Assembly (NCBI RefSeq): GCF_014205225.1
Contig: NZ_JACHNB010000001.1
Coordinates: 6,243,501-6,307,500, forward strand
Length of the DNA: 64,000 bases
DNA from: Actinoplanes octamycinicus
GTDB lineage: Bacteria > Actinomycetota > Actinomycetes > Mycobacteriales > Micromonosporaceae
Direction of reading: 5' to 3'
The position numbers were made by a program, and so were the translations under genes. Under the pieces are notes generated by a model, which ran no database searches, was not told the origin of the DNA, and saw nothing but the letters and a program-made list of their open reading frames with translations. Positions within the stretch are counted from its first letter, which is position 1; each line of letters begins with the position of its first letter. Positions 1-64,000 of this stretch are shown here, piece by piece.

Positions 1-1865
1 ACGGCCCGGACCCGGCCTGGACGCCCGGCATCCTCGAGGTCCTCGCCCGGCACCGGGCGCACGCCACGTTCTTCCAGGTCGGCTCGCAGATCAACCGCTA
101 CCCGGAGATCACCCGGCAGGTCGTCGACGGCGGCCACGAAGTCGGGCTGCACACCTTCACGCACGTCGCCGCCGGGACCGTGCCGGCCTGGCAGCTGGAA
201 GCCGAACTCAAACTCACCGCGAACGCGCTGGCCGCGGCCGGTGGCCCGCGGGCGACGCTGCTGCGGCTGCCCTACTCGGCGACCCCGCGGGCGCAGTCCG
301 CCGCCGAATACGACGCCTGGCGCCGCAGCGCCCCCGGCTACCTGCAGGTCCTCACCGACCACGACACCGAGGACTGGCGGCGCCCGGGGGTGCCGGCCAT
401 CGTCGCCGCGATCAAGCCCGGCATCGTGATGCTGCACGACAGCGGCGGGGACCGGGCGCAGACGATCGCCGCGCTGGAGCAGGCGATCCCCAAGTTGCAG
501 GCGAAGGGATACCGGTTCGTCACGGTCTCCGAGGCGCTGCGGCTGCCCCCGCCGGCGGCCGCCGACCCGGCTCAGCGGTGGCGCGGGCTGATCCTCCGGA
601 TCGCCCAGGACACCGCCGCGTGGCTGGCCCGGACGCTGACCGTCCTGATGACCGTGGCCGCCGCGATCGGCCTCCTGCGGCTGCTGATCCAGCTGGTCAC
701 CGCCCGGATCCACTGGCGCCGGGCGCGTGCCCGGCACGAGCGGCCGCTGGCGTACCTCGGCCTGGTCAGCGTGGTGGTGCCGGCCTACAACGAGGCGGCC
801 AACATCGAGGCGACCGTGCGGTCGCTGATCGGCAACGACTACCCGGACATCGAGGTGATCGTCGTCGACGACGGATCCAGCGACGACACCGCCGGCATCG
901 TCGAACGCCTCGGGCTGCCGCGGGTCACGGTGATCCGGCAGCCCAACGCCGGCAAGCCGGCCGCCCTCAACACCGGTATCCGGTACGCCGGCGGGGACAT
1001 CCTGGTCCTGGTCGACGGGGACACGGTCTTCGCGCCGGACGCCCTCGGCCGGCTGGTCCAGCCGCTGACCGACCCGGAGATCGGCGCGGTGTCCGGCAAC
1101 ACGAAGGTCGCCAACCGGACCGGGCTGCTCGGCCGCTGGCAGCACCTGGAGTACGTGATCGGCTTCAACCTGGACCGCCGGATGTTCGAGATCGCCCGGT
1201 GCATGCCGACCGTGCCGGGCGCGATCGGCGCGTTCCGCCGCGCGGCGATCCAGGACGCGGGCGGCGTCTCGGCGCAGACGCTGGCCGAGGACACCGACTT
1301 CACCATGGCGGTCCTGCGGGCCGGCTGGCACGTCGTCTACGAGCCGGCCGCGGTCGCCTGGACCGAGGCCCCGGCCACCGTCCGGCAGCTGTGGCGGCAG
1401 CGCTACCGCTGGTGCTACGGCACGATGCAGGCGATGTGGAAGCACCGCGACACGGTGTTCCAGCGCGGCCCGGCCGGTCACCTCGGCCGCCGCGGCATCG
1501 GATACCTGCTGCTCTTCCAGGTGCTGCTGCCGCTGACCGCGCCGATGATCGACGTGTACGGGGTCTACGGTCTGCTCTTCCTGCATCCGGTCAAGGTGGC
1601 CGCGGTGTGGGCGGGCTTCACCGCGGCGCAGGTGGCGACCGCGGCGCTCGCGCTGCGGATGGACGGCGAACGGTACGGGCCGCTGTGGACGCTGCCGTTG
1701 CAGCAGGTCGTCTACCGCCAGCTGATGTACCTGGTGGTCATCCAGTCGACGATCATGGCGCTGGTCGGCGGCCGGTTGCGCTGGCACCGGATGGTCCGGA
1801 TCGGCGCCGCGCAGCAGTACGCGGCAGCGGCTCCCCGGGAGGCCGATGCCGCCCGACCACGGTGA
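1..1865 (+). CDS. Bifunctional NodB polysaccharide deacetylase / GT2 glycosyltransferase (5' end outside window)
   Basis: The reading frame is open from base 3, so the gene starts upstream of the window. The first ~55 visible codons are the end of a NodB deacetylase core: the ATFFQVG strand, then GHEVGLHTFTH, whose HxxxH pair is the family's metal site. A membrane helix follows near bases 630-705. After it comes a family 2 glycosyltransferase with VSVVVPAYNE, VDDGSSDD, the VDGDT metal motif near 1006, EDTDF near 1285 and QRYRW near 1400. Membrane helices close the C-terminus. The GT part resembles processive synthases (hyaluronan, cellulose and poly-GlcNAc type). Such NodB-GT2 fusions are known in actinobacteria and are thought to build and deacetylate a surface polysaccharide, but the substrate cannot be read here. 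No gene follows closely on this strand. Confidence 0.9.
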   Translation, partial: GPDPAWTPGILEVLARHRAHATFFQVGSQINRYPEITRQVVDGGHEVGLHTFTHVAAGTVPAWQLEAELKLTANALAAAGGPRATLLRLPYSATPRAQSAAEYDAWRRSAPGYLQVLTDHDTEDWRRPGVPAIVAAIKPGIVMLHDSGGDRAQTIAALEQAIPKLQAKGYRFVTVSEALRLPPPAAADPAQRWRGLILRIAQDTAAWLARTLTVLMTVAAAIGLLRLLIQLVTARIHWRRARARHERPLAYLGLVSVVVPAYNEAANIEATVRSLIGNDYPDIEVIVVDDGSSDDTAGIVERLGLPRVTVIRQPNAGKPAALNTGIRYAGGDILVLVDGDTVFAPDALGRLVQPLTDPEIGAVSGNTKVANRTGLLGRWQHLEYVIGFNLDRRMFEIARCMPTVPGAIGAFRRAAIQDAGGVSAQTLAEDTDFTMAVLRAGWHVVYEPAAVAWTEAPATVRQLWRQRYRWCYGTMQAMWKHRDTVFQRGPAGHLGRRGIGYLLLFQVLLPLTAPMIDVYGVYGLLFLHPVKVAAVWAGFTAAQVATAALALRMDGERYGPLWTLPLQQVVYRQLMYLVVIQSTIMALVGGRLRWHRMVRIGAAQQYAAAAPREADAARPR

Positions 1866-2054
1866 TGCCGCTGACCGCGTACGCCTCGCCGGTCTTCTCG
1901 GTGTTGCCGGTCGACGCCGCCCGACGGCCACTGCTGAGAGGCGGGCGCTCCGGTCAGCGCGGGATCATGGGCGGAGGACGAACGATTGTTGAACGGTCGA
2001 TGAATCGGTCCGTGAGCGTTCGAGCACTCCGCGCTCCGGCGTTACCGTCGTGCT

Positions 2055-3062
2055 ATGCGGCTCGGTGTGCTGGACGTGGGATCGAACACCGTGCATCTGC
2101 TCGTGGTCGACGCGCACCGGGGCGGGCATCCCGATCCGATGTGCTCGGAGAAGACGCAGCTGCGGCTCGCCGAGCACCTGGAGGACGGGCGGCTGACCAG
2201 CGCGGGAGCCGACCGGCTGGTGCGGGCGGTGAAGCGGGCCAAGGTGGCGGCGACGATCGCCGGGTGTCAGGAGCTGCTGGCCTTCGCGACCTCGGCGCTG
2301 CGCGACGCGGAGAACTCGGCGGCCGTGCTGTCCCGGGTGCGCGCCGCGACCGGAGTCGACCTGCAGGTGCTCTCCGGTGAGGACGAGGCCCGGTACACGT
2401 TCCTCGCGGTCCGGCGCTGGCACGGCTGGTCGGCTGGGCGGCTGCTGGTGCTCGACATCGGTGGCGGATCGCTGGAGCTGGCCGTGGGCCGGGACGAGGA
2501 CCCCGAGGTGGCGCTGTCGGTGCCGCTCGGCGCCGGGCGGCTCACCCGGCAGCGGTTGCCCGGTGACCCGCCCGCGCGCCGGGACGTCGAGGCGCTGGCC
2601 GAGGAGCTGGACGCGGCGCTCGCGCCGATCGCCCGGAGGCTGGGCGGGGCCGGGTCGTACGATCTCGCGGTCGGCACCTCGAAGACGTTCCGTTCGCTGG
2701 CCCGGCTCGCCGAGGGGCCGCGCGGCGGTCGCAGCCTCACCGACGGCGGCTTGCGGCAGCTGTTCGGGTTCATCAGCCGGATGGCGTCGCCCGACCTGGC
2801 CGTGCTGGACGGGGTCAGCCCCGGCCGCGCCCACCAGCTGGTGGCGGGTGCGCTGGTGGCCGGGGCGGCGATGCGGGCGCTGGGCGTCAGCGAGTTGCAG
2901 ATCTGCCCGTGGGCGCTGCGCGAGGGCGTGATCCTGCACCGCCTGGACACGCTCGGCGTGCCGACCCCGTCGCGGCGCCCGTGGCCGCTGACCGACCGGC
3001 AGCCACTTCGCGTCGCCCCCGATGCGGCCGGTGAGGCGGTCCGCAGGCGGTCAGCTGGGTGA
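2055..3062 (+). CDS. Ppx/GppA-family exopolyphosphatase or pppGpp phosphatase
   Basis: This 335-residue protein has the actin-like ATPase fold of the Ppx/GppA family. The first phosphate loop [11 protein letters not shown] lies at residues 7-17, [10 protein letters not shown] near 76, and the second phosphate loop [12 protein letters not shown] near 134-145. The family hydrolyses terminal phosphates of polyphosphate or of pppGpp. Its length fits the short two-domain actinobacterial members, which lack the C-terminal HD-like domain of E. coli Ppx. The ATG at 2055 is preceded by no strong ribosome binding site. It stands alone between a glycosyltransferase gene and a convergent regulator gene. 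Which substrate it prefers cannot be decided from sequence. Confidence 0.88.
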
Positions 3063-3101
3063 TGCGGTATCACGACGACACGCTTGCCGGGCGGCGGGCG
3101 G

Positions 3102-3965
3102 TCACGACGTCTCCCGGCGACTGAACGCGACGTCCTGGTTGCCGATCACGGACAGCAGCGCCAGCTTCTCGTGGCTCTCGCTGCCCGGGACCGCGGTGTA
3201 GACCAGCAGCGAATGGCCCTGGTCCGGGTCGAGCAGCGCCTGACAGGTCAGCTCCAGCGCGCCGACCTCCGGATGCCGGAACCGTTTGAGGTGCTGGTGC
3301 CGCACGCCGATCTCGTGCTCGTTCCAGACCGTGCGGAACTCCTCGCAGCTGTCCATCAACAGCTTCTGCAGGTACGCCGCCCGGGAACCCGGCCCGCGGA
3401 CCGTCGCCACGTGCCGCAGCCCGGACGCGAAGACGCGCGAGTGCAGCGGGTGGTCGTCCGGGTGGTAGCGGGCGCGGCACGCCGGGTCGGTGAACCAGCG
3501 GTAGCCGATGCTGCGCGCCGGCCCGGTGAACCGGGTGAGGTCGCCGTTGAGGGCGACGCCGAGAGCGTTCTGCCGCAGCGTCTCGCCGAGTTCGGTGACG
3601 ATCTCGGCGGGGGTGTCGGCGAGCCGGTCGAAGATCCGCAACAGGCCGGGGCTGATGTGCTCGCCGGTGCCGCCGCGGACCGGCGGGTGGTGCCCGGCCA
3701 GCCGGAACAGGTGGTCGCGTTCGTCGAGCGACAGGTGCAGGCCCTGCGCGATCGACGCGATCATCTGCTCGGACGGGTGCGGGCCGCGGCCGCGTTCCAG
3801 GCGGCTGTAGTAGTCGGCGGAGATGTGGCAGAGCGTGGCCACCTCCTCGCGGCGCAGCCCGGATGTCCGGCGGCGCTGCCCGCGGGGCAGGCCGACGTCC
3901 TCCGGTTGCAGGGCTTCCCGCCGGCGCCGCAGGAACTCGGCCAGCCCGGCACGATCGATCAGCAT
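3102..3965 (-). CDS. MmyB-type XRE transcriptional regulator (copy 1)
   Basis: A 287-residue regulator. An N-terminal helix-turn-helix carries the family signature [10 protein letters not shown] and a [10 protein letters not shown] recognition region (about residues 30-60). It is followed by the MmyB-like ligand-binding domain, which contains LFRLAGH, a conserved YRWFTDP segment and [11 protein letters not shown] near the C-terminus. MmyB-like regulators are known to sit beside short-chain dehydrogenases in actinomycetes. Here the SDR gene ends 10 bases upstream on the same strand, so the two are almost certainly one operon with the regulator second. I chose the ATG at 3965 because the upstream extension overlaps the SDR and is not conserved in style. 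It is one of four such regulators in this window. Confidence 0.9.
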
Positions 3966-3975
3966 GGGTCTCCTT

Positions 3976-4920
3976 CTACCGGTGCGATGCGGCCGCGAAC
4001 GACACCTGCGCCATCTCCTCGGAGACCCGCCAGATCCGCTCGGCGTCGGCCTCGCTGCGCAGCGGCGAGTACAGCTTCTGCTCCGCGGGCGGCCCGCCGA
4101 GGTGCCCGGGACCGCTCGGCCCGTAGAAGGCGCCGTCCCCGGCGGTGGCCGCGTGCAGGGCCGGCAGCCCCGCCGACTCGGCCGTCCCGAGCAGGATGCC
4201 TCGCGCGGACAGCGCGCCGATGAGCCGCCGCGCCATCGTCTCCCGGGCCCGCCCCACCTCCGGGCGTGCGGCCAGCAGGCTGGTCGGCGCGACCCCGGGA
4301 TGCGCCAGGTTGCTGGTGATGCCCCAGCCGTGCCGGCGACTGCGCCGATCCAGCTCAAGACCGAAAAGACCAAAAGCGATCTTCGATTGACGGTACGCCC
4401 GCATCCCGTCGTACGAGCGTTCCCAGTTCAGGTCGGCCCAGTTGGTCGCGCCGGAGTTCGCCGCGACGCTGATCTGGCTGGTCACCCGGGCGCCACCGGC
4501 CCGCAGCAGCGGCAGCAGGTGGGCCACCAGCGCGACATGGCCCAGGTGGTTGGTGCCGAACTGCAGCTCGAACCCGTCGGCGGTGCTCTGCCGGCTCGGC
4601 GGCGTCATCACGCCCGCGTTGTTGATCAGCAGGTGGATCGGCCGCCCCTCGGCCCGCAGCGCCGCGCCGAGCGCCGAGACCGAGGCCAGTGACGACAGGT
4701 CGAGGTCCCGCAGCGAGACGTCCGCCCGCGGGTGCCGCTGCCGGATCGTGGCGATCGCCGCCTCGCCCTTGGCCGGGTTGCGGACCGGGATGATCACCTC
4801 GGCGCCGGCGGCCGCCAGGCGGGTGACGATCCCCAGGCCGATGCCGTCGCTGCCGCCGGTCACCACGGCGCGCTTGCCGGACAGGCCGGGCAGGGTGATC
4901 TCGAGCTGTGTGCGCGGCAT
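3976..4920 (-). CDS. Short-chain dehydrogenase/reductase
   Basis: A 314-residue NAD(P)-dependent oxidoreductase of the SDR superfamily. It shows the dinucleotide-binding TGGSDGIG near residue 20, LLINNAGV near 95, and the catalytic YRQSK (YxxxK) after RAYR. This length and the retinol-dehydrogenase-like layout fit SDRs that act on hydrophobic carbonyls or alcohols, but no substrate can be assigned. The start is the ATG at 4920, and the gene is first in an operon with the MmyB-type regulator downstream. The upstream region holds an imperfect inverted repeat (4985-5011) that could be the regulator's site. Confidence 0.88.
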
Positions 4921-4984
4921 GAGCTGCTCCTGAGTGTCGTTCCGCCGGATGCGACACCAGAATGCGGCCGGGCGCGGGGGATAA

Positions 4985-5011
4985 CCACGGCCTGACGATC
5001 CCAGGCTGTGG
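4985..5011. promoter_or_regulatory. Imperfect inverted repeat upstream of SDR/XRE operon
   Basis: Ten-base arms (CCACGGCCTG and CAGGCTGTGG, one mismatch) are separated by 7 bases, about 65 bases upstream of the SDR start. The right arm is part of CAGGCTGTGGC, which also occurs at 40753-40763 next to another MmyB-type regulator. A role as operator is inferred only. Confidence 0.35.
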
Positions 5012-5024
5012 CCGCCGCCGGCGG

Positions 5025-5423
5025 TCAGAGGTCCGCGGCGGTCTCCGCCATCCGGGTGAGGATGCCCGGCCAGCCGGCGCCCATGCCGTCCAGCGCCGTG
5101 CGGCCCATCGGCGAGCCGGGGTCGAAGCCGGCGTGGGTGAGGAACAGGCGGGTGCCGTCGCCCTCCGGCTCCAGCCGCCAGGTGATCGTGGTGTCCAGGG
5201 TCTCCTCGGCGAACGTGTAGCGCAGCAGCCGCTCGGGATCGACCTCCAGGATCTCGCACGGCTGCTCGCCCCAGGCGCCCATGTCGAGCGTGAACCGGTG
5301 CCCGACCACCGGCTTGATGTCGCCTTTCGCCCACCAGCGGGCCAGCAGCTCCGGCTCGGTGAGGGCGCGCCACACGGCGGCCGGCGGCTTGGCGATGAAC
5401 TGGTCGCACTCGATGCTGGTCAC
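5025..5423 (-). CDS. SRPBCC (AHSA1-like) domain protein
   Basis: A 132-residue single-domain protein of the START/Bet v1-like SRPBCC superfamily, AHSA1-like subgroup. Features include the N-terminal [22 protein letters not shown] segment, where WRALT...LARWW is the typical opening helix, and the closing GWPGILTRM helix. These domains bind hydrophobic ligands in a cavity, and their biochemical role is mostly unknown. Its start overlaps the stop of the ArsR regulator by four bases, so the two are translationally coupled. ArsR-AHSA1 pairs of this kind are very common in actinobacteria. Confidence 0.88.
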
Positions 5424-5746
5424 AGGTCTTCTTCTCCCTCGACGAGGTCGCGTAGGGCCCGGAGGTGCTCGCGCCAGTACTCCTCGAAGGGCCGCAGCCA
5501 GTCGTGGACGCCGGTGAGCCCGTCCGGGGCCAGGTGGTAGTAGCGGTGCCGGCCGCGGGCGTCCTCGGTGACGAGGCCGGCGTGGCGCAGCACCGCCAGG
5601 TGCTCGGAGACGGCGGACCGGCTCAACGCGAAGTGACCGGCCAGGTCACCGGCCGCCCGAGGGCCGTCGCGCAGGGCATCGAGCAGCTGGCGGCGCACCG
5701 GGTTGGCCAGTGCGCCGAACACGTCCATCTCCGGCACGCCGCCCAT
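5420..5746 (-). CDS. ArsR-family winged-helix repressor
   Basis: A 108-residue winged-helix protein. It has the [14 protein letters not shown] first helix, the recognition region [19 protein letters not shown], and a beta-wing with GRHRYYHL. No cysteine metal-binding motif is present, so this is probably not a metal sensor but the common SRPBCC-linked ArsR type. The ATG at 5746 is used here, though the internal ATG at 5728 (MDVFGAL) is a reasonable alternative start. It is first in a two-gene operon with the SRPBCC protein and has a palindromic operator immediately upstream, which indicates autoregulation. Confidence 0.9.
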
Positions 5747-5750
5747 GATG

Positions 5751-5768
5751 CGTCGGAAATCTCCGACG
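5751..5768. promoter_or_regulatory. Operator of the ArsR/SRPBCC operon
   Basis: CGTCGGA and TCCGACG form perfect 7-base arms around AATC, ending 5 bases before the ArsR start codon. Position and symmetry make this the likely autoregulatory site of the ArsR protein. Confidence 0.7.
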
Positions 5769-5866
5769 TGTCAACCGCGGCGTAAGCCCGGGACCGCCGA
5801 GAACGCGCCGCTCGTCGAACGTCCCGTCCGGGCCGGCGACGCCCTGCCCCTCGTCGGGCGAGGCGG

Positions 5867-6799
5867 TCAGCAGGCGGCCAGCTGGGTGAACTCGACCCGG
5901 GTGGCGAGTTCCTCGATGGCGTCGCGGTGGCCGGTGCCCAGGCCGTGCCGGGTGACGTTGAGCGCGCCGGCGGCGGCGCCGATCCGGACCGCCTCGTGCA
6001 GGTCGCCGCCGAGGGCGAGGACGGTCGCCACGCCGGCGGTCATCGAGTCGCCCGCGCCGCGGTGGTCGACGGTCTGCAGCTGGGGCAGCTGGACCGTGAA
6101 CGCCTCGTCGCCGAGCAGGGCGATGCTGGGTCGTTCGGCCCGGCTGATCATCACGTTCTCGGCGCCGTCCGCGCGCAGCTGCCGGGCCGCGCCGAGCAGA
6201 GCGTCCTCGTCGTCGCTCTCGGCCCGGCCGGAGTCGATCAGCTCCTCGTGGCTGACCTTGAGGAAGGCGACGCCGCCCTGCAGCACGGCGGTCAGGTGCT
6301 CTCCGCTGAGGTCGGCCACCACGCGGACGTCGTGGGTGTTGAGGTCGGTGGCCAGCCGCCGGTAGACCTCGGGGCGCACGACCTTGGGCCCCGCGGCGCC
6401 GCTGAGCACGGCTAGCCGGGACCGCAGACCCTCGGCGAGCGCGGTGGTGTACAGCTCGTCGAGGTCGTGGCGGCCCATCGGGAAACCGGGATGCGACGCG
6501 ATCTCGTCGCGCGCTCCGTCGCGCCGGTCGTGCAGGTACCACCCGCTGCCGGTGTCCCGCGTGACCGCGCGTACCCGAAGATTCTCCTGCTCCAGCAGGC
6601 AGGCGAGAATCCGCCCGATCTCCCCGCCCACCGCGACGCACAGGGTGACGGATGCGCCGAGCGCCGCGCACATCCGGGCCTGCCAGATTCCCTGCCCGCC
6701 CGGATGCACATGCAACTCGGTCACTTCGCCCGGTTCCTCGACGGTGACGGTGAGCTGCGGCACCGGTGCGAAGACCAGGATCGTGCCGTCATCAGCCAT
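5867..6799 (-). CDS. PfkB-family carbohydrate kinase
   Basis: A 310-residue ribokinase/PfkB-family sugar kinase. The N-terminal GGQGIWQARMCAALGA segment is the family's first signature. The C-terminal VDHRGAGDSMTAGV is the second signature, with the anion hole and catalytic Asp. 1-phosphofructokinase-type members (tagatose-6-P or fructose-1-P kinase) are of this length, but the sugar cannot be read from sequence. The start is set at the ATG at 6799, because the longer frame to 6859 adds a poorly conserved, Arg-rich stretch. The gene is monocistronic. Confidence 0.85.
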   Translation of the reverse strand: MADDGTILVFAPVPQLTVTVEEPGEVTELHVHPGGQGIWQARMCAALGASVTLCVAVGGEIGRILACLLEQENLRVRAVTRDTGSGWYLHDRRDGARDEIASHPGFPMGRHDLDELYTTALAEGLRSRLAVLSGAAGPKVVRPEVYRRLATDLNTHDVRVVADLSGEHLTAVLQGGVAFLKVSHEELIDSGRAESDDEDALLGAARQLRADGAENVMISRAERPSIALLGDEAFTVQLPQLQTVDHRGAGDSMTAGVATVLALGGDLHEAVRIGAAAGALNVTRHGLGTGHRDAIEELATRVEFTQLAAC

Positions 6800-6922
6800 G
6801 CGCGCGGCATACCCGCGTCCGATCCGATCAACCTGAAGCCCGGATGAACGGTGTCGCAACAGAGGGTCAGCGGAGGTGCCGGATCCGGTGGCGGGGCACT
6901 CCGGCCGCGATCAGGCTGTCGG

Positions 6923-7108
6923 TTCGCCTCGCTGCTGACCACCTGGGTCACCTTCGTGCCGTGCTTCCTGTTCATCCTGCTCGGCGCCCCCTACGTCGAA
7001 CGGCTCCGCGGCAACCAAGCCCTCTCGGCCGCACTGACCGGCATCACCGCCGCGGTCGTCGGCGTCATCGCCAACCTGGGCCTCTACTTCGCCGTGCACA
7101 CGTTCTTC
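6923..7108 (+). pseudogene. chrA (chromate transporter) remnant
   Basis: About 62 codons read as the interior of a CHR-domain chromate transporter: LLTTWVTFVPCFLFILLGAP, then YVERLRGNQALSAALTGIT and AAVVGVIANLGLYFAVHTFF. A complete ChrA has roughly 390-450 residues. Nothing recognisable as ChrA precedes or follows this piece, and the surrounding frame becomes low-complexity Pro/Gly-rich sequence. It is therefore a decayed fragment. The identification rests on recall of the family motif, not a search. Confidence 0.7.
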
Positions 7109-7243
7109 GCCGCCCGCGGCACGCTCGACGCCGGCCCGCAGCAGCGTGAAGAGGGCACACCGGGACCAGGCCGGCCAGCCGGAGATGATCACCAGGTGGT
7201 GGGGGACTGCCGAGTGCCGGGACCGGCTCGCTACCGTTGAGGG

Positions 7244-7648
7244 GTGACCGTGCAGCCGTACCCGTGCTCCCGGGCCGGCCGTCGCCGGCCGGCCGGGCTG
7301 GTGGCCGTGGTCATGCTGCTCGCCGTGCTCGCGGCGTCCGCGCTGTTCTCCGCGCCCAGCGCGCACCACGCCGCCGGGTCGCACAGCCACAGCCACACCG
7401 AGGTCACGTCCACCGGCACCGTGTGCGCGGATCAGCCGGCCGCCGGCACGCACAGCTCCACGCATGAGCACCGGCACGGCAACGACTGGACGCCGAACCT
7501 GGGCCAGCGGGCCCGCTCCATCGGGCAGGCCGCCCTGGTCACCACGTTCGCTGTCGACGTGGCGGCGTGCCGCGGCGTCACGGCGCTGCCGGCCGGCCCG
7601 GTTGCCGCCGATCCCGACCTGAGTCTGCTGGGTGTCCTGCGGGTGTAG
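7244..7648 (+). CDS. His-rich exported or membrane-anchored small protein
   Basis: A 134-residue protein with an N-terminal hydrophobic segment (GLVAVVMLLAVLAASALF, about residues 18-35). Two His-rich stretches follow (HHAAGSHSHSH and THEHRHGND). This suggests an exported protein that could bind transition metals, but no family is recognised. It starts with GTG and lies between the chrA remnant and the hydrolase-fold gene. A distantly similar layout, one helix followed by His-rich sequence, is seen in the DUF6153 gene at 9.4 kb, so the two may be related. Confidence 0.55.
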   Translation: MTVQPYPCSRAGRRRPAGLVAVVMLLAVLAASALFSAPSAHHAAGSHSHSHTEVTSTGTVCADQPAAGTHSSTHEHRHGNDWTPNLGQRARSIGQAALVTTFAVDVAACRGVTALPAGPVAADPDLSLLGVLRV

Positions 7649-7742
7649 GAGCTGACGCTCCACCACACCCTCCTCAGGAATCTCATCGCGCCCGACCGAC
7701 GGCGCATGTTTGCGTACCCGCAGAACAGGAAGACGGTTCGCC

Positions 7743-8381
7743 GTGCACCCGCAACCTCCCCGCCGCACCTTCCACGCCTACGGAACTCCGATCAACCGGC
7801 TCGTCTACGACCGCTGGGGCCGCTGCGGCCGCCCCGTCGTGCTGCTGCACGGGCTCGGTTACGACCGCACCATGTGGTGGCCGGTCGCCGCCGAACTCGG
7901 CGACAGCTGCGCCGCTGTCGCCGTCGACCTGCCCGGTCACGGCGAGTCCGCGCCGCGCGACGACTACGCGGTGGACCGGCTCGCCCACGACCTGGCCATG
8001 CTCGTCAGCCGCCTGGAGCTGCACCGGGCTCCGGTGCTGGTCGCCCACGCCGAAGCCGCGTTGCTGGCCGACACGTTCGCGCAGCGCTACGCGACGCAGG
8101 CGGTGATCAGCGTGGACGTCGCCCCGGGCGGGGGAGAGGAGCCGGACCTGAGCGGGGTGCCGCCGTTGTACCGGCAGTTCGCGGTGCGTCGCGTCGACCG
8201 GCAGCTGCTGCGGGCGTACCGAAGCTGGCATCAGCAACCCACGACGGACCTGTCGGCGATGGCGGTGTCGCCGGCCCGGGTCCGGGTCGGCGCCGCGCCC
8301 GAGGCACATCTCGGCAGCGGGAGTTTTCCCCACCTGCGGGATCCCGCGGGCTTCGCGGCGTTGCTGCGCACCCTGCGCTGA
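7743..8381 (+). CDS. Alpha/beta-hydrolase-fold protein without the nucleophile
   Basis: A 212-residue protein with the alpha/beta-hydrolase core: VVLLHGLGYDRTMWW (oxyanion loop) and VAVDLPGHGESA. The terminal SFPHLRDPAGFAALL segment holds the catalytic-type His. The nucleophile elbow, normally GHSxGG, reads VAHAEAALLA, so the Ser position is Ala. The expected ester or amide hydrolysis is therefore unlikely. The protein is also shorter than the usual 260-280 residues, with most of the cap missing. The GTG at 7743 is chosen because AGGAAG lies 10 bases upstream. The next gene converges at 8396. It may be a non-catalytic descendant or an early stage of decay. Confidence 0.7.
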   Translation: MHPQPPRRTFHAYGTPINRLVYDRWGRCGRPVVLLHGLGYDRTMWWPVAAELGDSCAAVAVDLPGHGESAPRDDYAVDRLAHDLAMLVSRLELHRAPVLVAHAEAALLADTFAQRYATQAVISVDVAPGGGEEPDLSGVPPLYRQFAVRRVDRQLLRAYRSWHQQPTTDLSAMAVSPARVRVGAAPEAHLGSGSFPHLRDPAGFAALLRTLR

Positions 8382-8395
8382 ACGCCGCGGGGCCG

Positions 8396-8716
8396 CTATT
8401 GCGCCAGGCCCGCGGACGGGATCACCAGACCGCAAGCCTCGTGCTCCTGGAGGTCCTGGCCGGGCGGTGGGCCGGCGGGGCCGGGCGCGTCGGCGGTCAG
8501 CTTCGCCCAGACCTGCGGGATGATCTCGCGGTTCGCCCGGTCGCACAGCTCCCGGCTGGTCCAGACCTCGGTGATCCGGAAGCCGGTGCCGGTGGGCCAG
8601 GCGACGTGCACGAGCAGGCCGTCGACCTGGCCGCCGGTGTGCTGGAGGAGCGCGGCGTGGAAGGCGTCGTAGACGGCGACGGGCGCGTCGACGTCGATGC
8701 TCACGGTGTAGGTCAT
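8396..8716 (-). CDS. Small protein of uncertain family (ferredoxin-like/ABM-like)
   Basis: A 106-residue cytosolic protein. The pattern of strand, helix (VYDAFHAALLQHTG), strand (DGLLVHVAWPTG), strand (GFRITEVWTS) and helix resembles the dimeric alpha/beta-barrel fold of antibiotic-biosynthesis monooxygenase-like proteins, but it lacks a motif that would fix a function. It lies 34 bases downstream of the TetR regulator gene on the same strand and is probably co-transcribed with it. Confidence 0.6.
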   Translation of the reverse strand: MTYTVSIDVDAPVAVYDAFHAALLQHTGGQVDGLLVHVAWPTGTGFRITEVWTSRELCDRANREIIPQVWAKLTADAPGPAGPPPGQDLQEHEACGLVIPSAGLAQ

Positions 8717-8750
8717 GGCGGTTCTCCGTTTCTTCCGGTCCGGTGCTGGG

Positions 8751-9329
8751 TTACGCCGGCGCCTCCGCGGGCTGTGCGCGGATCACGGTGGTGACCAGCG
8801 TGGTGATCTGTTCGGTCGGGTCGAAGGCGGGGTCCGGCATCGCCAGGTCGTGCAGGACCACGCCGGTGTAGTGGTTCATGATGATCGGCGCGTCGCGCTC
8901 CGGATCGGTGGAGCCGGCGACCCGCAGCCAGGTCAGGAACCAGGCGTTGACCTGGGAGCCGGTGGCCAGCAACTGGGCGCGCAGCGCGGGGCGGATGCCG
9001 GCCTCGACGAGGATGGCGTACCGCGCGAGGGTCAGCGTGCGGAGCCGGCCGGTCGCCGCCTTGGCCGCGGTGACGAGCACCTGGGCGAGATCGTGGGGGG
9101 TCGTCGGATACATCCGTATCGCGATCTCCTCCCAGGCCTGCCGCTCACGGATGGCGAACCGCTCCACCACCGCGTCGAGCAGCGCGTCGCGGGTGCGGAA
9201 GTGGTTGGAGGCCGAGCCGGTCGGCAATCCGGCTTGGCTGTCGACGGCGCGATGGGTCAGCGCGTGGATGCCGCCCTCGCCGAGCAGGGTGATCGCCGCA
9301 TCCAGCAGTTGCTCACGCCGAGTCGTCAC
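8751..9329 (-). CDS. TetR-family repressor
   Basis: A 192-residue regulator. The N-terminal helix-turn-helix contains LLDAAITLLGEGG and GLPTGSASNHFRTRDALL. The divergent wording of the third helix (SASNHF rather than TxYxHF) is typical of one actinobacterial TetR subgroup. The C-terminal ligand domain begins with LTLARYAILVEAGIRP. The gene starts 45-66 bases from the divergent DUF6153 gene. The gap holds two identical-type palindromes, so it probably represses both itself and the neighbour. The small protein downstream shares its transcript. Confidence 0.9.
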   Translation of the reverse strand: MTTRREQLLDAAITLLGEGGIHALTHRAVDSQAGLPTGSASNHFRTRDALLDAVVERFAIRERQAWEEIAIRMYPTTPHDLAQVLVTAAKAATGRLRTLTLARYAILVEAGIRPALRAQLLATGSQVNAWFLTWLRVAGSTDPERDAPIIMNHYTGVVLHDLAMPDPAFDPTEQITTLVTTVIRAQPAEAPA

Positions 9330-9340
9330 CAGCGCAGCCT

Positions 9341-9375
9341 ACTACGAAAGTAGTCACCGGAACTACCATCGTAGT
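9341..9375. promoter_or_regulatory. Twin TetR operator between divergent genes
   Basis: Two copies of ACTACnnnnGTAGT (9341-9354 and 9362-9375) have perfect 5-base arms and 4-base spacers. Their centres are 21 bases apart, two helical turns, so two dimers could bind the same face. They sit just upstream of the TetR start at 9329. Confidence 0.75.
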
Positions 9376-9394
9376 GCCGATTCGCATGCGCGCT

Positions 9395-9826
9395 ATGGTG
9401 GGCGCCGTGATCAGCGCGGCGGCAACGATCGGGCGGGGTGCCCGGGCGCTGCTGTTGCTGTGCACGGTGTTCGGCCTGGCGCTGATGCACACCCTGGGAC
9501 ATTCCGGCGTACGCGTCGAGCACTCCGGTACCGCGGCGATGGCCACCATGTCGTCGGCCGCGATATCTCCTGTGGCTGCCGAGGCGACCGGCGCGTGCCC
9601 TGACGATCACTGCGACGGCCATGGGCACGTCGGTGTCTGGAGCGTGTGCCTGGCCGTTCTCGGCGGGCTCGCGGTCGTCATCCTGCTGGCGATGGCTCTG
9701 CTGGCCGTCACCCGCCCGGGCACGCCGGCACGGGGTTTCCAGGGATCGCGACGGCGAACGACCAGAGCGCCCCCGGCCGTCCGTACCGGATTGACCCTCG
9801 CGTCGACAGCGGTGCTGCGCATATAG
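9395..9826 (+). CDS. DUF6153-family membrane protein
   Basis: A 143-residue protein with two hydrophobic segments: LLLLCTVFGLALMHTLGH near the N-terminus and VCLAVLGGLAVVILLAMALL in the middle. His residues occur between them (DDHCDGHGH). The motif of a helix ending in MHxLGH and the position just before DUF305 genes fit the DUF6153 family, whose function is not known. A GTG at 9374 would give a longer product but lies inside the twin operator, so the ATG at 9395 is preferred. The gene is probably the first of a cluster with the two DUF305 genes and is likely repressed by the adjacent TetR. Confidence 0.65.
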   Translation: MVGAVISAAATIGRGARALLLLCTVFGLALMHTLGHSGVRVEHSGTAAMATMSSAAISPVAAEATGACPDDHCDGHGHVGVWSVCLAVLGGLAVVILLAMALLAVTRPGTPARGFQGSRRRTTRAPPAVRTGLTLASTAVLRI

Positions 9827-9904
9827 GAGGCATCCCTCGGTCCCTCACGGACCGCCAGGGCTCTTCCGCGTGAACCCGTTTTCCTGTCGAAAGGTCAATC
9901 TCCG

Positions 9905-10564
9905 ATGTTGCGTAGCACCATGCTGTCTTCCCCCGCCTGGCGCCGTGGCCTGCTGGCCGGCGCCGCGCTGAGCGCCGCGCTCGCCGTCTCCGCCTGCGGC
10001 GGCAGCGACTCCTCGTCGGACTCCGGCATGAACCACGGCGGCATGACGCCGGCCGCGACCGCCTCCGCGGCGGCGCCGGCGACGTTCAACGACGCCGACG
10101 TGATGTTCGCGAGCATGATGATCCCGCACCACCAGCAGGCCGTGGAGATGGCGGCGCTGGCCGACGGCCGCGCCGCCGGCACCGAGGTCAAGGACCTCGC
10201 TGGCAAGATCAAGGCCGCTCAGCAGCCGGAGATCGACACGATGAGCCGGTGGCTGACCGCCTGGGGCCACCCGATGCCGGCCACGACCGCCTCCGGTATG
10301 CCCGGCATGTCGGGCATGGAGCACGGCTCGATGCCCGGCATCATGTCGCAGGCTGACATGGACAAGCTGACCGCGGCCAAGGGCGCCGCGTTCGACAAGC
10401 AGTTCCTCACCATGATGATCAGCCACCACGAGGGCGCCATCACGATGGCCCAGCAGGAGGTGGCGCAGGGCTCCGACCCGGACGCCAAGGCTCTCGCCCA
10501 GAACATCATCACTGCTCAGCAGGCCGAGATCACCACGATGAAGGGCCTGCTCGGCAAGCTCTGA
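9905..10564 (+). CDS. DUF305 lipoprotein (copy 1)
   Basis: A 219-residue exported lipoprotein. A signal peptide ends at the lipobox LAVSAC (Cys about residue 31). It is followed by a Ser/Met/His-rich linker and a DUF305 (ferritin-like four-helix) domain with MIPHHQQAVEMA and, in its second half, MISHHEGAITMAQQE. These two MxxHHxxAxxM motifs define the family and look like metal-binding sites. DUF305 proteins are often found near copper-handling genes, though their activity is unproven. Met-rich GMPGMSGMEHGSMPG lies between the two motifs. It lies 78 bases after DUF6153 and ends at a strong terminator. Confidence 0.9.
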   Translation: MLRSTMLSSPAWRRGLLAGAALSAALAVSACGGSDSSSDSGMNHGGMTPAATASAAAPATFNDADVMFASMMIPHHQQAVEMAALADGRAAGTEVKDLAGKIKAAQQPEIDTMSRWLTAWGHPMPATTASGMPGMSGMEHGSMPGIMSQADMDKLTAAKGAAFDKQFLTMMISHHEGAITMAQQEVAQGSDPDAKALAQNIITAQQAEITTMKGLLGKL

Positions 10565-10581
10565 TCCACCCGCCCACGCCG

Positions 10582-10613
10582 CAGGGTGCGCCCGTAGCCA
10601 CGGGCGCACCCTG
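10582..10613. terminator. Strong hairpin after DUF305 copy 1
   Basis: A perfect 14-base stem (CAGGGTGCGCCCGT and its complement) closes a 4-base AGCC loop, 18 bases after the first DUF305 stop codon. No U-tract follows, as is usual in high-GC actinobacteria. It would separate, or attenuate into, the second DUF305 gene. Confidence 0.75.
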
Positions 10614-10643
10614 GGGCGTCACCTGAAAGGTTCGCCGAACGTC

Positions 10644-11279
10644 ATGACCCCTCCCTCAGCGCCTCCCGCCCGTTGGCGCCGTGGCCTGCTTGCCGGCGCT
10701 GCCGTCTGCGCCGTTCTCGTATCGTCCGGCTGTGGCGACACGACCACCGCCGATCCGGGCCCGACGAGCACCGCTAGCCCGGCCGGGGCGGGAACGTCAG
10801 CGAACACGGCCGTCAACGACGCCGACATCGCCTTCGCCCGGCAGATGATCCCGCACCACCAGTCGGCCGTCGCCATGGCAGAGCTGGCCACCGGGCACGT
10901 CGGCGACCCCCGGGTGGCCGATCTCGCCGGCCGGATCCAGGCGGCGCAGCAGCCCGAGATCGACACGCTGAACCACTGGCTCGCCAGGTGGGGCAAGCCC
11001 ATGCCGAGCGCGAGCGGCGAGGCGATGGAAGGCATGGAACACGGCGAGATGGCCGGCATCGACGAACTCGACGTGACGGCGCTGATGAACGCCAAGGGCA
11101 CGCCGTGGGACAAGGAGTTCCTGGCGGTGATGGTCAAACACCATGAGGCCGCCGTCATGATGGCTCAGCAGGAACTCGCCCAGGGCGCCAACTCGGATGC
11201 CACGACTCTCGCGCAGAAGATCATCACTGATCAGCAGGCGCAGATCACCGAGATGAGGCAGCTCCGCGCCCAGTTGTAG
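10644..11279 (+). CDS. DUF305 lipoprotein (copy 2)
   Basis: A 211-residue lipoprotein that is a diverged paralogue of the preceding gene. The signal peptide ends in a lipobox (LVSSGC, Cys about residue 30). The DUF305 domain has MIPHHQSAVAMAELA and MVKHHEAAVMMAQQE. The Met-rich linker between the motifs is shorter than in copy 1. The alignment of the two copies along their whole length shows a tandem duplication that has since diverged. The hairpin between the two genes means copy 2 may depend on readthrough or on its own promoter in the 30-base gap. Confidence 0.9.
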   Translation: MTPPSAPPARWRRGLLAGAAVCAVLVSSGCGDTTTADPGPTSTASPAGAGTSANTAVNDADIAFARQMIPHHQSAVAMAELATGHVGDPRVADLAGRIQAAQQPEIDTLNHWLARWGKPMPSASGEAMEGMEHGEMAGIDELDVTALMNAKGTPWDKEFLAVMVKHHEAAVMMAQQELAQGANSDATTLAQKIITDQQAQITEMRQLRAQL

Positions 11280-11319
11280 GTCTGTCGAGCCGCCAGCCTG
11301 GCTGGTGGCGCTTCGGGAG

Positions 11320-11787
11320 TCAGCGGGTGGTGCGGCTGGTCCGCCTCCGGATCCGGCGGTAACCGTGCAGCACCAGATCGGTGAGCGCGACCGCGGCGAA
11401 GGCCCAGCCGGCGACCCGCAGCCACCAGTTCGGGTTACCCGCGGCGAAGCCGAGACCGACGACGACGTACGCGAGATCCACCCACCACGCGAACAGCCCT
11501 CGGCCGCCGGGATCGGGGGTCAGCTGCCGGAACGGATCCCTGCCGATCGCGCTGGTGAAGGCGGCGCCCAGCTGCGTTCGACTGAAAACACCACGCTCTA
11601 CGGCGTCGGCGACGGTCGGCAGCACACCGGCCACACTGGCCAGTTCGGCCTCGGTGAGCGTCGCCACCAAGGGGCGTGGCGGCCCGGTGTGCAGGACCAG
11701 CTCGACCATCCCGCCGGTGCGCCGGGAGACACCCCAGACATCGGCTGGTCTTTCGTCCTGGCGATGGCGATCGACGTGGTCCGACAC
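11320..11787 (-). CDS. Hypothetical membrane protein
   Basis: A 155-residue protein of unknown family. The first ~85 residues are soluble, with a helical segment LTEAELASVAGVLPTVADAV and a GVFSRTQLGAAF stretch. Two predicted membrane helices follow (WWVDLAYVVVGLGFAA and WLRVAGWAFAAVALTDLVL), and the tail is strongly basic (RRIRRRTSRTTR), which places it inside the cell. It begins with GTG. It converges on the DUF305 copy 2 gene, and nothing links it to a pathway. Confidence 0.6.
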   Translation of the reverse strand: MSDHVDRHRQDERPADVWGVSRRTGGMVELVLHTGPPRPLVATLTEAELASVAGVLPTVADAVERGVFSRTQLGAAFTSAIGRDPFRQLTPDPGGRGLFAWWVDLAYVVVGLGFAAGNPNWWLRVAGWAFAAVALTDLVLHGYRRIRRRTSRTTR

Positions 11788-11925
11788 GATCGAAGACTAG
11801 CGGCACGCGGCAACGGGCACCGACCGGTCGGCGTGGCTCGCCTGACGGGTGTGCGGGACAGCGGTGCTGGCGCCGAGCGCACAGACTGAACAGTGCCCAT
11901 TGTCGGCGATGCATGGGGGCGCGCT

Positions 11926-12648
11926 GTGCGAAGACTACTGACAGGTCTGGTCGTGCTGGTGTCGGTCGTAACCGCCGGCTGCACGGGGTCGCCGGCCGAA
12001 CCGGCTGCCAGCTCGGCGGCGTCCAGCGTGACGGCGGTGCCGGTGACTTCCGGTGTGGCGGCCACGCCCGCGGCGTCCGCGTCGGTCACCGCGTCCCCGA
12101 AGGCGGAGCGCACCCTCGCCTATCCGGGCATGACCTATCGGGGACGGCTGCCGATCTGCCCCCTGCTGGACCAGGATGCCTTGGTGCCCGCCGTGTACAG
12201 CGCGCGCGGAGAGGTGCAGACGGACGACGGCTTCGGGAGTGCCGACGGGTCCGGCATGGAGTGCAAGCTCTCGTTCGGCGGCGAGGCGTACGGAGGCATC
12301 CGGATGTTGATCTGGGTGCACCCGGGCGTGCGGGGCGCGAAGCGCGACTACGACATGCGTCGTGCCGAGATGACGGATCTGCCGTGGTCCGGGACGCGCG
12401 GCGCGGTCACAGGTCTGGGCACGAGGGCGTACGGGGAGTACCAGCCGGTGTCGCCGTCCAGCCCGGGAGTGCGCATCCAGCCGGGGCGCCGGTGGTACCT
12501 GCTGCTGCAGCACGACAACCTGGTCATGCACGTCTTCATCGACGTGCTGCGGCCGATGGGCACCAAGTTCCCGGAGAGCGACCGGGCGTTCCAGAAGAAG
12601 CTCCGGCAGGCGCTCACCGCGACCTTGGCCAACCTGCGGGCACGCTAG
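11926..12648 (+). CDS. Secreted lipoprotein, DUF3558-like
   Basis: A 240-residue lipoprotein. A short basic N-terminus and a hydrophobic stretch end in the lipobox VVTAGC (Cys about residue 18 from this start). A Ser/Ala/Thr/Val-rich linker of about 45 residues follows. The folded domain contains two Cys (PICPLLD and MECKLSF) likely to pair, and ends with a helix. The two-Cys pattern and size resemble DUF3558-type actinobacterial lipoproteins of unknown function. GTG at 11926 gives a compact signal peptide; GTG at 11893 is an in-frame alternative. It converges directly on the next gene, with a 11-base gap. Confidence 0.65.
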   Translation: MRRLLTGLVVLVSVVTAGCTGSPAEPAASSAASSVTAVPVTSGVAATPAASASVTASPKAERTLAYPGMTYRGRLPICPLLDQDALVPAVYSARGEVQTDDGFGSADGSGMECKLSFGGEAYGGIRMLIWVHPGVRGAKRDYDMRRAEMTDLPWSGTRGAVTGLGTRAYGEYQPVSPSSPGVRIQPGRRWYLLLQHDNLVMHVFIDVLRPMGTKFPESDRAFQKKLRQALTATLANLRAR

Positions 12649-12659
12649 GCGCTGCTCGG

Positions 12660-13535
12660 TCAGAGACCGGGCTTGGCCTGGTCAGCGGGCTGTTCGGCGT
12701 CGGGCTCGGGGTGTGCCGGGGCGGTCCAGCTGGCCAGCAGCCGCAGCAGCTCGTGGGTCGAGCTGCCGACCGGAGCGGTGTACGTCACCAGCACCTGGTC
12801 GGCCTCGCCGGGCAGCGCCAGCGTCTCGTACCCGAACTCCATCTCACCGACCAGGGGATGGCGGATCACCTTGGTCCCGGAGGTCTTCTCCCGCACCCGC
12901 TGAGCCGCCCACAGCCGGGCGAAATCGGGGCTGGCGATCGACAGCTCGCCGATCATCGCGGCGAGCAGCGGATCACCCGGGTGCCGGCCGGCGTCGAGGT
13001 GCAGGAACGCGACCGTGTCGGCGGCCACCGCCTCCCACTGCGGGTAGAGGGTGCGCGCGGCCGGGTCGAGGAAAGTTTGCCGGGCGATGTTGCGCCGCTC
13101 CAGCGGCCAGGTGCTGAAGCCGTTGACGGCGTCACCCAGCGCGTTGAAGGCGAGCACGTCCATCCGCCGGCCGAGGACGAACGCCGGCACGGTCTCCATC
13201 AGGTCCAGCAGCAGCTGGACCCCGGGACGCACGCCGCGCAGCGCGCATGCGGCGGGGCGGGGGCGGGCCAGGTTGAACAGGTGCTGCCGCTCGACGCGGT
13301 CGAGGCCGAGGACCCGGGCGATGGAGTCCAGCACGGCATCCGAGACGTTGCGGCTGCGGCCCTGTTCCAGGCGGATGTAGTAGTCCGGGCTCACCCCGGC
13401 CAGCTGCGCCAGCTCCTCCCGGCGCAGCCCCGGAACCCGGCGCCGGCCGAACACCGGCAGGCCCACCTGCTCCGGCCGGATGGCGGCCCGCCGCGCGCGC
13501 AGGAACGCTCCGATCTCTGACTCCCGGACGCTCAT
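12660..13535 (-). CDS. MmyB-type XRE transcriptional regulator (copy 2)
   Basis: A 291-residue regulator with the N-terminal GLRREELAQLAGVSPDYYIR helix-turn-helix and EQGRSRNVSD. The MmyB ligand domain follows, with LFNLAR, VLAFNALG, FLDPAAR and VTYTAPVGSSTHELL. The C-terminal tail is acidic and Pro-rich. It diverges from an SDR gene at 13640 across a 104-base gap holding a small palindrome (13573-13585), so it probably controls that gene. Paralogue of the regulators at 3.1, 39.9 and 44.6 kb. Confidence 0.9.
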   Translation of the reverse strand: MSVRESEIGAFLRARRAAIRPEQVGLPVFGRRRVPGLRREELAQLAGVSPDYYIRLEQGRSRNVSDAVLDSIARVLGLDRVERQHLFNLARPRPAACALRGVRPGVQLLLDLMETVPAFVLGRRMDVLAFNALGDAVNGFSTWPLERRNIARQTFLDPAARTLYPQWEAVAADTVAFLHLDAGRHPGDPLLAAMIGELSIASPDFARLWAAQRVREKTSGTKVIRHPLVGEMEFGYETLALPGEADQVLVTYTAPVGSSTHELLRLLASWTAPAHPEPDAEQPADQAKPGL

Positions 13536-13572
13536 GACGATCATTCTGCCTCGCGCCGCCGGCCGTAACGTA

Positions 13573-13585
13573 GGTCTGTCAGACC
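13573..13585. promoter_or_regulatory. Candidate operator between XRE copy 2 and SDR
   Basis: GGTCTG-T-CAGACC is a perfect 6-base-arm palindrome, flanked on both sides by GTAACG direct repeats (13564-13569 and 13589-13594). It lies midway between the divergent starts at 13535 and 13640. Confidence 0.5.
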
Positions 13586-13639
13586 CAGGTAACGACGCGC
13601 CCCTGCCCACCGGGCGCGAACCCGCTGACGCTTGTCGGC

Positions 13640-14401
13640 ATGAACAGCTACGACCTGCAGAACCGCACCGCCGTCATCACCGGAGCCGCCAGCGGCATCG
13701 GCGCCGCCACCGCCGAACTGGTCGCCGCCGCCGGCGCCCGGGTGGCGCTGCTGGCCCGCCGTCGCGACCGTCTCGACGAGCTGGCCGCCAAGATCCGAGC
13801 CGCGGGTGGCACCGCGCTGGCAGTGCCGGCCGACATCACCGACGCCGCCGCGGTGAACGCGGCGGCCGAACAGGTCACCGCGGCGTTCGGGCCCGCCGAC
13901 CTGATCGTCAACGCCGCCGGGGTGATGCTGCCGAACCCGATCGCCGACGGCCGCGACGACGAGTGGGCCCGCATGATCGACACCAATCTGACCGGCACGC
14001 TGCGCGTCATCCGCGCCTTCCTGCCGGGCCTGCGGGCCGCCGCGTCCGCCGGCCGGACCGCCGATCTGGTGAACGTCTCCTCCATCGCCGCGCATGCGAT
14101 GTTCCCGACCTTCGCCGTCTACGCGGCGACGAAGGCCGGCGTCACGCAGCTCTCCGCGGCGCTGCGCACCGAACTGGGCTCGGAGATGGTCCGGGTGACG
14201 AACATCGAACCCGGCCTCACCGACACCGAACTGAGCGGGCACATCGACAACACCGAGATCGCCGGTCGGGTGGGGGAGATGTACCAGGTGCTGCCGGCGC
14301 TGCGCTCCGAGGACGTCGCCGACCTCGTGGCGTACACCGTCTCCCGGCCCCGCCACGTCAACCTGCGCCAGGTGATCGTCCTGCCCACGCCGCAGGCCTG
14401 A
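13640..14401 (+). CDS. Short-chain dehydrogenase/reductase
   Basis: A 253-residue classical SDR. The cofactor motif TGAASGIG lies at residues ~14-21. An Arg pair after the second strand (LLARRRDR) favours NADP(H). Further motifs are VNAAGVM near 94, NVSSIAAH near 148 (catalytic Ser), and YAATK near 161 (catalytic Tyr and Lys). NAAG is a variant of the usual NNAG. This length is the standard for reductases such as serine or 3-oxoacyl types, but the substrate is not evident. It is divergent from the MmyB-type regulator at 13535 and likely its target. A bidirectional terminator follows at 14448. Confidence 0.9.
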   Translation: MNSYDLQNRTAVITGAASGIGAATAELVAAAGARVALLARRRDRLDELAAKIRAAGGTALAVPADITDAAAVNAAAEQVTAAFGPADLIVNAAGVMLPNPIADGRDDEWARMIDTNLTGTLRVIRAFLPGLRAAASAGRTADLVNVSSIAAHAMFPTFAVYAATKAGVTQLSAALRTELGSEMVRVTNIEPGLTDTELSGHIDNTEIAGRVGEMYQVLPALRSEDVADLVAYTVSRPRHVNLRQVIVLPTPQA

Positions 14402-14447
14402 GTCCGGCAGGTCCCGCAGCCGCGGGGATCCGGCTTCGGCGCGCACG

Positions 14448-14476
14448 CCGCGGCGGCCATGTGATGGCCGCCGCGG
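14448..14476. terminator. Bidirectional terminator between SDR and NlpC/P60 genes
   Basis: A perfect 13-base stem (CCGCGGCGGCCAT and its complement) closes a GTG loop between two convergent genes, 47 bases after the SDR stop and 16 bases from the NlpC/P60 stop. Confidence 0.75.
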
Positions 14477-14491
14477 ACGTCGTGCCCGGGG

Positions 14492-15127
14492 TCAGACCAG
14501 GCGCCTGACCACGTAGCTCTTGCCCCAGATCTTCTGCTTGGTGACCGTCTTGCCGGTCCGCGGGGCCGCCCACATCTTGCCGCCGCCGGCGTAGATGCCG
14601 GCGTGCGTGCCGTAGGAGCCGCTGCGGATGATGATCAGGTCACCGGGCCGCGCCTTGGACTTGGCCACGGCCTTGCCGTACCGCTGCTGCAGGTTCGCCT
14701 TGTGCGGCAGCTTCTTGCCGACCGCCTTCTTGTAGACGTACAGGGTGAAGCCGGAGCAGTCGAACCGCTTCGGTCCGGCGGCGCCGAACAGGTAGCGCTT
14801 GCCCTTGTGCTTGGCGGCCTCCGTGATGACCCGGTTGCCGGCCAGCTGTGCCTTGGCGGCCGCGTTGACGGTGCCGGTGGTCCGGATCGCCACCGCGCTG
14901 ACCTGCGGCATCGCCCGGGCGGCGGCGAGATTCGACGCTGTCGGGGCGGCGTGCAACGCCTGCGGTGCGGCGTGCAACGCCTGCGGCGCGGCTTTCAACG
15001 CGGGCGGGGCGGCGGAGACCGACTGTGGTGTACCGAGCCCGCCGGCGAGAAGGCCGAGGCCGACGGACAGGGCGACAGTGCCGGTTCCCAGGGTACGGGC
15101 GGGCCGGCTCGAGGTGCTTACGCGCAC
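14492..15127 (-). CDS. Secreted NlpC/P60 peptidoglycan endopeptidase
   Basis: A 211-residue exported cell-wall hydrolase. The signal peptide (LSVGLGLLAGGLG core) ends near residue 40, after SVSAA. A short Ala/Pro/His repeat region (APQALHA repeated) follows. The C-terminal NlpC/P60 domain has the catalytic Cys124 in RFDCSGFTLYV and His175 in GTHAGIYAGG. Family members cut peptide stems of peptidoglycan and are used in growth, germination or resuscitation. A GTG start is supported by GGAGGG about 11 bases upstream. The gene lies directly behind a c-di-AMP riboswitch, as many actinobacterial cell-wall hydrolases do, so its expression should fall or rise with c-di-AMP. Confidence 0.92.
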   Translation of the reverse strand: MRVSTSSRPARTLGTGTVALSVGLGLLAGGLGTPQSVSAAPPALKAAPQALHAAPQALHAAPTASNLAAARAMPQVSAVAIRTTGTVNAAAKAQLAGNRVITEAAKHKGKRYLFGAAGPKRFDCSGFTLYVYKKAVGKKLPHKANLQQRYGKAVAKSKARPGDLIIIRSGSYGTHAGIYAGGGKMWAAPRTGKTVTKQKIWGKSYVVRRLV

Positions 15128-15137
15128 GGTGAAGGAA

Positions 15138-15302
15138 TCCCTCCGGCACGCCTGCGAGGTTAGCTGTCGGATTCGGGCGCGAAGGATTGCCCGGCCGCGG
15201 TACGCGGCTTCACCCCAAGGTCCTCCCGCCGGACCGCCGTGGACGGCGTGCCGGTCGGGGACCGATGTGTGGTTCCCCCGTCCCTGCCCCCGATTGCCTC
15301 AT
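15138..15302 (-). ncRNA. c-di-AMP (ydaO/yuaA-type) riboswitch
   Basis: Read on the minus strand, this leader shows the conserved blocks of the ydaO class in the right order. They are GGGGGCAGGGACGGGGGAAC near the 5' end, then TTGGGGTGAAGCCGCG, a variable GC hairpin, and the 3' block GCCCGAATCCGACAGCTAAC followed by CTCGCAGGCG and GGAGGGA. The 3' block matches the Bacillus ydaO element almost base for base. It ends about 10 bases before the GTG of the NlpC/P60 gene, and its last bases overlap that gene's ribosome binding site, so control could be at translation or by premature termination. The exact 5' boundary is approximate. Confidence 0.9.
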
Positions 15303-15702
15303 GACTCGTCATGCGGATGCGTACCTCCGGACCGGGGCAGGGCTCGGCGTGGTCCAGTCGGCACGATCGGCGAGCAGATGCCCGCCGCTCATCCTTGATA
15401 GCTCAGGTCGCGGCGACGGCTGCCCGCCGCCGACCTCACGAACGGTGATTGTCGCGGTGGCTGCTGTCCGGTTTGGAAGGGCGCTGCGAGGTTTGCCGAT
15501 ACGCACTGTGTCCGTCCGGTGGCTTACCGGTGATATTGATCTGTGAAAGGGAACACGGAGATCCCTGGGTCGTCGCTCTGCGTGGCCTCGATGATGGTCG
15601 TCCGATCCACCGCGTCCACCCGACGAACGGCGCGGCGATCCTGACCGATCGTCCGATCGGACCCTCGCGAGTGTGGTGTGGCAGTCAATCGAGGGGTGGC
15701 CC
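15303..15702. other. Intergenic stretch without recognisable gene
   Basis: About 400 bases between the riboswitch and the MFS promoter. Short frames occur on both strands, but none has a ribosome binding site, conserved motif or convincing codon use. It must hold the promoter of the riboswitch transcript, which I could not place. Confidence 0.4.
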
Positions 15703-15732
15703 TTGACCGCCAATACCCCCCGGGGGTAACAA
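15703..15732 (+). promoter_or_regulatory. Promoter of the MFS exporter gene
   Basis: TTGACC (15703-15708) and TAACAA (15727-15732) are spaced 18 bases apart. The first GC palindrome lies inside the spacer, a classic repressor position. Promoter call is by eye. Confidence 0.6.
15714..15728. promoter_or_regulatory. CsoR-type palindrome, site 1
   Basis: TACCCCCCGGGGGTA, an A/T-flanked run of C then G, sits between the -35 and -10 elements. This is the pattern bound by CsoR/RcnR/FrmR-family (DUF156) sensors of copper, nickel, formaldehyde or persulfide. Confidence 0.65.
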
Positions 15733-15749
15733 TAGCGCCGAACAACGGA

Positions 15750-15764
15750 TACCCCCTGGGGGTA
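15750..15764. promoter_or_regulatory. CsoR-type palindrome, site 2
   Basis: TACCCCCTGGGGGTA is a perfect palindrome around a central T. Its centre is 36 bases from site 1. It lies in the leader just before the AGGAGG ribosome binding site (15768-15773) of the MFS gene. Confidence 0.65.
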
Positions 15765-15780
15765 CTTAGGAGGTTCGGTC

Positions 15781-17202
15781 ATGTCCCGCAGTCCGCAACG
15801 GTGGTGGGCCCTCGCGCTCATCGCCCTCGCCCAGTTCATCGTGATCATGGACACCTCGATCATCGGCGTCGCGCTTCCGCGGATGCGCGACGATCTCGGC
15901 TTCACCCCGAGCGACCTGTCCTGGGTCTTCAACGCCTACGTCGTCGCGTTCGGCGGCCTGCTGCTGCTCGGCGGCCGGCTGTCCGACCTGTACGGCGCCC
16001 GCCGGATCTTCGCTACCGGCTGGGCGGTGCTGCTGGCCGGCTCGGCCCTGGCCGGCCTCGCCGGTGGCGTCGAGGTGGAATTGGCCGCCCGTGCTGTGCA
16101 GGGCGCCGGTGCCGCGCTGATCGCTCCGTCGGCGCTGACCCTGCTGATGATGCTCTTCGGTAGCCAGCCGGCCGAGCTGACCAAGGCGCTTGCCCTGTAC
16201 GGCGCGGCCGCCCCGGCCGGCGGCACCGCGGGTGTCTTCCTCGGCGGCGTGATCACCGAATACGTCAGCTGGCCCTGGGTGTTCTACCTGAACATCCCGG
16301 TCGCCGCGCTCGCCCTGGTCGCCACCCCGGCGCTGATGCCGGCCGGCGGGAACCGTCCCGGCCGCCTCGACGTGGCCGGCGCGCTCACCGTCACCGGTGG
16401 GCTGGCCGCCGCCGTCTACGCCATCGTCCGCGCCCCGGAAGCCGGCTGGACCGCCGCCTCGACGTGGCTCACCCTGGGCGGCGCCGCGATCCTGCTCGCC
16501 GGGTTCCTGGTCATCCAGGCCCGCCGCCGGGAGCCGCTGGTCCGGCTGTCGATCTTCGCGAACCGGAACCTGTCCGCGGCGAACCTGGCCCAGCTGCTGC
16601 TCGGCGCGGCGTGGATCCCGATGTGGTTCTTCCTCAACCTCTACCTGCAGCAGGTGCTCGGCTTCCGGGCCTTCCCGAGCGGTGCCGCCCTGCTGCCGAT
16701 GACCGTCCTCATCATGCTCGGGATGATCGTCGTCGCGCCGCGGGTGATCGGCCGGTTCGGGGCGAAGGCCACGCTGGTCACCGGGCTCGCGGTGCTGGCC
16801 GCCGGGCTTGGCTGGCTGGCCCTGATCCGGCCGACCGGCAGCTACCTGGTCGACGTGCTGCCCGCCTCTCTGGTCACCGCGCTCGGCATGGCCCTCGCGT
16901 TCATCCCGTCGCTGGGCACCGCGCTGTCCAGCGCCCGGCCCGGGGAGGGCGGTTTGGCCTCCGGGATCGTGAACACCAGCTACCAGGTGGGCTCGGCGCT
17001 CGGGCTGGCCGCGATGACTGCTCTGGCCAGTGCGCGTGGCGCTGACCGGCTCGGCGATCTGCCGGCGCTGACCAGCGGCTATTCCGCCGCCCTGCTCGGT
17101 GCCGCGGGCATCGCCGCGGCGGCGGCCGTCCTCGCCGGGATCACGCTCATCAGCCGTGGCGATGTCCCGGCCGCCCCGGAAACCGCACCGGCACCTCGAT
17201 GA
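15781..17202 (+). CDS. MFS exporter, DHA2 (14-helix) family
   Basis: A 473-residue membrane transporter. The opening AQFIVIMDTSIIGVALP is the DHA2 motif (LDxTIVNVALP type). GGLLLLGGRLSDLYGARR is the MFS motif A loop, and about 13-14 hydrophobic segments run to the end. Members export drugs, dyes or antibiotics by proton antiport. The ATG is fixed by AGGAGG at 15768-15773, seven bases upstream. Its promoter carries two CsoR-type palindromes, so it is probably induced by a metal or a reactive thiol/aldehyde signal sensed by a CsoR-family protein encoded elsewhere. A TetR gene lies nearby but converges and has its own operator. A strong terminator follows. Confidence 0.9.
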   Translation: MSRSPQRWWALALIALAQFIVIMDTSIIGVALPRMRDDLGFTPSDLSWVFNAYVVAFGGLLLLGGRLSDLYGARRIFATGWAVLLAGSALAGLAGGVEVELAARAVQGAGAALIAPSALTLLMMLFGSQPAELTKALALYGAAAPAGGTAGVFLGGVITEYVSWPWVFYLNIPVAALALVATPALMPAGGNRPGRLDVAGALTVTGGLAAAVYAIVRAPEAGWTAASTWLTLGGAAILLAGFLVIQARRREPLVRLSIFANRNLSAANLAQLLLGAAWIPMWFFLNLYLQQVLGFRAFPSGAALLPMTVLIMLGMIVVAPRVIGRFGAKATLVTGLAVLAAGLGWLALIRPTGSYLVDVLPASLVTALGMALAFIPSLGTALSSARPGEGGLASGIVNTSYQVGSALGLAAMTALASARGADRLGDLPALTSGYSAALLGAAGIAAAAAVLAGITLISRGDVPAAPETAPAPR

Positions 17203-17216
17203 ACCGCGGGTGCTGT

Positions 17217-17264
17217 CCGGTGCTCCGCCTGAGCGCCCTGAACGGCGGTCAGGCGGAGCACCGG
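17217..17264. terminator. Terminator after the MFS gene
   Basis: Perfect 16-base arms (CCGGTGCTCCGCCTGA and its complement) surround a 16-base loop, beginning 14 bases after the MFS stop. It could also serve the convergent TetR operon, about 90 bases away. Confidence 0.75.
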
Positions 17265-17349
17265 GCATCTCGCCCGGTCGTACCGAAAGAGATGATTGTG
17301 GTGTCCACCGCGATGATGTCGCGCGCCGGGGTTGTCGGCGCTGCCCGGC

Positions 17350-17946
17350 CTACAGAGTGCTGCTCCCGGCGCGGTAGGCGGTGAGCACCCGGTCGACCAC
17401 TCGCACGGCGAAGGCGGCGTCGAGCGGGGCGCCGGAGACCGCGCGGCGGTGGAAGATCGGTCCGGCGAGCAGGTCCAGGACTTCGGCCGGATCGGTGTCG
17501 GCGGGGAGCTCACCCTGGTCGATGCCCCGGGTGATGACGTCCAGGACGAGTTGATGGCGGGTGTCGGCCTGCCGGCGGTGCAGGGCGGCGAAGGCGGGAT
17601 CGCGCTCCGCGGCGTCGACCAGAGCGAACATCATTCCGGTGGCTGGGCTGGTCCGGAGGGCTTCGGCGAAACCGGTGAGCAGGTGGACGAGATCGTCGCG
17701 GAGGCTGCCGGTGGCGGGGTCGGCGGGCAGGGCCAGGATGCTGTCGAAGGCGTCCAGGACAAGGGCGGCTTGACTCTCCCACTGGCGGTAGATGGTCGTT
17801 TTCGCCACGCCGGAATGCTCGGCAACCGCTTCGATGGTGGTGCCGGTGATGCCTCGCTGCGCGAGCAGCGCCAGGGCGCTGGTCAGCACCCTGGCCTTGC
17901 TGCGCAGCACGCGAGGGTCAACGGCCCGGCTCAACGTCGCTCCCAC
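17350..17946 (-). CDS. TetR-family repressor, last gene of F420-reductase operon
   Basis: A 198-residue TetR-family regulator. The helix-turn-helix includes GTTIEAVAEHSGVAKTTIYR followed by QW. The C-terminal domain of the TetR_C_11 type starts with LRDDLVHLLTGFAEAL and ends with DAAFAVRVVDRVLTAYRAG. Its start overlaps the end of the NmrA-like gene by 16 bases, which makes it the third gene of an operon starting at 19285. The 18-base palindrome upstream of that operon is its probable target, giving a negative feedback loop. Confidence 0.9.
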   Translation of the reverse strand: MGATLSRAVDPRVLRSKARVLTSALALLAQRGITGTTIEAVAEHSGVAKTTIYRQWESQAALVLDAFDSILALPADPATGSLRDDLVHLLTGFAEALRTSPATGMMFALVDAAERDPAFAALHRRQADTRHQLVLDVITRGIDQGELPADTDPAEVLDLLAGPIFHRRAVSGAPLDAAFAVRVVDRVLTAYRAGSSTL

Positions 17947-18794
17947 ACCTCGCGATGGTCACGAATGTACTGTGCCATGGTGCGGGGCGTCCGCCGCAGC
18001 AGCCCGGCCATGGTGGGATCGACCTGCTCGGCCTGCCCGCGCCGCAGGCCGAGGTGCAGGACGGTCTGCACGAGGCACGGGGCGAGCGGCAGACCCTGAC
18101 GGCGCAGATGCCGCAGATAGCCGCCGGCGCTGGCGGGCTGGTACTGGATCACCCGTCCGAGGGCGTCGGTGAGCAGGCCGGCGACCGCGTCGAAGGTGAG
18201 CGCTTCCGGGCCGGTCAGCGTGTACCCGGCGGATCGGTGGGCGGTGGTGTCGGTGAAGACGGTGGCGGCGACCTCGCCGATGTCTCGCGTGTCGACGAAG
18301 GCGACGCGGCCACGACCCGCGGGAAGGTAGATCCGGTTGTCCTCGCGGATGTCGTCACGGTAGGCGTCGGCCAGGTTCTGGGCGAAGAATCCGGGCCGCA
18401 GAATCGTGGACGGCAGCGGTGAGGCGAGCAGATGCTTCTCGACACGGTGGTGTGGCACCACGCGGTTGGTGTCGGCACCGGTCACCGAAACGAACACCAC
18501 ATGTCCGGGTGCGTGCCGGGCCACGGCATCCACCAGCGCGTTGAGGGTCGGGGCGACGCGGGCGATCGCCGGTGGCCGGAGCAGGAACAGGCCGTCGGTT
18601 CCCCGGACCGCGGCCGGGAAGGTCTCTGGCCGGTGCAGGTCCAGGTGGACCGCCTCGACGCCGGGAAACCGGGACCGGAGCCGGGCCAGGTCGGTGCCCG
18701 CCACCCGTACCGGTAGCCCGGCCGCCAGCAGGGACCGCGCGGCCGCTCCGCCGACATTGCCGGTGGCGCCGACGACCAGGATCGGTGGGGTCAT
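17931..18794 (-). CDS. NmrA-like NAD(P)-binding protein
   Basis: A 287-residue atypical SDR of the NmrA/azoreductase-like type. ILVVGATGNVGGAAARSLL is at the N-terminus (GxxGxxG cofactor loop). VVFVSVTGADTN and STILRPGFFAQNL are characteristic downstream strands. No catalytic YxxxK is evident, as expected for this group, which often senses NADP(H) redox state or reduces quinones. The start is the ATG at 18794. The gene overlaps the preceding F420-type reductase by 4 bases and the following TetR by 16 bases, indicating tight co-expression. Confidence 0.87.
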   Translation of the reverse strand: MTPPILVVGATGNVGGAAARSLLAAGLPVRVAGTDLARLRSRFPGVEAVHLDLHRPETFPAAVRGTDGLFLLRPPAIARVAPTLNALVDAVARHAPGHVVFVSVTGADTNRVVPHHRVEKHLLASPLPSTILRPGFFAQNLADAYRDDIREDNRIYLPAGRGRVAFVDTRDIGEVAATVFTDTTAHRSAGYTLTGPEALTFDAVAGLLTDALGRVIQYQPASAGGYLRHLRRQGLPLAPCLVQTVLHLGLRRGQAEQVDPTMAGLLRRTPRTMAQYIRDHREVWERR

Positions 18795-19285
18795 CGCGCG
18801 AGGTCGAGGTAGATGACGGCCAGGCCGTCGCGGCGCGACGCCTCGGCCAGTTCCGCCAGGGTCGGCGTGCGGTCCACGTTGATCCGGATGCCCATGCGGC
18901 GGCCTGCCTTGGCGTGCCCGACCGCCTCGATCAGTTCGCGGTACACCCAGGCGACGTCGTCCGGATCCTCGACGAGTTGGGCCTGGGCCCGGCGGTGCGC
19001 TCCGAGCAGCGTGACCGACACCTCGGGGTTGCCGCGCAGATTGGCGCGCCAGCCCGAGTTGGTGAGCACCAGCAGCCGGCCGTCGCCGTTCTCGCGATAG
19101 GCCACCGGGAGCACGAATCGCCGCCCGGTCCGGCGCCCGGTGACGTGCAGGAGCAACAGATGCCGGCCGATCCGCTGGGCGCGGCCCGGAGACGAGAGCA
19201 GCCACCGCATCACCCGGTTGACGATCCGATAGGGGGCTCTCGGCGGTTGGACACGCTGGACCGCCGGGCGGGACGAGGCGTTCAT
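18791..19285 (-). CDS. F420-dependent nitroreductase-family (DDN-like) oxidoreductase
   Basis: A 164-residue protein of the deazaflavin (F420)-dependent nitroreductase family. It shows LLLLHVTGRRTGRRFVLPVAY, the phosphate-binding strand and loop, then LLVLTNSGWRANLRGNPEVSV, which lines the cofactor in homologues. These enzymes use reduced F420 for reduction of quinones or xenobiotics. It leads an operon with the NmrA-like and TetR genes, and an 18-base perfect palindrome lies 12 bases upstream of its ATG. The operon looks like a self-regulated response to an electrophile or quinone-like compound, which is inference from the family mix. Confidence 0.87.
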   Translation of the reverse strand: MNASSRPAVQRVQPPRAPYRIVNRVMRWLLSSPGRAQRIGRHLLLLHVTGRRTGRRFVLPVAYRENGDGRLLVLTNSGWRANLRGNPEVSVTLLGAHRRAQAQLVEDPDDVAWVYRELIEAVGHAKAGRRMGIRINVDRTPTLAELAEASRRDGLAVIYLDLAR

Positions 19286-19297
19286 GATTCCAGCTTA

Positions 19298-19315
19298 CGC
19301 TACGGTACCGTAGCG
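19298..19315. promoter_or_regulatory. Perfect 18-base operator of the F420-reductase/NmrA/TetR operon
   Basis: CGCTACGGTACCGTAGCG is fully self-complementary and lies 12 bases upstream of the first gene's ATG. It is the probable binding site of the TetR protein encoded at the end of the operon. Confidence 0.8.
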
Positions 19316-19385
19316 AAACTGTGGCGGTGCCGACGGTGACGGAGCGTTGATCGACGGTCCGGCCGGGGCGTCTACGCTGACGCAC

Positions 19386-20231
19386 ATGACGGAGTCAGTC
19401 GGGGTTGCCGGCCTCGTCCGGGAGCGTCTCGGTGAGTGCAGTCCGAGCGAGCGGCGGGTGGGACGGGCGTTGCTCGCGGAGTATCCGTCCGCGGGTCTGG
19501 AGACGGTCGCGAGCTTGGCCGAACGCGCCGAGGTGAGCGCGCCGACCGTGCTGCGTTTCCTGTCCCGGCTGGGTTTCCGCGGCTTCCCGGAGTTCCAGCG
19601 GGTGCTGCGTGCCGAGCTTGCCGAGCGGCAGGCGTCGCCGCTGGCCGCGTACGCGGCGCCCGAGGACGGAACGGCCGGTCCGCGCTCGCGGGCGGCGGAC
19701 GTTCTGCCGCAGGCGGTCGCCGGCACGCTCGGTGACCTCCCGGAGGCCGAGTTGGAGCGCGCGGTGCGGTTGCTGGCCGACCGGCAGTTGCGGATCACGG
19801 CGGCGGGCGGACGGTTCTCCACGTTGCTCGCTCAGTATCTGGTCTTCCACCTCATCCAGTTGCGCGGCAACAGCCGGATGCTGCCGGCCGCTCCCGTCGA
19901 GCGGGTCGACGCCCTGGTCGACGTCGGCCGCAAGGACCTGTTCGTGCTGTTCGACTTCCGCCGCTACGAGCAGCCCACTCAGCAGCTCGCCCGGTCGGTG
20001 TCCGAGCGTGGTGCCCGGATCATCCTGTGCACCGATCGGTGGCTGTCGCCGATCGCCGGCCTCGCCGACGTGGTGCTGCCCAGCCGGGTCGACTCGCCGT
20101 CCATGTACGACAGCTTCGTGCCGGCCCTGGCGCTGCTGGAGGTGCTGGTAGCCGGAGTGGTGGACAAGCTCGGCCCGGCGGCGCAGGAGCGGCTGGCGGC
20201 TGTCGAGGCGGTCAGTCAGCCGTACCTCTGA
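19386..20231 (+). CDS. MurR/RpiR-family regulator
   Basis: A 281-residue regulator. The N-terminal HTH_6 domain contains LGECSPSERRVGRALL and VASLAERAEVSAPTVLRFL. The C-terminal SIS (sugar isomerase) domain covers about residues 120-260 and includes RITAAGGRFSTLLAQYL and ERGARIILCTDR. RpiR proteins sense phosphosugars or related metabolites through the SIS domain. Here the following genes import amino-acid-like solutes. The ATG at 19386 is preferred to the longer frame from 19347. It is divergent from the F420 operon and 88 bases upstream of the importer genes, which it presumably controls. Confidence 0.9.
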   Translation: MTESVGVAGLVRERLGECSPSERRVGRALLAEYPSAGLETVASLAERAEVSAPTVLRFLSRLGFRGFPEFQRVLRAELAERQASPLAAYAAPEDGTAGPRSRAADVLPQAVAGTLGDLPEAELERAVRLLADRQLRITAAGGRFSTLLAQYLVFHLIQLRGNSRMLPAAPVERVDALVDVGRKDLFVLFDFRRYEQPTQQLARSVSERGARIILCTDRWLSPIAGLADVVLPSRVDSPSMYDSFVPALALLEVLVAGVVDKLGPAAQERLAAVEAVSQPYL

Positions 20232-20233
20232 AA

Positions 20234-20279
20234 TTACAGGATGCTGAAACTTCCATAGAGGCGTTACAGGCATTACATT
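20234..20279. promoter_or_regulatory. Repeated TTACAGG/TTACATT sites before the ABC importer
   Basis: TTACAGG occurs at 20234 and 20264, exactly 30 bases apart, with a variant TTACATT at 20273. GAAACTTC lies between them (20246-20253). This AT-richer leader stands out from its surroundings and may be the RpiR operator. Confidence 0.4.
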
Positions 20280-20319
20280 CACCCGGACACATGCGATGTG
20301 ATCCCGGGAGGGTCCAGAT

Positions 20320-21258
20320 ATGCGCCTCACCTTCGTCGCACCCCTGATCCTGGCGGCGACCGGCCTGTTCGCCGCCGGCTGCTCAACCAGCTCCGGCGAA
20401 GCCGCCGCCGATCCGGCCAAGACCGTCAGCGTCACCATCGACGGGGTGGGGCCGGTCGGCACCGACCCGAAGCTGGTGGCGGCCGTTCCTGCCGACATCC
20501 GGGGCAAGGGCAGCCTGACGGTGGCTACCAACGCTCCCTACCAGCCGTTCATCGCCTTCGCCCAGGAAGGCAAGACCGACGCCTTCAAAGGTCTGGACTA
20601 CGACCTGTTCACCGCCGCCTCGGCGCGGCTCGGACTGACCGTCACGTTCACCCAGCAGCCGTTCGACGGCCTGGTGCCCGGCCTGCAGGCGGCCAAGTAC
20701 GACGCGATCGCCGGTGGCGTCACCGACAAGAGGGAACGTCAGCAGGTCGCCACCTTCGTCGACTACACCGCGTCGGGAACCGGCTTCCTGGTCCGTTCCG
20801 GAAATCCGCTGGGCGTGCGGACGGCCGCTGAACTCTGCGGTCACCGGGTGGCCGTGCAGAAGTCCAGCAACCAGGCGGCGCATCTGGCCACCTACAGCAA
20901 GGACAGTTGCGGCGCCGCCCCGATCCAGGTGCAGGAGTACCCGGAGAACCCGCAGGCCGTGCAGGCCCTGCTCGCCGGCAACGTCGACGTGGTCGCGGCC
21001 ACCAAGGTGAACCTCGTCGACATCGCCGGCGGCCTGACCGGCAAGGCCGAACTCGTCGAGGACCCGGCCGCTCCCAACGGCTGGCTGGCCAGCCCGAACG
21101 GATTCGGGTTCCTCAAGTCGCGCAAGGACCTCGCCGAGGCGTACCGGGCCGGGCTGCAGTCGCTGGTGGACGACGGGACGTACACGAAGATTCTCGACCG
21201 GTACAAGCAGCGGGCGATCGGACTCAAGACGATCACCGTCGACCAGGCCATCGACTGA
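20320..21258 (+). CDS. Amino-acid-type ABC transporter substrate-binding lipoprotein
   Basis: A 312-residue solute-binding lipoprotein. The lipobox LFAAGC is at residues ~16-21. The SBP_bac_3 fold (polar amino acid family) begins near residue 65 with GSLTVATNAPYQPF, then DYDLFTAASARLGL and FDGLVPGLQAAKYDAIAGG. The substrate-gripping region is intact, but which amino acid or conjugate it binds cannot be told. It is the first gene of the import operon, ahead of a permease, an ATPase and an M20 peptidase. The first 30 residues after the lipobox include an unusual extra strand (VSVTIDGVGPVG). Confidence 0.92.
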   Translation: MRLTFVAPLILAATGLFAAGCSTSSGEAAADPAKTVSVTIDGVGPVGTDPKLVAAVPADIRGKGSLTVATNAPYQPFIAFAQEGKTDAFKGLDYDLFTAASARLGLTVTFTQQPFDGLVPGLQAAKYDAIAGGVTDKRERQQVATFVDYTASGTGFLVRSGNPLGVRTAAELCGHRVAVQKSSNQAAHLATYSKDSCGAAPIQVQEYPENPQAVQALLAGNVDVVAATKVNLVDIAGGLTGKAELVEDPAAPNGWLASPNGFGFLKSRKDLAEAYRAGLQSLVDDGTYTKILDRYKQRAIGLKTITVDQAID

Positions 21259-21366
21259 CCCGTACCGGACATCGACCGCAACCGGCGGGCGTCGGGCGCC
21301 ACATATCCGAATGAGGGCGGACCGTGGCCCGGCACCCGCCGGTTGTCTCTTCTGCAAAGGACATCC

Positions 21367-22218
21367 ATGGAAGCAACAGGTGTGCGTGCCGTCCCGGTGC
21401 GCCACTACGGCCGCTGGGTCACCGCCGCGGTGGTCACCGCCGTCGCCGTCATGTTCCTCAACGCTCTGATCCGCAGCCCCAACCTGCAGCCCGGCGTGAT
21501 CCGCTCGTACCTGTTCAAGGACTACGTGCTGCACGGCGTGGGCGTCACCCTGCTGCTGACCGGGGTGGCGATGGGGCTCGGCACCGCCGGCGCGGTGGTG
21601 CTGGCCGTGCTGCGCCTGTCGGCCAACCCCGTCCTCAAGGCCGGCGCCTGGGCGTTCATCTGGTTCTTCCGAGGCACGCCGCTGCTCGTCCAGATCATTT
21701 TCTGGGGTTTTCTGGGTGCCCTCTTCCCCCGGGTGAGCATCTCGCTGCCGGGCCTGGGCACGCTGTTCGACCAGCCGACCAGTGTGGTCATCTCCGGTAC
21801 CACGGCCGCGGTGCTCGCCCTGTCGCTCAACGAGATGGCGTACGCCGCCGAGATCGTGCGTAGTGGACTGCTGGCCGTCGACCGCGGGCAGACCGAGGCG
21901 GCGTACGCGCTGGGGATGAGTCCGGCTCTGACCCTGCGCCGCATCGTGCTGCCGCAGGCGATGCGGGTCATCGTGCCTCCGATGGGCAACGAGACGATCA
22001 CCATGCTCAAGTCGACGGCACTGGTGTCGGTGATCGCCGGCCACGACCTGATGACCGTCGTGCAGGGCGTCTATGGCAACAACTACCAGGTGATCCCGCT
22101 GCTGACCGTGGCCGCGCTCTGGTACCTGGCGCTGGTCAGCGTCCTGTCGGCCGGCCAGTACCTGATCGAGCGGCGCTTCGGCCGCGGCACCCAGCTGGTG
22201 CGGGGAGGGATCCGATGA
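21367..22218 (+). CDS. Amino-acid-type ABC transporter permease
   Basis: A 283-residue inner-membrane permease of the HisM/GlnP type. The TM-rich N-terminus begins with [32 protein letters not shown] is the family's hallmark region. The EAA loop reads [21 protein letters not shown] and contacts the ATPase. The internal ATG at 21367 is preferred because AAAGGA lies about 7 bases upstream. A single permease gene means it works as a homodimer. Its stop overlaps the ATPase start by four bases. Confidence 0.93.
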
Positions 22219-22979
22219 GAACCGCGGCGGTGCGCGCCGAAGCGGTGCGCAAGAGCTTCGGCGGCCACGAGGTGCTGCGCGGGGTGGACCTGACGGTCGA
22301 ACCAGGCGAGGTGACCTGCCTGCTGGGACCGTCCGGCTCCGGCAAGTCGACCTTCCTGCGGTGCATCAACCACCTGGAGACCATCGACGGCGGCACGCTG
22401 ACCGTGGACGGGGCGCTGGTCGGGTACGAGCACCGTGGTGGCCGACTGCATGAGCTGCGGCCGCGGCAGACAGCCGAGCGGCGGCGAGAGATCGGCATGG
22501 TGTTCCAGCGCTTCAACCTCTTCCCGCACCTGACCGCTCTGCAGAACATCACCGAGGCGCCGACCCGGGTGCTGCGTGAGCCCGCGGCGACGGTCCGGCC
22601 CCGAGCCATGGCGCTGCTGGAGCGGGTCGGGCTTGCCGACAAGGCGAACGCCTACCCGGCCCAGCTGTCCGGTGGTCAGCAGCAGCGCGTCGCCATCGCC
22701 CGGGCCCTGGCGATGCGCCCCCGACTGATGCTCTTCGACGAGCCCACCTCCGCCCTCGACCCGGAGCTGGTCGGCGAGGTGCTGGCCGTCATGCGGGACC
22801 TGGCCGGCGACGGCATGACGATGATCGTGGTGACCCACGAGATCGGATTCGCCCGCGAGGTCGCCGACACGGTGGCCTTCCTGGACTCCGGCATCGTCGT
22901 CGAGAGCGGAACCCCGGACCAGGTGCTCAGCGATCCGCGACACGAACGTACCCGCGCGTTCCTGTCCAAGGTCCTGTGA
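22215..22979 (+). CDS. Amino-acid-type ABC transporter ATPase
   Basis: A 254-residue nucleotide-binding subunit. Walker A reads GPSGSGKST (about residues 37-45), followed by the Q-loop [11 protein letters not shown]. The signature [15 protein letters not shown], Walker [13 protein letters not shown] and the switch His in VVTHE are all intact. The subfamily is that of GlnQ/HisP polar-amino-acid importers. A short insertion ([13 protein letters not shown]) sits after the N-terminal beta region. Four-base overlaps at both ends couple its translation to the permease and the peptidase. Confidence 0.95.
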
Positions 22980-24139
22980 ACCTGCGCGACGCGGCGGCCC
23001 GCCGCTATCCGGACTATCTCGAACGGCTCGCCCAGCTGGTCGCGGTCGACTCCGGCTCGGGCGACCTGGCCGGACTCGACAAGGCCGCGACGATGCTGGC
23101 CGGCTGGTGCACCGAGGCCGGGCTCACCGTACACCGCATCCCGGTGCGCGATCCCTCGAACAGGTTCCTTGGCGACGCGGTGGTGGCCTCCGCGCGCGGC
23201 ACCGGCTCCCGCCGGATCCTGTTGGCGGGACACCTCGACACGGTGTTTCCGGCCGGTACGGCCGCGACCCGCCCGTTCCGGATCGCCGGTGATCGCGCCT
23301 ACGGGGCCGGAGTTTGCGATGACAAGGGCGGGGTGCTGGCCGGGCTGGCGGCAGCGGAGGTGCTGCTCGCCGAGGGGAATTCCGCGTTCGGGGAGCTGCT
23401 GCTGGTGGTGACGCCGGACGAGGAGATCGGCTCGCCGGGCAGCCGCTCCCTGCTCGGCCGCCTGGCCCGGGGGGCTGACGCGGCGCTGTGCCTGGAGTGC
23501 GCCCGGGAGAACGGCGACCTGGTCCGCGCCCGCAAGGGTGTGGCCGACATCGAGGTGACCCTGCACGGCCGGGCCGCGCACGCCGGGATCGAACCGGAAC
23601 GCGGTGCGCACGCGGCGCTGGCCGCGGCCCGGCTCACCGTCGCACTGCAGGAACTCAACGGTCGGTGGCCAGCGGTCACGGTCAACGTCGGTGTCCTGCA
23701 AGCGGGGGAGCGGCCCAACGTCGTACCGGATCAGGCGCGGCTGGTCGTCGATCTGCGCGCCGAGCAGCCCGGTGCGTTCGCTGAGGCTCTCGCCACGATC
23801 AGCGAGCTGGCCGCAGCTCCGGCGGTGCCCGGCGTGACCGCTTCGGTGGCCGTCGTGGCGCCCACCCCGCCGTGGGCGGGTTCGGCCGGCACCGACCGTC
23901 TGGTCGGCCTCGCCCGGATGGTCGGTGCGCAGCTGGACATCCCGGTGCGGGCAGCCGCGACCGGTGGCTGCGCGGACGCCAATCTGCTGGCCGCCGCCGG
24001 GGCGCCGGTGCTGGACGGGCTCGGCCCGATCGGCGGTGACGACCACAGCCGGTCCGAGTGGCTGGACCTGAGTTCCGTCGTTCCCCGGATCGCGCTGCTG
24101 GCCGGGCTGATCGACGCGATCTCACCAGGACCGGATTGA
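22976..24139 (+). CDS. M20-family metallopeptidase (carboxypeptidase G2-like)
   Basis: A 387-residue cytosolic dizinc peptidase. Metal ligands are visible in AGHLDTVF (His), GVCDDKGG (bridging Asp), [11 protein letters not shown] (general-base Glu plus ligand) and LECAREN, and a final His in [11 protein letters not shown] dimerisation domain sits in the middle. Carboxypeptidase G2-type members remove C-terminal Glu or Asp from conjugates. As the last gene of an amino-acid ABC import operon it probably releases the amino acid from an imported conjugate or dipeptide. It starts with GTG overlapping the ATPase stop. A terminator follows at 24172. Confidence 0.9.
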
Positions 24140-24171
24140 GCCGGGCGGCCGCACCCGGCCCGCACGGCAGA

Positions 24172-24204
24172 AAGGCTGGGCTCCCGATCCGGGAGCCCAG
24201 CCTT
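24172..24204. terminator. Strong bidirectional terminator
   Basis: A perfect 15-base stem (AAGGCTGGGCTCCCG and its complement) with an ATC loop lies between the convergent M20 peptidase and cyanophycinase-like genes. Confidence 0.85.
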
Positions 24205-24211
24205 CGCCATA

Positions 24212-25432
24212 TCAGCTGATGGCGATGCGCAGCCCGCTGAACGACACCACGTCACCGGCCCGGAAGGCCGCGGTGTCGCCCCGCCGGGACACCTCGACGG
24301 TGAACGCCGGCGCCTGCTCCGCCGTGGTCCCCGAGACCGAGCGGCACCGGCGCTGCACGGCCAGCGCCACCCCCGAGGTGTCGAGCGTGTGCGGGCCGAA
24401 GACGTCGGCGACCGGGCTGGCCGGGCACGGCGCCGTACCGTGGTCCCTGGTTTTGTCGCTGGTCATCCGCCACCGCTCCGCGTCGTACCGGTCGCCGGCG
24501 GTCAGCCGGGTCCAGCCGGCGTCACGTAGCTGCCAGCGCCCGCCACGGACTGCGGCGCGTGCCGAGCGCAGGTCCAGCACGTGTACCGCGGCGGTACCGA
24601 ACACGCGCATCGTCTCCCGCCCGGTGCCGACCCCGGTCACCTCGAGGGCGGTGTTCTCGTCGAGCCCGAAGACCCGGTCGTGCCCGGTGTCCGCGGCCAG
24701 GCGCAGCGACCGCCCGGCCCGGCCCCGCGCGGAGAAGTGGGTGTCCAGCAGGCCGGCCCGGAAGAAGCCGAACCCGCCGTCGGGCAGGTAGCCGAGCTTG
24801 CTGGCGTCGTCGAAGTAGCCGGGTTCGCTGCCGTCGCGCAGACTCTCGTACGACTCGCCGCCGGTCAGCATGTCGCGGCCGGCCTGGATCTGCGCCCCGG
24901 CGCTGGTCCCGGCCACCACCGCACCGGCCCGCAACCGGGCCCGGATCGCGGCCAGCACCGCCGAGTCCGCGCCGTTTCGCATCATCGTGGTCACGTAGCG
25001 GAACTGGTCGCCGCCGCCGAAGAAGAAGCCGGTCAGCGAATTCACCTGCGCGACGACGGCCGGATCGTCGGCCGCCGCCTGATGATCCAGGTCGATCGGG
25101 ATCCACTGCGCCTCGGCGCCGTAGCCGCGGAACAGTTCGGCGTAGTAGTCGCCGTTGCAGACGCTGTTGTTGCAGTCCGGAGTGCCCGCGTCGGGATCTT
25201 CGGACGGCACCGACGAGGCCGCCGTGACGATCCCGATCCGTGCCCGGCCCGGCCCGCCGGCGAGCCGCACGATGTCGCCGTAGATCGCCGCGTTGTCGTC
25301 GGACAAACCACCGCCGACCAGCACCAGGCTGCCGCCGGAGGCAAGCCGGGAGTGCGCGGCCGCGGGCGCGGCGAGCACTCCGGCGGCGACGACCACGCTC
25401 GTGAAGACGGTCACCAAGGAACGTGTGGACAC
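24212..25432 (-). CDS. Secreted cyanophycinase-like peptidase (S51)
   Basis: A 406-residue exported protein. A signal peptide (TVFTSVVVAAGVLAAPAAA) ends near residue 26. An S51-type core follows, with LVLVGGGLSDDN, GIVTAAS, FFFGGGDQ (136-143) and the nucleophile Ser177 in VVAGTSAGAQ. An extra ~100-residue C-terminal domain contains two Cys (PCPAS and RRCRS). Cyanophycinases cut multi-L-arginyl-poly-aspartate to beta-Asp-Arg. Secreted forms would feed on polymer released by other organisms. No cyanophycin synthetase lies nearby, and the signal peptide argues for scavenging rather than storage use. Other S51 activities (alpha-aspartyl dipeptidase type) are possible. Confidence 0.85.
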   Translation of the reverse strand: MSTRSLVTVFTSVVVAAGVLAAPAAAHSRLASGGSLVLVGGGLSDDNAAIYGDIVRLAGGPGRARIGIVTAASSVPSEDPDAGTPDCNNSVCNGDYYAELFRGYGAEAQWIPIDLDHQAAADDPAVVAQVNSLTGFFFGGGDQFRYVTTMMRNGADSAVLAAIRARLRAGAVVAGTSAGAQIQAGRDMLTGGESYESLRDGSEPGYFDDASKLGYLPDGGFGFFRAGLLDTHFSARGRAGRSLRLAADTGHDRVFGLDENTALEVTGVGTGRETMRVFGTAAVHVLDLRSARAAVRGGRWQLRDAGWTRLTAGDRYDAERWRMTSDKTRDHGTAPCPASPVADVFGPHTLDTSGVALAVQRRCRSVSGTTAEQAPAFTVEVSRRGDTAAFRAGDVVSFSGLRIAIS

Positions 25433-25537
25433 ACGTCGCTCCTCACCATTCGTGAGGGCGAACCGTGTCCGCAGATGCTAGCGCATCTATGTAATGAATG
25501 TAACTGATGGACCCATCGCGGGTTGAGATGTAACGTC

Positions 25538-27655
25538 TCAGCGGGGAAGAGCCTCGCTCGTCACGGCGACCTCGGCTCGTGGCCCCGCCGGTGGCCGGTG
25601 GCCCGGCCGGCCAGGCCACCAGAAGCGCTCGCCCAGCAGCAGGATGATGGCCGGTACGACCAGGGTGCGCACCAGCAGAGTGTCCAGCAACACGCCGATG
25701 CCGACGATGACACCGATCTGGGTCAGCGCGATGACCGGCAGGACGCCGAGCACCGCGAAGACCGCGGCGAGCAGCACACCGGCGGAGGTGATGACCGCGC
25801 CGGTGGTGCCGAGCGCCCGGATCGTCGCCGTCCCGGTGTCGCCCCGCACGATGCTCTCCTCGCGGGCGCGGGTGACCAGGAAGATGTTGTAGTCGACGCC
25901 GAGCGCCACCAGGAACAGGAAGCTCAGCAGCGGGACTCCGGCGTCCAGCGCCGGCAGATCGAGCAGATGCGTGAGTACGAGCGTGGCCGCTCCGAGGCTC
26001 GCGGCGTAGCTGACAACGACGGTGAGCAGCAACAACACCGGGGCGACCAGCGAGCGAAGCAGCATGATCAGCACCAGCAGAACGACCGCCAGGACCAGCG
26101 CGCCGATGATCAGGTTGTCTCGCACGTTCGCGTCGCGCTGATCGAGGTCGACCGCCGGTGCGCCGCCGACCAGGCCGTCCGCTCCCGGTATGCCGGCGAG
26201 CGCGTCGCGGATGTCCCGGACGCTGCGGTCGGCCGCCGCGGTGCCGGAGCCATCGGTCAGCTGCACCGAGACCTGCGACAGGCTGCCGTCGTCGGAGGTC
26301 TCGGGCCGGCCGACGTCAGCCACGCCATCAACCGTCCGCAGAGCGGCTGTCACCGCCCCTGCCTGTGCGCTGGTGCTGATCACGGCCAGCGGCTGGGAGC
26401 TGCCGGCCGGGAAGTGCCGGGCCAGCGCCTGCTGGGCGGTGACCGATTCGACCTCGGTGCGGAACTGCTCGGTCTGCGACAGCCCGATCCGGGTCGAGAG
26501 CAGGCCGGTGCTGAGGGCGCCCAGCAGCACCACCGCGACGGTGAGCACGACGGCCGGCCGCCGGCCGACGGCACCGGCGATGCGGGCCCACAGTCCGGTG
26601 TCGCTCGGCTCCGCGGAGCCGACCCTCGGCACGAGTGGCCAGAACACCCCACGCGGCAGACAGGCCAGCACGGCAGGCAGCACGACCAGGCCGAACAACA
26701 ACGCGATCGCCACCCCGATGGCCGCCGAGACGCCGAGCGTACGGTTGCTGGTCAGCGTCGCCAGGATCAGTGTGAGCAGGGCCAGGATCACTGTGGCGGC
26801 GCTGCCGACCACGGCCGGGGTGGCCGCCCGGAGCGCGATCGCCATCGCATGACGCCGGTCCGGCGTGCGGCGGAGTTGTTCGCGGTAGCGGGAGATCAGC
26901 AGCAGCGCGTAGTCGGTGCCGGCGCCGAAGACCAGCACCGAGACGATGCCACTGACCGCGGCGTCGGTACGCTCGCCGACCAGCCGGCCGACCCAGGGGA
27001 GCAGCTTGGCGACGAGTTGGTCGCCGACGCCGATCACGAGCAGCGGCGCGATCCAGAGGACGGGGCTGCGGTAGGTGGCCAGCAGCAGCAACGCCACGAC
27101 GCCGGCGGTGGTCAGGAGCAGGGTGAGGTCGGCGCCGTCGAAGGCCGCCGCGATGTCCCGGCTGAACGCGGGTCCGCCGGTGACCTGCGCGGTCAGTCCG
27201 GGCGGTGCCGGACTGCCGGGACTGGCGGAGACGGTGGCGCGGATCGCGTCGACGACGGCACTCTGCGCGGTGTCGTCGAGGCCGCCCGCGACCGGCACGA
27301 TCAGCAGCGCGGCGCGCTCGTCCGGGGAGATCTGCGCGGCTGGTACGAATCCGCCCTCAGCCGTGGCGGCCAAGGCCTTGGCGGTGGAGGCGATCGCCTC
27401 ACGGTCGGCCGCGGTCAGCGGGCCGTTGGCACGCTCGTAGACCACGACCGCCGCGTCGGTTCGGCCGCTGGGAAATCGGTCCGCAAGCTCGACGACCCGG
27501 GTCGACTGCTTGCCCGCGGGGAGGCCGTCGGTGGGCTCGTCGGCGGGCTGCGCCGGGGAGGTCAGCCACACCAGCGCGGTCAAGGCCGCGGTGGTCAGCA
27601 GGATCAGCAGTGCACCGCTTCTGCTGGTGACAGCGGTGGCCCAGCGAGAGCTCAT
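25538..27655 (-). CDS. MMPL-family RND-type exporter
   Basis: A 705-residue membrane protein of the MMPL branch of the RND superfamily. It has the two-fold repeat of one helix, a periplasmic domain, then five helices. The cytoplasmic-side motif GAGTDYALLLISRYREQL is in the first half and GVDYNIFLVTRAREE in the second; both carry the proton-relay GxDY element. Such transporters export lipids, siderophores or drugs, and the substrate is unknown. It starts at the ATG at 27655 and diverges from a MarR regulator 46 bases away. A palindrome in the gap suggests control by that MarR. Confidence 0.92.
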   Translation of the reverse strand: MSSRWATAVTSRSGALLILLTTAALTALVWLTSPAQPADEPTDGLPAGKQSTRVVELADRFPSGRTDAAVVVYERANGPLTAADREAIASTAKALAATAEGGFVPAAQISPDERAALLIVPVAGGLDDTAQSAVVDAIRATVSASPGSPAPPGLTAQVTGGPAFSRDIAAAFDGADLTLLLTTAGVVALLLLATYRSPVLWIAPLLVIGVGDQLVAKLLPWVGRLVGERTDAAVSGIVSVLVFGAGTDYALLLISRYREQLRRTPDRRHAMAIALRAATPAVVGSAATVILALLTLILATLTSNRTLGVSAAIGVAIALLFGLVVLPAVLACLPRGVFWPLVPRVGSAEPSDTGLWARIAGAVGRRPAVVLTVAVVLLGALSTGLLSTRIGLSQTEQFRTEVESVTAQQALARHFPAGSSQPLAVISTSAQAGAVTAALRTVDGVADVGRPETSDDGSLSQVSVQLTDGSGTAAADRSVRDIRDALAGIPGADGLVGGAPAVDLDQRDANVRDNLIIGALVLAVVLLVLIMLLRSLVAPVLLLLTVVVSYAASLGAATLVLTHLLDLPALDAGVPLLSFLFLVALGVDYNIFLVTRAREESIVRGDTGTATIRALGTTGAVITSAGVLLAAVFAVLGVLPVIALTQIGVIVGIGVLLDTLLVRTLVVPAIILLLGERFWWPGRPGHRPPAGPRAEVAVTSEALPR

Positions 27656-27680
27656 GGAACTTCCTTCGGAAAACGAATTA

Positions 27681-27693
27681 TTCGGTATCCGAA
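27681..27693. promoter_or_regulatory. MarR operator between MMPL and MarR genes
   Basis: TTCGG-TAT-CCGAA is a perfect 5-base-arm palindrome in a 46-base AT-rich divergent gap. CGAATTATTCGG overlaps its left flank. Its position would block both promoters. Confidence 0.65.
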
Positions 27694-27701
27694 ACGATAG
27701 G

Positions 27702-28283
27702 ATGGTCGGCGTGCCGGCGCAACCATCTCGCGATGCCGCGCGCGCCGAGGTGGTCGAAGACCTCATCGACGCGTTGCGGCTGTTCACCGTCGAGACCGAC
27801 GTGTTCGTCCACGTCTTCGCCCGGCAGCACGGGTTGAGCCGCAACGATCTGAACGCCATCATGTGGATCAGCCAGGGGACCCAGACGGGCCATCCGATCA
27901 GCCCCGGGGAACTGGCGACGCGACTGGGCCTCGGCGGCCCGGCCACCACCGGGCTCATCGACCGGCTGGAGAGTGCCGGCCATGTGCGCCGCGAGCGCGA
28001 CGCCCGCGATCGCCGCAAAGTGACCATCCTGATGCAGCCACGGGCGCTCCAGCTCGCGACGGACTTCTTCGTTCCGCTCGGCGCGCTCATGCACGAGGCG
28101 GTCGCCGACCTCAGCGCCGAGGATCTGCACCGATCCATCGCGGTGATCAACCGGATGGTCACCGCCGTGGCGGCCGCCCGCGACTCCGCCGCCCGCGACT
28201 CCGCCGCCCGCGACTCGGCCGCCCGCGACTCCGCCGCCGCACCGGCCGGACCGCCTCGACGAGCGGACCTCTCGGCACCGTAG
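27702..28283 (+). CDS. MarR-family regulator with AARDS repeat tail
   Basis: A 193-residue winged-helix regulator. The HTH region is PGELATRLGLGGPATTGLID followed by RLESAGHVRRERDARDRRKV (wing). Dimerisation helices sit at both ends. The C-terminal tail carries four tandem AARDS units encoded by a 15-base repeat, then a Pro/Arg-rich end, which is not part of the fold and looks like recent slippage expansion. The ATG at 27702 is chosen because the longer frame runs into the divergent MMPL gene. It most likely represses the MMPL exporter and itself. Confidence 0.88.
   Translation: MVGVPAQPSRDAARAEVVEDLIDALRLFTVETDVFVHVFARQHGLSRNDLNAIMWISQGTQTGHPISPGELATRLGLGGPATTGLIDRLESAGHVRRERDARDRRKVTILMQPRALQLATDFFVPLGALMHEAVADLSAEDLHRSIAVINRMVTAVAAARDSAARDSAARDSAARDSAAAPAGPPRRADLSAP
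28173..28232 (+). repeat. 15-base tandem repeat x4 within the MarR gene
   Basis: Four in-frame copies of GCCGCCCGCGACTCC, the third with a single C-to-G change, encode AARDS four times. The near-identity indicates a young, length-variable minisatellite. Confidence 0.9.
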
Positions 28284-28296
28284 GATCCCGGCGATC

Positions 28297-28626
28297 ATGG
28301 GCTCGCCTCGCCCGGCGCGCCGCCAAGTACGGGTTCGACCGCTCCGGACAATGGTGGACATGGACGGCGTGCGGGACGACGTCCAGCTACTGGTCACTGA
28401 TCGCGCCCGGAACGGACGTGGGATCGGTGGCATGCTGCTCGAACACGCCCGCACGGTCGCTCGCGCGGGCGGCGTGGGGCTGATCCGGCTTGACTGTTAC
28501 GCCGCTCCGGACCGGGGCCTGGTTCGCTACTACGAGCAGCAAGGATTCACCGCGACCGAGAGCTTCGAGATCGCCGGGCCATCCGGACCGTGGCCGGGTC
28601 AGGTGCTGGAACAGCGTCTGACCTGA
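28297..28626 (+). pseudogene. GNAT acetyltransferase, C-terminal fragment
   Basis: 109 codons match only the second half of a GNAT N-acetyltransferase. Seen are the acetyl-CoA pyrophosphate loop RARNGRGIGGMLLEHA, then GLIRLDCYAAPDRGLVRYYE and QQGFTATESF. The first ~80 residues of a normal 160-170 residue enzyme are missing, and the preceding codons (PRPARRQVRVRPLR) are not GNAT-like. The fragment ends 47 bases before the end of the long inverted repeat, so truncation may be linked to the rearrangement that produced that repeat. A shortened but translated protein cannot be excluded. Confidence 0.65.
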
Positions 28627-28670
28627 TGTCGTCGTCCCCACGCGACCACGAGTCCGGACCCAGGCACGCC

Positions 28671-30068
28671 TCAGTTGGGGGTGCCGGTGGTGGTGCGGGT
28701 TTGTTTCCAGCGGTGGTGTTCCTGGTTTTCGGTGGTGGTGGTGATGGTGCCGGCTAGTTCGGTGTTGTGGTGGCAGGCGGTGGGGGCGCAGTCGTCGAGG
28801 ACGGGGCCGACTTTGACGGGTTTGCCGGCGGGGTTGATGTAGGCGACGCCGTACACGTTGTTGATGGCGCTGTTCTGGGTGAAGAATGTTTCGTGGTAGA
28901 GGTTGCGGATGTAGAAGCCGGTGTAGTGGCCTTTCATGATCCGGCCGTCGGGTAGCCGGCCGCTGGAGATCATCCGGTTGCCGTCCATGGTGTTGTGGTG
29001 GCCCTCGGCGATGGCGATACAAATGTTGGAGAACGACACGCAGGTGTTGTTTTTGCAGGTCAGATAGCGTGATGCGTGCGCGGCGGGGTTACCGGGTGAG
29101 CTGTCACCGCAGGTGATCATGCTGCCGTTGTTGCCGGCGGTGGGGTCTTTGGCGTAGGCGCCCTGGATGTAGTTGTGGGCTACCAGGGCCGGGTTGCCGG
29201 GTTTGCCGGCGACGCCGGTGACGCTGATGATGTCGGTGTAATCGGTTTGGCCGGGCTGGTTGATGATCTCGTTCCAGGAGATCTCGAACCGGCCGGGTTC
29301 GATGATGCCCAGGGTCGCGGAGAAGAAGCCGGCGCAGGAGCCGTGGCTGGTGGGCCGGGGATCGGCGTTGAGGTGTGGGTCGCAGCGGCCGGTCGTGACT
29401 CGCCCGTCGGTGTTGACCGCCCGGTTCCGGGAGATGACCAGTTCGCTGACGGCGGCGGGTTTACGGTCGCCGGTGATGTGCACGCCCCGGGTGTGGCTGA
29501 ACTCGTTGTCGGTGATGACGACCCGGCGCGGCCAGACCGCTTTGAAGAAGAAACCGCGGGCCCGGCCGGGTACTTTCGGGTCCAGGCCCTCACCGTGGCA
29601 GTTGCGGACGGTGACGTTCATGTTGATCTGCGTGGCACGGTCGGTGCTCCACGCGGCGATCAGGTTCCCCGGTCCTCGTACCGAGCAGTTCTCGATCACT
29701 ACCGGTTCCGAGGTGTGAATCGTCACGGCCGCGACGGCCGGATCGGTACTGGCCCACCTCCCGGAATACCGGCCACCCTTGGTGATCTCCAAAGGGCCTG
29801 AATACGAGACGGTCGCCTTCGGCGTGACCCGCGAAGGCCGCACCGACACCGACCCACTCACCGCCGCTGTGGCGGTCGCCTTGGCCGTGGCGCCGGCGCG
29901 GGGCGCGGTGCTGCGCGCCGGGGCAGGCTCGGCCTGACCGGTCGTGACCGGATCGTTCGGCGGTTGGCTGCAACCTCCGAGAAGCAGGGCCACCGCGACG
30001 GCCGCGGCCGTGCCGCGCACGGCGATCCGCGCCGGTGAAGTAATGCTTCGATTGCGATGTTGTGCCAT
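28671..30068 (-). CDS. Lipoprotein with right-handed beta-helix domain, twin of the sigma-fusion sensor domain
   Basis: A 465-residue lipoprotein. The lipobox ALLLGGC places the lipidated Cys at residue 33. A Thr/Ala-rich linker follows, and residues ~68-465 form a parallel beta-helix-like domain. Its repeated turns include VVIENCSVRG, MNVTVRNCHG, VVITDNEFSH, LVISRNRAVN and LVAHNYIQG. Cys-rich stretches (TCKNNTCVSFSNIC) probably form disulfides. This domain is the same, residue for residue as far as compared, as the extracellular part of the divergent ECF sigma fusion. The start at 30068 is chosen for a proper signal peptide. It would sit on the outer face of the membrane, where it could bind the same ligand, or the same partner, as the fused sensor. 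Actual ligand unknown; pectate-lyase-like folds bind polysaccharide. Confidence 0.85.
   Translation of the reverse strand: MAQHRNRSITSPARIAVRGTAAAVAVALLLGGCSQPPNDPVTTGQAEPAPARSTAPRAGATAKATATAAVSGSVSVRPSRVTPKATVSYSGPLEITKGGRYSGRWASTDPAVAAVTIHTSEPVVIENCSVRGPGNLIAAWSTDRATQINMNVTVRNCHGEGLDPKVPGRARGFFFKAVWPRRVVITDNEFSHTRGVHITGDRKPAAVSELVISRNRAVNTDGRVTTGRCDPHLNADPRPTSHGSCAGFFSATLGIIEPGRFEISWNEIINQPGQTDYTDIISVTGVAGKPGNPALVAHNYIQGAYAKDPTAGNNGSMITCGDSSPGNPAAHASRYLTCKNNTCVSFSNICIAIAEGHHNTMDGNRMISSGRLPDGRIMKGHYTGFYIRNLYHETFFTQNSAINNVYGVAYINPAGKPVKVGPVLDDCAPTACHHNTELAGTITTTTENQEHHRWKQTRTTTGTPN
28673..29866 (-). repeat. Long inverted repeat, left arm (1,194 bp)
   Basis: This arm is the reverse complement of 31357-32550. 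Coordinates pair as x + y = 61223. In the stretches I compared base by base only one mismatch appears (29832 against 31391, silent). Identity stops at the third base before the end of each coding region, so the two genes have different stop codons (TGA and TAG). Confidence 0.92.
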
Positions 30069-30353
30069 GTTCCCCTGTCCGATCACGTGCGGTGCATATC
30101 GAAGGAATGCCATCGACAGAGGAGCAGGTTAGGTGCTCGACGCCCGCTACGGAACCGCATAAATCTCACACCACTTTTGTGATATGTGCCCATGAGATTC
30201 GACTCGCAGTACGTTCGTTTGCGACTTCGCCGGTCCGGATGGTAAAGCAATGAATCAACTTTTTCCGCAGCTCGAATTTCGGCCCACCGTAGTTATTCGG
30301 CAGCGGCACATGTACGATTCCCGGCGGCCCACCGAAGTGCGAAAAGGTAACTG
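30069..30353. promoter_or_regulatory. Divergent promoter region between beta-helix lipoprotein and sigma fusion
   Basis: 285 bases, more AT-rich than the surroundings (for example around 30240-30290), must hold promoters for both genes. TCACA-N7-TGTGA lies at 30165-30181. AAAAGG at 30342-30347 is the ribosome binding site of the sigma fusion. I could not place the -35/-10 pairs with confidence. If the sigma factor activates itself, its target promoter should be here. Confidence 0.5.
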
Positions 30354-32552
30354 ATGGCGATAACACGCGAATCGACGATCGACGCGGCAAGGCGTGGCGA
30401 CCGCCGAGCGAGGGACGAGCTGTTCCGGCGCCAGCTGCCCGTGATCTACTCCGCGGTCGCCCGCCTCGTCCCGGCCGAGCGCGTCGACGATGTGGTGCAG
30501 GAGACGGCTGCCCAGGCCGTGAAGCACCTTGACGAGTTGCGCGCACCGGCCAACCTGCGGTCCTGGCTGCTGACCATCGCACTGCGGGAAGCCCGCCGTG
30601 ACCGGGCGGCACGGCAGACCGAGGCCGACTGGAGCGCTTCCGCGGATCCGGCCGGCTCCGGCGTGGATCCGCAGGATCTCGCCGTCGCCCGCGTCGAACG
30701 ATCCGGCGAACGGTTCGAGGTGGCCGTCGCGGCGAGCTGGTTGGACGAAGACGACCGGGAGCTGCTCACCCTGTGGTGGCTGGAACTGCTCGGCGAGATG
30801 GACCGGGCATCGATAGCCGCAGCACTCGACCAGTCGCTGCCCTATGTCGCGGTGCGGCTACAACGGATGCGGGACCGGCTCGCCAAGGCGCGCACTCTGG
30901 TCCGGGTGCTGGCCGAGTTCCGGCGTGCCGGAAGCGACAACCCCTGCCCCGATCTGGCTCAGGAGTCGGCCGGGTGGGACGGCAAGCCGTCGCCGCTGTG
31001 GCGCAAACGCCTCTTGCGTCATGTCGCGGCCTGCCCTCGATGCACCTCAGTGGCCGGCACGTTCGTGCCTGCCGAGCAACTGCTGCCCACTTTCGTGCTT
31101 CTCGTGCCGCAGTCCGGACTGCTCGCCGCTCCCACGTCGCTCAGCGCCACGCCGGCGAAGGCGGTCGTCCGGACCCTGCGCCGGCTGCACTCGGCCATGG
31201 GCAACACGGCAACCGCCGGATTGACCGTTGTCGCTGTCGCGGCGTCGTCGATCGGTGTCTACGCCGCGGTACGCGACCGCGAGCCGGTCAGCGCCGAGCA
31301 ACCGGCGGCAATCGGCGTACCGGCTCCCGTTCCGAGCGCGAACGTCACCTCATCGCCGGCGGTGAGTGGGTCGGTGTCGGTGCGGCCTTCCCGGGTCACG
31401 CCGAAGGCGACCGTCTCGTATTCAGGCCCTTTGGAGATCACCAAGGGTGGCCGGTATTCCGGGAGGTGGGCCAGTACCGATCCGGCCGTCGCGGCCGTGA
31501 CGATTCACACCTCGGAACCGGTAGTGATCGAGAACTGCTCGGTACGAGGACCGGGGAACCTGATCGCCGCGTGGAGCACCGACCGTGCCACGCAGATCAA
31601 CATGAACGTCACCGTCCGCAACTGCCACGGTGAGGGCCTGGACCCGAAAGTACCCGGCCGGGCCCGCGGTTTCTTCTTCAAAGCGGTCTGGCCGCGCCGG
31701 GTCGTCATCACCGACAACGAGTTCAGCCACACCCGGGGCGTGCACATCACCGGCGACCGTAAACCCGCCGCCGTCAGCGAACTGGTCATCTCCCGGAACC
31801 GGGCGGTCAACACCGACGGGCGAGTCACGACCGGCCGCTGCGACCCACACCTCAACGCCGATCCCCGGCCCACCAGCCACGGCTCCTGCGCCGGCTTCTT
31901 CTCCGCGACCCTGGGCATCATCGAACCCGGCCGGTTCGAGATCTCCTGGAACGAGATCATCAACCAGCCCGGCCAAACCGATTACACCGACATCATCAGC
32001 GTCACCGGCGTCGCCGGCAAACCCGGCAACCCGGCCCTGGTAGCCCACAACTACATCCAGGGCGCCTACGCCAAAGACCCCACCGCCGGCAACAACGGCA
32101 GCATGATCACCTGCGGTGACAGCTCACCCGGTAACCCCGCCGCGCACGCATCACGCTATCTGACCTGCAAAAACAACACCTGCGTGTCGTTCTCCAACAT
32201 TTGTATCGCCATCGCCGAGGGCCACCACAACACCATGGACGGCAACCGGATGATCTCCAGCGGCCGGCTACCCGACGGCCGGATCATGAAAGGCCACTAC
32301 ACCGGCTTCTACATCCGCAACCTCTACCACGAAACATTCTTCACCCAGAACAGCGCCATCAACAACGTGTACGGCGTCGCCTACATCAACCCCGCCGGCA
32401 AACCCGTCAAAGTCGGCCCCGTCCTCGACGACTGCGCCCCCACCGCCTGCCACCACAACACCGAACTAGCCGGCACCATCACCACCACCACCGAAAACCA
32501 GGAACACCACCGCTGGAAACAAACCCGCACCACCACCGGCACCCCCAACTAG
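30354..32552 (+). CDS. ECF sigma factor fused through a membrane helix to an extracellular beta-helix domain
   Basis: A 732-residue one-protein signalling device. Residues ~8-90 form sigma region 2 (VDDVVQETAAQAVKHLDEL, LRSWLLTIALREARRD) and ~120-185 form sigma region 4 (SWLDEDDRELLTL, ALDQSLPYVAVRLQRMRDRL). Around 198-230 is a small zinc-finger-like segment with Cys198, His223, Cys227 and Cys230 (HVAACPRC), as in anti-sigma ZAS domains. One membrane helix follows (about 287-305, GLTVVAVAASSIGVYAAV). A linker leads to a ~398-residue Cys-rich beta-helix domain, shared with the divergent lipoprotein. Sigma factors carrying C-terminal membrane and sensory extensions are known in actinobacteria; a beta-helix sensor with a free twin copy is not familiar to me. 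ATG at 30354 with AAAAGG six bases upstream. Confidence 0.85.
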   Translation: MAITRESTIDAARRGDRRARDELFRRQLPVIYSAVARLVPAERVDDVVQETAAQAVKHLDELRAPANLRSWLLTIALREARRDRAARQTEADWSASADPAGSGVDPQDLAVARVERSGERFEVAVAASWLDEDDRELLTLWWLELLGEMDRASIAAALDQSLPYVAVRLQRMRDRLAKARTLVRVLAEFRRAGSDNPCPDLAQESAGWDGKPSPLWRKRLLRHVAACPRCTSVAGTFVPAEQLLPTFVLLVPQSGLLAAPTSLSATPAKAVVRTLRRLHSAMGNTATAGLTVVAVAASSIGVYAAVRDREPVSAEQPAAIGVPAPVPSANVTSSPAVSGSVSVRPSRVTPKATVSYSGPLEITKGGRYSGRWASTDPAVAAVTIHTSEPVVIENCSVRGPGNLIAAWSTDRATQINMNVTVRNCHGEGLDPKVPGRARGFFFKAVWPRRVVITDNEFSHTRGVHITGDRKPAAVSELVISRNRAVNTDGRVTTGRCDPHLNADPRPTSHGSCAGFFSATLGIIEPGRFEISWNEIINQPGQTDYTDIISVTGVAGKPGNPALVAHNYIQGAYAKDPTAGNNGSMITCGDSSPGNPAAHASRYLTCKNNTCVSFSNICIAIAEGHHNTMDGNRMISSGRLPDGRIMKGHYTGFYIRNLYHETFFTQNSAINNVYGVAYINPAGKPVKVGPVLDDCAPTACHHNTELAGTITTTTENQEHHRWKQTRTTTGTPN
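31357..32550 (+). repeat. Long inverted repeat, right arm (1,194 bp)
   Basis: Partner of 28673-29866. The two arms enclose 1,490 bases holding the unique 5' parts of both genes and their shared promoter region. Confidence 0.92.
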
Positions 32553-32601
32553 AACGCCACAGCCGGACAGACCTGGCGCACGCTGCCGTACTTTGGGCGA
32601 T

Positions 32602-33798
32602 GTGAAGAGCGTCGAGCGGTTGCGCTACGCCGCCCGGGCGCACCCCACGGCGGTGGACAGCCTGCTCGGCGCGTTGGTGTTCGGGATCAGCCTGGTGCCG
32701 GTGGCCCCGCCCGGCGGCCCGCCTCCGCAGCCGGTGACGGCCGGCTCGGTGCTGCTCGCACTGACCGGGTGCGGCGCTCTGGCTCTGCGCCGCCGCCATC
32801 CGTTGCCGGTCCTCGGGGTGGTCAGCGTGGCTGCCGCGGTCTCCCTGGTGACCTTGCAGACCCGCGGGTTCCTGGTGCTCACCGTGGGCATCGCGGCGTA
32901 CACGGTGGCTACTCGCACGTCTCGGCGCACCGCCGTGGCGGTCGGTACGGCCAGTGCCTTGACGCTCGGCGCCTGCGCCGTGGTCGCGCTCGATGTCGGC
33001 TGGCTCGATCCGGCGGTCGTGGTGCTGCTGCTGTGGTTCGGATTGGCCGTCGCGGCCGGCACCTCGGTACGCACCCGGCGCGACTACATCGCCGTCCTCA
33101 CCGAGCGGGCCCAGCGCGCGGAGCAGACCCGTGAGCAGGAGGCCCGCCGCCGGGTCGCTGAGGAGCGGCTGCGGATCGCCCGGGAGCTGCACGACGTGGT
33201 GGCACACCACATAGCGGTGATCAACGTGCAGGCCGGGGTGGCCGGACATCTGATCCGTGAGCAGCCGGCCGTCGCCGAGGACGCCCTCGGCCATGTCCGG
33301 GCCGCGGCCCGCACCGCTCTGGAGGAACTCGCTACGCTGCTCGGCGTGCTGCGCCGCGACGAGGAGTCTGGCCCGGACGCTCCCACCGAGCCGGCTCCGA
33401 GCCTCAGCCGGCTCGACGCGCTCATCGAGGCGTTCGCCGCCGGCCAGCCAGTGCGCTGGACGGTGTCCGGGCAGCCGCGGGCCTTGCCCAGCGCGGTCGA
33501 CGTGGCGGCTTACCGGATCCTTCAGGAGTCCCTGACCAACGCGTGCCGCCATGCCAGCGGCACGCCGGTGACGGTTCGGCTGACGTACGACGAAGCCGCC
33601 GTCACCGTCGAGGTCTGTGACGGCGGCCCGGCCGGCGCGGCGCCCGCGGCGTCGCCGGGTACCGGGCTGGGGCTGCTGGGTATGCGGGAGCGTGCCGAGT
33701 CGGTGGGCGGCACGTTCAGCGCCGGTCGCCGTCCGGAGGGCGGCTTCCGCGTTCATGCCGTGCTTCCGGCCCGCGCCACTCAGGAGGAGGCGGTATGA
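32602..33798 (+). CDS. Two-component sensor histidine kinase (HisKA_3 type)
   Basis: A 398-residue kinase of the NarX/DesK type. Five to six membrane segments lie in the first ~150 residues, with very short outside loops. A coiled coil follows, then the phosphoacceptor box IARELHDVVAHHIAVINVQA (His about 198). The ATPase domain has QESLTNACRHA (N-box) and GTGLGLLGMRERAE (G-box). The lack of a sensory outside domain suggests sensing within the membrane, as in cell-envelope stress kinases. GTG at 32602 is taken as start; a TTG nine bases upstream is possible. Its stop overlaps the response regulator start by four bases. Confidence 0.93.
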   Translation: MKSVERLRYAARAHPTAVDSLLGALVFGISLVPVAPPGGPPPQPVTAGSVLLALTGCGALALRRRHPLPVLGVVSVAAAVSLVTLQTRGFLVLTVGIAAYTVATRTSRRTAVAVGTASALTLGACAVVALDVGWLDPAVVVLLLWFGLAVAAGTSVRTRRDYIAVLTERAQRAEQTREQEARRRVAEERLRIARELHDVVAHHIAVINVQAGVAGHLIREQPAVAEDALGHVRAAARTALEELATLLGVLRRDEESGPDAPTEPAPSLSRLDALIEAFAAGQPVRWTVSGQPRALPSAVDVAAYRILQESLTNACRHASGTPVTVRLTYDEAAVTVEVCDGGPAGAAPAASPGTGLGLLGMRERAESVGGTFSAGRRPEGGFRVHAVLPARATQEEAV

Positions 33799-34472
33799 CG
33801 ATCCGGGTCGTGCTGGCTGACGACCAGACCCTGATCCGGGCCGGATTCCGCGCGTTGATCGATTCGGCGGCCGACCTCTCGGTGGTCGGTGAGGCGGCAA
33901 CCGGCGCCGAGGCGATCGAGCGGGTCCGTGACACCGGCGCCGATGTGGTGCTGATGGACATCCGGATGCCCGGGATGGACGGCTTGGACGCCACCCGCCA
34001 GATCACCGCCGACGAGAGCCTGGCCGGCACCCGGGTGCTGATCCTGACCACGTTCGAGGTCGACGAGTACGTCTTCCAGGCGCTTCGTGCCGGGGCGAGC
34101 GGATTCCTCGGCAAGGGCGTGGAACCGGCGGAGTTGCTGGCCGCCATCCGGACCATCGCCGCCGGCGAGGCCCTGCTGTCACCCAAGGCCGTCCGCGGGC
34201 TCATCGCCCGGTTCCTGGCCGAGCCCGACCCGGAGCCACGCACCGCGCCGGCCGTGCTGCGGGTGCTCACCGAGCGGGAACGCGAGGTGCTGTCGCTGGT
34301 CGCCGCCGGGCTCAGCAACGAGCAGATCGCGCAGCGGCTGGTGGTGTCGCCGCTGACCGCCAAGACGCACGTGAATCGGGCCATGGCCAAGCTCGGCGCC
34401 CGCGATCGCGCGCAGCTCGTGGTGATCGCCTACCAGACCGGACTGGTCCGCGCCGACCCGCCGGTGCAGTAG
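33795..34472 (+). CDS. NarL/LuxR-family response regulator
   Basis: A 225-residue response regulator. The receiver domain has DDQ acidic residues near the N-terminus, the phosphorylatable Asp in VVLMDIRMPGMDG (about residue 54), and the switch Thr/Lys in ILTTFE and GKGVEPAELL. The C-terminal LuxR-type HTH reads LTEREREVLSLVAAGLSNEQ, IAQRLVVSPLTAKTHVNRAM. It is coupled to the kinase by a GTGA/ATGA-type overlap. It probably activates the ABC transporter genes directly downstream, where an inverted repeat lies. Confidence 0.95.
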   Translation: MTIRVVLADDQTLIRAGFRALIDSAADLSVVGEAATGAEAIERVRDTGADVVLMDIRMPGMDGLDATRQITADESLAGTRVLILTTFEVDEYVFQALRAGASGFLGKGVEPAELLAAIRTIAAGEALLSPKAVRGLIARFLAEPDPEPRTAPAVLRVLTEREREVLSLVAAGLSNEQIAQRLVVSPLTAKTHVNRAMAKLGARDRAQLVVIAYQTGLVRADPPVQ

Positions 34473-34483
34473 GCGCCGGGCGG

Positions 34484-34505
34484 GCGTACCGCATTCGCGG
34501 TACGC
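34484..34505. promoter_or_regulatory. Inverted repeat between response regulator and ABC transporter genes
   Basis: GCGTACCGC-ATTC-GCGGTACGC has perfect 9-base arms, 12 bases after the regulator's stop. It could be a response-regulator binding site for the ABC operon or a short terminator; both readings are open. Confidence 0.5.
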
Positions 34506-34562
34506 GCAAGAGTCCGCAGGCGGCGGACGCGGCGCCGGTCCTACGCGGGCGACCGTAGATCC

Positions 34563-35483
34563 ATGATCGAAGTAGTCGAGCTGAGCAAGCGCTACGGCGA
34601 CAAGGTCGCCGTGGACACGTTGACGTTTCAGGTGCGGCCGGGCGTGGTCACCGGCTTCCTCGGGCCCAACGGCGCCGGCAAATCCACCACCATGCGCATG
34701 ATCCTCGGCCTGGACGCTCCGACCAGCGGCCGGGTGACCGTGAACGGCCGCCGGTACGCCGAGCACCGCGCCCCGATGCGGCAGATCGGCGCCCTGCTGG
34801 AGGCCAAGGCGGTGCACGCCGGGCGATCGGCCCGCAATCACCTGCTGGCCCTCGCCGCGACCCACGGAATCAGCACCCGGCGAGTCGACGAGGTGATCGA
34901 CGCGGTGGGGCTGCGGGAGGTGGCCGGCAAGCGGGCAGGCGGCTTCTCCCTCGGTATGGGGCAGCGGCTCGGCATCGCCGTGGCCCTGCTCGGTGACCCG
35001 GCCGTGGTGATGCTCGACGAGCCAGTCAACGGCCTGGACCCCGACGGCATCCGCTGGATCCGTGACCTGTTGAAGGGACTCGCCGCCGAGGGACGTACGG
35101 TCTTCGTCTCCTCGCACCTGATGAGCGAGATGGCCCAGACGGCGGAACATCTGATCGTCGTCGGCCGTGGCCGCCTGCTGGCCGACGTCTCGCTCACCGA
35201 GTTCACCCGGCGGGCGTCCCAGACGGTCGTGCGGGTCCGTTCGCCGCAGGCGGCCGCGTTGCGCGAGCTCCTCGCCGGGGCCGGCGTGACGGTCACCAGC
35301 GGCGAACCCGGCGCGCTGGAGGTGACCGGCCTGACCCGGGAACAGATCGGCGACCGGGCCGCCGCCGCCCGCATCACCCTGCACGAGCTCAGCGCGAGCG
35401 AGACGTCCTTGGAGGACGCGTTCATGTCGATGACCCGCGACGCCGTCGAGTACGCCGGCACCCCGGTTCGGAGCCCGCGATGA
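34563..35483 (+). CDS. ABC transporter ATPase (bacitracin/multidrug-export type)
   Basis: A 306-residue ATPase. Walker A is GPNGAGKST near residue 37. The signature is atypical (GGFSLGMGQRLGIAVALL, FSLGMGQ for LSGGQ), typical of the BcrA/DrrA-like lantibiotic and bacitracin exporters. Walker B is VVMLDEPVNGLD, with a switch His in VSSHLMSE. A C-terminal ~85-residue extension holds a small regulatory domain. It is encoded directly after a DesK-like two-component system, a common arrangement for envelope stress or antibiotic resistance, and overlaps the permease start by four bases. Confidence 0.92.
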   Translation: MIEVVELSKRYGDKVAVDTLTFQVRPGVVTGFLGPNGAGKSTTMRMILGLDAPTSGRVTVNGRRYAEHRAPMRQIGALLEAKAVHAGRSARNHLLALAATHGISTRRVDEVIDAVGLREVAGKRAGGFSLGMGQRLGIAVALLGDPAVVMLDEPVNGLDPDGIRWIRDLLKGLAAEGRTVFVSSHLMSEMAQTAEHLIVVGRGRLLADVSLTEFTRRASQTVVRVRSPQAAALRELLAGAGVTVTSGEPGALEVTGLTREQIGDRAAAARITLHELSASETSLEDAFMSMTRDAVEYAGTPVRSPR

Positions 35484-36304
35484 CGACGCCCACCGCACAC
35501 GCCGCTGTCCCGGCCGATGCCAGCGTCACCGTCTCGCGGGTGATTCGCGCCGAGTGGATCAAATTCCGTTCCCTGCGATCATCGCTGATCATGATGGCTG
35601 CCACGATCGCCGTCTTCGCCGCTCTCGGTCTCGGCTTCTCCGCCTTCCTGGCCGATGCCACCATCGAACCCGGCACCCCGGCTCCACCCGGCGGGCCGTC
35701 CTCGCTCGATCCGCTCGGCGCCAGCCTCGGCGGGGTGAACCTGGCCCAGCTGCTCATCGCGACCCTGGGAGTGTTGCTGATCGCCGGGGAGTACTCGACC
35801 GGCATGATCCGCTCCTCGCTGGCGGCGGTGCCACGCCGGTGGCCGGTCCTCGCCGGCAAGGTCGCGGTGCTGGCCGGCGTGTCGCTGGCCACGTTGGTGC
35901 CGACCGTCCTGCTGACCTTCGTCGGTGCGCAGACCGTGCTGGGGGACAAGGGCATCGCGCTCACCGACAGCGGAGTGCTGCGGGCGGTCCTCGGCACCGC
36001 CGGCTATCTCGCCGGCGTGGGCGTACTGGGCATGGCATTCGGCTTCCTGCTGCGTAACACCGCTGCCGCGCTCACCAGTGTGGTCGCCGTCCTGCTGATT
36101 CTGCCCGGCGTCGTGTCGCTGCTGCCGGAGAGCTGGTCCGACACGATCGCGCCCTACCTGCCGTCCAACGCCGGCCAGGCGTTCATGAGCATCGCCAGCG
36201 ATCCCGGCCTGCTTTCACCGGGGGCCGGTGCGGCCGTGTTCACCGGCTGGCTGGTGCTGCTGCTCGCGGCGGCGGTCACGGTGCTGCGCCGCCGCGACGC
36301 CTGA
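35480..36304 (+). CDS. ABC-2-type transporter permease
   Basis: A 274-residue membrane protein with about six helices. EWIKFRSLRSSLIMMAATI opens the first helix, as in BcrB-like partners. VLLIAGEYSTGMIRSSLAAV is the conserved cytoplasmic motif of this ABC-2 subfamily (GEYxxGxIRxxL). It pairs with the preceding ATPase to form an exporter, presumably for a peptide or lipid-like toxic compound. A bidirectional terminator follows 40 bases after its stop. Confidence 0.92.
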   Translation: MTTPTAHAAVPADASVTVSRVIRAEWIKFRSLRSSLIMMAATIAVFAALGLGFSAFLADATIEPGTPAPPGGPSSLDPLGASLGGVNLAQLLIATLGVLLIAGEYSTGMIRSSLAAVPRRWPVLAGKVAVLAGVSLATLVPTVLLTFVGAQTVLGDKGIALTDSGVLRAVLGTAGYLAGVGVLGMAFGFLLRNTAAALTSVVAVLLILPGVVSLLPESWSDTIAPYLPSNAGQAFMSIASDPGLLSPGAGAAVFTGWLVLLLAAAVTVLRRRDA

Positions 36305-36343
36305 GCGGGCCGGCGCCCTGCCGCCGCGCGGGAGGACGTGAGC

Positions 36344-36370
36344 GAGCCGGTCGCTGACCGCGACCGGCTC
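36344..36370. terminator. Bidirectional terminator
   Basis: GAGCCGGTCGC and its complement (perfect 11-base stem, 5-base loop) lie between the convergent ABC permease and GGDEF-EAL genes. Confidence 0.75.
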
Positions 36371-36390
36371 CCGCCTTGGCGCTGCCCTGC

Positions 36391-38982
36391 TCAGGATGAC
36401 GCCTGGGGCACTTTTCCCACGTCGCACAGGCGCATCGCCACGGCCTGCAGGTCGGTGTTCGGCACCGGGCGTGACCAGGTGTAGCCCTGGCCGCGGTGGC
36501 AGCCGAGCTGGCGCAGGGCGGAGGCCTGCTCCGGGCTCTCGACGCCTTCGGCGACGGTGCGCATCCCGATGGCCTCGGCGAGTTTGATGACCACCTCGCT
36601 CAGCGCGGTTCCGGTGCCGGGCCCGCTGACCGGGTCGACGAAGCTCTTGTCGATCTTCAGGATGGTGGCGGGGAGTTTCTGGACGTAGCTGAGCGAGCTG
36701 TAACCGGTGCCGAAGTCGTCGAGGGCGAGCTGCACACCGCAGGAGCGAATGGCGTGCAGGGTTTCCAGAGCCGCCTCCGGCGCGCTGATCAGCGCGGTCT
36801 CGGTGATCTCCAGGATGAGCCGCTCCGGCGGCAGCCCGCTGTCGGTCAGGGCCGCCCGCAGGTCGGCGAGGAAACGCGGATGGGTCAGCTGCCGTGCCGA
36901 CACGTTGACGCTGACCGTGGCCTCCGCCATGATCGGCGCTTCGTGCGGCCAGGCGGCGGCGTCCCGGCATGCCTGCTGGAGCACCCAGCGCCCCAGGTCG
37001 ACGATCAGACCGCTCTCCTCGGCCATCGGGATGAACCGGTCCGGCGGCTGCATACCCTGCCCGGGCCGGTGCCATCGGACCAGCGCCTCGGCACCCACCG
37101 GCCGCCCGGTGTCCAGCGCGATGATCGGCTGGTAGTGCAGCATCAGCTGGTTCTCGGTGATCGCCCGGGCCAGGGCGATCTCGTCGTTCATCCGCCGCTC
37201 CGCGCTGCCGGCCATGGCCGCGTCGAAGACGACGATCTGGTCCTTGCCCCGGCTCTTGGCCTGGCGCAGCGCGGCGTCGGCGTCACGGAGCACGCCAGCC
37301 GGGAAATGTTCCGGATCGTCGCAGGTGACGGCGCGGATCCCGACGCTGGCGCGCAGCACCAGCTCGTGCCCGCCGATGATCAACGGTTCCCGCAGGTCCA
37401 GCAGCAGCCGCTCGGCCAGCAGCGGCGCCCCGTCCGGCCCGCACGAGATGGCGGCGACGACCACGAACTCGTCGGCGCTCAACCGGGCCACCAGGTCCTC
37501 GGCCCCCACCGCGGCGCGGAGCCGTTCGCCCACCAGACGCAGCACCTGGTCGCCGATGGCGTACCCCAAGGCGTCGTTGACCAGCCGGAACCGGTCGAGA
37601 TTGATCAGCAGCAGGGCGGCCTGCCGCCCGTCCGCCTGGCGGGTGCGCCGGATGTGGTCGAGCAGCAGCCGCCGGTTGGCCAGGTCGGTGACCGGGTCGT
37701 GGGTCGCCTGCCAGGCCAGCGCCTCGCTGGTCCGTTGCCGCTCGACCACCCGGCCCAGCGCGAGACCGACCTGCTCGAGAGCCTGGACCAGGTCGTGTTC
37801 CGGCGCGGCGCTGCCGGTCGGCAGATAGAAGCCGAGCATTGCGGTGACCTCGCCGCCGGCGAGGACCGGCACCGCCATCGCGGAGCCGATCCCGCACTCC
37901 CACACGGCCGGTCCCATCGGTCCGAGGCCGGCCGGATCGGAGACGACCCGGGCGACGGCGTCCAACGGGAGCTGCTGCGGGGTCGGGGCGCTGTCCTCGC
38001 CGGCGAGCTGGCGCAGTGCGCATCCGGACTCCGGCGAGGCGTGCTGGTGGTCGGTGACGTGCCAGGCGACCGGCCCGCCGCCGGCGGTCCACGCCTGCCC
38101 GGCCCGCCACCCGAGCCGGGCGCAGACCTGTCGCACCACCTCGGCGGCCGCCTCGACGAAGGAGTTGGCGCTGTTCGCGGTGACCGCGGCGTGCCTGATC
38201 AGGGCGGCGGCCTGTTCGGCGCGCCGCTCGACGGTGACGTCCCGCGCGATCGCGGTGAACCGGGCGTGCCCGTCGTGCTGCCACGTCGACAGGGACAGCT
38301 CGGTCAGCAGCTCGCGGCCGTCGGCGTGCCGGGCCGCCACCTCGACGGTACGACCGAGGAGCGCCCCGCCGCCGGCCAGCAGATCTTGCAAGTGGGCGGC
38401 ATACGTCTCCCGTACGCGGGGCGGGACGAGGCCGTCCAGCGGACTGCCCAACATGTCGGTGGCGGGGTGACCGAACAGGCGCTCGGCTCCGCGGTTCCAG
38501 GCGACGATGATGCCGGTGTCGTCGATGGTGATGATGCCGTCGCCGGCGGTCCGCGTCTCGAGCAGTCGCTGCTGCGCGGCCCGCTCCTCGGAGAGCGACT
38601 CGATGGTGCTCAGCAGCTGCCAGGAGGGGCCGGTCTCCGGCCGGACGAGATAGCTGGAGACCAGGGCGACCAGCAGGGTGCCGTCGCGGTGCCGGTACTG
38701 CTTCTCCCGGACCACCGAGCGGCGGGCGCCGGAGATCAGGTCGCCCATCATCGCGACGTCGGAGTCGTGCTCGCCGGCCAGGGTGACCTCACTGAAGTGC
38801 CGGCCGAGCAGCTCGTCCACCCGGTAGCCGAGCAGGTCGGCGAAGGCGCGGTTGACCTCTACGTACTGGCCGCTGTCGTCGACGATGGTCAGGCCGGTGG
38901 AGGCATGGTCGAAGGCCGCGCGCAGCCATGCACCCGCCTGCGCCCGAGCGTTGTGCGCAACAGAACTGTCTTCGATCACCAT
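36391..38982 (-). CDS. PAS-PAS-GAF-GGDEF-EAL protein, probable c-di-GMP phosphodiesterase
   Basis: An 863-residue cytosolic signalling protein. There are two PAS domains (about 18-130, AAFDHASTGLTIVDDSGQYV; and 145-265, DGIITIDDTGIIVAWNRGAE), a GAF domain (about 270-430, with AVPVLAGGEVTAMLGFY), a GGDEF domain (about 440-600) and an EAL domain (610-855). The GGDEF active site reads LSADEFVVV, so the first two Gly are replaced and cyclase activity is unlikely. The EAL domain keeps GAEALVRWHRP, VSVNVSARQLTH, ILEITETAL, LDDFGTGYSSLSYV, KIDKSFV and AEGVES, so hydrolysis of c-di-GMP is expected. The start at 38982 gives a clean N-terminus. It is convergent with the ABC operon. Confidence 0.92.
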   Translation of the reverse strand: MVIEDSSVAHNARAQAGAWLRAAFDHASTGLTIVDDSGQYVEVNRAFADLLGYRVDELLGRHFSEVTLAGEHDSDVAMMGDLISGARRSVVREKQYRHRDGTLLVALVSSYLVRPETGPSWQLLSTIESLSEERAAQQRLLETRTAGDGIITIDDTGIIVAWNRGAERLFGHPATDMLGSPLDGLVPPRVRETYAAHLQDLLAGGGALLGRTVEVAARHADGRELLTELSLSTWQHDGHARFTAIARDVTVERRAEQAAALIRHAAVTANSANSFVEAAAEVVRQVCARLGWRAGQAWTAGGGPVAWHVTDHQHASPESGCALRQLAGEDSAPTPQQLPLDAVARVVSDPAGLGPMGPAVWECGIGSAMAVPVLAGGEVTAMLGFYLPTGSAAPEHDLVQALEQVGLALGRVVERQRTSEALAWQATHDPVTDLANRRLLLDHIRRTRQADGRQAALLLINLDRFRLVNDALGYAIGDQVLRLVGERLRAAVGAEDLVARLSADEFVVVAAISCGPDGAPLLAERLLLDLREPLIIGGHELVLRASVGIRAVTCDDPEHFPAGVLRDADAALRQAKSRGKDQIVVFDAAMAGSAERRMNDEIALARAITENQLMLHYQPIIALDTGRPVGAEALVRWHRPGQGMQPPDRFIPMAEESGLIVDLGRWVLQQACRDAAAWPHEAPIMAEATVSVNVSARQLTHPRFLADLRAALTDSGLPPERLILEITETALISAPEAALETLHAIRSCGVQLALDDFGTGYSSLSYVQKLPATILKIDKSFVDPVSGPGTGTALSEVVIKLAEAIGMRTVAEGVESPEQASALRQLGCHRGQGYTWSRPVPNTDLQAVAMRLCDVGKVPQASS

Positions 38983-39272
38983 GACTCCCCGTACGGCTGG
39001 AAGCGCCGGACACCCTGGTTCTGTTGATCGGCGCGGGCCGCGTCGATCTGAGCGTTGCGCCAACTGCCGACGGTGGGAGGGCGCGACTGGGGTGATCGGG
39101 GCGGCCGGATCGCCGCCCATGCCGCGGGCGGTTCCGCCAAGGGTGGCGGTGCTGGCCGGCCGCGGCCTCGGCGACGACCCGCGCCCTGCACGCCGGAGGA
39201 ACTACGCGGCGGTGTGGATCTCCGCACGCGGGCGAGGCGGCACTGCGGCTGGCGATGACGGCGACGTCGCCG
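38983..39272. other. Intergenic stretch without recognisable gene
   Basis: About 290 bases between the GGDEF-EAL start and the coiled-coil gene end. It must hold the promoter of the former. I saw no convincing palindrome or short gene. Confidence 0.4.
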
Positions 39273-39641
39273 TCAAGAGTTCCGTCCGTCGACCGTGCCC
39301 CATCGCTTCGCGTCCTCGTCGTCCCAAGCGGCGATCTCCCGATCGATGTCGTGCTGATCGGCGACGCGCTCGCGTTCGTCGAGCTGCGCCTCACGCAGAT
39401 CGAGCAGACGGTCCCGTTCGTCGGCCATGGATCGTTCCCGGTCGAGGGCGGCCTGCTGTCGCGCTGCCCGCTCGTCGCGGCGATCGGCGGCCTCGGCGCG
39501 CTGGTCGGCGGCGTGCTCCCGGCGCTGCAGGGCGGCCTCCCGCTCGTCGTTCGAGGCCTGCAACGCGCGCCCCGACGCGGCCGTCTCGGCGTCGATCTCG
39601 GCCTGTTCGTCCGCGGCGCTCGTGCCGCCATTTTTGGTCAT
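39273..39641 (-). CDS. Small highly charged coiled-coil protein
   Basis: A 122-residue protein made almost wholly of Glu, Arg, Asp, Ala and Gln. A long helix, about residues 12-105, shows heptad-like spacing (DEREAALQRREHAADQRAEA, ADERDRLLDLREAQLDERER). No signal peptide, Cys or membrane segment. It would form a long coiled coil, perhaps as scaffold or adaptor, but no family is recognised. The start is the ATG at 39641. It lies upstream of the GGDEF-EAL gene on the same strand, separated by 290 bases, so they need not be co-transcribed. Confidence 0.6.
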   Translation of the reverse strand: MTKNGGTSAADEQAEIDAETAASGRALQASNDEREAALQRREHAADQRAEAADRRDERAARQQAALDRERSMADERDRLLDLREAQLDERERVADQHDIDREIAAWDDEDAKRWGTVDGRNS

Positions 39642-39863
39642 CGCTTCACCTGGCATCGGGCGGGGCCGGGGTGTTGCCGCTCGCAGCACACGCCGACCGC
39701 GCGGCGCTACGCCTGAATCCTACCGGCCCGCGCTCCACAACAGCGCGAACTCTCGATGGAAGGATGCGTAAGGACTCGTGAGTTGGCCGAAAAATATGAC
39801 GAATCCGCTACTGCCCTGACCTGAGCCTGCCGTGCCATGACGCGCGGGTGCGGGCGCTGCCGA

Positions 39864-40706
39864 TCAGCGGGGTACGGTCATCTGCTGGGTGCCGATGGTG
39901 GCCAGCAGGTCGAGTTTGCTGCGGGCGTCGGTGCCCGGGCGTGGGGTGTAGACGACCAGATGCAGGTCCGAGCCCTGGGTGGTGAGCACATCGCAGTCCA
40001 GGGCGATGTCGCCGACGTCCGGGTGCTCGACGATCTTGCTGGCGCCCTGGTGGGCGGCGACCGACCCGCGGGTCCACAGCTCGCGGAAGCGGGGGCTGCG
40101 GTGCAGGCGGGCGACCAGCGCGGTCACGGCGGGGTCGCCGGGGTAGCGGCTGGTCGTCGCGCGCAGGTCGGCGACCAGGGACTCCTCGAAAGCGGCTCGC
40201 TCCGCCGGGCTCTGCCGGATCCGGTTCAGGCCGCCCTCGAAGTGCATGATCAGCACGTTGCGGGCCTCCGGGCCGCGTACGGTCGGATCGCCGAACGTGG
40301 CCGCGAGCAGCGCATTCCAGTGCAGCAGCTGCCAGGCCGCGTCGTAGACCGCGAGCGGGTGGCCGTCGAGCCGTTCGATGATCCGGTGGAGGCTGCCGGG
40401 GATGATCCGTGGCACCCGGTCCGGAGCGGCGGCGTGCCCGGCGAGGCGCATCAGGTGGGCCTGCTCGTCGTCGGACAGCCGCAGGGCGCGCGCCAGCGCC
40501 GAGCAGACCTGCGCGGACGGGGTGGGTGCGCGGCCCTGCTCGAGACGCACCACGTACTCGGCGGAGATGCCGGCCAGCACGGCGAGTTCCTCGCGGCGCA
40601 GGCCCGGCACGCGGCGCGGCGAGTGGTGCGGAAGCCCGGCGGCGGCCGGGTCGAGACGATCACGCCACGCGCGCAACGTGGCGCCGAGTTGATCCATGCC
40701 GACCAT
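39864..40706 (-). CDS. MmyB-type XRE transcriptional regulator (copy 3)
   Basis: A 280-residue regulator. The HTH has VPGLRREELAVLAGISAEYV and VRLEQGRAPTPSA, followed by HLMRLAGHAA. The MmyB ligand domain has WQLLHWNALLAATFG and ends in LDLLATIG. Either ATG (40706 or 40697) could be the start. It diverges from an aldo/keto reductase gene across 93 bases that contain an 8-base-arm inverted repeat, so it likely controls that gene. Compared with copies 1, 2 and 4 the regulator differs throughout, so these are old paralogues rather than recent duplicates. Confidence 0.9.
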   Translation of the reverse strand: MVGMDQLGATLRAWRDRLDPAAAGLPHHSPRRVPGLRREELAVLAGISAEYVVRLEQGRAPTPSAQVCSALARALRLSDDEQAHLMRLAGHAAAPDRVPRIIPGSLHRIIERLDGHPLAVYDAAWQLLHWNALLAATFGDPTVRGPEARNVLIMHFEGGLNRIRQSPAERAAFEESLVADLRATTSRYPGDPAVTALVARLHRSPRFRELWTRGSVAAHQGASKIVEHPDVGDIALDCDVLTTQGSDLHLVVYTPRPGTDARSKLDLLATIGTQQMTVPR

Positions 40707-40730
40707 GCTGCCACCGGCGGCCGGGCGCAG

Positions 40731-40751
40731 CCTGGTACGGCTGGTACCAGG
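40731..40751. promoter_or_regulatory. Candidate operator between XRE copy 3 and aldo/keto reductase
   Basis: CCTGGTAC-GGCTG-GTACCAGG is a perfect 8-base-arm inverted repeat in the middle of the 93-base divergent gap. CAGGCTGTGGC, shared with 5002-5012, follows 2 bases to its right. Confidence 0.6.
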
Positions 40752-40799
40752 ACAGGCTGTGGCTCCCCGGACCGCTGCCGGAGCGGCACGATCGTTGTC

Positions 40800-41633
40800 A
40801 TGAACCGAGACGCACTCACCCTCGCCGACGACCTGGTGCTGACCCGGATGGGCTACGGCGCCATGCAGCTCGCCGGCCCCGGCGCCTTCGGGCCGGTCCG
40901 GGACCGCGCGGAGGCTGTACGGGTCCTGCGCACCGTCGCCGACCTGGGCATCACGCACATCGACACCAGCGACTACTACGGCCCGGTGGTGACCAACGAA
41001 CTCATCCGGGAGGCGCTGCACCCGTACCCGGAAGATCTGCGCATCGTCACCAAGGTCGGCTTCCGCCGCGGCGAGGACGGCAGCTGGCAGCTGTCCGGGC
41101 ACAACCTGCGCGAGCAGGTGCAGGACAATCTGAAGCACCTCGGGCTGGACGCGCTGGACGCGGTGAACCTGCGGGTCGAGGGGCCGGGGTCGCTGGCCGA
41201 GCGGTTCGGCCAGCTGGTGGAGCTGCAGCGCGAGGGCCTCGTACGCCACCTGGGGTTGTCGAACGTGACGGCGGAGCAGATCGGCGAGGCGCGGCAGATC
41301 GCACCGATCGTGTTCGTGCAGAACCTCTACAACATCGTGCTGCGCGACGACGACGCCCTGATCGATCAGCTCGCCGCGGACGGGATCGGGTTCGTGCCGT
41401 TCTTCCCGCTCGGCGGGTTCAGCCCGGTGCAGTCCGACGTCCTCGAGGAGGTGGCCGCCTCGGTGGGGGCGTCGGTCCAGCAGACCGCGCTCGCCTGGTT
41501 GCTGCGGCGATCTCCCAACATCCTGCTCATTCCCGGTACGTCGTCGGTGGCGCACCTGCGGGAGAACGTCGCCGCCGCGGATGTCGAGCTGCCCGAGGAG
41601 GCGATGGCCCGGTTGACCGCCCTGGCGGGGTGA
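40800..41633 (+). CDS. Aldo/keto reductase
   Basis: A 277-residue NADPH-dependent oxidoreductase with the (beta/alpha)8 AKR fold. The catalytic region ITHIDTSDYYG supplies Asp and Tyr, and IVTKVGF the Lys. VNLRVEGP occupies the strand where the classical His is found, so this member lacks that His, as many actinobacterial AKRs do. The C-terminal LLIPGTSSVAHLRENVAAA binds the cofactor's phosphate. It starts at the ATG at 40800 and faces the MmyB-type regulator gene. Natural substrate unknown. Confidence 0.9.
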   Translation: MNRDALTLADDLVLTRMGYGAMQLAGPGAFGPVRDRAEAVRVLRTVADLGITHIDTSDYYGPVVTNELIREALHPYPEDLRIVTKVGFRRGEDGSWQLSGHNLREQVQDNLKHLGLDALDAVNLRVEGPGSLAERFGQLVELQREGLVRHLGLSNVTAEQIGEARQIAPIVFVQNLYNIVLRDDDALIDQLAADGIGFVPFFPLGGFSPVQSDVLEEVAASVGASVQQTALAWLLRRSPNILLIPGTSSVAHLRENVAAADVELPEEAMARLTALAG

Positions 41634-41772
41634 ACCACCCGACGAGCGGGACTCTCGCGGGAGGTTCCGGTGCGGGCCGGCGTTGCGGCGGTGGCTGGTG
41701 GAGCCGCAACGCCAACGCCGGTGCTCCTGATTGCTACGCGCCACCACCAGGGTAAATGCGTATTATGTCCGA

Positions 41773-43911
41773 ATGGGGGATTGGGGCGGGCAGGCCAGCT
41801 CACACGGCCAGGACGGCGACGTCGATCACCGTTTGTTGTTCCTGGCGGTGCCGACCCCGGTGCTGGTGCTGGACACCCGCCTGGTGATCGTCGAGGCGAA
41901 CCAGGCGTATCTGACGGCGACCATGCGCAGCCGTGGGGAGCTGGTCGGCCGGCCGGTCTTCGACGCGTTCCCCGACAATCCCGACGACCCGTCCGCGAGC
42001 GGGGTGAGCATGTGGGGATCCTCGCTGCGGCGGGTGCTCAGCGAGCGGGTCACCGACGTGATGGCCATCCAGAAGTACGACATCCCCCGGCCCGGCGGCG
42101 GGTTCGACACCCGCTACTGGTCGCCCGCCAACGCGCCGGTGTTCGGCGCCGATGGCGAGCTTCGCTGGATTCTGCACCGCACCGAGGACGTCACCGCCTT
42201 CATGCAGGCCCATCAGGGTGACTCTCCCGCGCTGGACGAGCTCAACGCCGAGCTGCGGACCCGGACCGAGCAGATGGCCGCCGAAGTCTTCGCCCGCCGG
42301 GAACTGCAACAGCAGAACGAAACCCTGCACGCGCTGCTCGACAGCCTCGACACCGCCGTCGTCGGCTGCGACTCCGCGGGCCTGCCGGTCCTGTTCAACG
42401 ACGGTGCCCACCAGCTGTTCGGCCACCTGCTCGACGGGGTGCCGGTCGATCGGTGGGCGCAGCACCGGGCGGTGTTCCATCCCGACGGCAGGCCCATGCG
42501 CGACGAGGAGTTGCCACTGGTGCGAGCACTGCGTGGCGAACGGGTGCGGGACACCGAGGTGGTGATCCGGGCGCATGCGGCGCCGCGCCGGTACTTCCGG
42601 GCCAACGGCCGGCCGGTCACCGGCCAGCCAGGGCTGGCCGCGGTGGTCGCGCTGCACGACGTGACCCTGCACCGCCGCGCCGCCCGCTACAAGGAATGCG
42701 AGCTGGAGATCGCCCGGCTGCTGTCCAAGCTCAGCCCGCCGGACCAGCTCCTGGTTCAACTCGTCGAGGTCATCGGTCGCATGGCGGGCTGGGCGGCGGT
42801 GGAGCTGTGGACCGTCGACGACGTCGCGCAGATCCTTCGGCGGGCTACGTGCTGGGCAGAGGCCGACTACGACCTGCCCCACCCGATGCCCGACCCGTTA
42901 CGGTACGGCCAGGGCATCCCCGGCCGCGCGTGGCAGACCGCGAACCCGGTCTGGGCGGCGAATCTGCACACCGACCCGGACGCCGCCCAGCAGACCGCCG
43001 ACTGGGGGCCACTCCGCGCCGCCCTCGCCATCCCGGTGCCCAGCGGGTCGGTCATCCTGGCGGTGCTGATCTGCTACAGCGACACCACCGAAACCCCGGA
43101 CGACGCACGCACCGTCATCATGGCCGGCATCGGCGCGCAGATCGGCGAGTTCCTCGTCCGGCGCCGCGCCGAACGGCTCGCCGCTGAACTCGATCAGTCC
43201 CGTGACGAGTACATCGCCCTGGTCGGCCACGAGCTCCGCACTCCGCTGACCAGCGTGCAGGCCTACACCGAAGTGATGCTCGACGACCCCGACACGACCG
43301 AGGACCAGCGGTTCATGCTCGAGGTGATGAGGCGCAACACCACCAGCCTGCATGGCATCGTCATGAAGCTGCTCGACGTCTCCGGCATGCGCGCCGGACA
43401 CATCGACCTGAACTTGCAGCCCATGGACCTGGCCGCTGTCGTGCACGCGGCCGTCGACGCCGCCCGGGAATCCTCGGCCGCCGACGTCACGATCGAGGCG
43501 AACACGCCGCCGACGACACCGCTGCGCGCGGACCCCCACCGGCTGCGTCAAGTCGTCGACGAACTGCTCGCCAACGCGCTCACCTGGGCCGCCCCCGGCA
43601 GCACCGTCGGCATCAGCCTGCACAGCGACCCGCACAGCGCCACGCTGGCGGTCTCCAACACCGGGAACCGCATCGCCACCGACGAACGCGACCGGCTGTT
43701 CGACATGTTCTTCCGCAGCGACACCGCCCGTCACAGCGGCATCCCCGGCACCGGACTCGGCCTCACCATCGCCCGGACCATCATCGAACAACACGGCGGC
43801 ACCATCACCGTCAGCGAACCCGATGAAGCCGCCACCACCTTCACCATCCGCCTCCCGGTCGCGGCCGGGAGCCGTTCACCGTCCTCCGGGCCGGTGATGA
43901 TCGGACGCTAG
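41773..43911 (+). CDS. PAS-PAS-GAF hybrid-input sensor histidine kinase
   Basis: A 712-residue soluble kinase. There are two PAS domains (about 15-140, LLFLAVPTPVLVLDTRLVIV; and 190-320, with LLDSLDTAVVGCDSAG). A coiled coil (LNAELRTRTEQMAAEVFARR) sits between them. A GAF domain (about 335-470) precedes the HisKA box DEYIALVGHELRTPLTSVQA, followed by an HATPase_c domain with VVDELLANALTWA (N-box variant), GTGLGLTIARTIIEQHGG. No receiver domain and no adjacent response regulator are present, so its partner is an orphan elsewhere. The ATG at 41773 is selected because the upstream codons are not PAS-like. There is no membrane segment, so it senses a cytosolic cue such as a ligand, redox or light. 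Confidence 0.92.
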   Translation: MGDWGGQASSHGQDGDVDHRLLFLAVPTPVLVLDTRLVIVEANQAYLTATMRSRGELVGRPVFDAFPDNPDDPSASGVSMWGSSLRRVLSERVTDVMAIQKYDIPRPGGGFDTRYWSPANAPVFGADGELRWILHRTEDVTAFMQAHQGDSPALDELNAELRTRTEQMAAEVFARRELQQQNETLHALLDSLDTAVVGCDSAGLPVLFNDGAHQLFGHLLDGVPVDRWAQHRAVFHPDGRPMRDEELPLVRALRGERVRDTEVVIRAHAAPRRYFRANGRPVTGQPGLAAVVALHDVTLHRRAARYKECELEIARLLSKLSPPDQLLVQLVEVIGRMAGWAAVELWTVDDVAQILRRATCWAEADYDLPHPMPDPLRYGQGIPGRAWQTANPVWAANLHTDPDAAQQTADWGPLRAALAIPVPSGSVILAVLICYSDTTETPDDARTVIMAGIGAQIGEFLVRRRAERLAAELDQSRDEYIALVGHELRTPLTSVQAYTEVMLDDPDTTEDQRFMLEVMRRNTTSLHGIVMKLLDVSGMRAGHIDLNLQPMDLAAVVHAAVDAARESSAADVTIEANTPPTTPLRADPHRLRQVVDELLANALTWAAPGSTVGISLHSDPHSATLAVSNTGNRIATDERDRLFDMFFRSDTARHSGIPGTGLGLTIARTIIEQHGGTITVSEPDEAATTFTIRLPVAAGSRSPSSGPVMIGR

Positions 43912-43946
43912 CGCAAGCGGTCGCCGGTCATCGTTCCGCGCTCCAA

Positions 43947-43961
43947 TCTAGCAGCGCTAGA
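43947..43961. promoter_or_regulatory. Palindrome upstream of DUF1772 gene, site 1
   Basis: TCTAGC-AGC-GCTAGA has perfect 6-base arms in the 118-base gap before the DUF1772 gene. It has the size and symmetry of a TetR- or PadR-type operator. Confidence 0.65.
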
Positions 43962-43998
43962 CACTCGATCGATGGCAGTGCTAGCTTTGCATCATCAG

Positions 43999-44011
43999 CT
44001 AGCAACGCTAG
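43999..44011. promoter_or_regulatory. Palindrome upstream of DUF1772 gene, site 2
   Basis: CTAGC-AAC-GCTAG repeats the site 1 pattern 51 bases away centre to centre, ending 18 bases before the start codon. GTGCTAGC at 43979-43986 is a half-like third copy between them. Confidence 0.65.
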
Positions 44012-44029
44012 ATCGATGGAGGGTTCGTC

Positions 44030-44476
44030 ATGCTTGACGCTCTGGAAGTCGTCACGACCGTGGTCGTCGGCCTGATGGTGGGCGTGGAGTTCTCCGTCGC
44101 CTTCATCATGAACCGGATCCTGGACGCCCTGCCCGAGGACAGCGGCCAGCTCGGCCACGCACACGGCGGCCGGATGCTCGGCACGCTGATGCCGTTCTGG
44201 TACATCGGCTCGCTCGTGCTGATCGCGATCTGGGCGGTGGCCGGCTGGCAGCACGACGGCGCCGGGCTCGTCGTCACCGCCGCCGGGCTGCTGATCGTCA
44301 GCGTGCTCATGTCGGTGCTGCTCCTGGTCCCGATCAACAACCGCAACCGGACCTGGACGCCGCAGAACCGGCCCGCCGACTGGAAGCAGCAGCTGAACCG
44401 GTGGCTGCGCTACCACTACGGCCGCCTCGCCGTCATCCTCGCCGCCTTCACCCTGCTGGTCACCGCCCTCGTCTGA
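44030..44476 (+). CDS. DUF1772 (anthrone-oxygenase-like) membrane protein
   Basis: A 148-residue membrane protein with four helices: VVTTVVVGLMVGVEFSVAFI, FWYIGSLVLIAIWAVAG, AAGLLIVSVLMSVLLLVPI and LAVILAAFTLLVTALV. A characteristic VPINNRNRTW precedes the last loop, and LNRWLRYHYGRL leads into the last helix. This fits the DUF1772 family, some members of which act as anthrone oxygenases in aromatic polyketide biosynthesis; most are uncharacterised. GGAGGG lies about 9 bases before the ATG. Two palindromes in its promoter show it is tightly controlled, but no TetR-like regulator gene adjoins it. Confidence 0.85.
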   Translation: MLDALEVVTTVVVGLMVGVEFSVAFIMNRILDALPEDSGQLGHAHGGRMLGTLMPFWYIGSLVLIAIWAVAGWQHDGAGLVVTAAGLLIVSVLMSVLLLVPINNRNRTWTPQNRPADWKQQLNRWLRYHYGRLAVILAAFTLLVTALV

Positions 44477-44551
44477 CGCGACCGCGGCTTCACCCGGTCC
44501 GATACGGCTCTACGGAAACCCGGACGCGGCGAGGTTCGTACGGCGAACGGG

Positions 44552-45409
44552 TTATCGGTCTTGCGTCGTGAGCGGTACGGGGAACTCCTCGGTGCCGAGG
44601 ACCCGCAGCAGGGCCAGGCGCTCGCGGGCCTCGTCGTCGGCCGGCGTCAGCACCAGCAGCTGCTGGCCCAGATCCGGGGTGACCAGGGTTTCGCAGTCCA
44701 TGGTGAGCCGGCCGACCCTCGGATGCTCGAACGTCTTGCGGTCGCTGCGGCGTACCGCGACCTGGTGTTCGGCCCACAGCCGGTCGAAGTCGGCGCTGGC
44801 CGTGCGCAGGGTCGCGATCAGGGCGGTGACCTCCGGGTCGCCTGCCCGCCGGCCGGCCACGGCGCGCAGATCGGCGACGTGCTGCCGGCCCAGCCGTTCG
44901 CGTTCCGCGGCGGACGAGACGGGGTGCGAGTCCGGTTCGGTGAACCAGCGATAGGTCAGGTAGCGGCGGTAGCCGGTGAAACCGGTGTGGTCACCGGCCA
45001 GCAGGATCGACGCCCGGTTCTGAGCCAGCACCACGCCCAGGTCGGAGATGACTATGGCCGGGGTGTCGCCGAGCAGGTCGAGCATCCGCAGCAGACCGGC
45101 CCGGGCCAGCCGGGCGGCGTCGGCGCCCGGCTGCGGCTGGTGCCCGGCCAGGCGGAACAGGTGGTCGCGTTCGTCGTCGGACAGCCGCAGCGCGCGGGCC
45201 AGCGCGATCAGCAGCTGCGTCGACGGCTGGCTGCTGCGGCCCTGCTCCAGGCGGACCACGTAGTCCACCGACATGCCGGCCAGCATCGCGACCTCCTCCC
45301 GGCGCAGACCGGTGGTGCGCCGGCGCGGCCCGTCGGACAGGCCGACCTCGGCCGGGTGGATCGCCTTCCGGCGGCGGCGCAGGAAGTCGGCCAGCTCGTC
45401 ACGTTCCAT
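44552..45409 (-). CDS. MmyB-type XRE transcriptional regulator (copy 4)
   Basis: A 285-residue regulator. The HTH reads [34 protein letters not shown], then [17 protein letters not shown]. The MmyB ligand domain includes YRRYLTYRWFTEPDSHPVSS and LLVLTPADDEARERL. Its closest relative in this window is copy 1 (3.1 kb), with the same EEVA... and YRWFTxP wording. It diverges from an aldo/keto reductase gene at 45511 across a gap with a palindrome (45445-45459). The start at 45409 is supported by alignment to the other copies. Confidence 0.9.
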   Translation of the reverse strand: MERDELADFLRRRRKAIHPAEVGLSDGPRRRTTGLRREEVAMLAGMSVDYVVRLEQGRSSQPSTQLLIALARALRLSDDERDHLFRLAGHQPQPGADAARLARAGLLRMLDLLGDTPAIVISDLGVVLAQNRASILLAGDHTGFTGYRRYLTYRWFTEPDSHPVSSAAERERLGRQHVADLRAVAGRRAGDPEVTALIATLRTASADFDRLWAEHQVAVRRSDRKTFEHPRVGRLTMDCETLVTPDLGQQLLVLTPADDEARERLALLRVLGTEEFPVPLTTQDR

Positions 45410-45444
45410 GCGACCATGCTGCCTCGCCGGGTGGCGGGGAGACA

Positions 45445-45459
45445 GGGAGCGGCGCTCCC
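45445..45459. promoter_or_regulatory. Candidate operator between XRE copy 4 and aldo/keto reductase
   Basis: GGGAGC-GGC-GCTCCC has perfect 6-base arms, 36 bases from the regulator start and 52 from the reductase start. Confidence 0.5.
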
Positions 45460-45510
45460 ACGACAAGCGCTCCGCTGCCGGGCCCGGCGGATCCGGCGCA
45501 GGCTGGCGAC

Positions 45511-46497
45511 ATGCAGAAACGAACTCTTGGTGAGCACGGTCCGATCGTCTCCGCGCTGGGTCTGGGCGCGATGAGCATGTCCGGGGCGTACGGTCCGGCC
45601 GACCGCGGCGAGAGCATCGCCACCGTGCATGCCGCGCTGGACGCCGGCGTCACGCTGATCGACACCGCCGACTTCTACGGCATGGGCCACAACGAGCTGC
45701 TGCTCGGCGAGGCACTGCGCGGCCGGGACCGGGACAGCTATCAGCTGAGCGTCAAATTCGGTCAGCTGGTCGGGCCGGGCATGCGGTTCTCCGGCGCCGA
45801 CGGGCGGCCCGAGGCGGTCAAGAACTTCCTGTCGTACACGCTGACCCGCCTCGGGGTCGACCACGTCGACATCTACCGGCCGGCCCGGGTCGACCCGCGG
45901 GTGCCGATCGAGGACACCATCGGCGCGATCAAGGAGCTGATCGAGGCGGGATACGTCCGGTACGCCGGGCTGTCCGAGGCCGGGGCGGCCACGATCCGCC
46001 GGGCCCATGCCGTGCACCCGATCGCCGACCTGCAGATCGAGTACTCGCTGCTGTCCCGGGGGATCGAGGCGGAGGTGCTGCCGACGCTGCGTGACCTGGG
46101 CATCGGGCTGACCGCGTACGGCGTGCTCAGCCGGGGTCTGCTCAGCGGGCACTGGGCGCCTGGCCGGGACGGCGACCACCGCAACCACAGTCCCCGCTTC
46201 TCGGGCGAGAACGCCGCGCACAACTTCGCCCTGGTCGACGCGCTGCGCCGGGTTGCCGAGGCCAAGGGCTGCACGGTCGCCCAGCTGGCGATCGCCTGGG
46301 TCGCCGCGCAGGGCGAGTTCATCGTTCCACTGATCGGGGCTCGCACCCGGGAGCGGCTGGCCGAGGCACTCCCGGCGATCGGCCTGGAGCTGACCGGCGA
46401 CGACCTGGCCGAGATCGAGAAGGCGGTGCCGGCCGGGTCAGCCCGTGGCGACCGATACCCGGCGGCGTTCATGGCCGCCCTCGAGGTCGGGAACTGA
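45511..46497 (+). CDS. Aldo/keto reductase
   Basis: A 328-residue AKR-superfamily oxidoreductase. LGLGAMSMSGAYGPAD is near the N-terminus, with LIDTADFYGMGHNELLLGEA supplying catalytic Asp and Tyr and SVKFG the Lys. HVDIYRPARVDPRVPIEDT replaces the classical His strand, as in many bacterial AKRs. GARTRERLAEALPA is the NADP-phosphate loop. It differs clearly from the other AKR in the window (277 residues), so the two regulator/reductase pairs were not created by a single recent duplication. It converges on the trypsin-STAND gene with a 6-base gap. Confidence 0.9.
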   Translation: MQKRTLGEHGPIVSALGLGAMSMSGAYGPADRGESIATVHAALDAGVTLIDTADFYGMGHNELLLGEALRGRDRDSYQLSVKFGQLVGPGMRFSGADGRPEAVKNFLSYTLTRLGVDHVDIYRPARVDPRVPIEDTIGAIKELIEAGYVRYAGLSEAGAATIRRAHAVHPIADLQIEYSLLSRGIEAEVLPTLRDLGIGLTAYGVLSRGLLSGHWAPGRDGDHRNHSPRFSGENAAHNFALVDALRRVAEAKGCTVAQLAIAWVAAQGEFIVPLIGARTRERLAEALPAIGLELTGDDLAEIEKAVPAGSARGDRYPAAFMAALEVGN

Positions 46498-46503
46498 AGC
46501 CGG

Positions 46504-49500
46504 TCAGGTGTTGATCAGGGTCAGCAGCCGGGCGCACTCGGCTCGGCCCGCGAGGCGGGCGATCGCCGAACGGTAGAGCAGCACGTCGGCCAGCACGTCG
46601 AAGCGGCTGCCGCGGGCGTGTTCGGTCAGCCACCGGTCGATGAGGGCCCACATCTGATCGTCGGTCAGCTCGTCGAGGCGGGACGACAGATGACCCCAGA
46701 CCGGTCCGCGCAGGGTCGCGGTGCCGAGGTTGCGGTGCACCTGCGCCGTCCACTCGACGATCTCCGACGGGTCGAGAAGGTACAGCAGCTCGGCGAGGAC
46801 CTCCTGTTTCAGCTCGGCCGGGTTCGGTCCGCCGACCAGGTACAGCACCCGGTAGGCGGACTCCCGATCACCGTGGTGGGCGTACCCGACGGCGAGGCCG
46901 GCCATGACGTACGCCCGTAGGGTCCCGCTGTCGATCTGCGGGGTGTCGGCCCGTTGCTCGAGCTGGGCCAGCTGTTCGGCGGAGAACAGCGGGGTCAGGG
47001 CCAGCGCCTCCCGCGCCCAGTCGTCCAACTCGCCGCGCCCATGGTTGTGCTCGGGTCCTTCGACACCTTCGCCGTAGCCACCGTCGAAGAGCAGCTCGCG
47101 GACGATCGGCCGGGCGTCGGGGGCGAGGAGGCGGACGAAGAACGGGGCCCACCCGTCGACGCTGCCGGCCAGCCAGGGGCTGTCCGGCGGGAACGGGTAC
47201 ACCGAGCCACGCCGGGACGCGACCTCGCGCAGCTCGCCGATCCGGGACCGGATCTCGGCCAGCGCGGCGTCGCGGTGATCGCCGCGCGGTCGGCGGGTGA
47301 CCGCGGCGAGCCGGCAGAGGGTGAACCACGGCCCTGACCCCGACCCGGGCTCCAGCCGGGGACCGGTGGGCGGATACCAGCGCTGGCCGCCAGGCGGCGG
47401 GGTGCCCCAGTACGCGGCGGTCCACCAGGCGGCCAGGTCCCGCTGCTCGGGCGGCTCTTCGGCGTGTTCCGCCGGAAGGTGGGTGGTCAGCAGCCAGCCC
47501 AGCTCGCCGGACACCTCCGAGGTGCGGTCACCGTGGACCTCTTCGAGCACGGCGGCCGCCTCCCGTGGGCCGTCGGCCGCCCGGCGGGCCAGCAGTTCCT
47601 TCCGGGACCGATGGACGGTGGCGGACGCGGCGATCGGCATGAGATCGCGGGCCTGCTCGAGGGTGAGGTGCTCCGCGGCGGTCGCGATGAGCCAGGTCTC
47701 CGCGCCGGTGCGCTCGATCAGGTCGACGACCAGGTCGGTGCAGCCCGCCCGGACCATCGCCGGCACGGCCGGGATCAGCATGTTCAGGCTGTCGGCGAAG
47801 GCCTTGAGGTCCTGCGGCGCGGCTTCGGCGATCTCGGCGGCGGTGTCCTGCCGGGCCGGCGGGTCGAGAAGCGGGAGCAGCTGAGCGAGGCAGCACACCC
47901 GTTTCGCGCCGGTCAGCTCCGCGCGGACCCAGGAGGCGACCTCGTCGGCGTCGGCGGCGGGCAACACGCTCAGCAGCCCGTCGTAGTTGATGTCCGGCAG
48001 GAGCACCTGCTCCTGCTCGTAGCGGCCCGCCTCCGGATCACGGCCGAGCCGATCGAAGATCGCCCAACGGATGATCGCGCTGACCTGCTCCTCCGGCATC
48101 CACGGCGCGGCCGCGACGAATGCGTGGTGCTGCAGGTAGTTCAGGTGGACGAAGGGCGTCTCGCCGTGCCCCCGCTTGCGGTACTCGTCCAGTTCGCCGA
48201 CCAGGAAGGCCGCCGGCTCGGCAAGACCGAGCCGTTCGGCGCGCTGCGGGTGCAGTCTCGCGGTGAGATGAGCGATCGCGTACGTGTCGTCGTGCTGCTG
48301 ATCCGACTCGGTGATCTGCCGGGCCACCGTGGCGAGCGCGCCGGCGGCCAGGTCGTCGGGCATCCTCGCGATCAGTTCCGTCAGCGTCCAGATCGCGACG
48401 TACCGGCGGGAGTGGTGACCCTCGGGCAGCCGGAACGCCGCCTGCAGAGCCTCCGCGACGTGGCCGAGTTCGTAGAGGCGTACCGCCCAGGCGGAGATCG
48501 CGGCGGCCAGCTCCTCCGAGTACGTGTTGCGTTGCGCGTCGTCGAGCAGCTGTTCCAGCGTGGGCAGGTCCTCGACCGGGATGACCGGCGCGAGCGCGGC
48601 CACCCCGTACGCCCGGTCGGAGAGCCCCGGGTGGGTGGAGGTCGCGAGGTATCCGAGGGCCCGGCCGGGCCGCCACAGCCCGTGGCGCACCAGTTCGGTG
48701 GCGAGCGCCGCGGACATGCCGGTGCCGAGAGCCCGCTGTTCGGCGGCGATCTCGGCGGCGCAGATCACCCGTTCCGGAAGGAGCCGGGGTTTCTCGCCGC
48801 GGGCGCGGCGTTGCTGGTCGAGGCGGCGGGCGTGACTCGCGACCGTCTGCACGTCGGCGCGGAACGCGTCGATGTCGTCGCCGGCCGCGTCCTTGACCCG
48901 CCGCCACAGCGGCCCAGCCAGCCGCGGCGCGTACGGATGAAAGGTGTCCTGCGACGTCAGATGGCCGGCCAGGTGCCGGGCCAGGTAGCTGGGCACCTCG
49001 CCGGGGGACAGGTCGCCGGCGTGCAACCGGTCGAGGACGTCGACACCCCACGATACGAACGTCTGCCGGTACTCCGTCGCGGAGCCGTCTGCCTCGAGAC
49101 GGTCCCGGAGCATGTCGGTGATCACCTGGTGAGCGACGACCACGGTGCCGCCGGTCCGGCCGGGGAGCACGAACCTGCTCAGCACGGTGAGAGCCGCGTC
49201 GACGCGTACCCCGTCCAGGGGTTGCCGCAGGCGGCCGGCGAGGGTGAGCAAGTCCGCGCGGGTGACCGGTCCCTCGGCGATGACGAGGATGCGCAGCAGC
49301 CGCTCGGCGTCGTCGACGCGGCCCTCGCCGTGCCCGGACCAGAGTTTGCGCTGTTCCCTCCACCAGACGGCGAAGAAGCCGGCGAGGCCAGGCGGAGTCT
49401 GGGCGGCGTTCGCGGTCCAGGCGGGCAGGCCGCCCGGCTCGGCGGCGGCCGCTTGCAGGTGCAGGGCGACGGTGACCGGCTCGCCGTCGGTGAGCGACCA

Positions 49501-50829
49501 CAGCCGGTCCGCGGCCGCGTCGAGGGCGGCGGCCGGTGCGTCCGGCAGAGCCTGGCGCAGCAGGCCGGCCATGGCGGGCGCGCCGAGGCGGGACAAGGTG
49601 GTGGTGCGCGCGCCGGGCAGGCCGAGCTCGCCGGTCCAGGCGGCAGCGTCCGGGTGTTCACCGGTGTGCCGGGCGGACAGCAGCAGCCGGACCCCGGCGC
49701 CGGGTTGCTGCGGGAAGAGCCGTGGCCCGGGTGTCCAGCCGGCCGCCTCGTCGAGCGCGTCGACGATGACCACGATCCGGGTGCCGGCCGGCGCCGGCCG
49801 GCTGAGCAGGGCACGGACGCTCTGGCGGGCGTCGGCGGCGCTCATCGTCCGGTCGTAGCTCTCCTGGTGCACCCGGCTGAGCCGGTGGACCAGCGCGAGC
49901 AGCGCCTCGCGGGCCTCGTTCGTCTCGTACCGGACGCTGATCGGCACCAGCACGACGTGCAGGTCGCGGCGGGCGGCGATCCGAGCCGCCCAGCGCACCA
50001 GCAGCGTGCTCTTGCCGATCCCGGCCGGTCCGCTGACCAGATGCTGCGGCGGCGCGTCCGGTTCGTCGAGCCACCTGTCCAGGGCGGCGAGGTCGTCGTC
50101 GCGCCCGGCGAACGGCAGATCGCCGCCGGGCCCGCGCAGCTGAGCCGTGACGAAGTCCTCGACTGCCAGCCGAGACGGGGCCTGCAGGTCACCGGCGAGG
50201 TCGAGCGCCGGCGCCGAGACCGGCCGCAGCGCCCGCCACCGGGCGGTGATGTCGCTGATTCGGGTGGCGTAGACGACACCGCCGACCGCGGTCTCCGGGT
50301 CGTCGTCGTCCTCCTGCATCCAGCGGGCGACGCCCACGGCGACCGGACCGGCCGGGGTACGGGCCAGCGCCGGGGAACCGCTGAACCCGCGCGGCCGGAC
50401 GCCGCCGATCAGCTGGTCGGCGTAGAGCTGCAGCACCGTGGTACCGGCGCCGATGACGATCTGCTGCTCGACCCGGCACGGCAGAGTACGCGCGGCCACC
50501 GTGGTGATCCGGTCCAGCGGCCAGCCGGTGACATCCACCGCCGCCTCCCGCGGGGCGTCGTCGTCGCGTCCCAGCGCCACCGGCGACCAACCGGCGGGAA
50601 GCCGGAATGGCGGCCGGAAACCGAGCAGCGCCATGTCGTTGACCTCGTCGTCCTGCAGCAGGACGACGGTGGCGGTCAGGTCCGGCGCGAACGTGACGGT
50701 GATCTTTGCCCCGGCGGGCCGATCCCGGACACAGTGCCAGCAGGTCAGCAGGAGGTCCTCGGTGACCACGAACGCGGTGCCGCGCGCGCGGCCGCCGATC
50801 CGCACTTCACCGATGGCGAGCCCGGCCAC
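46504..50829 (-). CDS. Trypsin-like protease-STAND (NACHT/AAA) NTPase, predicted conflict-system effector
   Basis: A 1,441-residue cytosolic protein. Residues ~1-200 are a trypsin-like serine protease with a full triad: His32 in LLTCWHCV, Asp65 in NDMALLGF, Ser150 in RGFSGSPAL. Residues ~235-560 are a STAND P-loop NTPase: an entry motif FAGRDDDLAALDRWL, Walker A GPAGIGKSTLL (267-277) and Walker B RIVVIVDALDE (Asp357). A winged-helix-like part follows. The remaining ~850 residues are helical and repeat-like (many ARxL/AAxL helices), the usual sensor part. The design of protease effector, NTPase switch and repeat sensor is that of prokaryotic NLR-like immune or conflict proteins. The preceding Trypco1 gene ends 4 bases upstream. 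What triggers it and what the protease cuts are unknown. Confidence 0.85.
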   Translation of the reverse strand: MAGLAIGEVRIGGRARGTAFVVTEDLLLTCWHCVRDRPAGAKITVTFAPDLTATVVLLQDDEVNDMALLGFRPPFRLPAGWSPVALGRDDDAPREAAVDVTGWPLDRITTVAARTLPCRVEQQIVIGAGTTVLQLYADQLIGGVRPRGFSGSPALARTPAGPVAVGVARWMQEDDDDPETAVGGVVYATRISDITARWRALRPVSAPALDLAGDLQAPSRLAVEDFVTAQLRGPGGDLPFAGRDDDLAALDRWLDEPDAPPQHLVSGPAGIGKSTLLVRWAARIAARRDLHVVLVPISVRYETNEAREALLALVHRLSRVHQESYDRTMSAADARQSVRALLSRPAPAGTRIVVIVDALDEAAGWTPGPRLFPQQPGAGVRLLLSARHTGEHPDAAAWTGELGLPGARTTTLSRLGAPAMAGLLRQALPDAPAAALDAAADRLWSLTDGEPVTVALHLQAAAAEPGGLPAWTANAAQTPPGLAGFFAVWWREQRKLWSGHGEGRVDDAERLLRILVIAEGPVTRADLLTLAGRLRQPLDGVRVDAALTVLSRFVLPGRTGGTVVVAHQVITDMLRDRLEADGSATEYRQTFVSWGVDVLDRLHAGDLSPGEVPSYLARHLAGHLTSQDTFHPYAPRLAGPLWRRVKDAAGDDIDAFRADVQTVASHARRLDQQRRARGEKPRLLPERVICAAEIAAEQRALGTGMSAALATELVRHGLWRPGRALGYLATSTHPGLSDRAYGVAALAPVIPVEDLPTLEQLLDDAQRNTYSEELAAAISAWAVRLYELGHVAEALQAAFRLPEGHHSRRYVAIWTLTELIARMPDDLAAGALATVARQITESDQQHDDTYAIAHLTARLHPQRAERLGLAEPAAFLVGELDEYRKRGHGETPFVHLNYLQHHAFVAAAPWMPEEQVSAIIRWAIFDRLGRDPEAGRYEQEQVLLPDINYDGLLSVLPAADADEVASWVRAELTGAKRVCCLAQLLPLLDPPARQDTAAEIAEAAPQDLKAFADSLNMLIPAVPAMVRAGCTDLVVDLIERTGAETWLIATAAEHLTLEQARDLMPIAASATVHRSRKELLARRAADGPREAAAVLEEVHGDRTSEVSGELGWLLTTHLPAEHAEEPPEQRDLAAWWTAAYWGTPPPGGQRWYPPTGPRLEPGSGSGPWFTLCRLAAVTRRPRGDHRDAALAEIRSRIGELREVASRRGSVYPFPPDSPWLAGSVDGWAPFFVRLLAPDARPIVRELLFDGGYGEGVEGPEHNHGRGELDDWAREALALTPLFSAEQLAQLEQRADTPQIDSGTLRAYVMAGLAVGYAHHGDRESAYRVLYLVGGPNPAELKQEVLAELLYLLDPSEIVEWTAQVHRNLGTATLRGPVWGHLSSRLDELTDDQMWALIDRWLTEHARGSRFDVLADVLLYRSAIARLAGRAECARLLTLINT

Positions 50830-50833
50830 GACG

Positions 50834-51226
50834 TCACGTCCTCGCGGTCCAAAGGACCGCCACCTTGAACGCGGCGGCCGTCTTGCCCTTGCAGACCACG
50901 ATGCCGGTCTCGGCTTCCAGGTTCAGGCCGAACTCCATGCTGACCTGCGACATCTCCCAGCGGCCGGGCTCCGCCGGCGGCGGGGTGTCGCGTTCCAGGG
51001 CGGCGCGCAACCGCTCGGCCATGCCGGCAACGGCGGCGCCGACCTCGTCAGCCCGGTTGCTGAAGCGTTCGAGCACGTCGACGGCGCCGATCTCGCCGCG
51101 CCGGTCGGGGCTCGCCTCGACCTCGATGCGGACCAGCTCCAGAGACGGCCCGCCGTCGCCGGCGTCGACGTCCGCGGTGTCGGCGAGAATCCGGCGATAG
51201 TTGATCGGATCTGACATGTCGGCCAT
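50834..51226 (-). CDS. Trypsin-co-occurring domain protein (Trypco1, CU044_2847 family)
   Basis: A 130-residue protein. LELVRIEVEASPDRRGEI opens the domain. A helix (RADEVGAAVAGMAERLRAAL) follows, and the C-terminal strands contain VSMEFGLNLEAETGIVVCKG and AAAFKVAVLWTAR. The EFGxxLxAExGxVxxxG...FxVxLxW pattern is that of the family named for its occurrence beside trypsin-like proteases in NTP-dependent conflict systems. It ends 4 bases before the trypsin-STAND gene, so the two form an operon. It may hold the protease inactive or present a target, which is inference. The ATG at 51217 is an alternative start. There is no good ribosome binding site before either, and a leaderless message is possible. 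Confidence 0.8.
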   Translation of the reverse strand: MADMSDPINYRRILADTADVDAGDGGPSLELVRIEVEASPDRRGEIGAVDVLERFSNRADEVGAAVAGMAERLRAALERDTPPPAEPGRWEMSQVSMEFGLNLEAETGIVVCKGKTAAAFKVAVLWTART

Positions 51227-51402
51227 GAACGACAGCTATACCGTGGCCGCCGCCCGCGTCCTAGCAGGAATGCGTCAACGTGCGCGACGAGTCAACCGTA
51301 GGAGGAAAAACAGGCTTGTGGCGACGAGGCTGACGCGACAGAGCCGCAGGCCTGCACGTCACGGTCAGCGACCACCTGCGCGGACCTCCGAGCAGGCAGG
51401 CC

Positions 51403-52950
51403 CTAGCGTTGGGTCACGTTCAGCAGCGGCGACGCGTTCTGCACCGCCGGCGGGGCGTTCCATTTCTGCTGGTCGGAGCCGTCGCACGGCATCACGCGGA
51501 GAATGCTCGCGTTCGCTGGTGCGCCCGGATCCGCGAGGACGTCCTGTCCGACAGCGGTGAGGCACAAGGCGTGGTCGTCCTGGACCTGATAGCTGGTCGC
51601 GGACTGGCCGGTGTTCCGGGTGATCGTCCACCGGTATCCGGCCGTCGCCGCGGAGCAGGCCTTGGCCTGTACCTTCTGCCCAGCGGTGCCGGAACTCCAC
51701 AGGCAGTACTTGCCGTCGGGATTGGTCGGGCTTCCGTCGTTGTCGGTCACGGTGAACAGGACATCCTTCACGCCGGCGGCCCCGTTGACGAGTACCGCGG
51801 CTTGACCGCTGGTGGCGTCCACGGGCACCCACTGCTGGCTCCAGTCGGCGCTCGTCAGGCTCTGGCTCTGACTGCAGGGATAGGTGATCAGCCGGGCGTC
51901 GGCGACCTTCTTGCCGGCGACGTCCATGCACCGGCTGAACTCGGCGTGATCCACCCACTGGTTCCGGTCCGCCAGCACGGCCGCGCCGGCACCGGCAGAG
52001 CCACCCGAGACGAAGGTGGACGCCGCGGTGCCGCAGTCGGCGTCGAGGTTGACGGGGTTGCCCGCCGCGGAGCCCGCTGCGCGCCAGCAGAGAGTCCGGG
52101 CCGAGGAGAGCCACGTGCCGCCACCGGACGCCCCGGGGCCCGAAGAGATCCATTGCTGGCCGGCGGGGACGGTGGTGGTGCCGCACACGGCGAGGGCCAG
52201 GGAGGCGCCGCTCGTCTGTTGGGCGGTCACGCACAGGGCGTCGGGAGAGTTCGACGACACCAACCTGACCTGCAGGTTGGAGCCGTAGGCGAACAGCTGG
52301 CTCGTGGGCCTGGTGCTGGCGGCGCAGTTGCGCAGCGAGAGTTGCTGGCCCGCGCTGGGCGAGTCGCCCGCGTCCAGGCACAGGTTGGTCGCGCCGAGCC
52401 GGATGGTGTCGCCGGCCAGGTTCTGGTCACCGGACAGCAAGGGGTACGTGGCGGTCAGCGTCACGCTCGCCTTGCCCGCGAGGTCCAACCCGGTCGACGT
52501 CAATCGCACGTAGGCGGCCTGGTTGCCGGGACCCTGTCCGGTCTGGCACGAGGGCAGAGGGCTGCCGCCGTACTGCGGATCCGTCGTGTAGTAGTCGAAG
52601 CTGATCGTATAGGTGGCCGGGACGGCGGGCGAGGCGTCGGTCAGAGTGGCGCAGGGCAACTTGGTGCGATCGCCCTGCGGGTTGCCGGCCGTCGTGGAGA
52701 GGGTCGCCTGCGACACGCTACCCGACGTGGACGCCCGGATGGTGGCCACGGCGACTTCCAGACCCGCGCGCGCGGCCTGCAATCCGCTGACCCGGCGCTG
52801 GTCGAATCGCGTGATACCGATCTGCGCGATCAGCAGTGCGCCGAGGATCGCGCTGAGGCTCGTCGCCACCATGGTGACCAGGATGGCGATCGGCATCGAG
52901 CCGCGGTCGTCGGCCGAGGGCCGCGGACGCGGCCGTCGCAGAGCGCTCAC
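51403..52950 (-). CDS. PilX-like pseudopilin-type protein with ricin-like lectin repeats
   Basis: A 515-residue exported protein. After a short basic N-terminus a membrane helix (MPIAILVTMVATSLSAILGA) resembles the PilX-like minor pilin group. The alpha-spine continues with FDQRRVSGLQAARAGLEVAV. The long C-terminal part holds repeated ricin-B-like units: NLCLDAGDSPSAG, CMDVAGKKV, KYCLWSS, ALCLTAVGQ, each followed by a Cys and a QxW-type ending (DWSQQW, SDQQKW). This suggests a carbohydrate-binding tip. It starts with GTG, overlapping the preceding gene's stop by four bases, and has AAGGAA upstream. Third gene of the pseudopilin operon. Confidence 0.8.
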   Translation of the reverse strand: MSALRRPRPRPSADDRGSMPIAILVTMVATSLSAILGALLIAQIGITRFDQRRVSGLQAARAGLEVAVATIRASTSGSVSQATLSTTAGNPQGDRTKLPCATLTDASPAVPATYTISFDYYTTDPQYGGSPLPSCQTGQGPGNQAAYVRLTSTGLDLAGKASVTLTATYPLLSGDQNLAGDTIRLGATNLCLDAGDSPSAGQQLSLRNCAASTRPTSQLFAYGSNLQVRLVSSNSPDALCVTAQQTSGASLALAVCGTTTVPAGQQWISSGPGASGGGTWLSSARTLCWRAAGSAAGNPVNLDADCGTAASTFVSGGSAGAGAAVLADRNQWVDHAEFSRCMDVAGKKVADARLITYPCSQSQSLTSADWSQQWVPVDATSGQAAVLVNGAAGVKDVLFTVTDNDGSPTNPDGKYCLWSSGTAGQKVQAKACSAATAGYRWTITRNTGQSATSYQVQDDHALCLTAVGQDVLADPGAPANASILRVMPCDGSDQQKWNAPPAVQNASPLLNVTQR

Positions 52951-53633
52951 GGCGTGTTCCTTCCTAGCGAGCAGGCGACCGGGTCGTGCCAGCGGACGGC
53001 GCTGTTGGCCGCGACGATGGTGGTCTGGGTGTCGCGTTGGGTCGAGCCCTTCGCCCCGCTGGCCGTCGCCGTGAGCCGGATGCGCAGTTGCAGCGGCGTG
53101 GCGCTCGGCAGGTTCGTCAGCGAAGGTGTCGAGAAGTCCGGGAAGTGGAGGGTCTGCGGCGCCGCTGCCGCGCCGGTTTCGGTGTCCGGTGTGCCGGGCG
53201 CCGACAGCCCGGACGCGAGAACACGCCAGGCGGCTGCGGACACCGCCGCTGCCGTGGTCGCCGACGCCGGCCACTGGCGTAGCTTCAGCTTTCCGCCGGA
53301 GAGGCGTAGCTGGTGGCAGATCCGCTGACCGCTCGGGTCCTGGGTGACGTACTCGACGGAGGGATCACCGCCGGCTCCGGCGCCCGGCTCACTGATGTCG
53401 TAGGCGACACCGATCTCCGGTTGGAGGCCGGCGTACGCCAGGCTCGCTTGCGACTGGGCCTCGTCCATCCGGTCGGTGACGTCGGTCATCCGGTACAGCT
53501 GCGCGAGGCCGCCGGTCACGATGGACCCGATGATCGACATGAGCGCCATGGCGACCAGGAGGTCGATCATCGTGACCCCGGCGTCGCCGCGCGGCAGGGC
53601 GTGGCGTGCCCCGATCGGGATCCGGCTCGTCAT
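52947..53633 (-). CDS. Prepilin-type minor pseudopilin (PilW-like), Asp at position 5
   Basis: A 228-residue protein with a prepilin leader. Basic GARHALPRGDAG precedes the cleavage point, and the mature part would begin VTMIDLLVAMALMSIIGSIV. The fifth residue after the Gly is Asp where most pilins have Glu, which matters for subunit docking. The globular part has two Cys (ICHQ and VACS) near its middle and end. It is coupled to its neighbours, with a TGATG overlap with the Ig-like gene upstream and GTGA with the lectin gene downstream. A function in a type IV pilus-like or type II secretion-like fibre is inferred, since no ATPase or platform gene is near. Confidence 0.78.
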   Translation of the reverse strand: MTSRIPIGARHALPRGDAGVTMIDLLVAMALMSIIGSIVTGGLAQLYRMTDVTDRMDEAQSQASLAYAGLQPEIGVAYDISEPGAGAGGDPSVEYVTQDPSGQRICHQLRLSGGKLKLRQWPASATTAAAVSAAAWRVLASGLSAPGTPDTETGAAAAPQTLHFPDFSTPSLTNLPSATPLQLRIRLTATASGAKGSTQRDTQTTIVAANSAVRWHDPVACSLGRNTP

Positions 53634-55546
53634 CAACTCACCTGCCAGGTGAAGGAAATCGTCTTCCGGTTGCCGGCGTAGTCGGTCACGGTGACGTACA
53701 CGGTCGACGTTCCGATGGTCGTCGGCTTCCCGGTGATCACGCCGGTGCTCGCGTCGATCGAGAGACCGGCCGGCAGCCCGGAGACAGTCCAGGTGAACGG
53801 TCCGGCGCCGCCCGTCTGGGTCAGTTGCAGCGACGGGATCGCCTTGCCCTTCGGACTTGCCTGGGCACCCGGAGACGTGATGCTCAGCGGTGCGAAGATC
53901 GTCCACTTGAAGGGCACCTTCTTCACGGTGCCGCCGGCGTCGGTGAGCAGGATCTGGATGTCCCAGGTGCCGACCGTGGTCGGCGTGCCGCTCACGAGTC
54001 CGGTCAGCGAGTTGATCGAGAGCCCCGGCGGCAGGTTGACGGCGCTCCAGGTGTACAGCGAGGGGTTGGCCACGATCAGCTGTGTGGTGGTGCTGTCGTA
54101 CAGCTGCTGGGCCTTGTTGATGGACCAGTCGAAGGTCACCGAGGCGCTCTCGCCGCGACTGTCCGTGACCGTCACCACGACGTGCGAGGTACCCAATGCC
54201 AGCGGCGTCCCGCTGATCACGCCGGTGCTCGACCCGATCGACATGCCGGCGCGCAGGCTGGTGGCCGTCCAGGTGTAGGGGCCGACGCCATCGGTGACGA
54301 CCATCTGCAGCGGCACCGCGGCGGTGTCGATGTAGGTGTCCTGCTTCGGAGGAACCGCCAGTTTCGGCGCCGAGTAGATCGTCCACACGAAGGAGACCTT
54401 GGCGGACTGCTTACGGGCGTCCGTCACCGTGACCGTGACGGTCGAGGCTCCGAGAGTGTCCGGCGTACCCGTGATCGCTCCGGTGCCGCTGTCGATCGAC
54501 AGGCCGTGCGGCAGACCGGTGGCGGACCACGTGTACGGGGTGGTGCCGCCGGCCGCGGACGGCGACAGCGTGACACTGCGACCCTGCGTGGTGCCCTGGT
54601 CGGCGATCTTGGCGAGTGCGAGCTTGGTGACGACTGTCCACAGGAACGTGTCCTTGGCTTTGGTGCCGAGGGCGTCGGTCACGGTCACGGTCACCGTCGA
54701 GTTGCCGGCGCTCGTGGGCGTCCCGGTCACCGACGTCGTGGCCGGGTCGAACGTCAGACCATTCGGGAGGCCGGTGACCGACCAGGTGTACGGCTGGGCG
54801 CCGCCGGTGGCCGAGAACGGCAGCGGCGCGATCGCCGACCCGAGGGTGGTGACCTGGTCGGCAACGGCGGTCAAGGTCACTGCGCCGGAACTGAACACCG
54901 GGTCGCCCGAGCCGCCGGCGCTGAACAGCGTGGACGTGGCGAAAGAGCAGGTGCCGCCGGCGCAGGCAGACGACGGCCAGGCCACTCCGACGACCGCGCG
55001 AACCATGGCGATCGGCTGGGTGTCATCGGCAGTGCAGGCGCCCCCGCCCGTCTGCTCCCAGCATTTGCCGAGGTAGAGGTAGCGCTGGTAGGCCAGTCCG
55101 TTCACCGTGACGCTCGACGAGTTCGGCGGCACCGGGAAGGCGGTAGCGGAGACGGCCGGAGACGGCGCGATGGTGACGGACGTCGGCGCCGCCGCGGCAT
55201 CCCACCGCTCGGTGCCGGCGAGCAGCGGTGCTGCCTTGGCCACCGGCGCCGGGCATGCCCCGGCGCACGGCGTGCGCTCGGACAGCAAGGCCGCCACCTG
55301 CGGCGCCCGGAGCGTGTCCAGGGCATCCGCGGCGACCCGGATACCGACCTGTTGCTGACCTTGCAGGTGAGAGCTCGACATGGCTTGCACGAAGAAGGCA
55401 CTCAACCCCATGAGGACGATGCCCATCACCGCGGCGGACACCACGACCTCGAGCATGGTGAACCCACCATCGCCCGTACGGCGCGCCGTGGCGCGCTTGG
55501 GCACCTGGTAGCCCCCGAACACGGTTCCCAACTTTCGTCGCTCCAT
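53633..55546 (-). CDS. Pseudopilin with five Ig-like (He_PIG) repeats
   Basis: A 637-residue exported protein. The N-terminal prepilin motif is GDGGFTMLEVVVSAAVMGIV, cleaved after Gly and with the canonical Glu5. A globular pilin-like part of ~200 residues with three Cys pairs (CAGACPAP, KCWEQ...ACTADD, CAGGTCSF) follows. Then come five He_PIG/Ig-like repeats of about 80-90 residues, each with a YTWSxxGLPxGLS core followed by GxITGTPxxxGxxTVxVTVTD. Similar repeats occur in bacterial adhesins. It is the first gene of the three-gene pilin operon and diverges from the diguanylate cyclase gene at 55735. The start at 55546 is fixed by the prepilin leader. Confidence 0.85.
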   Translation of the reverse strand: MERRKLGTVFGGYQVPKRATARRTGDGGFTMLEVVVSAAVMGIVLMGLSAFFVQAMSSSHLQGQQQVGIRVAADALDTLRAPQVAALLSERTPCAGACPAPVAKAAPLLAGTERWDAAAAPTSVTIAPSPAVSATAFPVPPNSSSVTVNGLAYQRYLYLGKCWEQTGGGACTADDTQPIAMVRAVVGVAWPSSACAGGTCSFATSTLFSAGGSGDPVFSSGAVTLTAVADQVTTLGSAIAPLPFSATGGAQPYTWSVTGLPNGLTFDPATTSVTGTPTSAGNSTVTVTVTDALGTKAKDTFLWTVVTKLALAKIADQGTTQGRSVTLSPSAAGGTTPYTWSATGLPHGLSIDSGTGAITGTPDTLGASTVTVTVTDARKQSAKVSFVWTIYSAPKLAVPPKQDTYIDTAAVPLQMVVTDGVGPYTWTATSLRAGMSIGSSTGVISGTPLALGTSHVVVTVTDSRGESASVTFDWSINKAQQLYDSTTTQLIVANPSLYTWSAVNLPPGLSINSLTGLVSGTPTTVGTWDIQILLTDAGGTVKKVPFKWTIFAPLSITSPGAQASPKGKAIPSLQLTQTGGAGPFTWTVSGLPAGLSIDASTGVITGKPTTIGTSTVYVTVTDYAGNRKTISFTWQVS

Positions 55547-55734
55547 GGCCGTTCCACCCGCCCGAGGCGGACGCGCCCCTATCGGCACGACGACGCCCGC
55601 CCTGAGGGCAACCGGCTCACAGGTGACGTCACGCACGAAGCCGTCCGCCCGGGTGGCGCGCAGCCGGCACCTGACCGGCCCATCGAGCGGGACGCCTCAG
55701 GAACGGACGGGTGACGCCGAAAGGAGGGCCCGCG

Positions 55735-57369
55735 GTGCACAGCGCACCCCGAGCAGGAAGCGGTGACCAGATGGCGGCACACGGGAGGGTGGCGGACTCG
55801 ACGCCGGAGCTCGACGCCGAGCTGGACCTGCTGGAGGAACGGATCGGGTGGGACCTGGCCGAGTCCCTCGCCCAGCTGGACCGGCTGATCGAGACGCTGC
55901 GACCGCTCGGCGAGGACGACCTGTTCTGGCGGGCGACGCTGCTGCGGGCGGAGGCCATCGAGCGTCAGGGTGACAGCGCGACCGCGGCCCGGCTCATCGG
56001 CGAGGTGCACCGGTGGGCGGCCGAGCACGGCTCGCAGCGGCTGATCTCCCGCACCCACCGGCTGCTGGCCCGGATCGCCACCAACACCGGTGACCTGGGC
56101 GGTGGCCTGGAGCACATGCTTCAGTGCGTGACGGCGCTGGGCGACGACACACCCCCGGCGGAACGGGTCCTGGCACTGATCAAGCTGGCCGACGCGTTCG
56201 CCGCGACCGGGTCGATGGCGGCCGCCCGGGAACGTTTCGAGCAGGCCTTCGCGGCCGCCACGGAGATCGGCCATCTGGAACGCCAGACGACCGCCTTGAA
56301 CAACTACGCCTACAGCGAGTACGAGGCCGGCGAGCCGCAGCGCTCCTGGGAGGTGCTGCAGCGGCTGCGGGCCCTCAGTCAGGCGCACGGCCGGCCCCTG
56401 GACGCCGCCGAGCTGGACACGGTGGCCCGGGTCGCGCTGGAGCTGGGACACGTCGAGGAGGCCGAGCGCGCCGCCCGCGCTGCGCTCGATCAGTATCCGC
56501 AGGCCCCGGTCGAAGCCGACGCGCAGGCCGCGTACCTGCTGACGTTCGGCATGGCCCGGCATCGGCGGGGGGATCTGGAGGGCGCTGGGACGGCCCTCGC
56601 CGAGAGCGCGCAGCTGTGTGAACGGCACGGGCTCGGCCGGCTGGCCGCCGGGGTGCTGGCCGAGCAGGCCGCCGTGCTGGCCTCGGCCGGGCGATTCGAG
56701 GACGCCTACCGCAGGCTGTGCGAGGCCAACGCGGCCGAACGGCGCCAGCGCGATGCCGACCGGGAGAAGCAGGCCCGCACCCTGCAGGCGGCGTACGAGG
56801 TCGCCGACGCGCGCCGGCAGGCCGAGTCGTTCCGCGACCAGGCCCGTCGCGATCCGCTGACCGGGCTGCACAACCGCCGGTTCGTCGACGAGCGCCTGCC
56901 GGGGCTGCTCGCCCGCTGTGCCGCCGACGGAGCCCCGGTGATCGCCGCCCTGCTCGATCTGGATCACTTCAAGCAGATCAACGACTCGCTCTCCCACCAG
57001 GCCGGCGACGCCGTTCTGGTGGCGTTCGCCGGTCTGCTGGCACAGGTCGAGGTAGGCGCCGACGGCTTCGCGGCCCGGTTGGGTGGTGAGGAGTTCCTGC
57101 TGGTGATGACCGGCGCCGCCGTACCGGAATCGATCATGAAGGTGGCGGATTTCCGGCAGGCGGTGCTGGCCCACCGGTGGGCGCCGATCACCGGCGAACT
57201 GCCCGTGACGGTCAGCATCGGCGTCACCGCCGCGGCGCCCGGCGGTACCGTCGCGGACCTGCTCGGTCGAGCTGACGAGGCGCTGTACGCCGCGAAGCGG
57301 GCCGGGCGCAACCGTGTCCACCTCGACGAACTGGCCGACTTGGCGGACCGCCGGCAACGCCGCGATTGA
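55735..57369 (+). CDS. TPR-like diguanylate cyclase
   Basis: A 544-residue cytosolic protein. Residues ~25-340 form helical TPR-like repeats (LLRAEAIERQGDSATAARLI, FAAATEIGHLERQTTALNNY), and a coiled coil (ADREKQARTLQAAYEVADAR) leads to the C-terminal GGDEF domain. The GGDEF region is complete: RDPLTGLHNRRFVDE, ALLDLDHFKQINDSLSHQAG (metal-binding Asp), and RLGGEEFLLV (active site). It lacks the RxxD inhibitory site upstream. Production of c-di-GMP is expected. GTG at 55735 is chosen because AAGGAGGG lies seven bases upstream. It is divergent from the pseudopilin operon, so both could be switched together. Confidence 0.9.
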   Translation: MHSAPRAGSGDQMAAHGRVADSTPELDAELDLLEERIGWDLAESLAQLDRLIETLRPLGEDDLFWRATLLRAEAIERQGDSATAARLIGEVHRWAAEHGSQRLISRTHRLLARIATNTGDLGGGLEHMLQCVTALGDDTPPAERVLALIKLADAFAATGSMAAARERFEQAFAAATEIGHLERQTTALNNYAYSEYEAGEPQRSWEVLQRLRALSQAHGRPLDAAELDTVARVALELGHVEEAERAARAALDQYPQAPVEADAQAAYLLTFGMARHRRGDLEGAGTALAESAQLCERHGLGRLAAGVLAEQAAVLASAGRFEDAYRRLCEANAAERRQRDADREKQARTLQAAYEVADARRQAESFRDQARRDPLTGLHNRRFVDERLPGLLARCAADGAPVIAALLDLDHFKQINDSLSHQAGDAVLVAFAGLLAQVEVGADGFAARLGGEEFLLVMTGAAVPESIMKVADFRQAVLAHRWAPITGELPVTVSIGVTAAAPGGTVADLLGRADEALYAAKRAGRNRVHLDELADLADRRQRRD

Positions 57370-57435
57370 GCCGCCTCCGGCGGATGCCGGGGGAGCTCCG
57401 CCGGCACACCGACCTGGCCGACGATTCATCCCCGC

Positions 57436-57855
57436 TCAGCTGCCACTGATCCCTCGGCTGTCGAAGACCTCCTTCGCGGCGAAGGTCGCGTTCAGGGCCC
57501 GCGGAAAACCGGCGTAGACGGCGGCGTGCAGCATCGCCTCGATGATCTCATCCGGGGTCAGGCCGACGTTGAGGCACGCGCCGACGTGCACCTTGAGCTG
57601 AGGCTCGCATCCGCCGAGGGCGGTCAGCACGCCGATCGTCACCAGCTGCCGCGAGCGTGCGTCGAGTCCCGGCCGGCTGTAGATGTCGCCGAAGGCGAAC
57701 GCCGCCACGTGGTGGCCCAGGGCGGGGGACAGGTCGGCGAGCGAGTCGATCACCTTGCTCCCGGCCTCGCCGTCGATCTCCCGAAGGACCTCCAAGCCGC
57801 GGTTGCGGCGTTCGAGGTTGTCCGCGCTGTCGATGTCGTGCTGCGTCGTCCTCAT
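57436..57855 (-). CDS. Carboxymuconolactone decarboxylase-family protein
   Basis: A 139-residue all-helical protein of the CMD/AhpD-like superfamily. It has RSRQLVTIGVLTALGGCEPQ and LKVHVGACLNVGLTPDEIIE, the conserved helix pair. The CxxC of AhpD-type peroxidases is not present, so redox activity is unlikely. The family includes gamma-carboxymuconolactone decarboxylases of aromatic catabolism and many uncharacterised enzymes. Its start overlaps the MerR stop by four bases, so it is the second gene of a MerR-controlled operon. Confidence 0.87.
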   Translation of the reverse strand: MRTTQHDIDSADNLERRNRGLEVLREIDGEAGSKVIDSLADLSPALGHHVAAFAFGDIYSRPGLDARSRQLVTIGVLTALGGCEPQLKVHVGACLNVGLTPDEIIEAMLHAAVYAGFPRALNATFAAKEVFDSRGISGS

Positions 57856-58316
57856 GGCTGAGCCGCTCCTCCGTACGTGGCGATCTTGTATTCGGTGGCC
57901 GCCAGAGCCAGCTGGATCTGCTTGAGCTGGTTCCGCAACGTGTCGCGGTGCTCAAGGAGCAGGTCGAGGCGGTCAGGGATGGTGGCGTCGCCGCCATCCA
58001 CGAGGGCGATGTAGTGGCGCAGGTCGCTGATGGCCATCCCCGACGTTCGCATGCGGGTCAGGAACACCAGGCGCCGTACGGACGCGGCGTCGTAGACGCG
58101 ATGCCCCGCGCGGTTACGAGGCACCGCGATCAAGCCGATCCGTTCGTAGTAGCGCAAGGTGTGCGGGCTCACGCCGACGTGGCCGGCCGCCGTCGCGATG
58201 TCCCACTGCCGGGCCGGGTCGTCCCGGATCAGATCCTGCAAGGCCTCGACCGACACACCGCCGGGCGGGTCGACGGCCAGGCGCAACGCGTCCGCCAACT
58301 GTTCGTTCACGTCCAT
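57852..58316 (-). CDS. MerR-family regulator
   Basis: A 154-residue regulator. An N-terminal extension of about 40 residues (MDVNEQLADALRLAVDPPGG...) precedes the winged HTH with DIATAAGHVGVSPHTLRYYE and RIGLIAVPRNRAGHRVYDAA. A long dimerisation coil follows, with RMRTSGMAISDLRHYIALVD. The coil lacks Cys ligands for metals, so a small-molecule or redox-active ligand is more likely. The promoter upstream has the MerR-type 19-base spacer and palindrome, and the transcript is probably leaderless. It controls itself and the CMD-family gene. Confidence 0.9.
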   Translation of the reverse strand: MDVNEQLADALRLAVDPPGGVSVEALQDLIRDDPARQWDIATAAGHVGVSPHTLRYYERIGLIAVPRNRAGHRVYDAASVRRLVFLTRMRTSGMAISDLRHYIALVDGGDATIPDRLDLLLEHRDTLRNQLKQIQLALAATEYKIATYGGAAQP

Positions 58317-58323
58317 GGCCAGG

Positions 58324-58354
58324 AGGCTAGGGCTTCGAGCGCGCTCCAACGCAA
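58324..58354 (-). promoter_or_regulatory. MerR-type promoter with 19-base spacer
   Basis: On the minus strand TTGCGT (58354-58349) and TAGCCT (58329-58324) are separated by 19 bases. The palindromic TTGGAGCGCGCTCGAA (58349-58334) covers most of the spacer with one mismatched pair. The start codon is at 58316, right where transcription should begin. Confidence 0.78.
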
Positions 58355-58421
58355 GCCCAGGCGTCCGGATCTGCCGCCGGTCACCTTTCGCGGAGGTGAC
58401 CCGCCGTGGTGGGGTGGCGTG

Positions 58422-59465
58422 GTGACAGTTCTGCGAGTGCGGGGCCTCGCTCTGCCCGAAGGTGAACCGATCGATCTCTATGCCGACGGTGACCGGTGGA
58501 CCCTGGATCCGGTGGCGGGCGCCGAACTCGTCGCGGAGGGTTGGATCCTGCCCGGACTGGTCGATGCGCATACCCATCCCGGAGCCGAGGCGCCAGGCCG
58601 GCCACTGGACGCGGATCTGTTGACAGAGGACCTGCGGGCGCATCTGGATGCGGGAGTCACACTGATCCGCGCGCCCGGGCTCGCCGGCGACCCTCCCGAC
58701 TGGTTCGGTCGGGCGGACGGCAGCCCGCGCGCCTTCCACGCCGGCCCGTGGATCGCTCAGCATGGACAGTTCATGCCGGGCTGGGGCCGGCGCCCCGAAC
58801 TGACCGAGCTACCCGCCGTCGCGGCCGAGCAGGCCGCCCGCACCGGGTGGGCCAAGATAGTGATCGACTGGCAGCCGGACGACGATGTGATGCCGGTCGG
58901 TGTGCTCCGTGAGGCGGTCGAGCGTGTGCACGCGGTCGGCGGGCGCCTCGCTGTGCATTCGCAGCAGGCGGCAGGCGGATCGGTGGCCGTCGAGGCGGGT
59001 GTGGACTCGGTGGAGCACGGCATGGGGCTGGATCGGGATCTGTTGCCGCGTATGGCGGAGCGCGGCATCGCACTCACCCCGACCTTGTCGGTGATCACCG
59101 CTTCGCTGGCGAGGATCGTCGCTGAACCAGGGGACACGAACAGAAGGTGGTACGTGCCCGGCGCGAGCGCCCACGCCCGGCTCACCGCCGCCGCAGTCGA
59201 GGCCGGGGTCGTCGTCCTGGCCGGCACGGATTCCCGGCCGCACGGTGGCATCGCCGATGAGGTCCGGGCACTGGTGGCAGCCGGTGTGTCGCCGCATCAG
59301 GCGCTCGCCGCGGCGTCCTGGACCGCCCGGTCGTATCTCGGGCTGCCCGGCCTGGTGGATGGCGGGCCGGCTGATGCGGTCGTGTTCGGCACCGACCCGC
59401 GAGCCGATCTCAGTCAGCTCAGCACACCACGAGCCGTCATCGTCCGCGGGAAGCGCGTCCGTTGA
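58422..59465 (+). CDS. Amidohydrolase-superfamily enzyme
   Basis: A 347-residue TIM-barrel metal-dependent hydrolase. It has the N-terminal LPGLVDAHTHPGAE (HxH metal pair), LAVHSQQAAGGSVAVEAGVD and SVEHGMGLD (later His ligands), VVLAGTDSRPHGG (catalytic Asp), and a C-terminal return strand GGPADAVVFGTDPR. Subgroups include imidazolonepropionase-like and prolidase-like enzymes that cut cyclic amides, but the substrate cannot be set. GTG at 58422 is used, since the upstream frame overlaps the MerR promoter. It is divergent from the MerR operon, and no operator for it is evident. Confidence 0.88.
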   Translation: MTVLRVRGLALPEGEPIDLYADGDRWTLDPVAGAELVAEGWILPGLVDAHTHPGAEAPGRPLDADLLTEDLRAHLDAGVTLIRAPGLAGDPPDWFGRADGSPRAFHAGPWIAQHGQFMPGWGRRPELTELPAVAAEQAARTGWAKIVIDWQPDDDVMPVGVLREAVERVHAVGGRLAVHSQQAAGGSVAVEAGVDSVEHGMGLDRDLLPRMAERGIALTPTLSVITASLARIVAEPGDTNRRWYVPGASAHARLTAAAVEAGVVVLAGTDSRPHGGIADEVRALVAAGVSPHQALAAASWTARSYLGLPGLVDGGPADAVVFGTDPRADLSQLSTPRAVIVRGKRVR

Positions 59466-59693
59466 GTAACCGGATCCGCCGGTGCGCCCTTCCTCGCCGA
59501 CAGATTGTTCTGGCCGACGTCCTTTCTGCGACACCGTGGCATCCAGCGATCCGACGCCCGGTTCTCCAGGTGTTTCGGCCCCGAGGAATCGAGCCCTGGA
59601 TCCGAGCCGACCGCCGTCGCGGCCCGCCGGGACCCGCCGGAACGGCGTCGAGCAAGTCGACCCCGGCCCGGCCGGCCCCGGAACAGGCGCTGA

Positions 59694-60599
59694 TCAGCAG
59701 TAGAGGTTGGCGCCCGGGCTCACGCCCAGAATGCCGGTGAACCGGTTGTACGCGTCGACGCGGCTCTGCACCTGCGCCGGGTTGCCGCCGTTGCACTCCA
59801 GCGAACCGTTGATGCTGCGGATCGTCTCGCCGAAGCCGCGGCTGTTGACCATGGCGTCGTGCGGGGTCATCGTGCCCGGGCCGCGCTGGGTCATCCAGTA
59901 CCAGAGGGCGGTCTGGTAGGCGACCGACGTCTCGTTCTTCACCCGGTCCGGGTTGTTCAGCAGGTCGATGCCGAGCGCGTCACCAGCCGCCTTGTAGTTG
60001 AAGTTCCAGCTCAGCTGGATCGGCCCGCGACCGTGGTAGGCGCTCTGCCCGGCCGGGCACCCGTACGACTGGCTGCGGTCGCAGTAGAGCGGCCAGTTCG
60101 CCTGATTGAGTTCCTCGACGTAGACCAGGCCTCCGGACTCGTGGTTGACGTTCGCCAGGAAGGCGGCGGCCTCCTGCTTGCGGACCGTGTCGCTGCCGGT
60201 GGTGGTGAAGGCCGGGAACTTCTTCATCGCGTCGATCAGGCCGGCGTACGAGTAGAACCCGATCCGGTTCGGGAACATCTGGTTGAACTGCGCCTCACTG
60301 ACCGGGAAGCCGCTGGATCCGCCACCGCCGGGCGGCGGCGTGGTGCCGCCGCCGCAGGCGCCGTTGTCGGCCCACACGCCGGAGCCGCCGGTGCTCGGCG
60401 TTTCGCCCTGGGTCCACCACTTGGCCGTCCAGTTGTGGCTGTTGTAGGACGCGCGCATGCCGCCGGTGTAGACCGTCGAGCCGCTGTACGCGGCGGCGCA
60501 GGCCTCTGCCGCGCTCGACGTCGACATGGGCAGAACCGCCGCGGCGACGCCCACCGCGGCGACGCTGACAACGGTGAGGAGCTGCATAAGTCTGGACAT
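59694..60599 (-). CDS. Secreted GH19 chitinase with CBM5/12-like domain
   Basis: A 301-residue exported enzyme. The signal peptide (LTVVSVAAVGVAAAVLPMS) is cut near residue 31. A compact chitin-binding domain of the CBM5/12 type (about 33-82) has TVYTGGMRASYNSHNWTAKW and WTQG, followed by a Pro/Gly linker. The GH19 catalytic domain covers residues ~98-301: FLANVNHESGG holds the acid Glu154 and VYVEEL the second Glu162, and SYGCPAGQSAYHGRGPIQLS is the family signature. Enzymes of this type cut chitin and attack fungal walls. The upstream 340 bases hold no obvious DasR-type site. Confidence 0.93.
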   Translation of the reverse strand: MSRLMQLLTVVSVAAVGVAAAVLPMSTSSAAEACAAAYSGSTVYTGGMRASYNSHNWTAKWWTQGETPSTGGSGVWADNGACGGGTTPPPGGGGSSGFPVSEAQFNQMFPNRIGFYSYAGLIDAMKKFPAFTTTGSDTVRKQEAAAFLANVNHESGGLVYVEELNQANWPLYCDRSQSYGCPAGQSAYHGRGPIQLSWNFNYKAAGDALGIDLLNNPDRVKNETSVAYQTALWYWMTQRGPGTMTPHDAMVNSRGFGETIRSINGSLECNGGNPAQVQSRVDAYNRFTGILGVSPGANLYC

Positions 60600-60941
60600 G
60601 ACTCACCTTCCGTACGTCCGGCACGTACTGGTGCGAGGGGGATGTAAGCATCGACTCAACTAGATCCGCACAGCTCATGTCAAGACGAACTGTTAACAAA
60701 CCTCAGAATCAGAGTCGCCTGGATCAAGGCAGCCCACCTGTCGTCGCGGCGCTGCTCGGCGCTGACGCGGCGGCCGCGGTCGTGAATGCTGGGCGGTGTG
60801 AGCGTCAGCCGCCGACCAGTAGCCCGGCCGGCGTCACCGCGAGAAGGACGCAGCTCGGCCAGCCGGCGGCGGCCGCTCCGTCCGGCCCGCCCTGGCGTGC
60901 TGACCTGCACCTGAACGGCCGCTCGTGACGGTATTGTCGGT
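60600..60941. other. Intergenic stretch without recognisable gene
   Basis: About 340 bases between the chitinase and PilZ genes, which diverge. A short frame at 60677 and several on the other strand show no motif or ribosome binding site. It must hold two promoters, which I could not define. Confidence 0.4.
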
Positions 60942-61610
60942 GTGGAGATGATGCGGCCGGACCGCGACGGGTATGCCGAGAAAGATCCGACAGCGATGGC
61001 CAAGACCGCCGAGGAACCACAGCCGTGGACCGTTCCGACCGCCAGCGTGTCGCTCGGCGGTGGGCCGGCCCGGACCTGCCGGGTCTCACGGGAAAGCGAC
61101 GGCACGCTCCGGCTGGACCTCACCGGGTTCGCCATGATCGGTGTCGACGTGACCCTGCTCTGGACCCAGAACGGCGCCGGCTTCAGCATCGAGGGCACCG
61201 TGGTGCCACCGCCTGCCGATGGCGTGCCCGGGGTGTACATGCGGGTGGATACCAACGTGGGCGCCGTCGACCGGCGACGCTTCCGGCGTGTCTCGGTGCA
61301 GGTGCCGGTCGTCCTGATCCTGCCATCGGGTCAGATGTTCCCGGGTCTCGCGATCGACCTGTCCCTGGGTGGTGCTCGCGTCATCGTCGATCTCGACGTC
61401 GACGACCTCGGCGAGGACGCCTTGCTCGACATGGTCGACGGGCTGGCTCCCGGCCAGTCGGTCACCCTCGAGATGCTGCTGCCGGACGGCCCCGCCGACC
61501 TCACCTGTCACGTACGCGGCAGCGACGAACTCGGCGACGTCCGGCTGGTGTTCGTCGACGTGGCCGCCGAGGTCCGCGCCCGGCTCGACGCCTTCCAGAA
61601 GACCCAGTAA
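60942..61610 (+). CDS. PilZ-domain c-di-GMP-binding protein
   Basis: A 222-residue cytosolic protein. The N-terminal half (about 25-105) is an unassigned beta-rich YcgR-like part. The PilZ domain (about 105-215) has the c-di-GMP motifs RRRFRRV (RxxxR) and DLSLGGARV (DxSxxG), both intact. It probably transmits the level of c-di-GMP, set by the GGDEF and EAL proteins in this window, to a target not visible here. GTG at 60942 is used as start, with ATG at 60948 or 60996 as alternatives. There is no clear ribosome binding site. Confidence 0.87.
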   Translation: MEMMRPDRDGYAEKDPTAMAKTAEEPQPWTVPTASVSLGGGPARTCRVSRESDGTLRLDLTGFAMIGVDVTLLWTQNGAGFSIEGTVVPPPADGVPGVYMRVDTNVGAVDRRRFRRVSVQVPVVLILPSGQMFPGLAIDLSLGGARVIVDLDVDDLGEDALLDMVDGLAPGQSVTLEMLLPDGPADLTCHVRGSDELGDVRLVFVDVAAEVRARLDAFQKTQ

Positions 61611-61621
61611 CCCCCGGTGGG

Positions 61622-61867
61622 TCACGACGCTGCCGGCTCCTGGCGTCGTTCACCCGGGCACGCGAACGCCGCGAGCACTGTCGTACTGATCCGGTCGGCA
61701 CCGACGTCTTCAGCGAGCCGGCCCGCGGTGATCTCCTCGGCGGAGCCGTGGACCACCTGGTAGAACACGCTGACCATCCAGGCCGTCGGCAGGTCGGCGC
61801 GCAGCGTACCGGCAGTTCCGCCGCGTTCGAGCAATTCCTCGACCCGGCCATGGCCGGGTGGTGATGC
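61622..61867 (-). pseudogene. TetR regulator remnant (C-terminal part)
   Basis: About 80 codons read as the last helices of a TetR-family ligand domain: GTLRADLPTAWMVSVFYQVV, HGSAEEITAGRLAED, ISTTVLAAFA. No DNA-binding domain is found upstream in any frame, and the stretch above 61867 does not continue. It is likely a decayed gene. A small translated protein from TTG at 61834 is less likely. Confidence 0.6.
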
Positions 61868-62014
61868 TCCCGGCTCCGACCGGTCCAGCCGTCGCGTGGC
61901 AAGACTTGCCCGGACGTTCAGGTAACCGGGTTAACCGTTCGGGCCATAGATGCGCATCGCTGAAGGCCCTAGCGTCGGGCCGGAACGCCTGACCGACTCA
62001 CGGGGGAGACTTCG

Positions 62015-64000
62015 ATGTTGAGGCGTGTACTCGTCGCTGTCCTGCTGATGGCGCCGCTGGTCGCGGTGGCGCCATCAGCGGCGGCGGCCGACCCCGCACC
62101 CACCGTCCTCGAACAATTGCGCCAGCGGGTCCAGGATCGGGCCGCGCCGCGGTTCGACGGGACCGTCCGGCTGCCCGACCCGGCACCGCAGCAGGCTCCG
62201 GCCGCTCGTCCCGCGGCCAAGTCCGCAGCCGCGGATGGTTGCCAGCCGGCTGGGTCCGCCTATCTGCTCTGTGACCAGCCCGGCACCGAGCATCCCGACC
62301 CCGCGCGGCTGCGCACCAGCGGCCGGTCCACCCTGGCGGTCGACCCGATCCCGTTGCCTGAGTGGTGTTACGAATACGCGTACCGAGGATGGCAGTACTA
62401 CCGGCAGGACGGCTGCGCCATCCAGAGCCGGACGGCCACCATCGTCGACCGCAACACGCGGGAACCGGTCGGCGCGATCAACTACCTGCTCGCGGAGAAC
62501 GTCTTCACCGCCGACGACATCCCCAACTTCGGGCGCCAGGCCTTCATCTCGCCGTTCGGCGGCTGGGGCCTCGGCCTGAGCCCCGGCACCACCGTCGTCG
62601 GGGAGCTGACCTGCTCCGGAGCATGCCTCTCGCTGCCCATCCCGTTCGGGCCACAGCCGGCCACCCAGGAATCGGTGGTCAAGGCGATCGGTATCTTCCC
62701 GATCCGGACGCTGGCCGCCGGCGCCGTCGACTACGCCAACAGCCGCGTCACCTACACCTTCCTCAACCCGCTGTGGGAGCCCACCCCGATCACGCCGGAC
62801 CCGGCGCCACCGCAGATCCGATGCGACAACGCGGTGCCCGGCTACGCGTACGTCGGCTGTGTCTTCCCCGGCTTCGCGCCGATCTATCAGTACGCCCGCA
62901 GCGGTCTCTACCCGGAGCTGGCCGAGCACATCGGCGACGCGCAGGGCTCCGGGCTGCCCGGCGCTCCCGGCACGCCGGCCCTGCACCGGATGGTCGATCC
63001 CGCCCGGCAGGACGCGAACGGGAACCGGGCCTGCCCGCGCCGCTATCCCCGGCCGGCGACCAAGAGCTGTGACGAGTACCCGTTCCGCTCCACCATCGAG
63101 GGAGCGAGCACCGCGGTGCCGCAGGGGGTCGCCCGGACCTTCAACTGGTGCACGATTCCCGAGCCGATCGGGACCACCGGGCCGACCGGCTACAGCGTCT
63201 GCATGATCGACGCGCGGCAGAACTCCAACGGCGGATCGGCCCTCAACACCGGGCTGTACCAGTCCGAACGGGTGATCGACGGGGATGCCTTCTACATCGA
63301 GATCGTCGGTACCGGCGGCGGCACCAGTCCCTTCCCGCCCGACTATCCGCCGTCGGTCAACGCCGGACCTGACGTGTCCGGCTATGAAGGGGACTCCATC
63401 GAACTCGCCGGCACCGCGACCGACGACAACGGCACGCCGACGGTGACCTGGTCCTACGCGGCCGGGCCGGACGTCGATCCGGGCGCCACCTGTACCTTCA
63501 GCGGCGGCGGCAGCACGGCCACCACCGCGATCCGGTGCACCGACGACGGTACGTACACCGTCACCATCCACGGTGACGACGGCATTCACGACGAGGCGAG
63601 CACCGACTCGGCCACCGTACGGATGGTGAACGTCGATCCGCGGATCCGGCGCAACACGCGGGATCTGAACGCCGCCGCGGACGTCCCGGCTCTGGGCATC
63701 GTCTCGCCCCGCCCGTGGCAGGTCTACCAGGTCGGCGACCCGGTCACGCTGACCACCAACTTCGAGGACCCCGGCAGCAACGACACCCACACCTGCACGA
63801 TCGGATGGGACGACGGCACCACAAGCAACACGGTCGCCGACGGTCACGTCTGCGGCGGCGCCCACACCTACCAGCACGCCGGCATGTACACGATCACCCC
63901 CGGGATCACCGACGACGACGGCGGCACCGCCGAGCAGACCAGCGTGTTGATCATCGTCTACGACCCGGACGGCGGATTCGCCACCGGCGCCGGACACTTC
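62015..64000 (+). CDS. Secreted NucA/NucB-type nuclease with PKD domains (3' end outside window)
   Basis: The frame is open to the window end, so at least 662 residues. A signal peptide (VLVAVLLMAPLVAVAPSAAA) ends near residue 25. A Pro/Ala-rich stretch is followed by a domain with several Cys pairs (residues ~75-330). The part at ~330-440 matches NucA/NucB-type deoxyribonucleases, with LHRMVDP, the hallmark SCDEYPFRSTIEGA (about 351-364), and ARQNSNGGSALNTGLY. Two PKD-like domains follow (from ~448, NAGPDVSGYEGDSIELAGTA; and ~555-650, GDPVTLTTNFEDPGSNDTHT, HTYQHAGMYTITPGI). The enzyme probably degrades DNA outside the cell for nutrition or competition. GGGGGAG about seven bases before the ATG supports the start. 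Confidence 0.82.
   Translation, partial: MLRRVLVAVLLMAPLVAVAPSAAAADPAPTVLEQLRQRVQDRAAPRFDGTVRLPDPAPQQAPAARPAAKSAAADGCQPAGSAYLLCDQPGTEHPDPARLRTSGRSTLAVDPIPLPEWCYEYAYRGWQYYRQDGCAIQSRTATIVDRNTREPVGAINYLLAENVFTADDIPNFGRQAFISPFGGWGLGLSPGTTVVGELTCSGACLSLPIPFGPQPATQESVVKAIGIFPIRTLAAGAVDYANSRVTYTFLNPLWEPTPITPDPAPPQIRCDNAVPGYAYVGCVFPGFAPIYQYARSGLYPELAEHIGDAQGSGLPGAPGTPALHRMVDPARQDANGNRACPRRYPRPATKSCDEYPFRSTIEGASTAVPQGVARTFNWCTIPEPIGTTGPTGYSVCMIDARQNSNGGSALNTGLYQSERVIDGDAFYIEIVGTGGGTSPFPPDYPPSVNAGPDVSGYEGDSIELAGTATDDNGTPTVTWSYAAGPDVDPGATCTFSGGGSTATTAIRCTDDGTYTVTIHGDDGIHDEASTDSATVRMVNVDPRIRRNTRDLNAAADVPALGIVSPRPWQVYQVGDPVTLTTNFEDPGSNDTHTCTIGWDDGTTSNTVADGHVCGGAHTYQHAGMYTITPGITDDDGGTAEQTSVLIIVYDPDGGFATGAGHF

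Follow-up and report, generated by a model that had tools for sequence, protein, structure and literature searches.

Can a sigma factor that is tethered to the membrane sense its surroundings through a domain that it shares, almost base for base, with a surface protein encoded next to it? This question is raised by a gene at positions 30354..32552 (+ strand) of a 64,000-nucleotide stretch of the Actinoplanes octamycinicus genome, hereafter called the window. An earlier note on this DNA had described the gene as an ECF sigma factor fused to an extracellular β-helix sensor, and was silent on the inverted repeat between the fusion and the neighboring gene. In the explanation that we favor, and to which we give an even chance, the two genes would form a signaling unit, in which a membrane-tethered ECF sigma factor with a glycan-type β-helix sensor is paired with a lipoprotein carrying the identical domain, is maintained in this state by gene conversion, and senses a glycan.

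Layout of the fusion gene and predicted fold of its outer domain

The gene is a single open frame that encodes a protein of 732 aa, which confirms the one polypeptide proposed in the note; two fusions in G060, a genome of the same genus, are full-length relatives at 70% and 45% identity. The sigma domain (residues 19-178; 30408..30887, +) matched NCBIfam TIGR02937 (sigma70-ECF) with 45.0 bits against a cut-off of 42.9, and Pfam Sigma70_r2 also scored above its cut-off (E 3.7e-8). The TIGR02937 span together with the Sigma70_r2 match agrees with the composition of ECF sigma factors, which have regions 2 and 4 and lack region 3. Of the two regions named in the note, region 2 was matched directly, whereas region 4 alone gave no match in the Pfam domain search of the fusion protein. 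The Cys/His cluster is an HxxxCxxC motif at residues 223-230 (31020..31043, +), with H223, C227 and C230 invariant in all 34 aligned proteins, the fusion counted in; as zf-HC2 remained below the Pfam cut-off (E 0.13), the label ZAS-like is weak. The single membrane helix expected from the note coincides with the peak hydropathy of the whole protein (1.88 over 19 residues; residues 288-306; 31215..31271, +). C-terminal to this helix lies an extension of 426 residues, extracytoplasmic by prediction, with a linker rich in Pro, Ser and Ala followed by a right-handed β-helix domain (residues 358-732; 31425..32549, +). The note's Cys-rich β-helix of ~398 residues was correct in its fold, but the enrichment is mild, with 10 Cys in 398 residues.

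The structural model of the domain is a confident coil of parallel β-strands (pLDDT 89.3, pTM 0.90), as is typical of right-handed parallel β-helices. Pfam Beta_helix scored above cut-off in the window fusion (29.7 versus 25.9 bits), and the two G060 fusions fell short of E 0.001 for this family. By its predicted fold, the domain is a β-helix of the polysaccharide type, resembling alginate epimerases (AlgG, AlgE), polysaccharide lyases (PL6, RbmB) and phage tailspikes, all of which share this type of fold and act on polysaccharides. In contrast to this likeness in fold, identity to these proteins is 8-18%, Foldseek alone returned no E of 0.001 or less, and the conserved polar residues are at most candidates for the catalytic site of a named CAZy family. 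Profile searches of PDB sequences gave no credible match (best E 0.75 and 0.63). An AF2 prediction made from one sequence alone was of low quality (pLDDT 38) and was set aside.

The sigma-membrane module is of a known kind

The sigma-membrane module of the fusion is ECF52/53-like. ECF52 and ECF53 proteins join a sigma domain to a zinc finger, membrane helices and carbohydrate-related domains, and their release by proteolysis is proposed (PMC8999054, PMC5826349, PMC10766802). The window fusion shares with these and ECF48 proteins, of which SCO4117 is an example from the three groups, the union of an ECF sigma domain and a membrane helix in one protein with a putative zinc-finger segment and a putatively carbohydrate-related outer domain, and its helix with the predicted extracytoplasmic extension is the one expected of ECF52/53. 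That fusions of sigma factor, membrane helix and sensor are known, as the note stated, is found in print, and the idea that the tethered sigma factor needs release fits both the anatomy and a published proposal for ECF48, ECF52 and ECF53 (PMC8999054, PMC5826349). What changes is the nature of the sensor: unlike in these classes, the outer part is a right-handed β-helix of ~375 residues that is not a private domain, but has a DNA-identical twin in the adjacent, divergent lipoprotein gene.

In SigI/RsgI systems, sigma and anti-sigma factor are separate proteins, whereas the window fusion is one protein with an identical lipoprotein twin. Common to both would be membrane signaling in response to outside substrates; SigI/RsgI is described as sensing biomass in Clostridium thermocellum, and RseP is reported to cleave RsgI within the transmembrane helix (PMC12203970). 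Searches of open-license literature gave no evidently relevant paper on a β-helix or on gene conversion linked to ECF or sigma sensors, and within this scope the remark in the note that a sensor of this kind was unfamiliar holds. The papers cited here on fused ECF sigma factors report no proven ligand.

We compared 31 related proteins, namely the three paralogues of the own genome and, from a further 28 genomes of the genus, the best match in each, which is not a random sample. Told apart by the tails of the proteins, their C-terminal domains are Glyco_hydro_cc (17), AbfB (8), Lcl_C (4), a different β-helix (one, L011) and a part with no Pfam domain (one, L010). A twin of the C-terminal domain was found at none of the 31 loci, by DNA or by protein, in flanks of 1.45-1.5 kb on the upstream and 0.3-1.2 kb on the downstream side, which indicates that sigma factors of this class do not generally depend on a twin; L005, L017 and L031 have short repeats of 68-90 bp outside the gene. 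As judged from the sequences, glycan-related sensors of several kinds plug into this common module, and in this sample the twin is special to the β-helix type of the window. Two members may be mentioned in their own right. The protein with the different β-helix (L011 277-2607, genome G011) stands next to the three fusions in a midpoint-rooted sigma tree and is, besides the window fusion, the only module member to match Pfam Beta_helix; the C-terminal part of the other (L010 853-2553) has no Pfam match at E 0.01.

An inverted copy of the β-helix lies in a divergent lipoprotein gene

The neighboring gene (28671..30113, −) is an open frame of 480 aa with a lipoprotein-type signal and the same β-helix. 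Its lipobox LGGC (residues 45-48; 29970..29981, −) ends in Cys48, which is aligned in all three partner lipoproteins, the two others being those of G060. The β-helix coding regions of the two genes are inverted copies of each other: the right arm in the fusion gene (31357..32550, +) and the left arm in the lipoprotein gene (28673..29866, −) are identical at 1193 of 1194 positions (99.9%) and enclose a unique center of 1.49 kb (29867-31356). The encoded β-helix domains are residue-for-residue identical. The copied stretch reaches one base into the stop codon, beyond which the genes differ in stops and flanks, and it scarcely exceeds the part that is common to sensor and surface protein.

Between the two genes, at 30151..30185 (+), lies an element composed of GGAACC and the dyad TCACA-N7-TGTGA, a possible promoter or operator. 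A search of the own genome that allowed up to 2 mismatches recovered this site and no other (reversed control, 0), and the core is present as a single copy in both genomes searched. The element is common to the window and one of the two G060 loci (pair a); the other (pair b) lacks the dyad. As to an ECF promoter, GGAACC is present in the intergenic region, but no convincing −10 was found.

Twin pairs recur and suggest repeated gene conversion

Both G060 fusions have a divergent lipoprotein partner. With these two full-length loci and a decayed remnant in genome G253, the same architecture recurs in related genomes, and the join of sigma factor and β-helix is not a one-off. In the remnant (L040 1359-1917), the first ~50 sigma codons (56% identical over residues 9-51, E 7e-11) are followed by the last third of the β-helix in another frame. 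Among the matches listed, sorted by score, in a whole-protein search of 67 genomes of the genus (own included), only the own genome and G060 have full-length relatives. The partner of pair b is an open frame (L037 7504-8907), with one stop within the wider match, just upstream of the frame. A three-sequence β-helix alignment (A1) matched 3 of 300 family genomes (E ≤ 1e-20) and 2 of 397 order genomes (E ≤ 1e-10), the own genome being among them in both cases, 1 of 394 class genomes (E ≤ 1e-6), which was the own genome, and 1 of 160 genomes of the genus of G253 (E ≤ 1e-6); these sets overlap, and with so narrow a query distant copies may be missed. A first A1 scan of genome contigs and a scan of viral contigs found no relative, and none was found in phage records.

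The twin stretches of the two G060 pairs are 1177 bp at 99.8% (one mismatch, one gap) and 1249 bp at 100%. Inside the domain, each of the three pairs has zero differences (over 1125, 1131 and 1158 nt), including all fourfold sites (0/203, 0/205 and 0/210), and the scarce differences within pairs sit close to the tract ends. A comparison across loci gives differences at 32-44% of fourfold sites and an amino acid identity of 46-76% (24-54% of residues differ). Correspondingly, each within-locus pair forms sisters in the domain tree; at several loci, copies are closer to each other than to those at other loci, which is the pattern of concerted evolution. All three pairs come from one genus, and two from one genome.

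The sigma parts of the three fusions form a clade (support 0.934, midpoint-rooted tree), and the partner has the same orientation in the window and pair a. The N-terminal parts of the partners are only 26-33% identical across the three loci (window versus pair a, 33%). The common clade, the conserved lipobox Cys and, for the window and pair a, the intergenic element indicate that the pair is old, whereas zero divergence within pairs indicates that the identity is young. An old pair with a young identity points to gene conversion, repeated at each locus, and recurrent conversion appears to be the economical reading of these alignments. The flanks of the loci differ: when 8.6 and 9.4 kb of the window were compared with ~4-5 kb per side of both G060 loci, no common gene was found at 1e-8, which suggests that fusion and lipoprotein gene may move as a unit.

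Distant pairs in Hymenobacter and Pontibacter

A wider alignment (A6) yielded 60 loci with relatives of the β-helix. The distant ones, at ~30-35% identity, are gene pairs in Hymenobacter and Pontibacter (Bacteroidota), and polysaccharide-synthesis genes adjoin all four pair loci checked. As in the window, a solo copy of the homologous domain stands beside a longer one, and homogenized tracts occur occasionally: 5 of 44 pairs look homogenized, 3 of them strongly. Tracts were seen in Hymenobacter citatus (L082, 1046 bp at 100%), H. profundi (L093, 1057 bp at 99.7%), Pontibacter ummariensis (L102, 1085 bp at 100%) and L096 (750 bp at 93%); in the three named species the homogenized genes are very unequal in length, one being far longer. 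Unlike in the window, no sigma part was seen, and the copies lie on the same strand in 44 of 44 pairs, as direct repeats that are more diverged and in some cases several kb apart. In 40 of the 44, the two copies are 56-77% identical in nucleotides, so that pairs of this β-helix family can do without identity.

Competing explanations for the identity

Short-read polishing can homogenize repeats of 1.2 kb, the length of the arms, and an assembly or polishing artefact could have copied one arm onto the other. We find this hardly credible, as polishing erases a few differences and not tens of percent, and as unique centers, unique flanks, differing tract ends and two open frames are seen at three loci in two single-contig genomes. 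It is also very improbable that each lineage acquired its fusion or the partner gene through a recent inverted duplication of its own, with no conversion involved. Zero divergence inside the domain at each locus would fit such duplications, yet the fusion is common to the three loci and monophyletic, the N-terminal parts of the window and pair a partners still align in genes of the same orientation with the same element, and three events of the same geometry would be a most unusual coincidence. Inverted arms of this length and near-perfect match can recombine, and the locus might accordingly act as an invertible switch, in which the unique center between them (29867-31356) is flipped along with the promoters and 5' ends of both genes. 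This we hold to be improbable: with identical arms, both proteins would come out of a flip unchanged and only the downstream neighbors would be exchanged, and no recombinase was noticed among the neighboring window frames, in an open-frame list that is not a domain search.

Passive concerted evolution is a serious contender, to which we give nearly the same weight as to our best explanation. Inverted copies of 1.2 kb that lie 1.5 kb apart would recombine often enough, with no functional coupling beyond the shared β-helix; this needs proximity alone, and the sporadic direct tracts at L082, L093, L102 and L096 argue for it. What it accounts for less well is that all three pairs of the genus, two of which share a genome, are free of differences inside the domain while the loci have drifted so far apart, and that 40 of 44 Bacteroidota pairs have kept their divergence, which suggests that proximity alone does not enforce identity, although in these pairs the orientation is direct, the divergence greater and the spacing in some cases several kb. 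Conversely, identity might itself be the function: conversion would keep sensor and surface protein matched, both competing for one glycan or binding homotypically, and each lineage would own a private, self-matching pair. We regard this as rather unlikely. If its homotypic version were true, the locus would be a transcriptional self-recognition system, with the same polymorphic domain as receptor and cue.

Proposed working of the two-gene unit

In the conversion-maintained signaling unit that we favor, gene conversion between the inverted copies would hold the domains identical in DNA while the units diverge between loci. The two twins would have one polysaccharide as their common ligand or substrate, and the sensor twin would be engaged once the ligand exceeds the lipoprotein. 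The sensor tail would then be cut outside and subsequently within the membrane, and the freed sigma domain may transcribe the locus and thereby provide more lipoprotein, which would compete for the same ligand and switch the signal off. Several observations weigh against this model. Conversion may be passive, the twin pairs stem from a single genus, none of the 31 related sigma-membrane loci has a twin within the flanks examined, and most Bacteroidota pairs are far from identical. Furthermore, the single-copy locus L049 has no polysaccharide cluster by eye, and GGAACC stands without a clear −10 partner, as pair b does without the dyad. M50 matches occur in 14 of 14 control genomes, and the own genome has four M50 loci, so that the presence of M50 says little.

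In outline, the proposed mechanism is known from the ECF52/53-type class; new is the twin kept by conversion. Fused ECF sigma factors are one-component sensors, for which the window locus supplies clues in the form of an identical lipoprotein, homologues beside polysaccharide-synthesis genes and one candidate site. With these clues built in, ligand, target and feedback are testable at a single locus. The locus is, moreover, a clean example from bacteria of concerted evolution that is confined to a domain and crosses a regulatory boundary.

Other features of the window and of pair a

Downstream of the fusion on the same strand, 32593-36304 presumably encodes a histidine kinase, a response regulator and parts of an ABC transporter, as judged by motifs. 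Beside G060 pair a, a frame of 1185 aa (L036 8936-12493) carries motifs that we take to be those of a caspase-type peptidase and a helicase. Further diverged repeats of the window, at 73-81% identity, lie at 3584-3953, 40426-40601 and 45034-45403, and at 10086-10541 together with 10813-11256.
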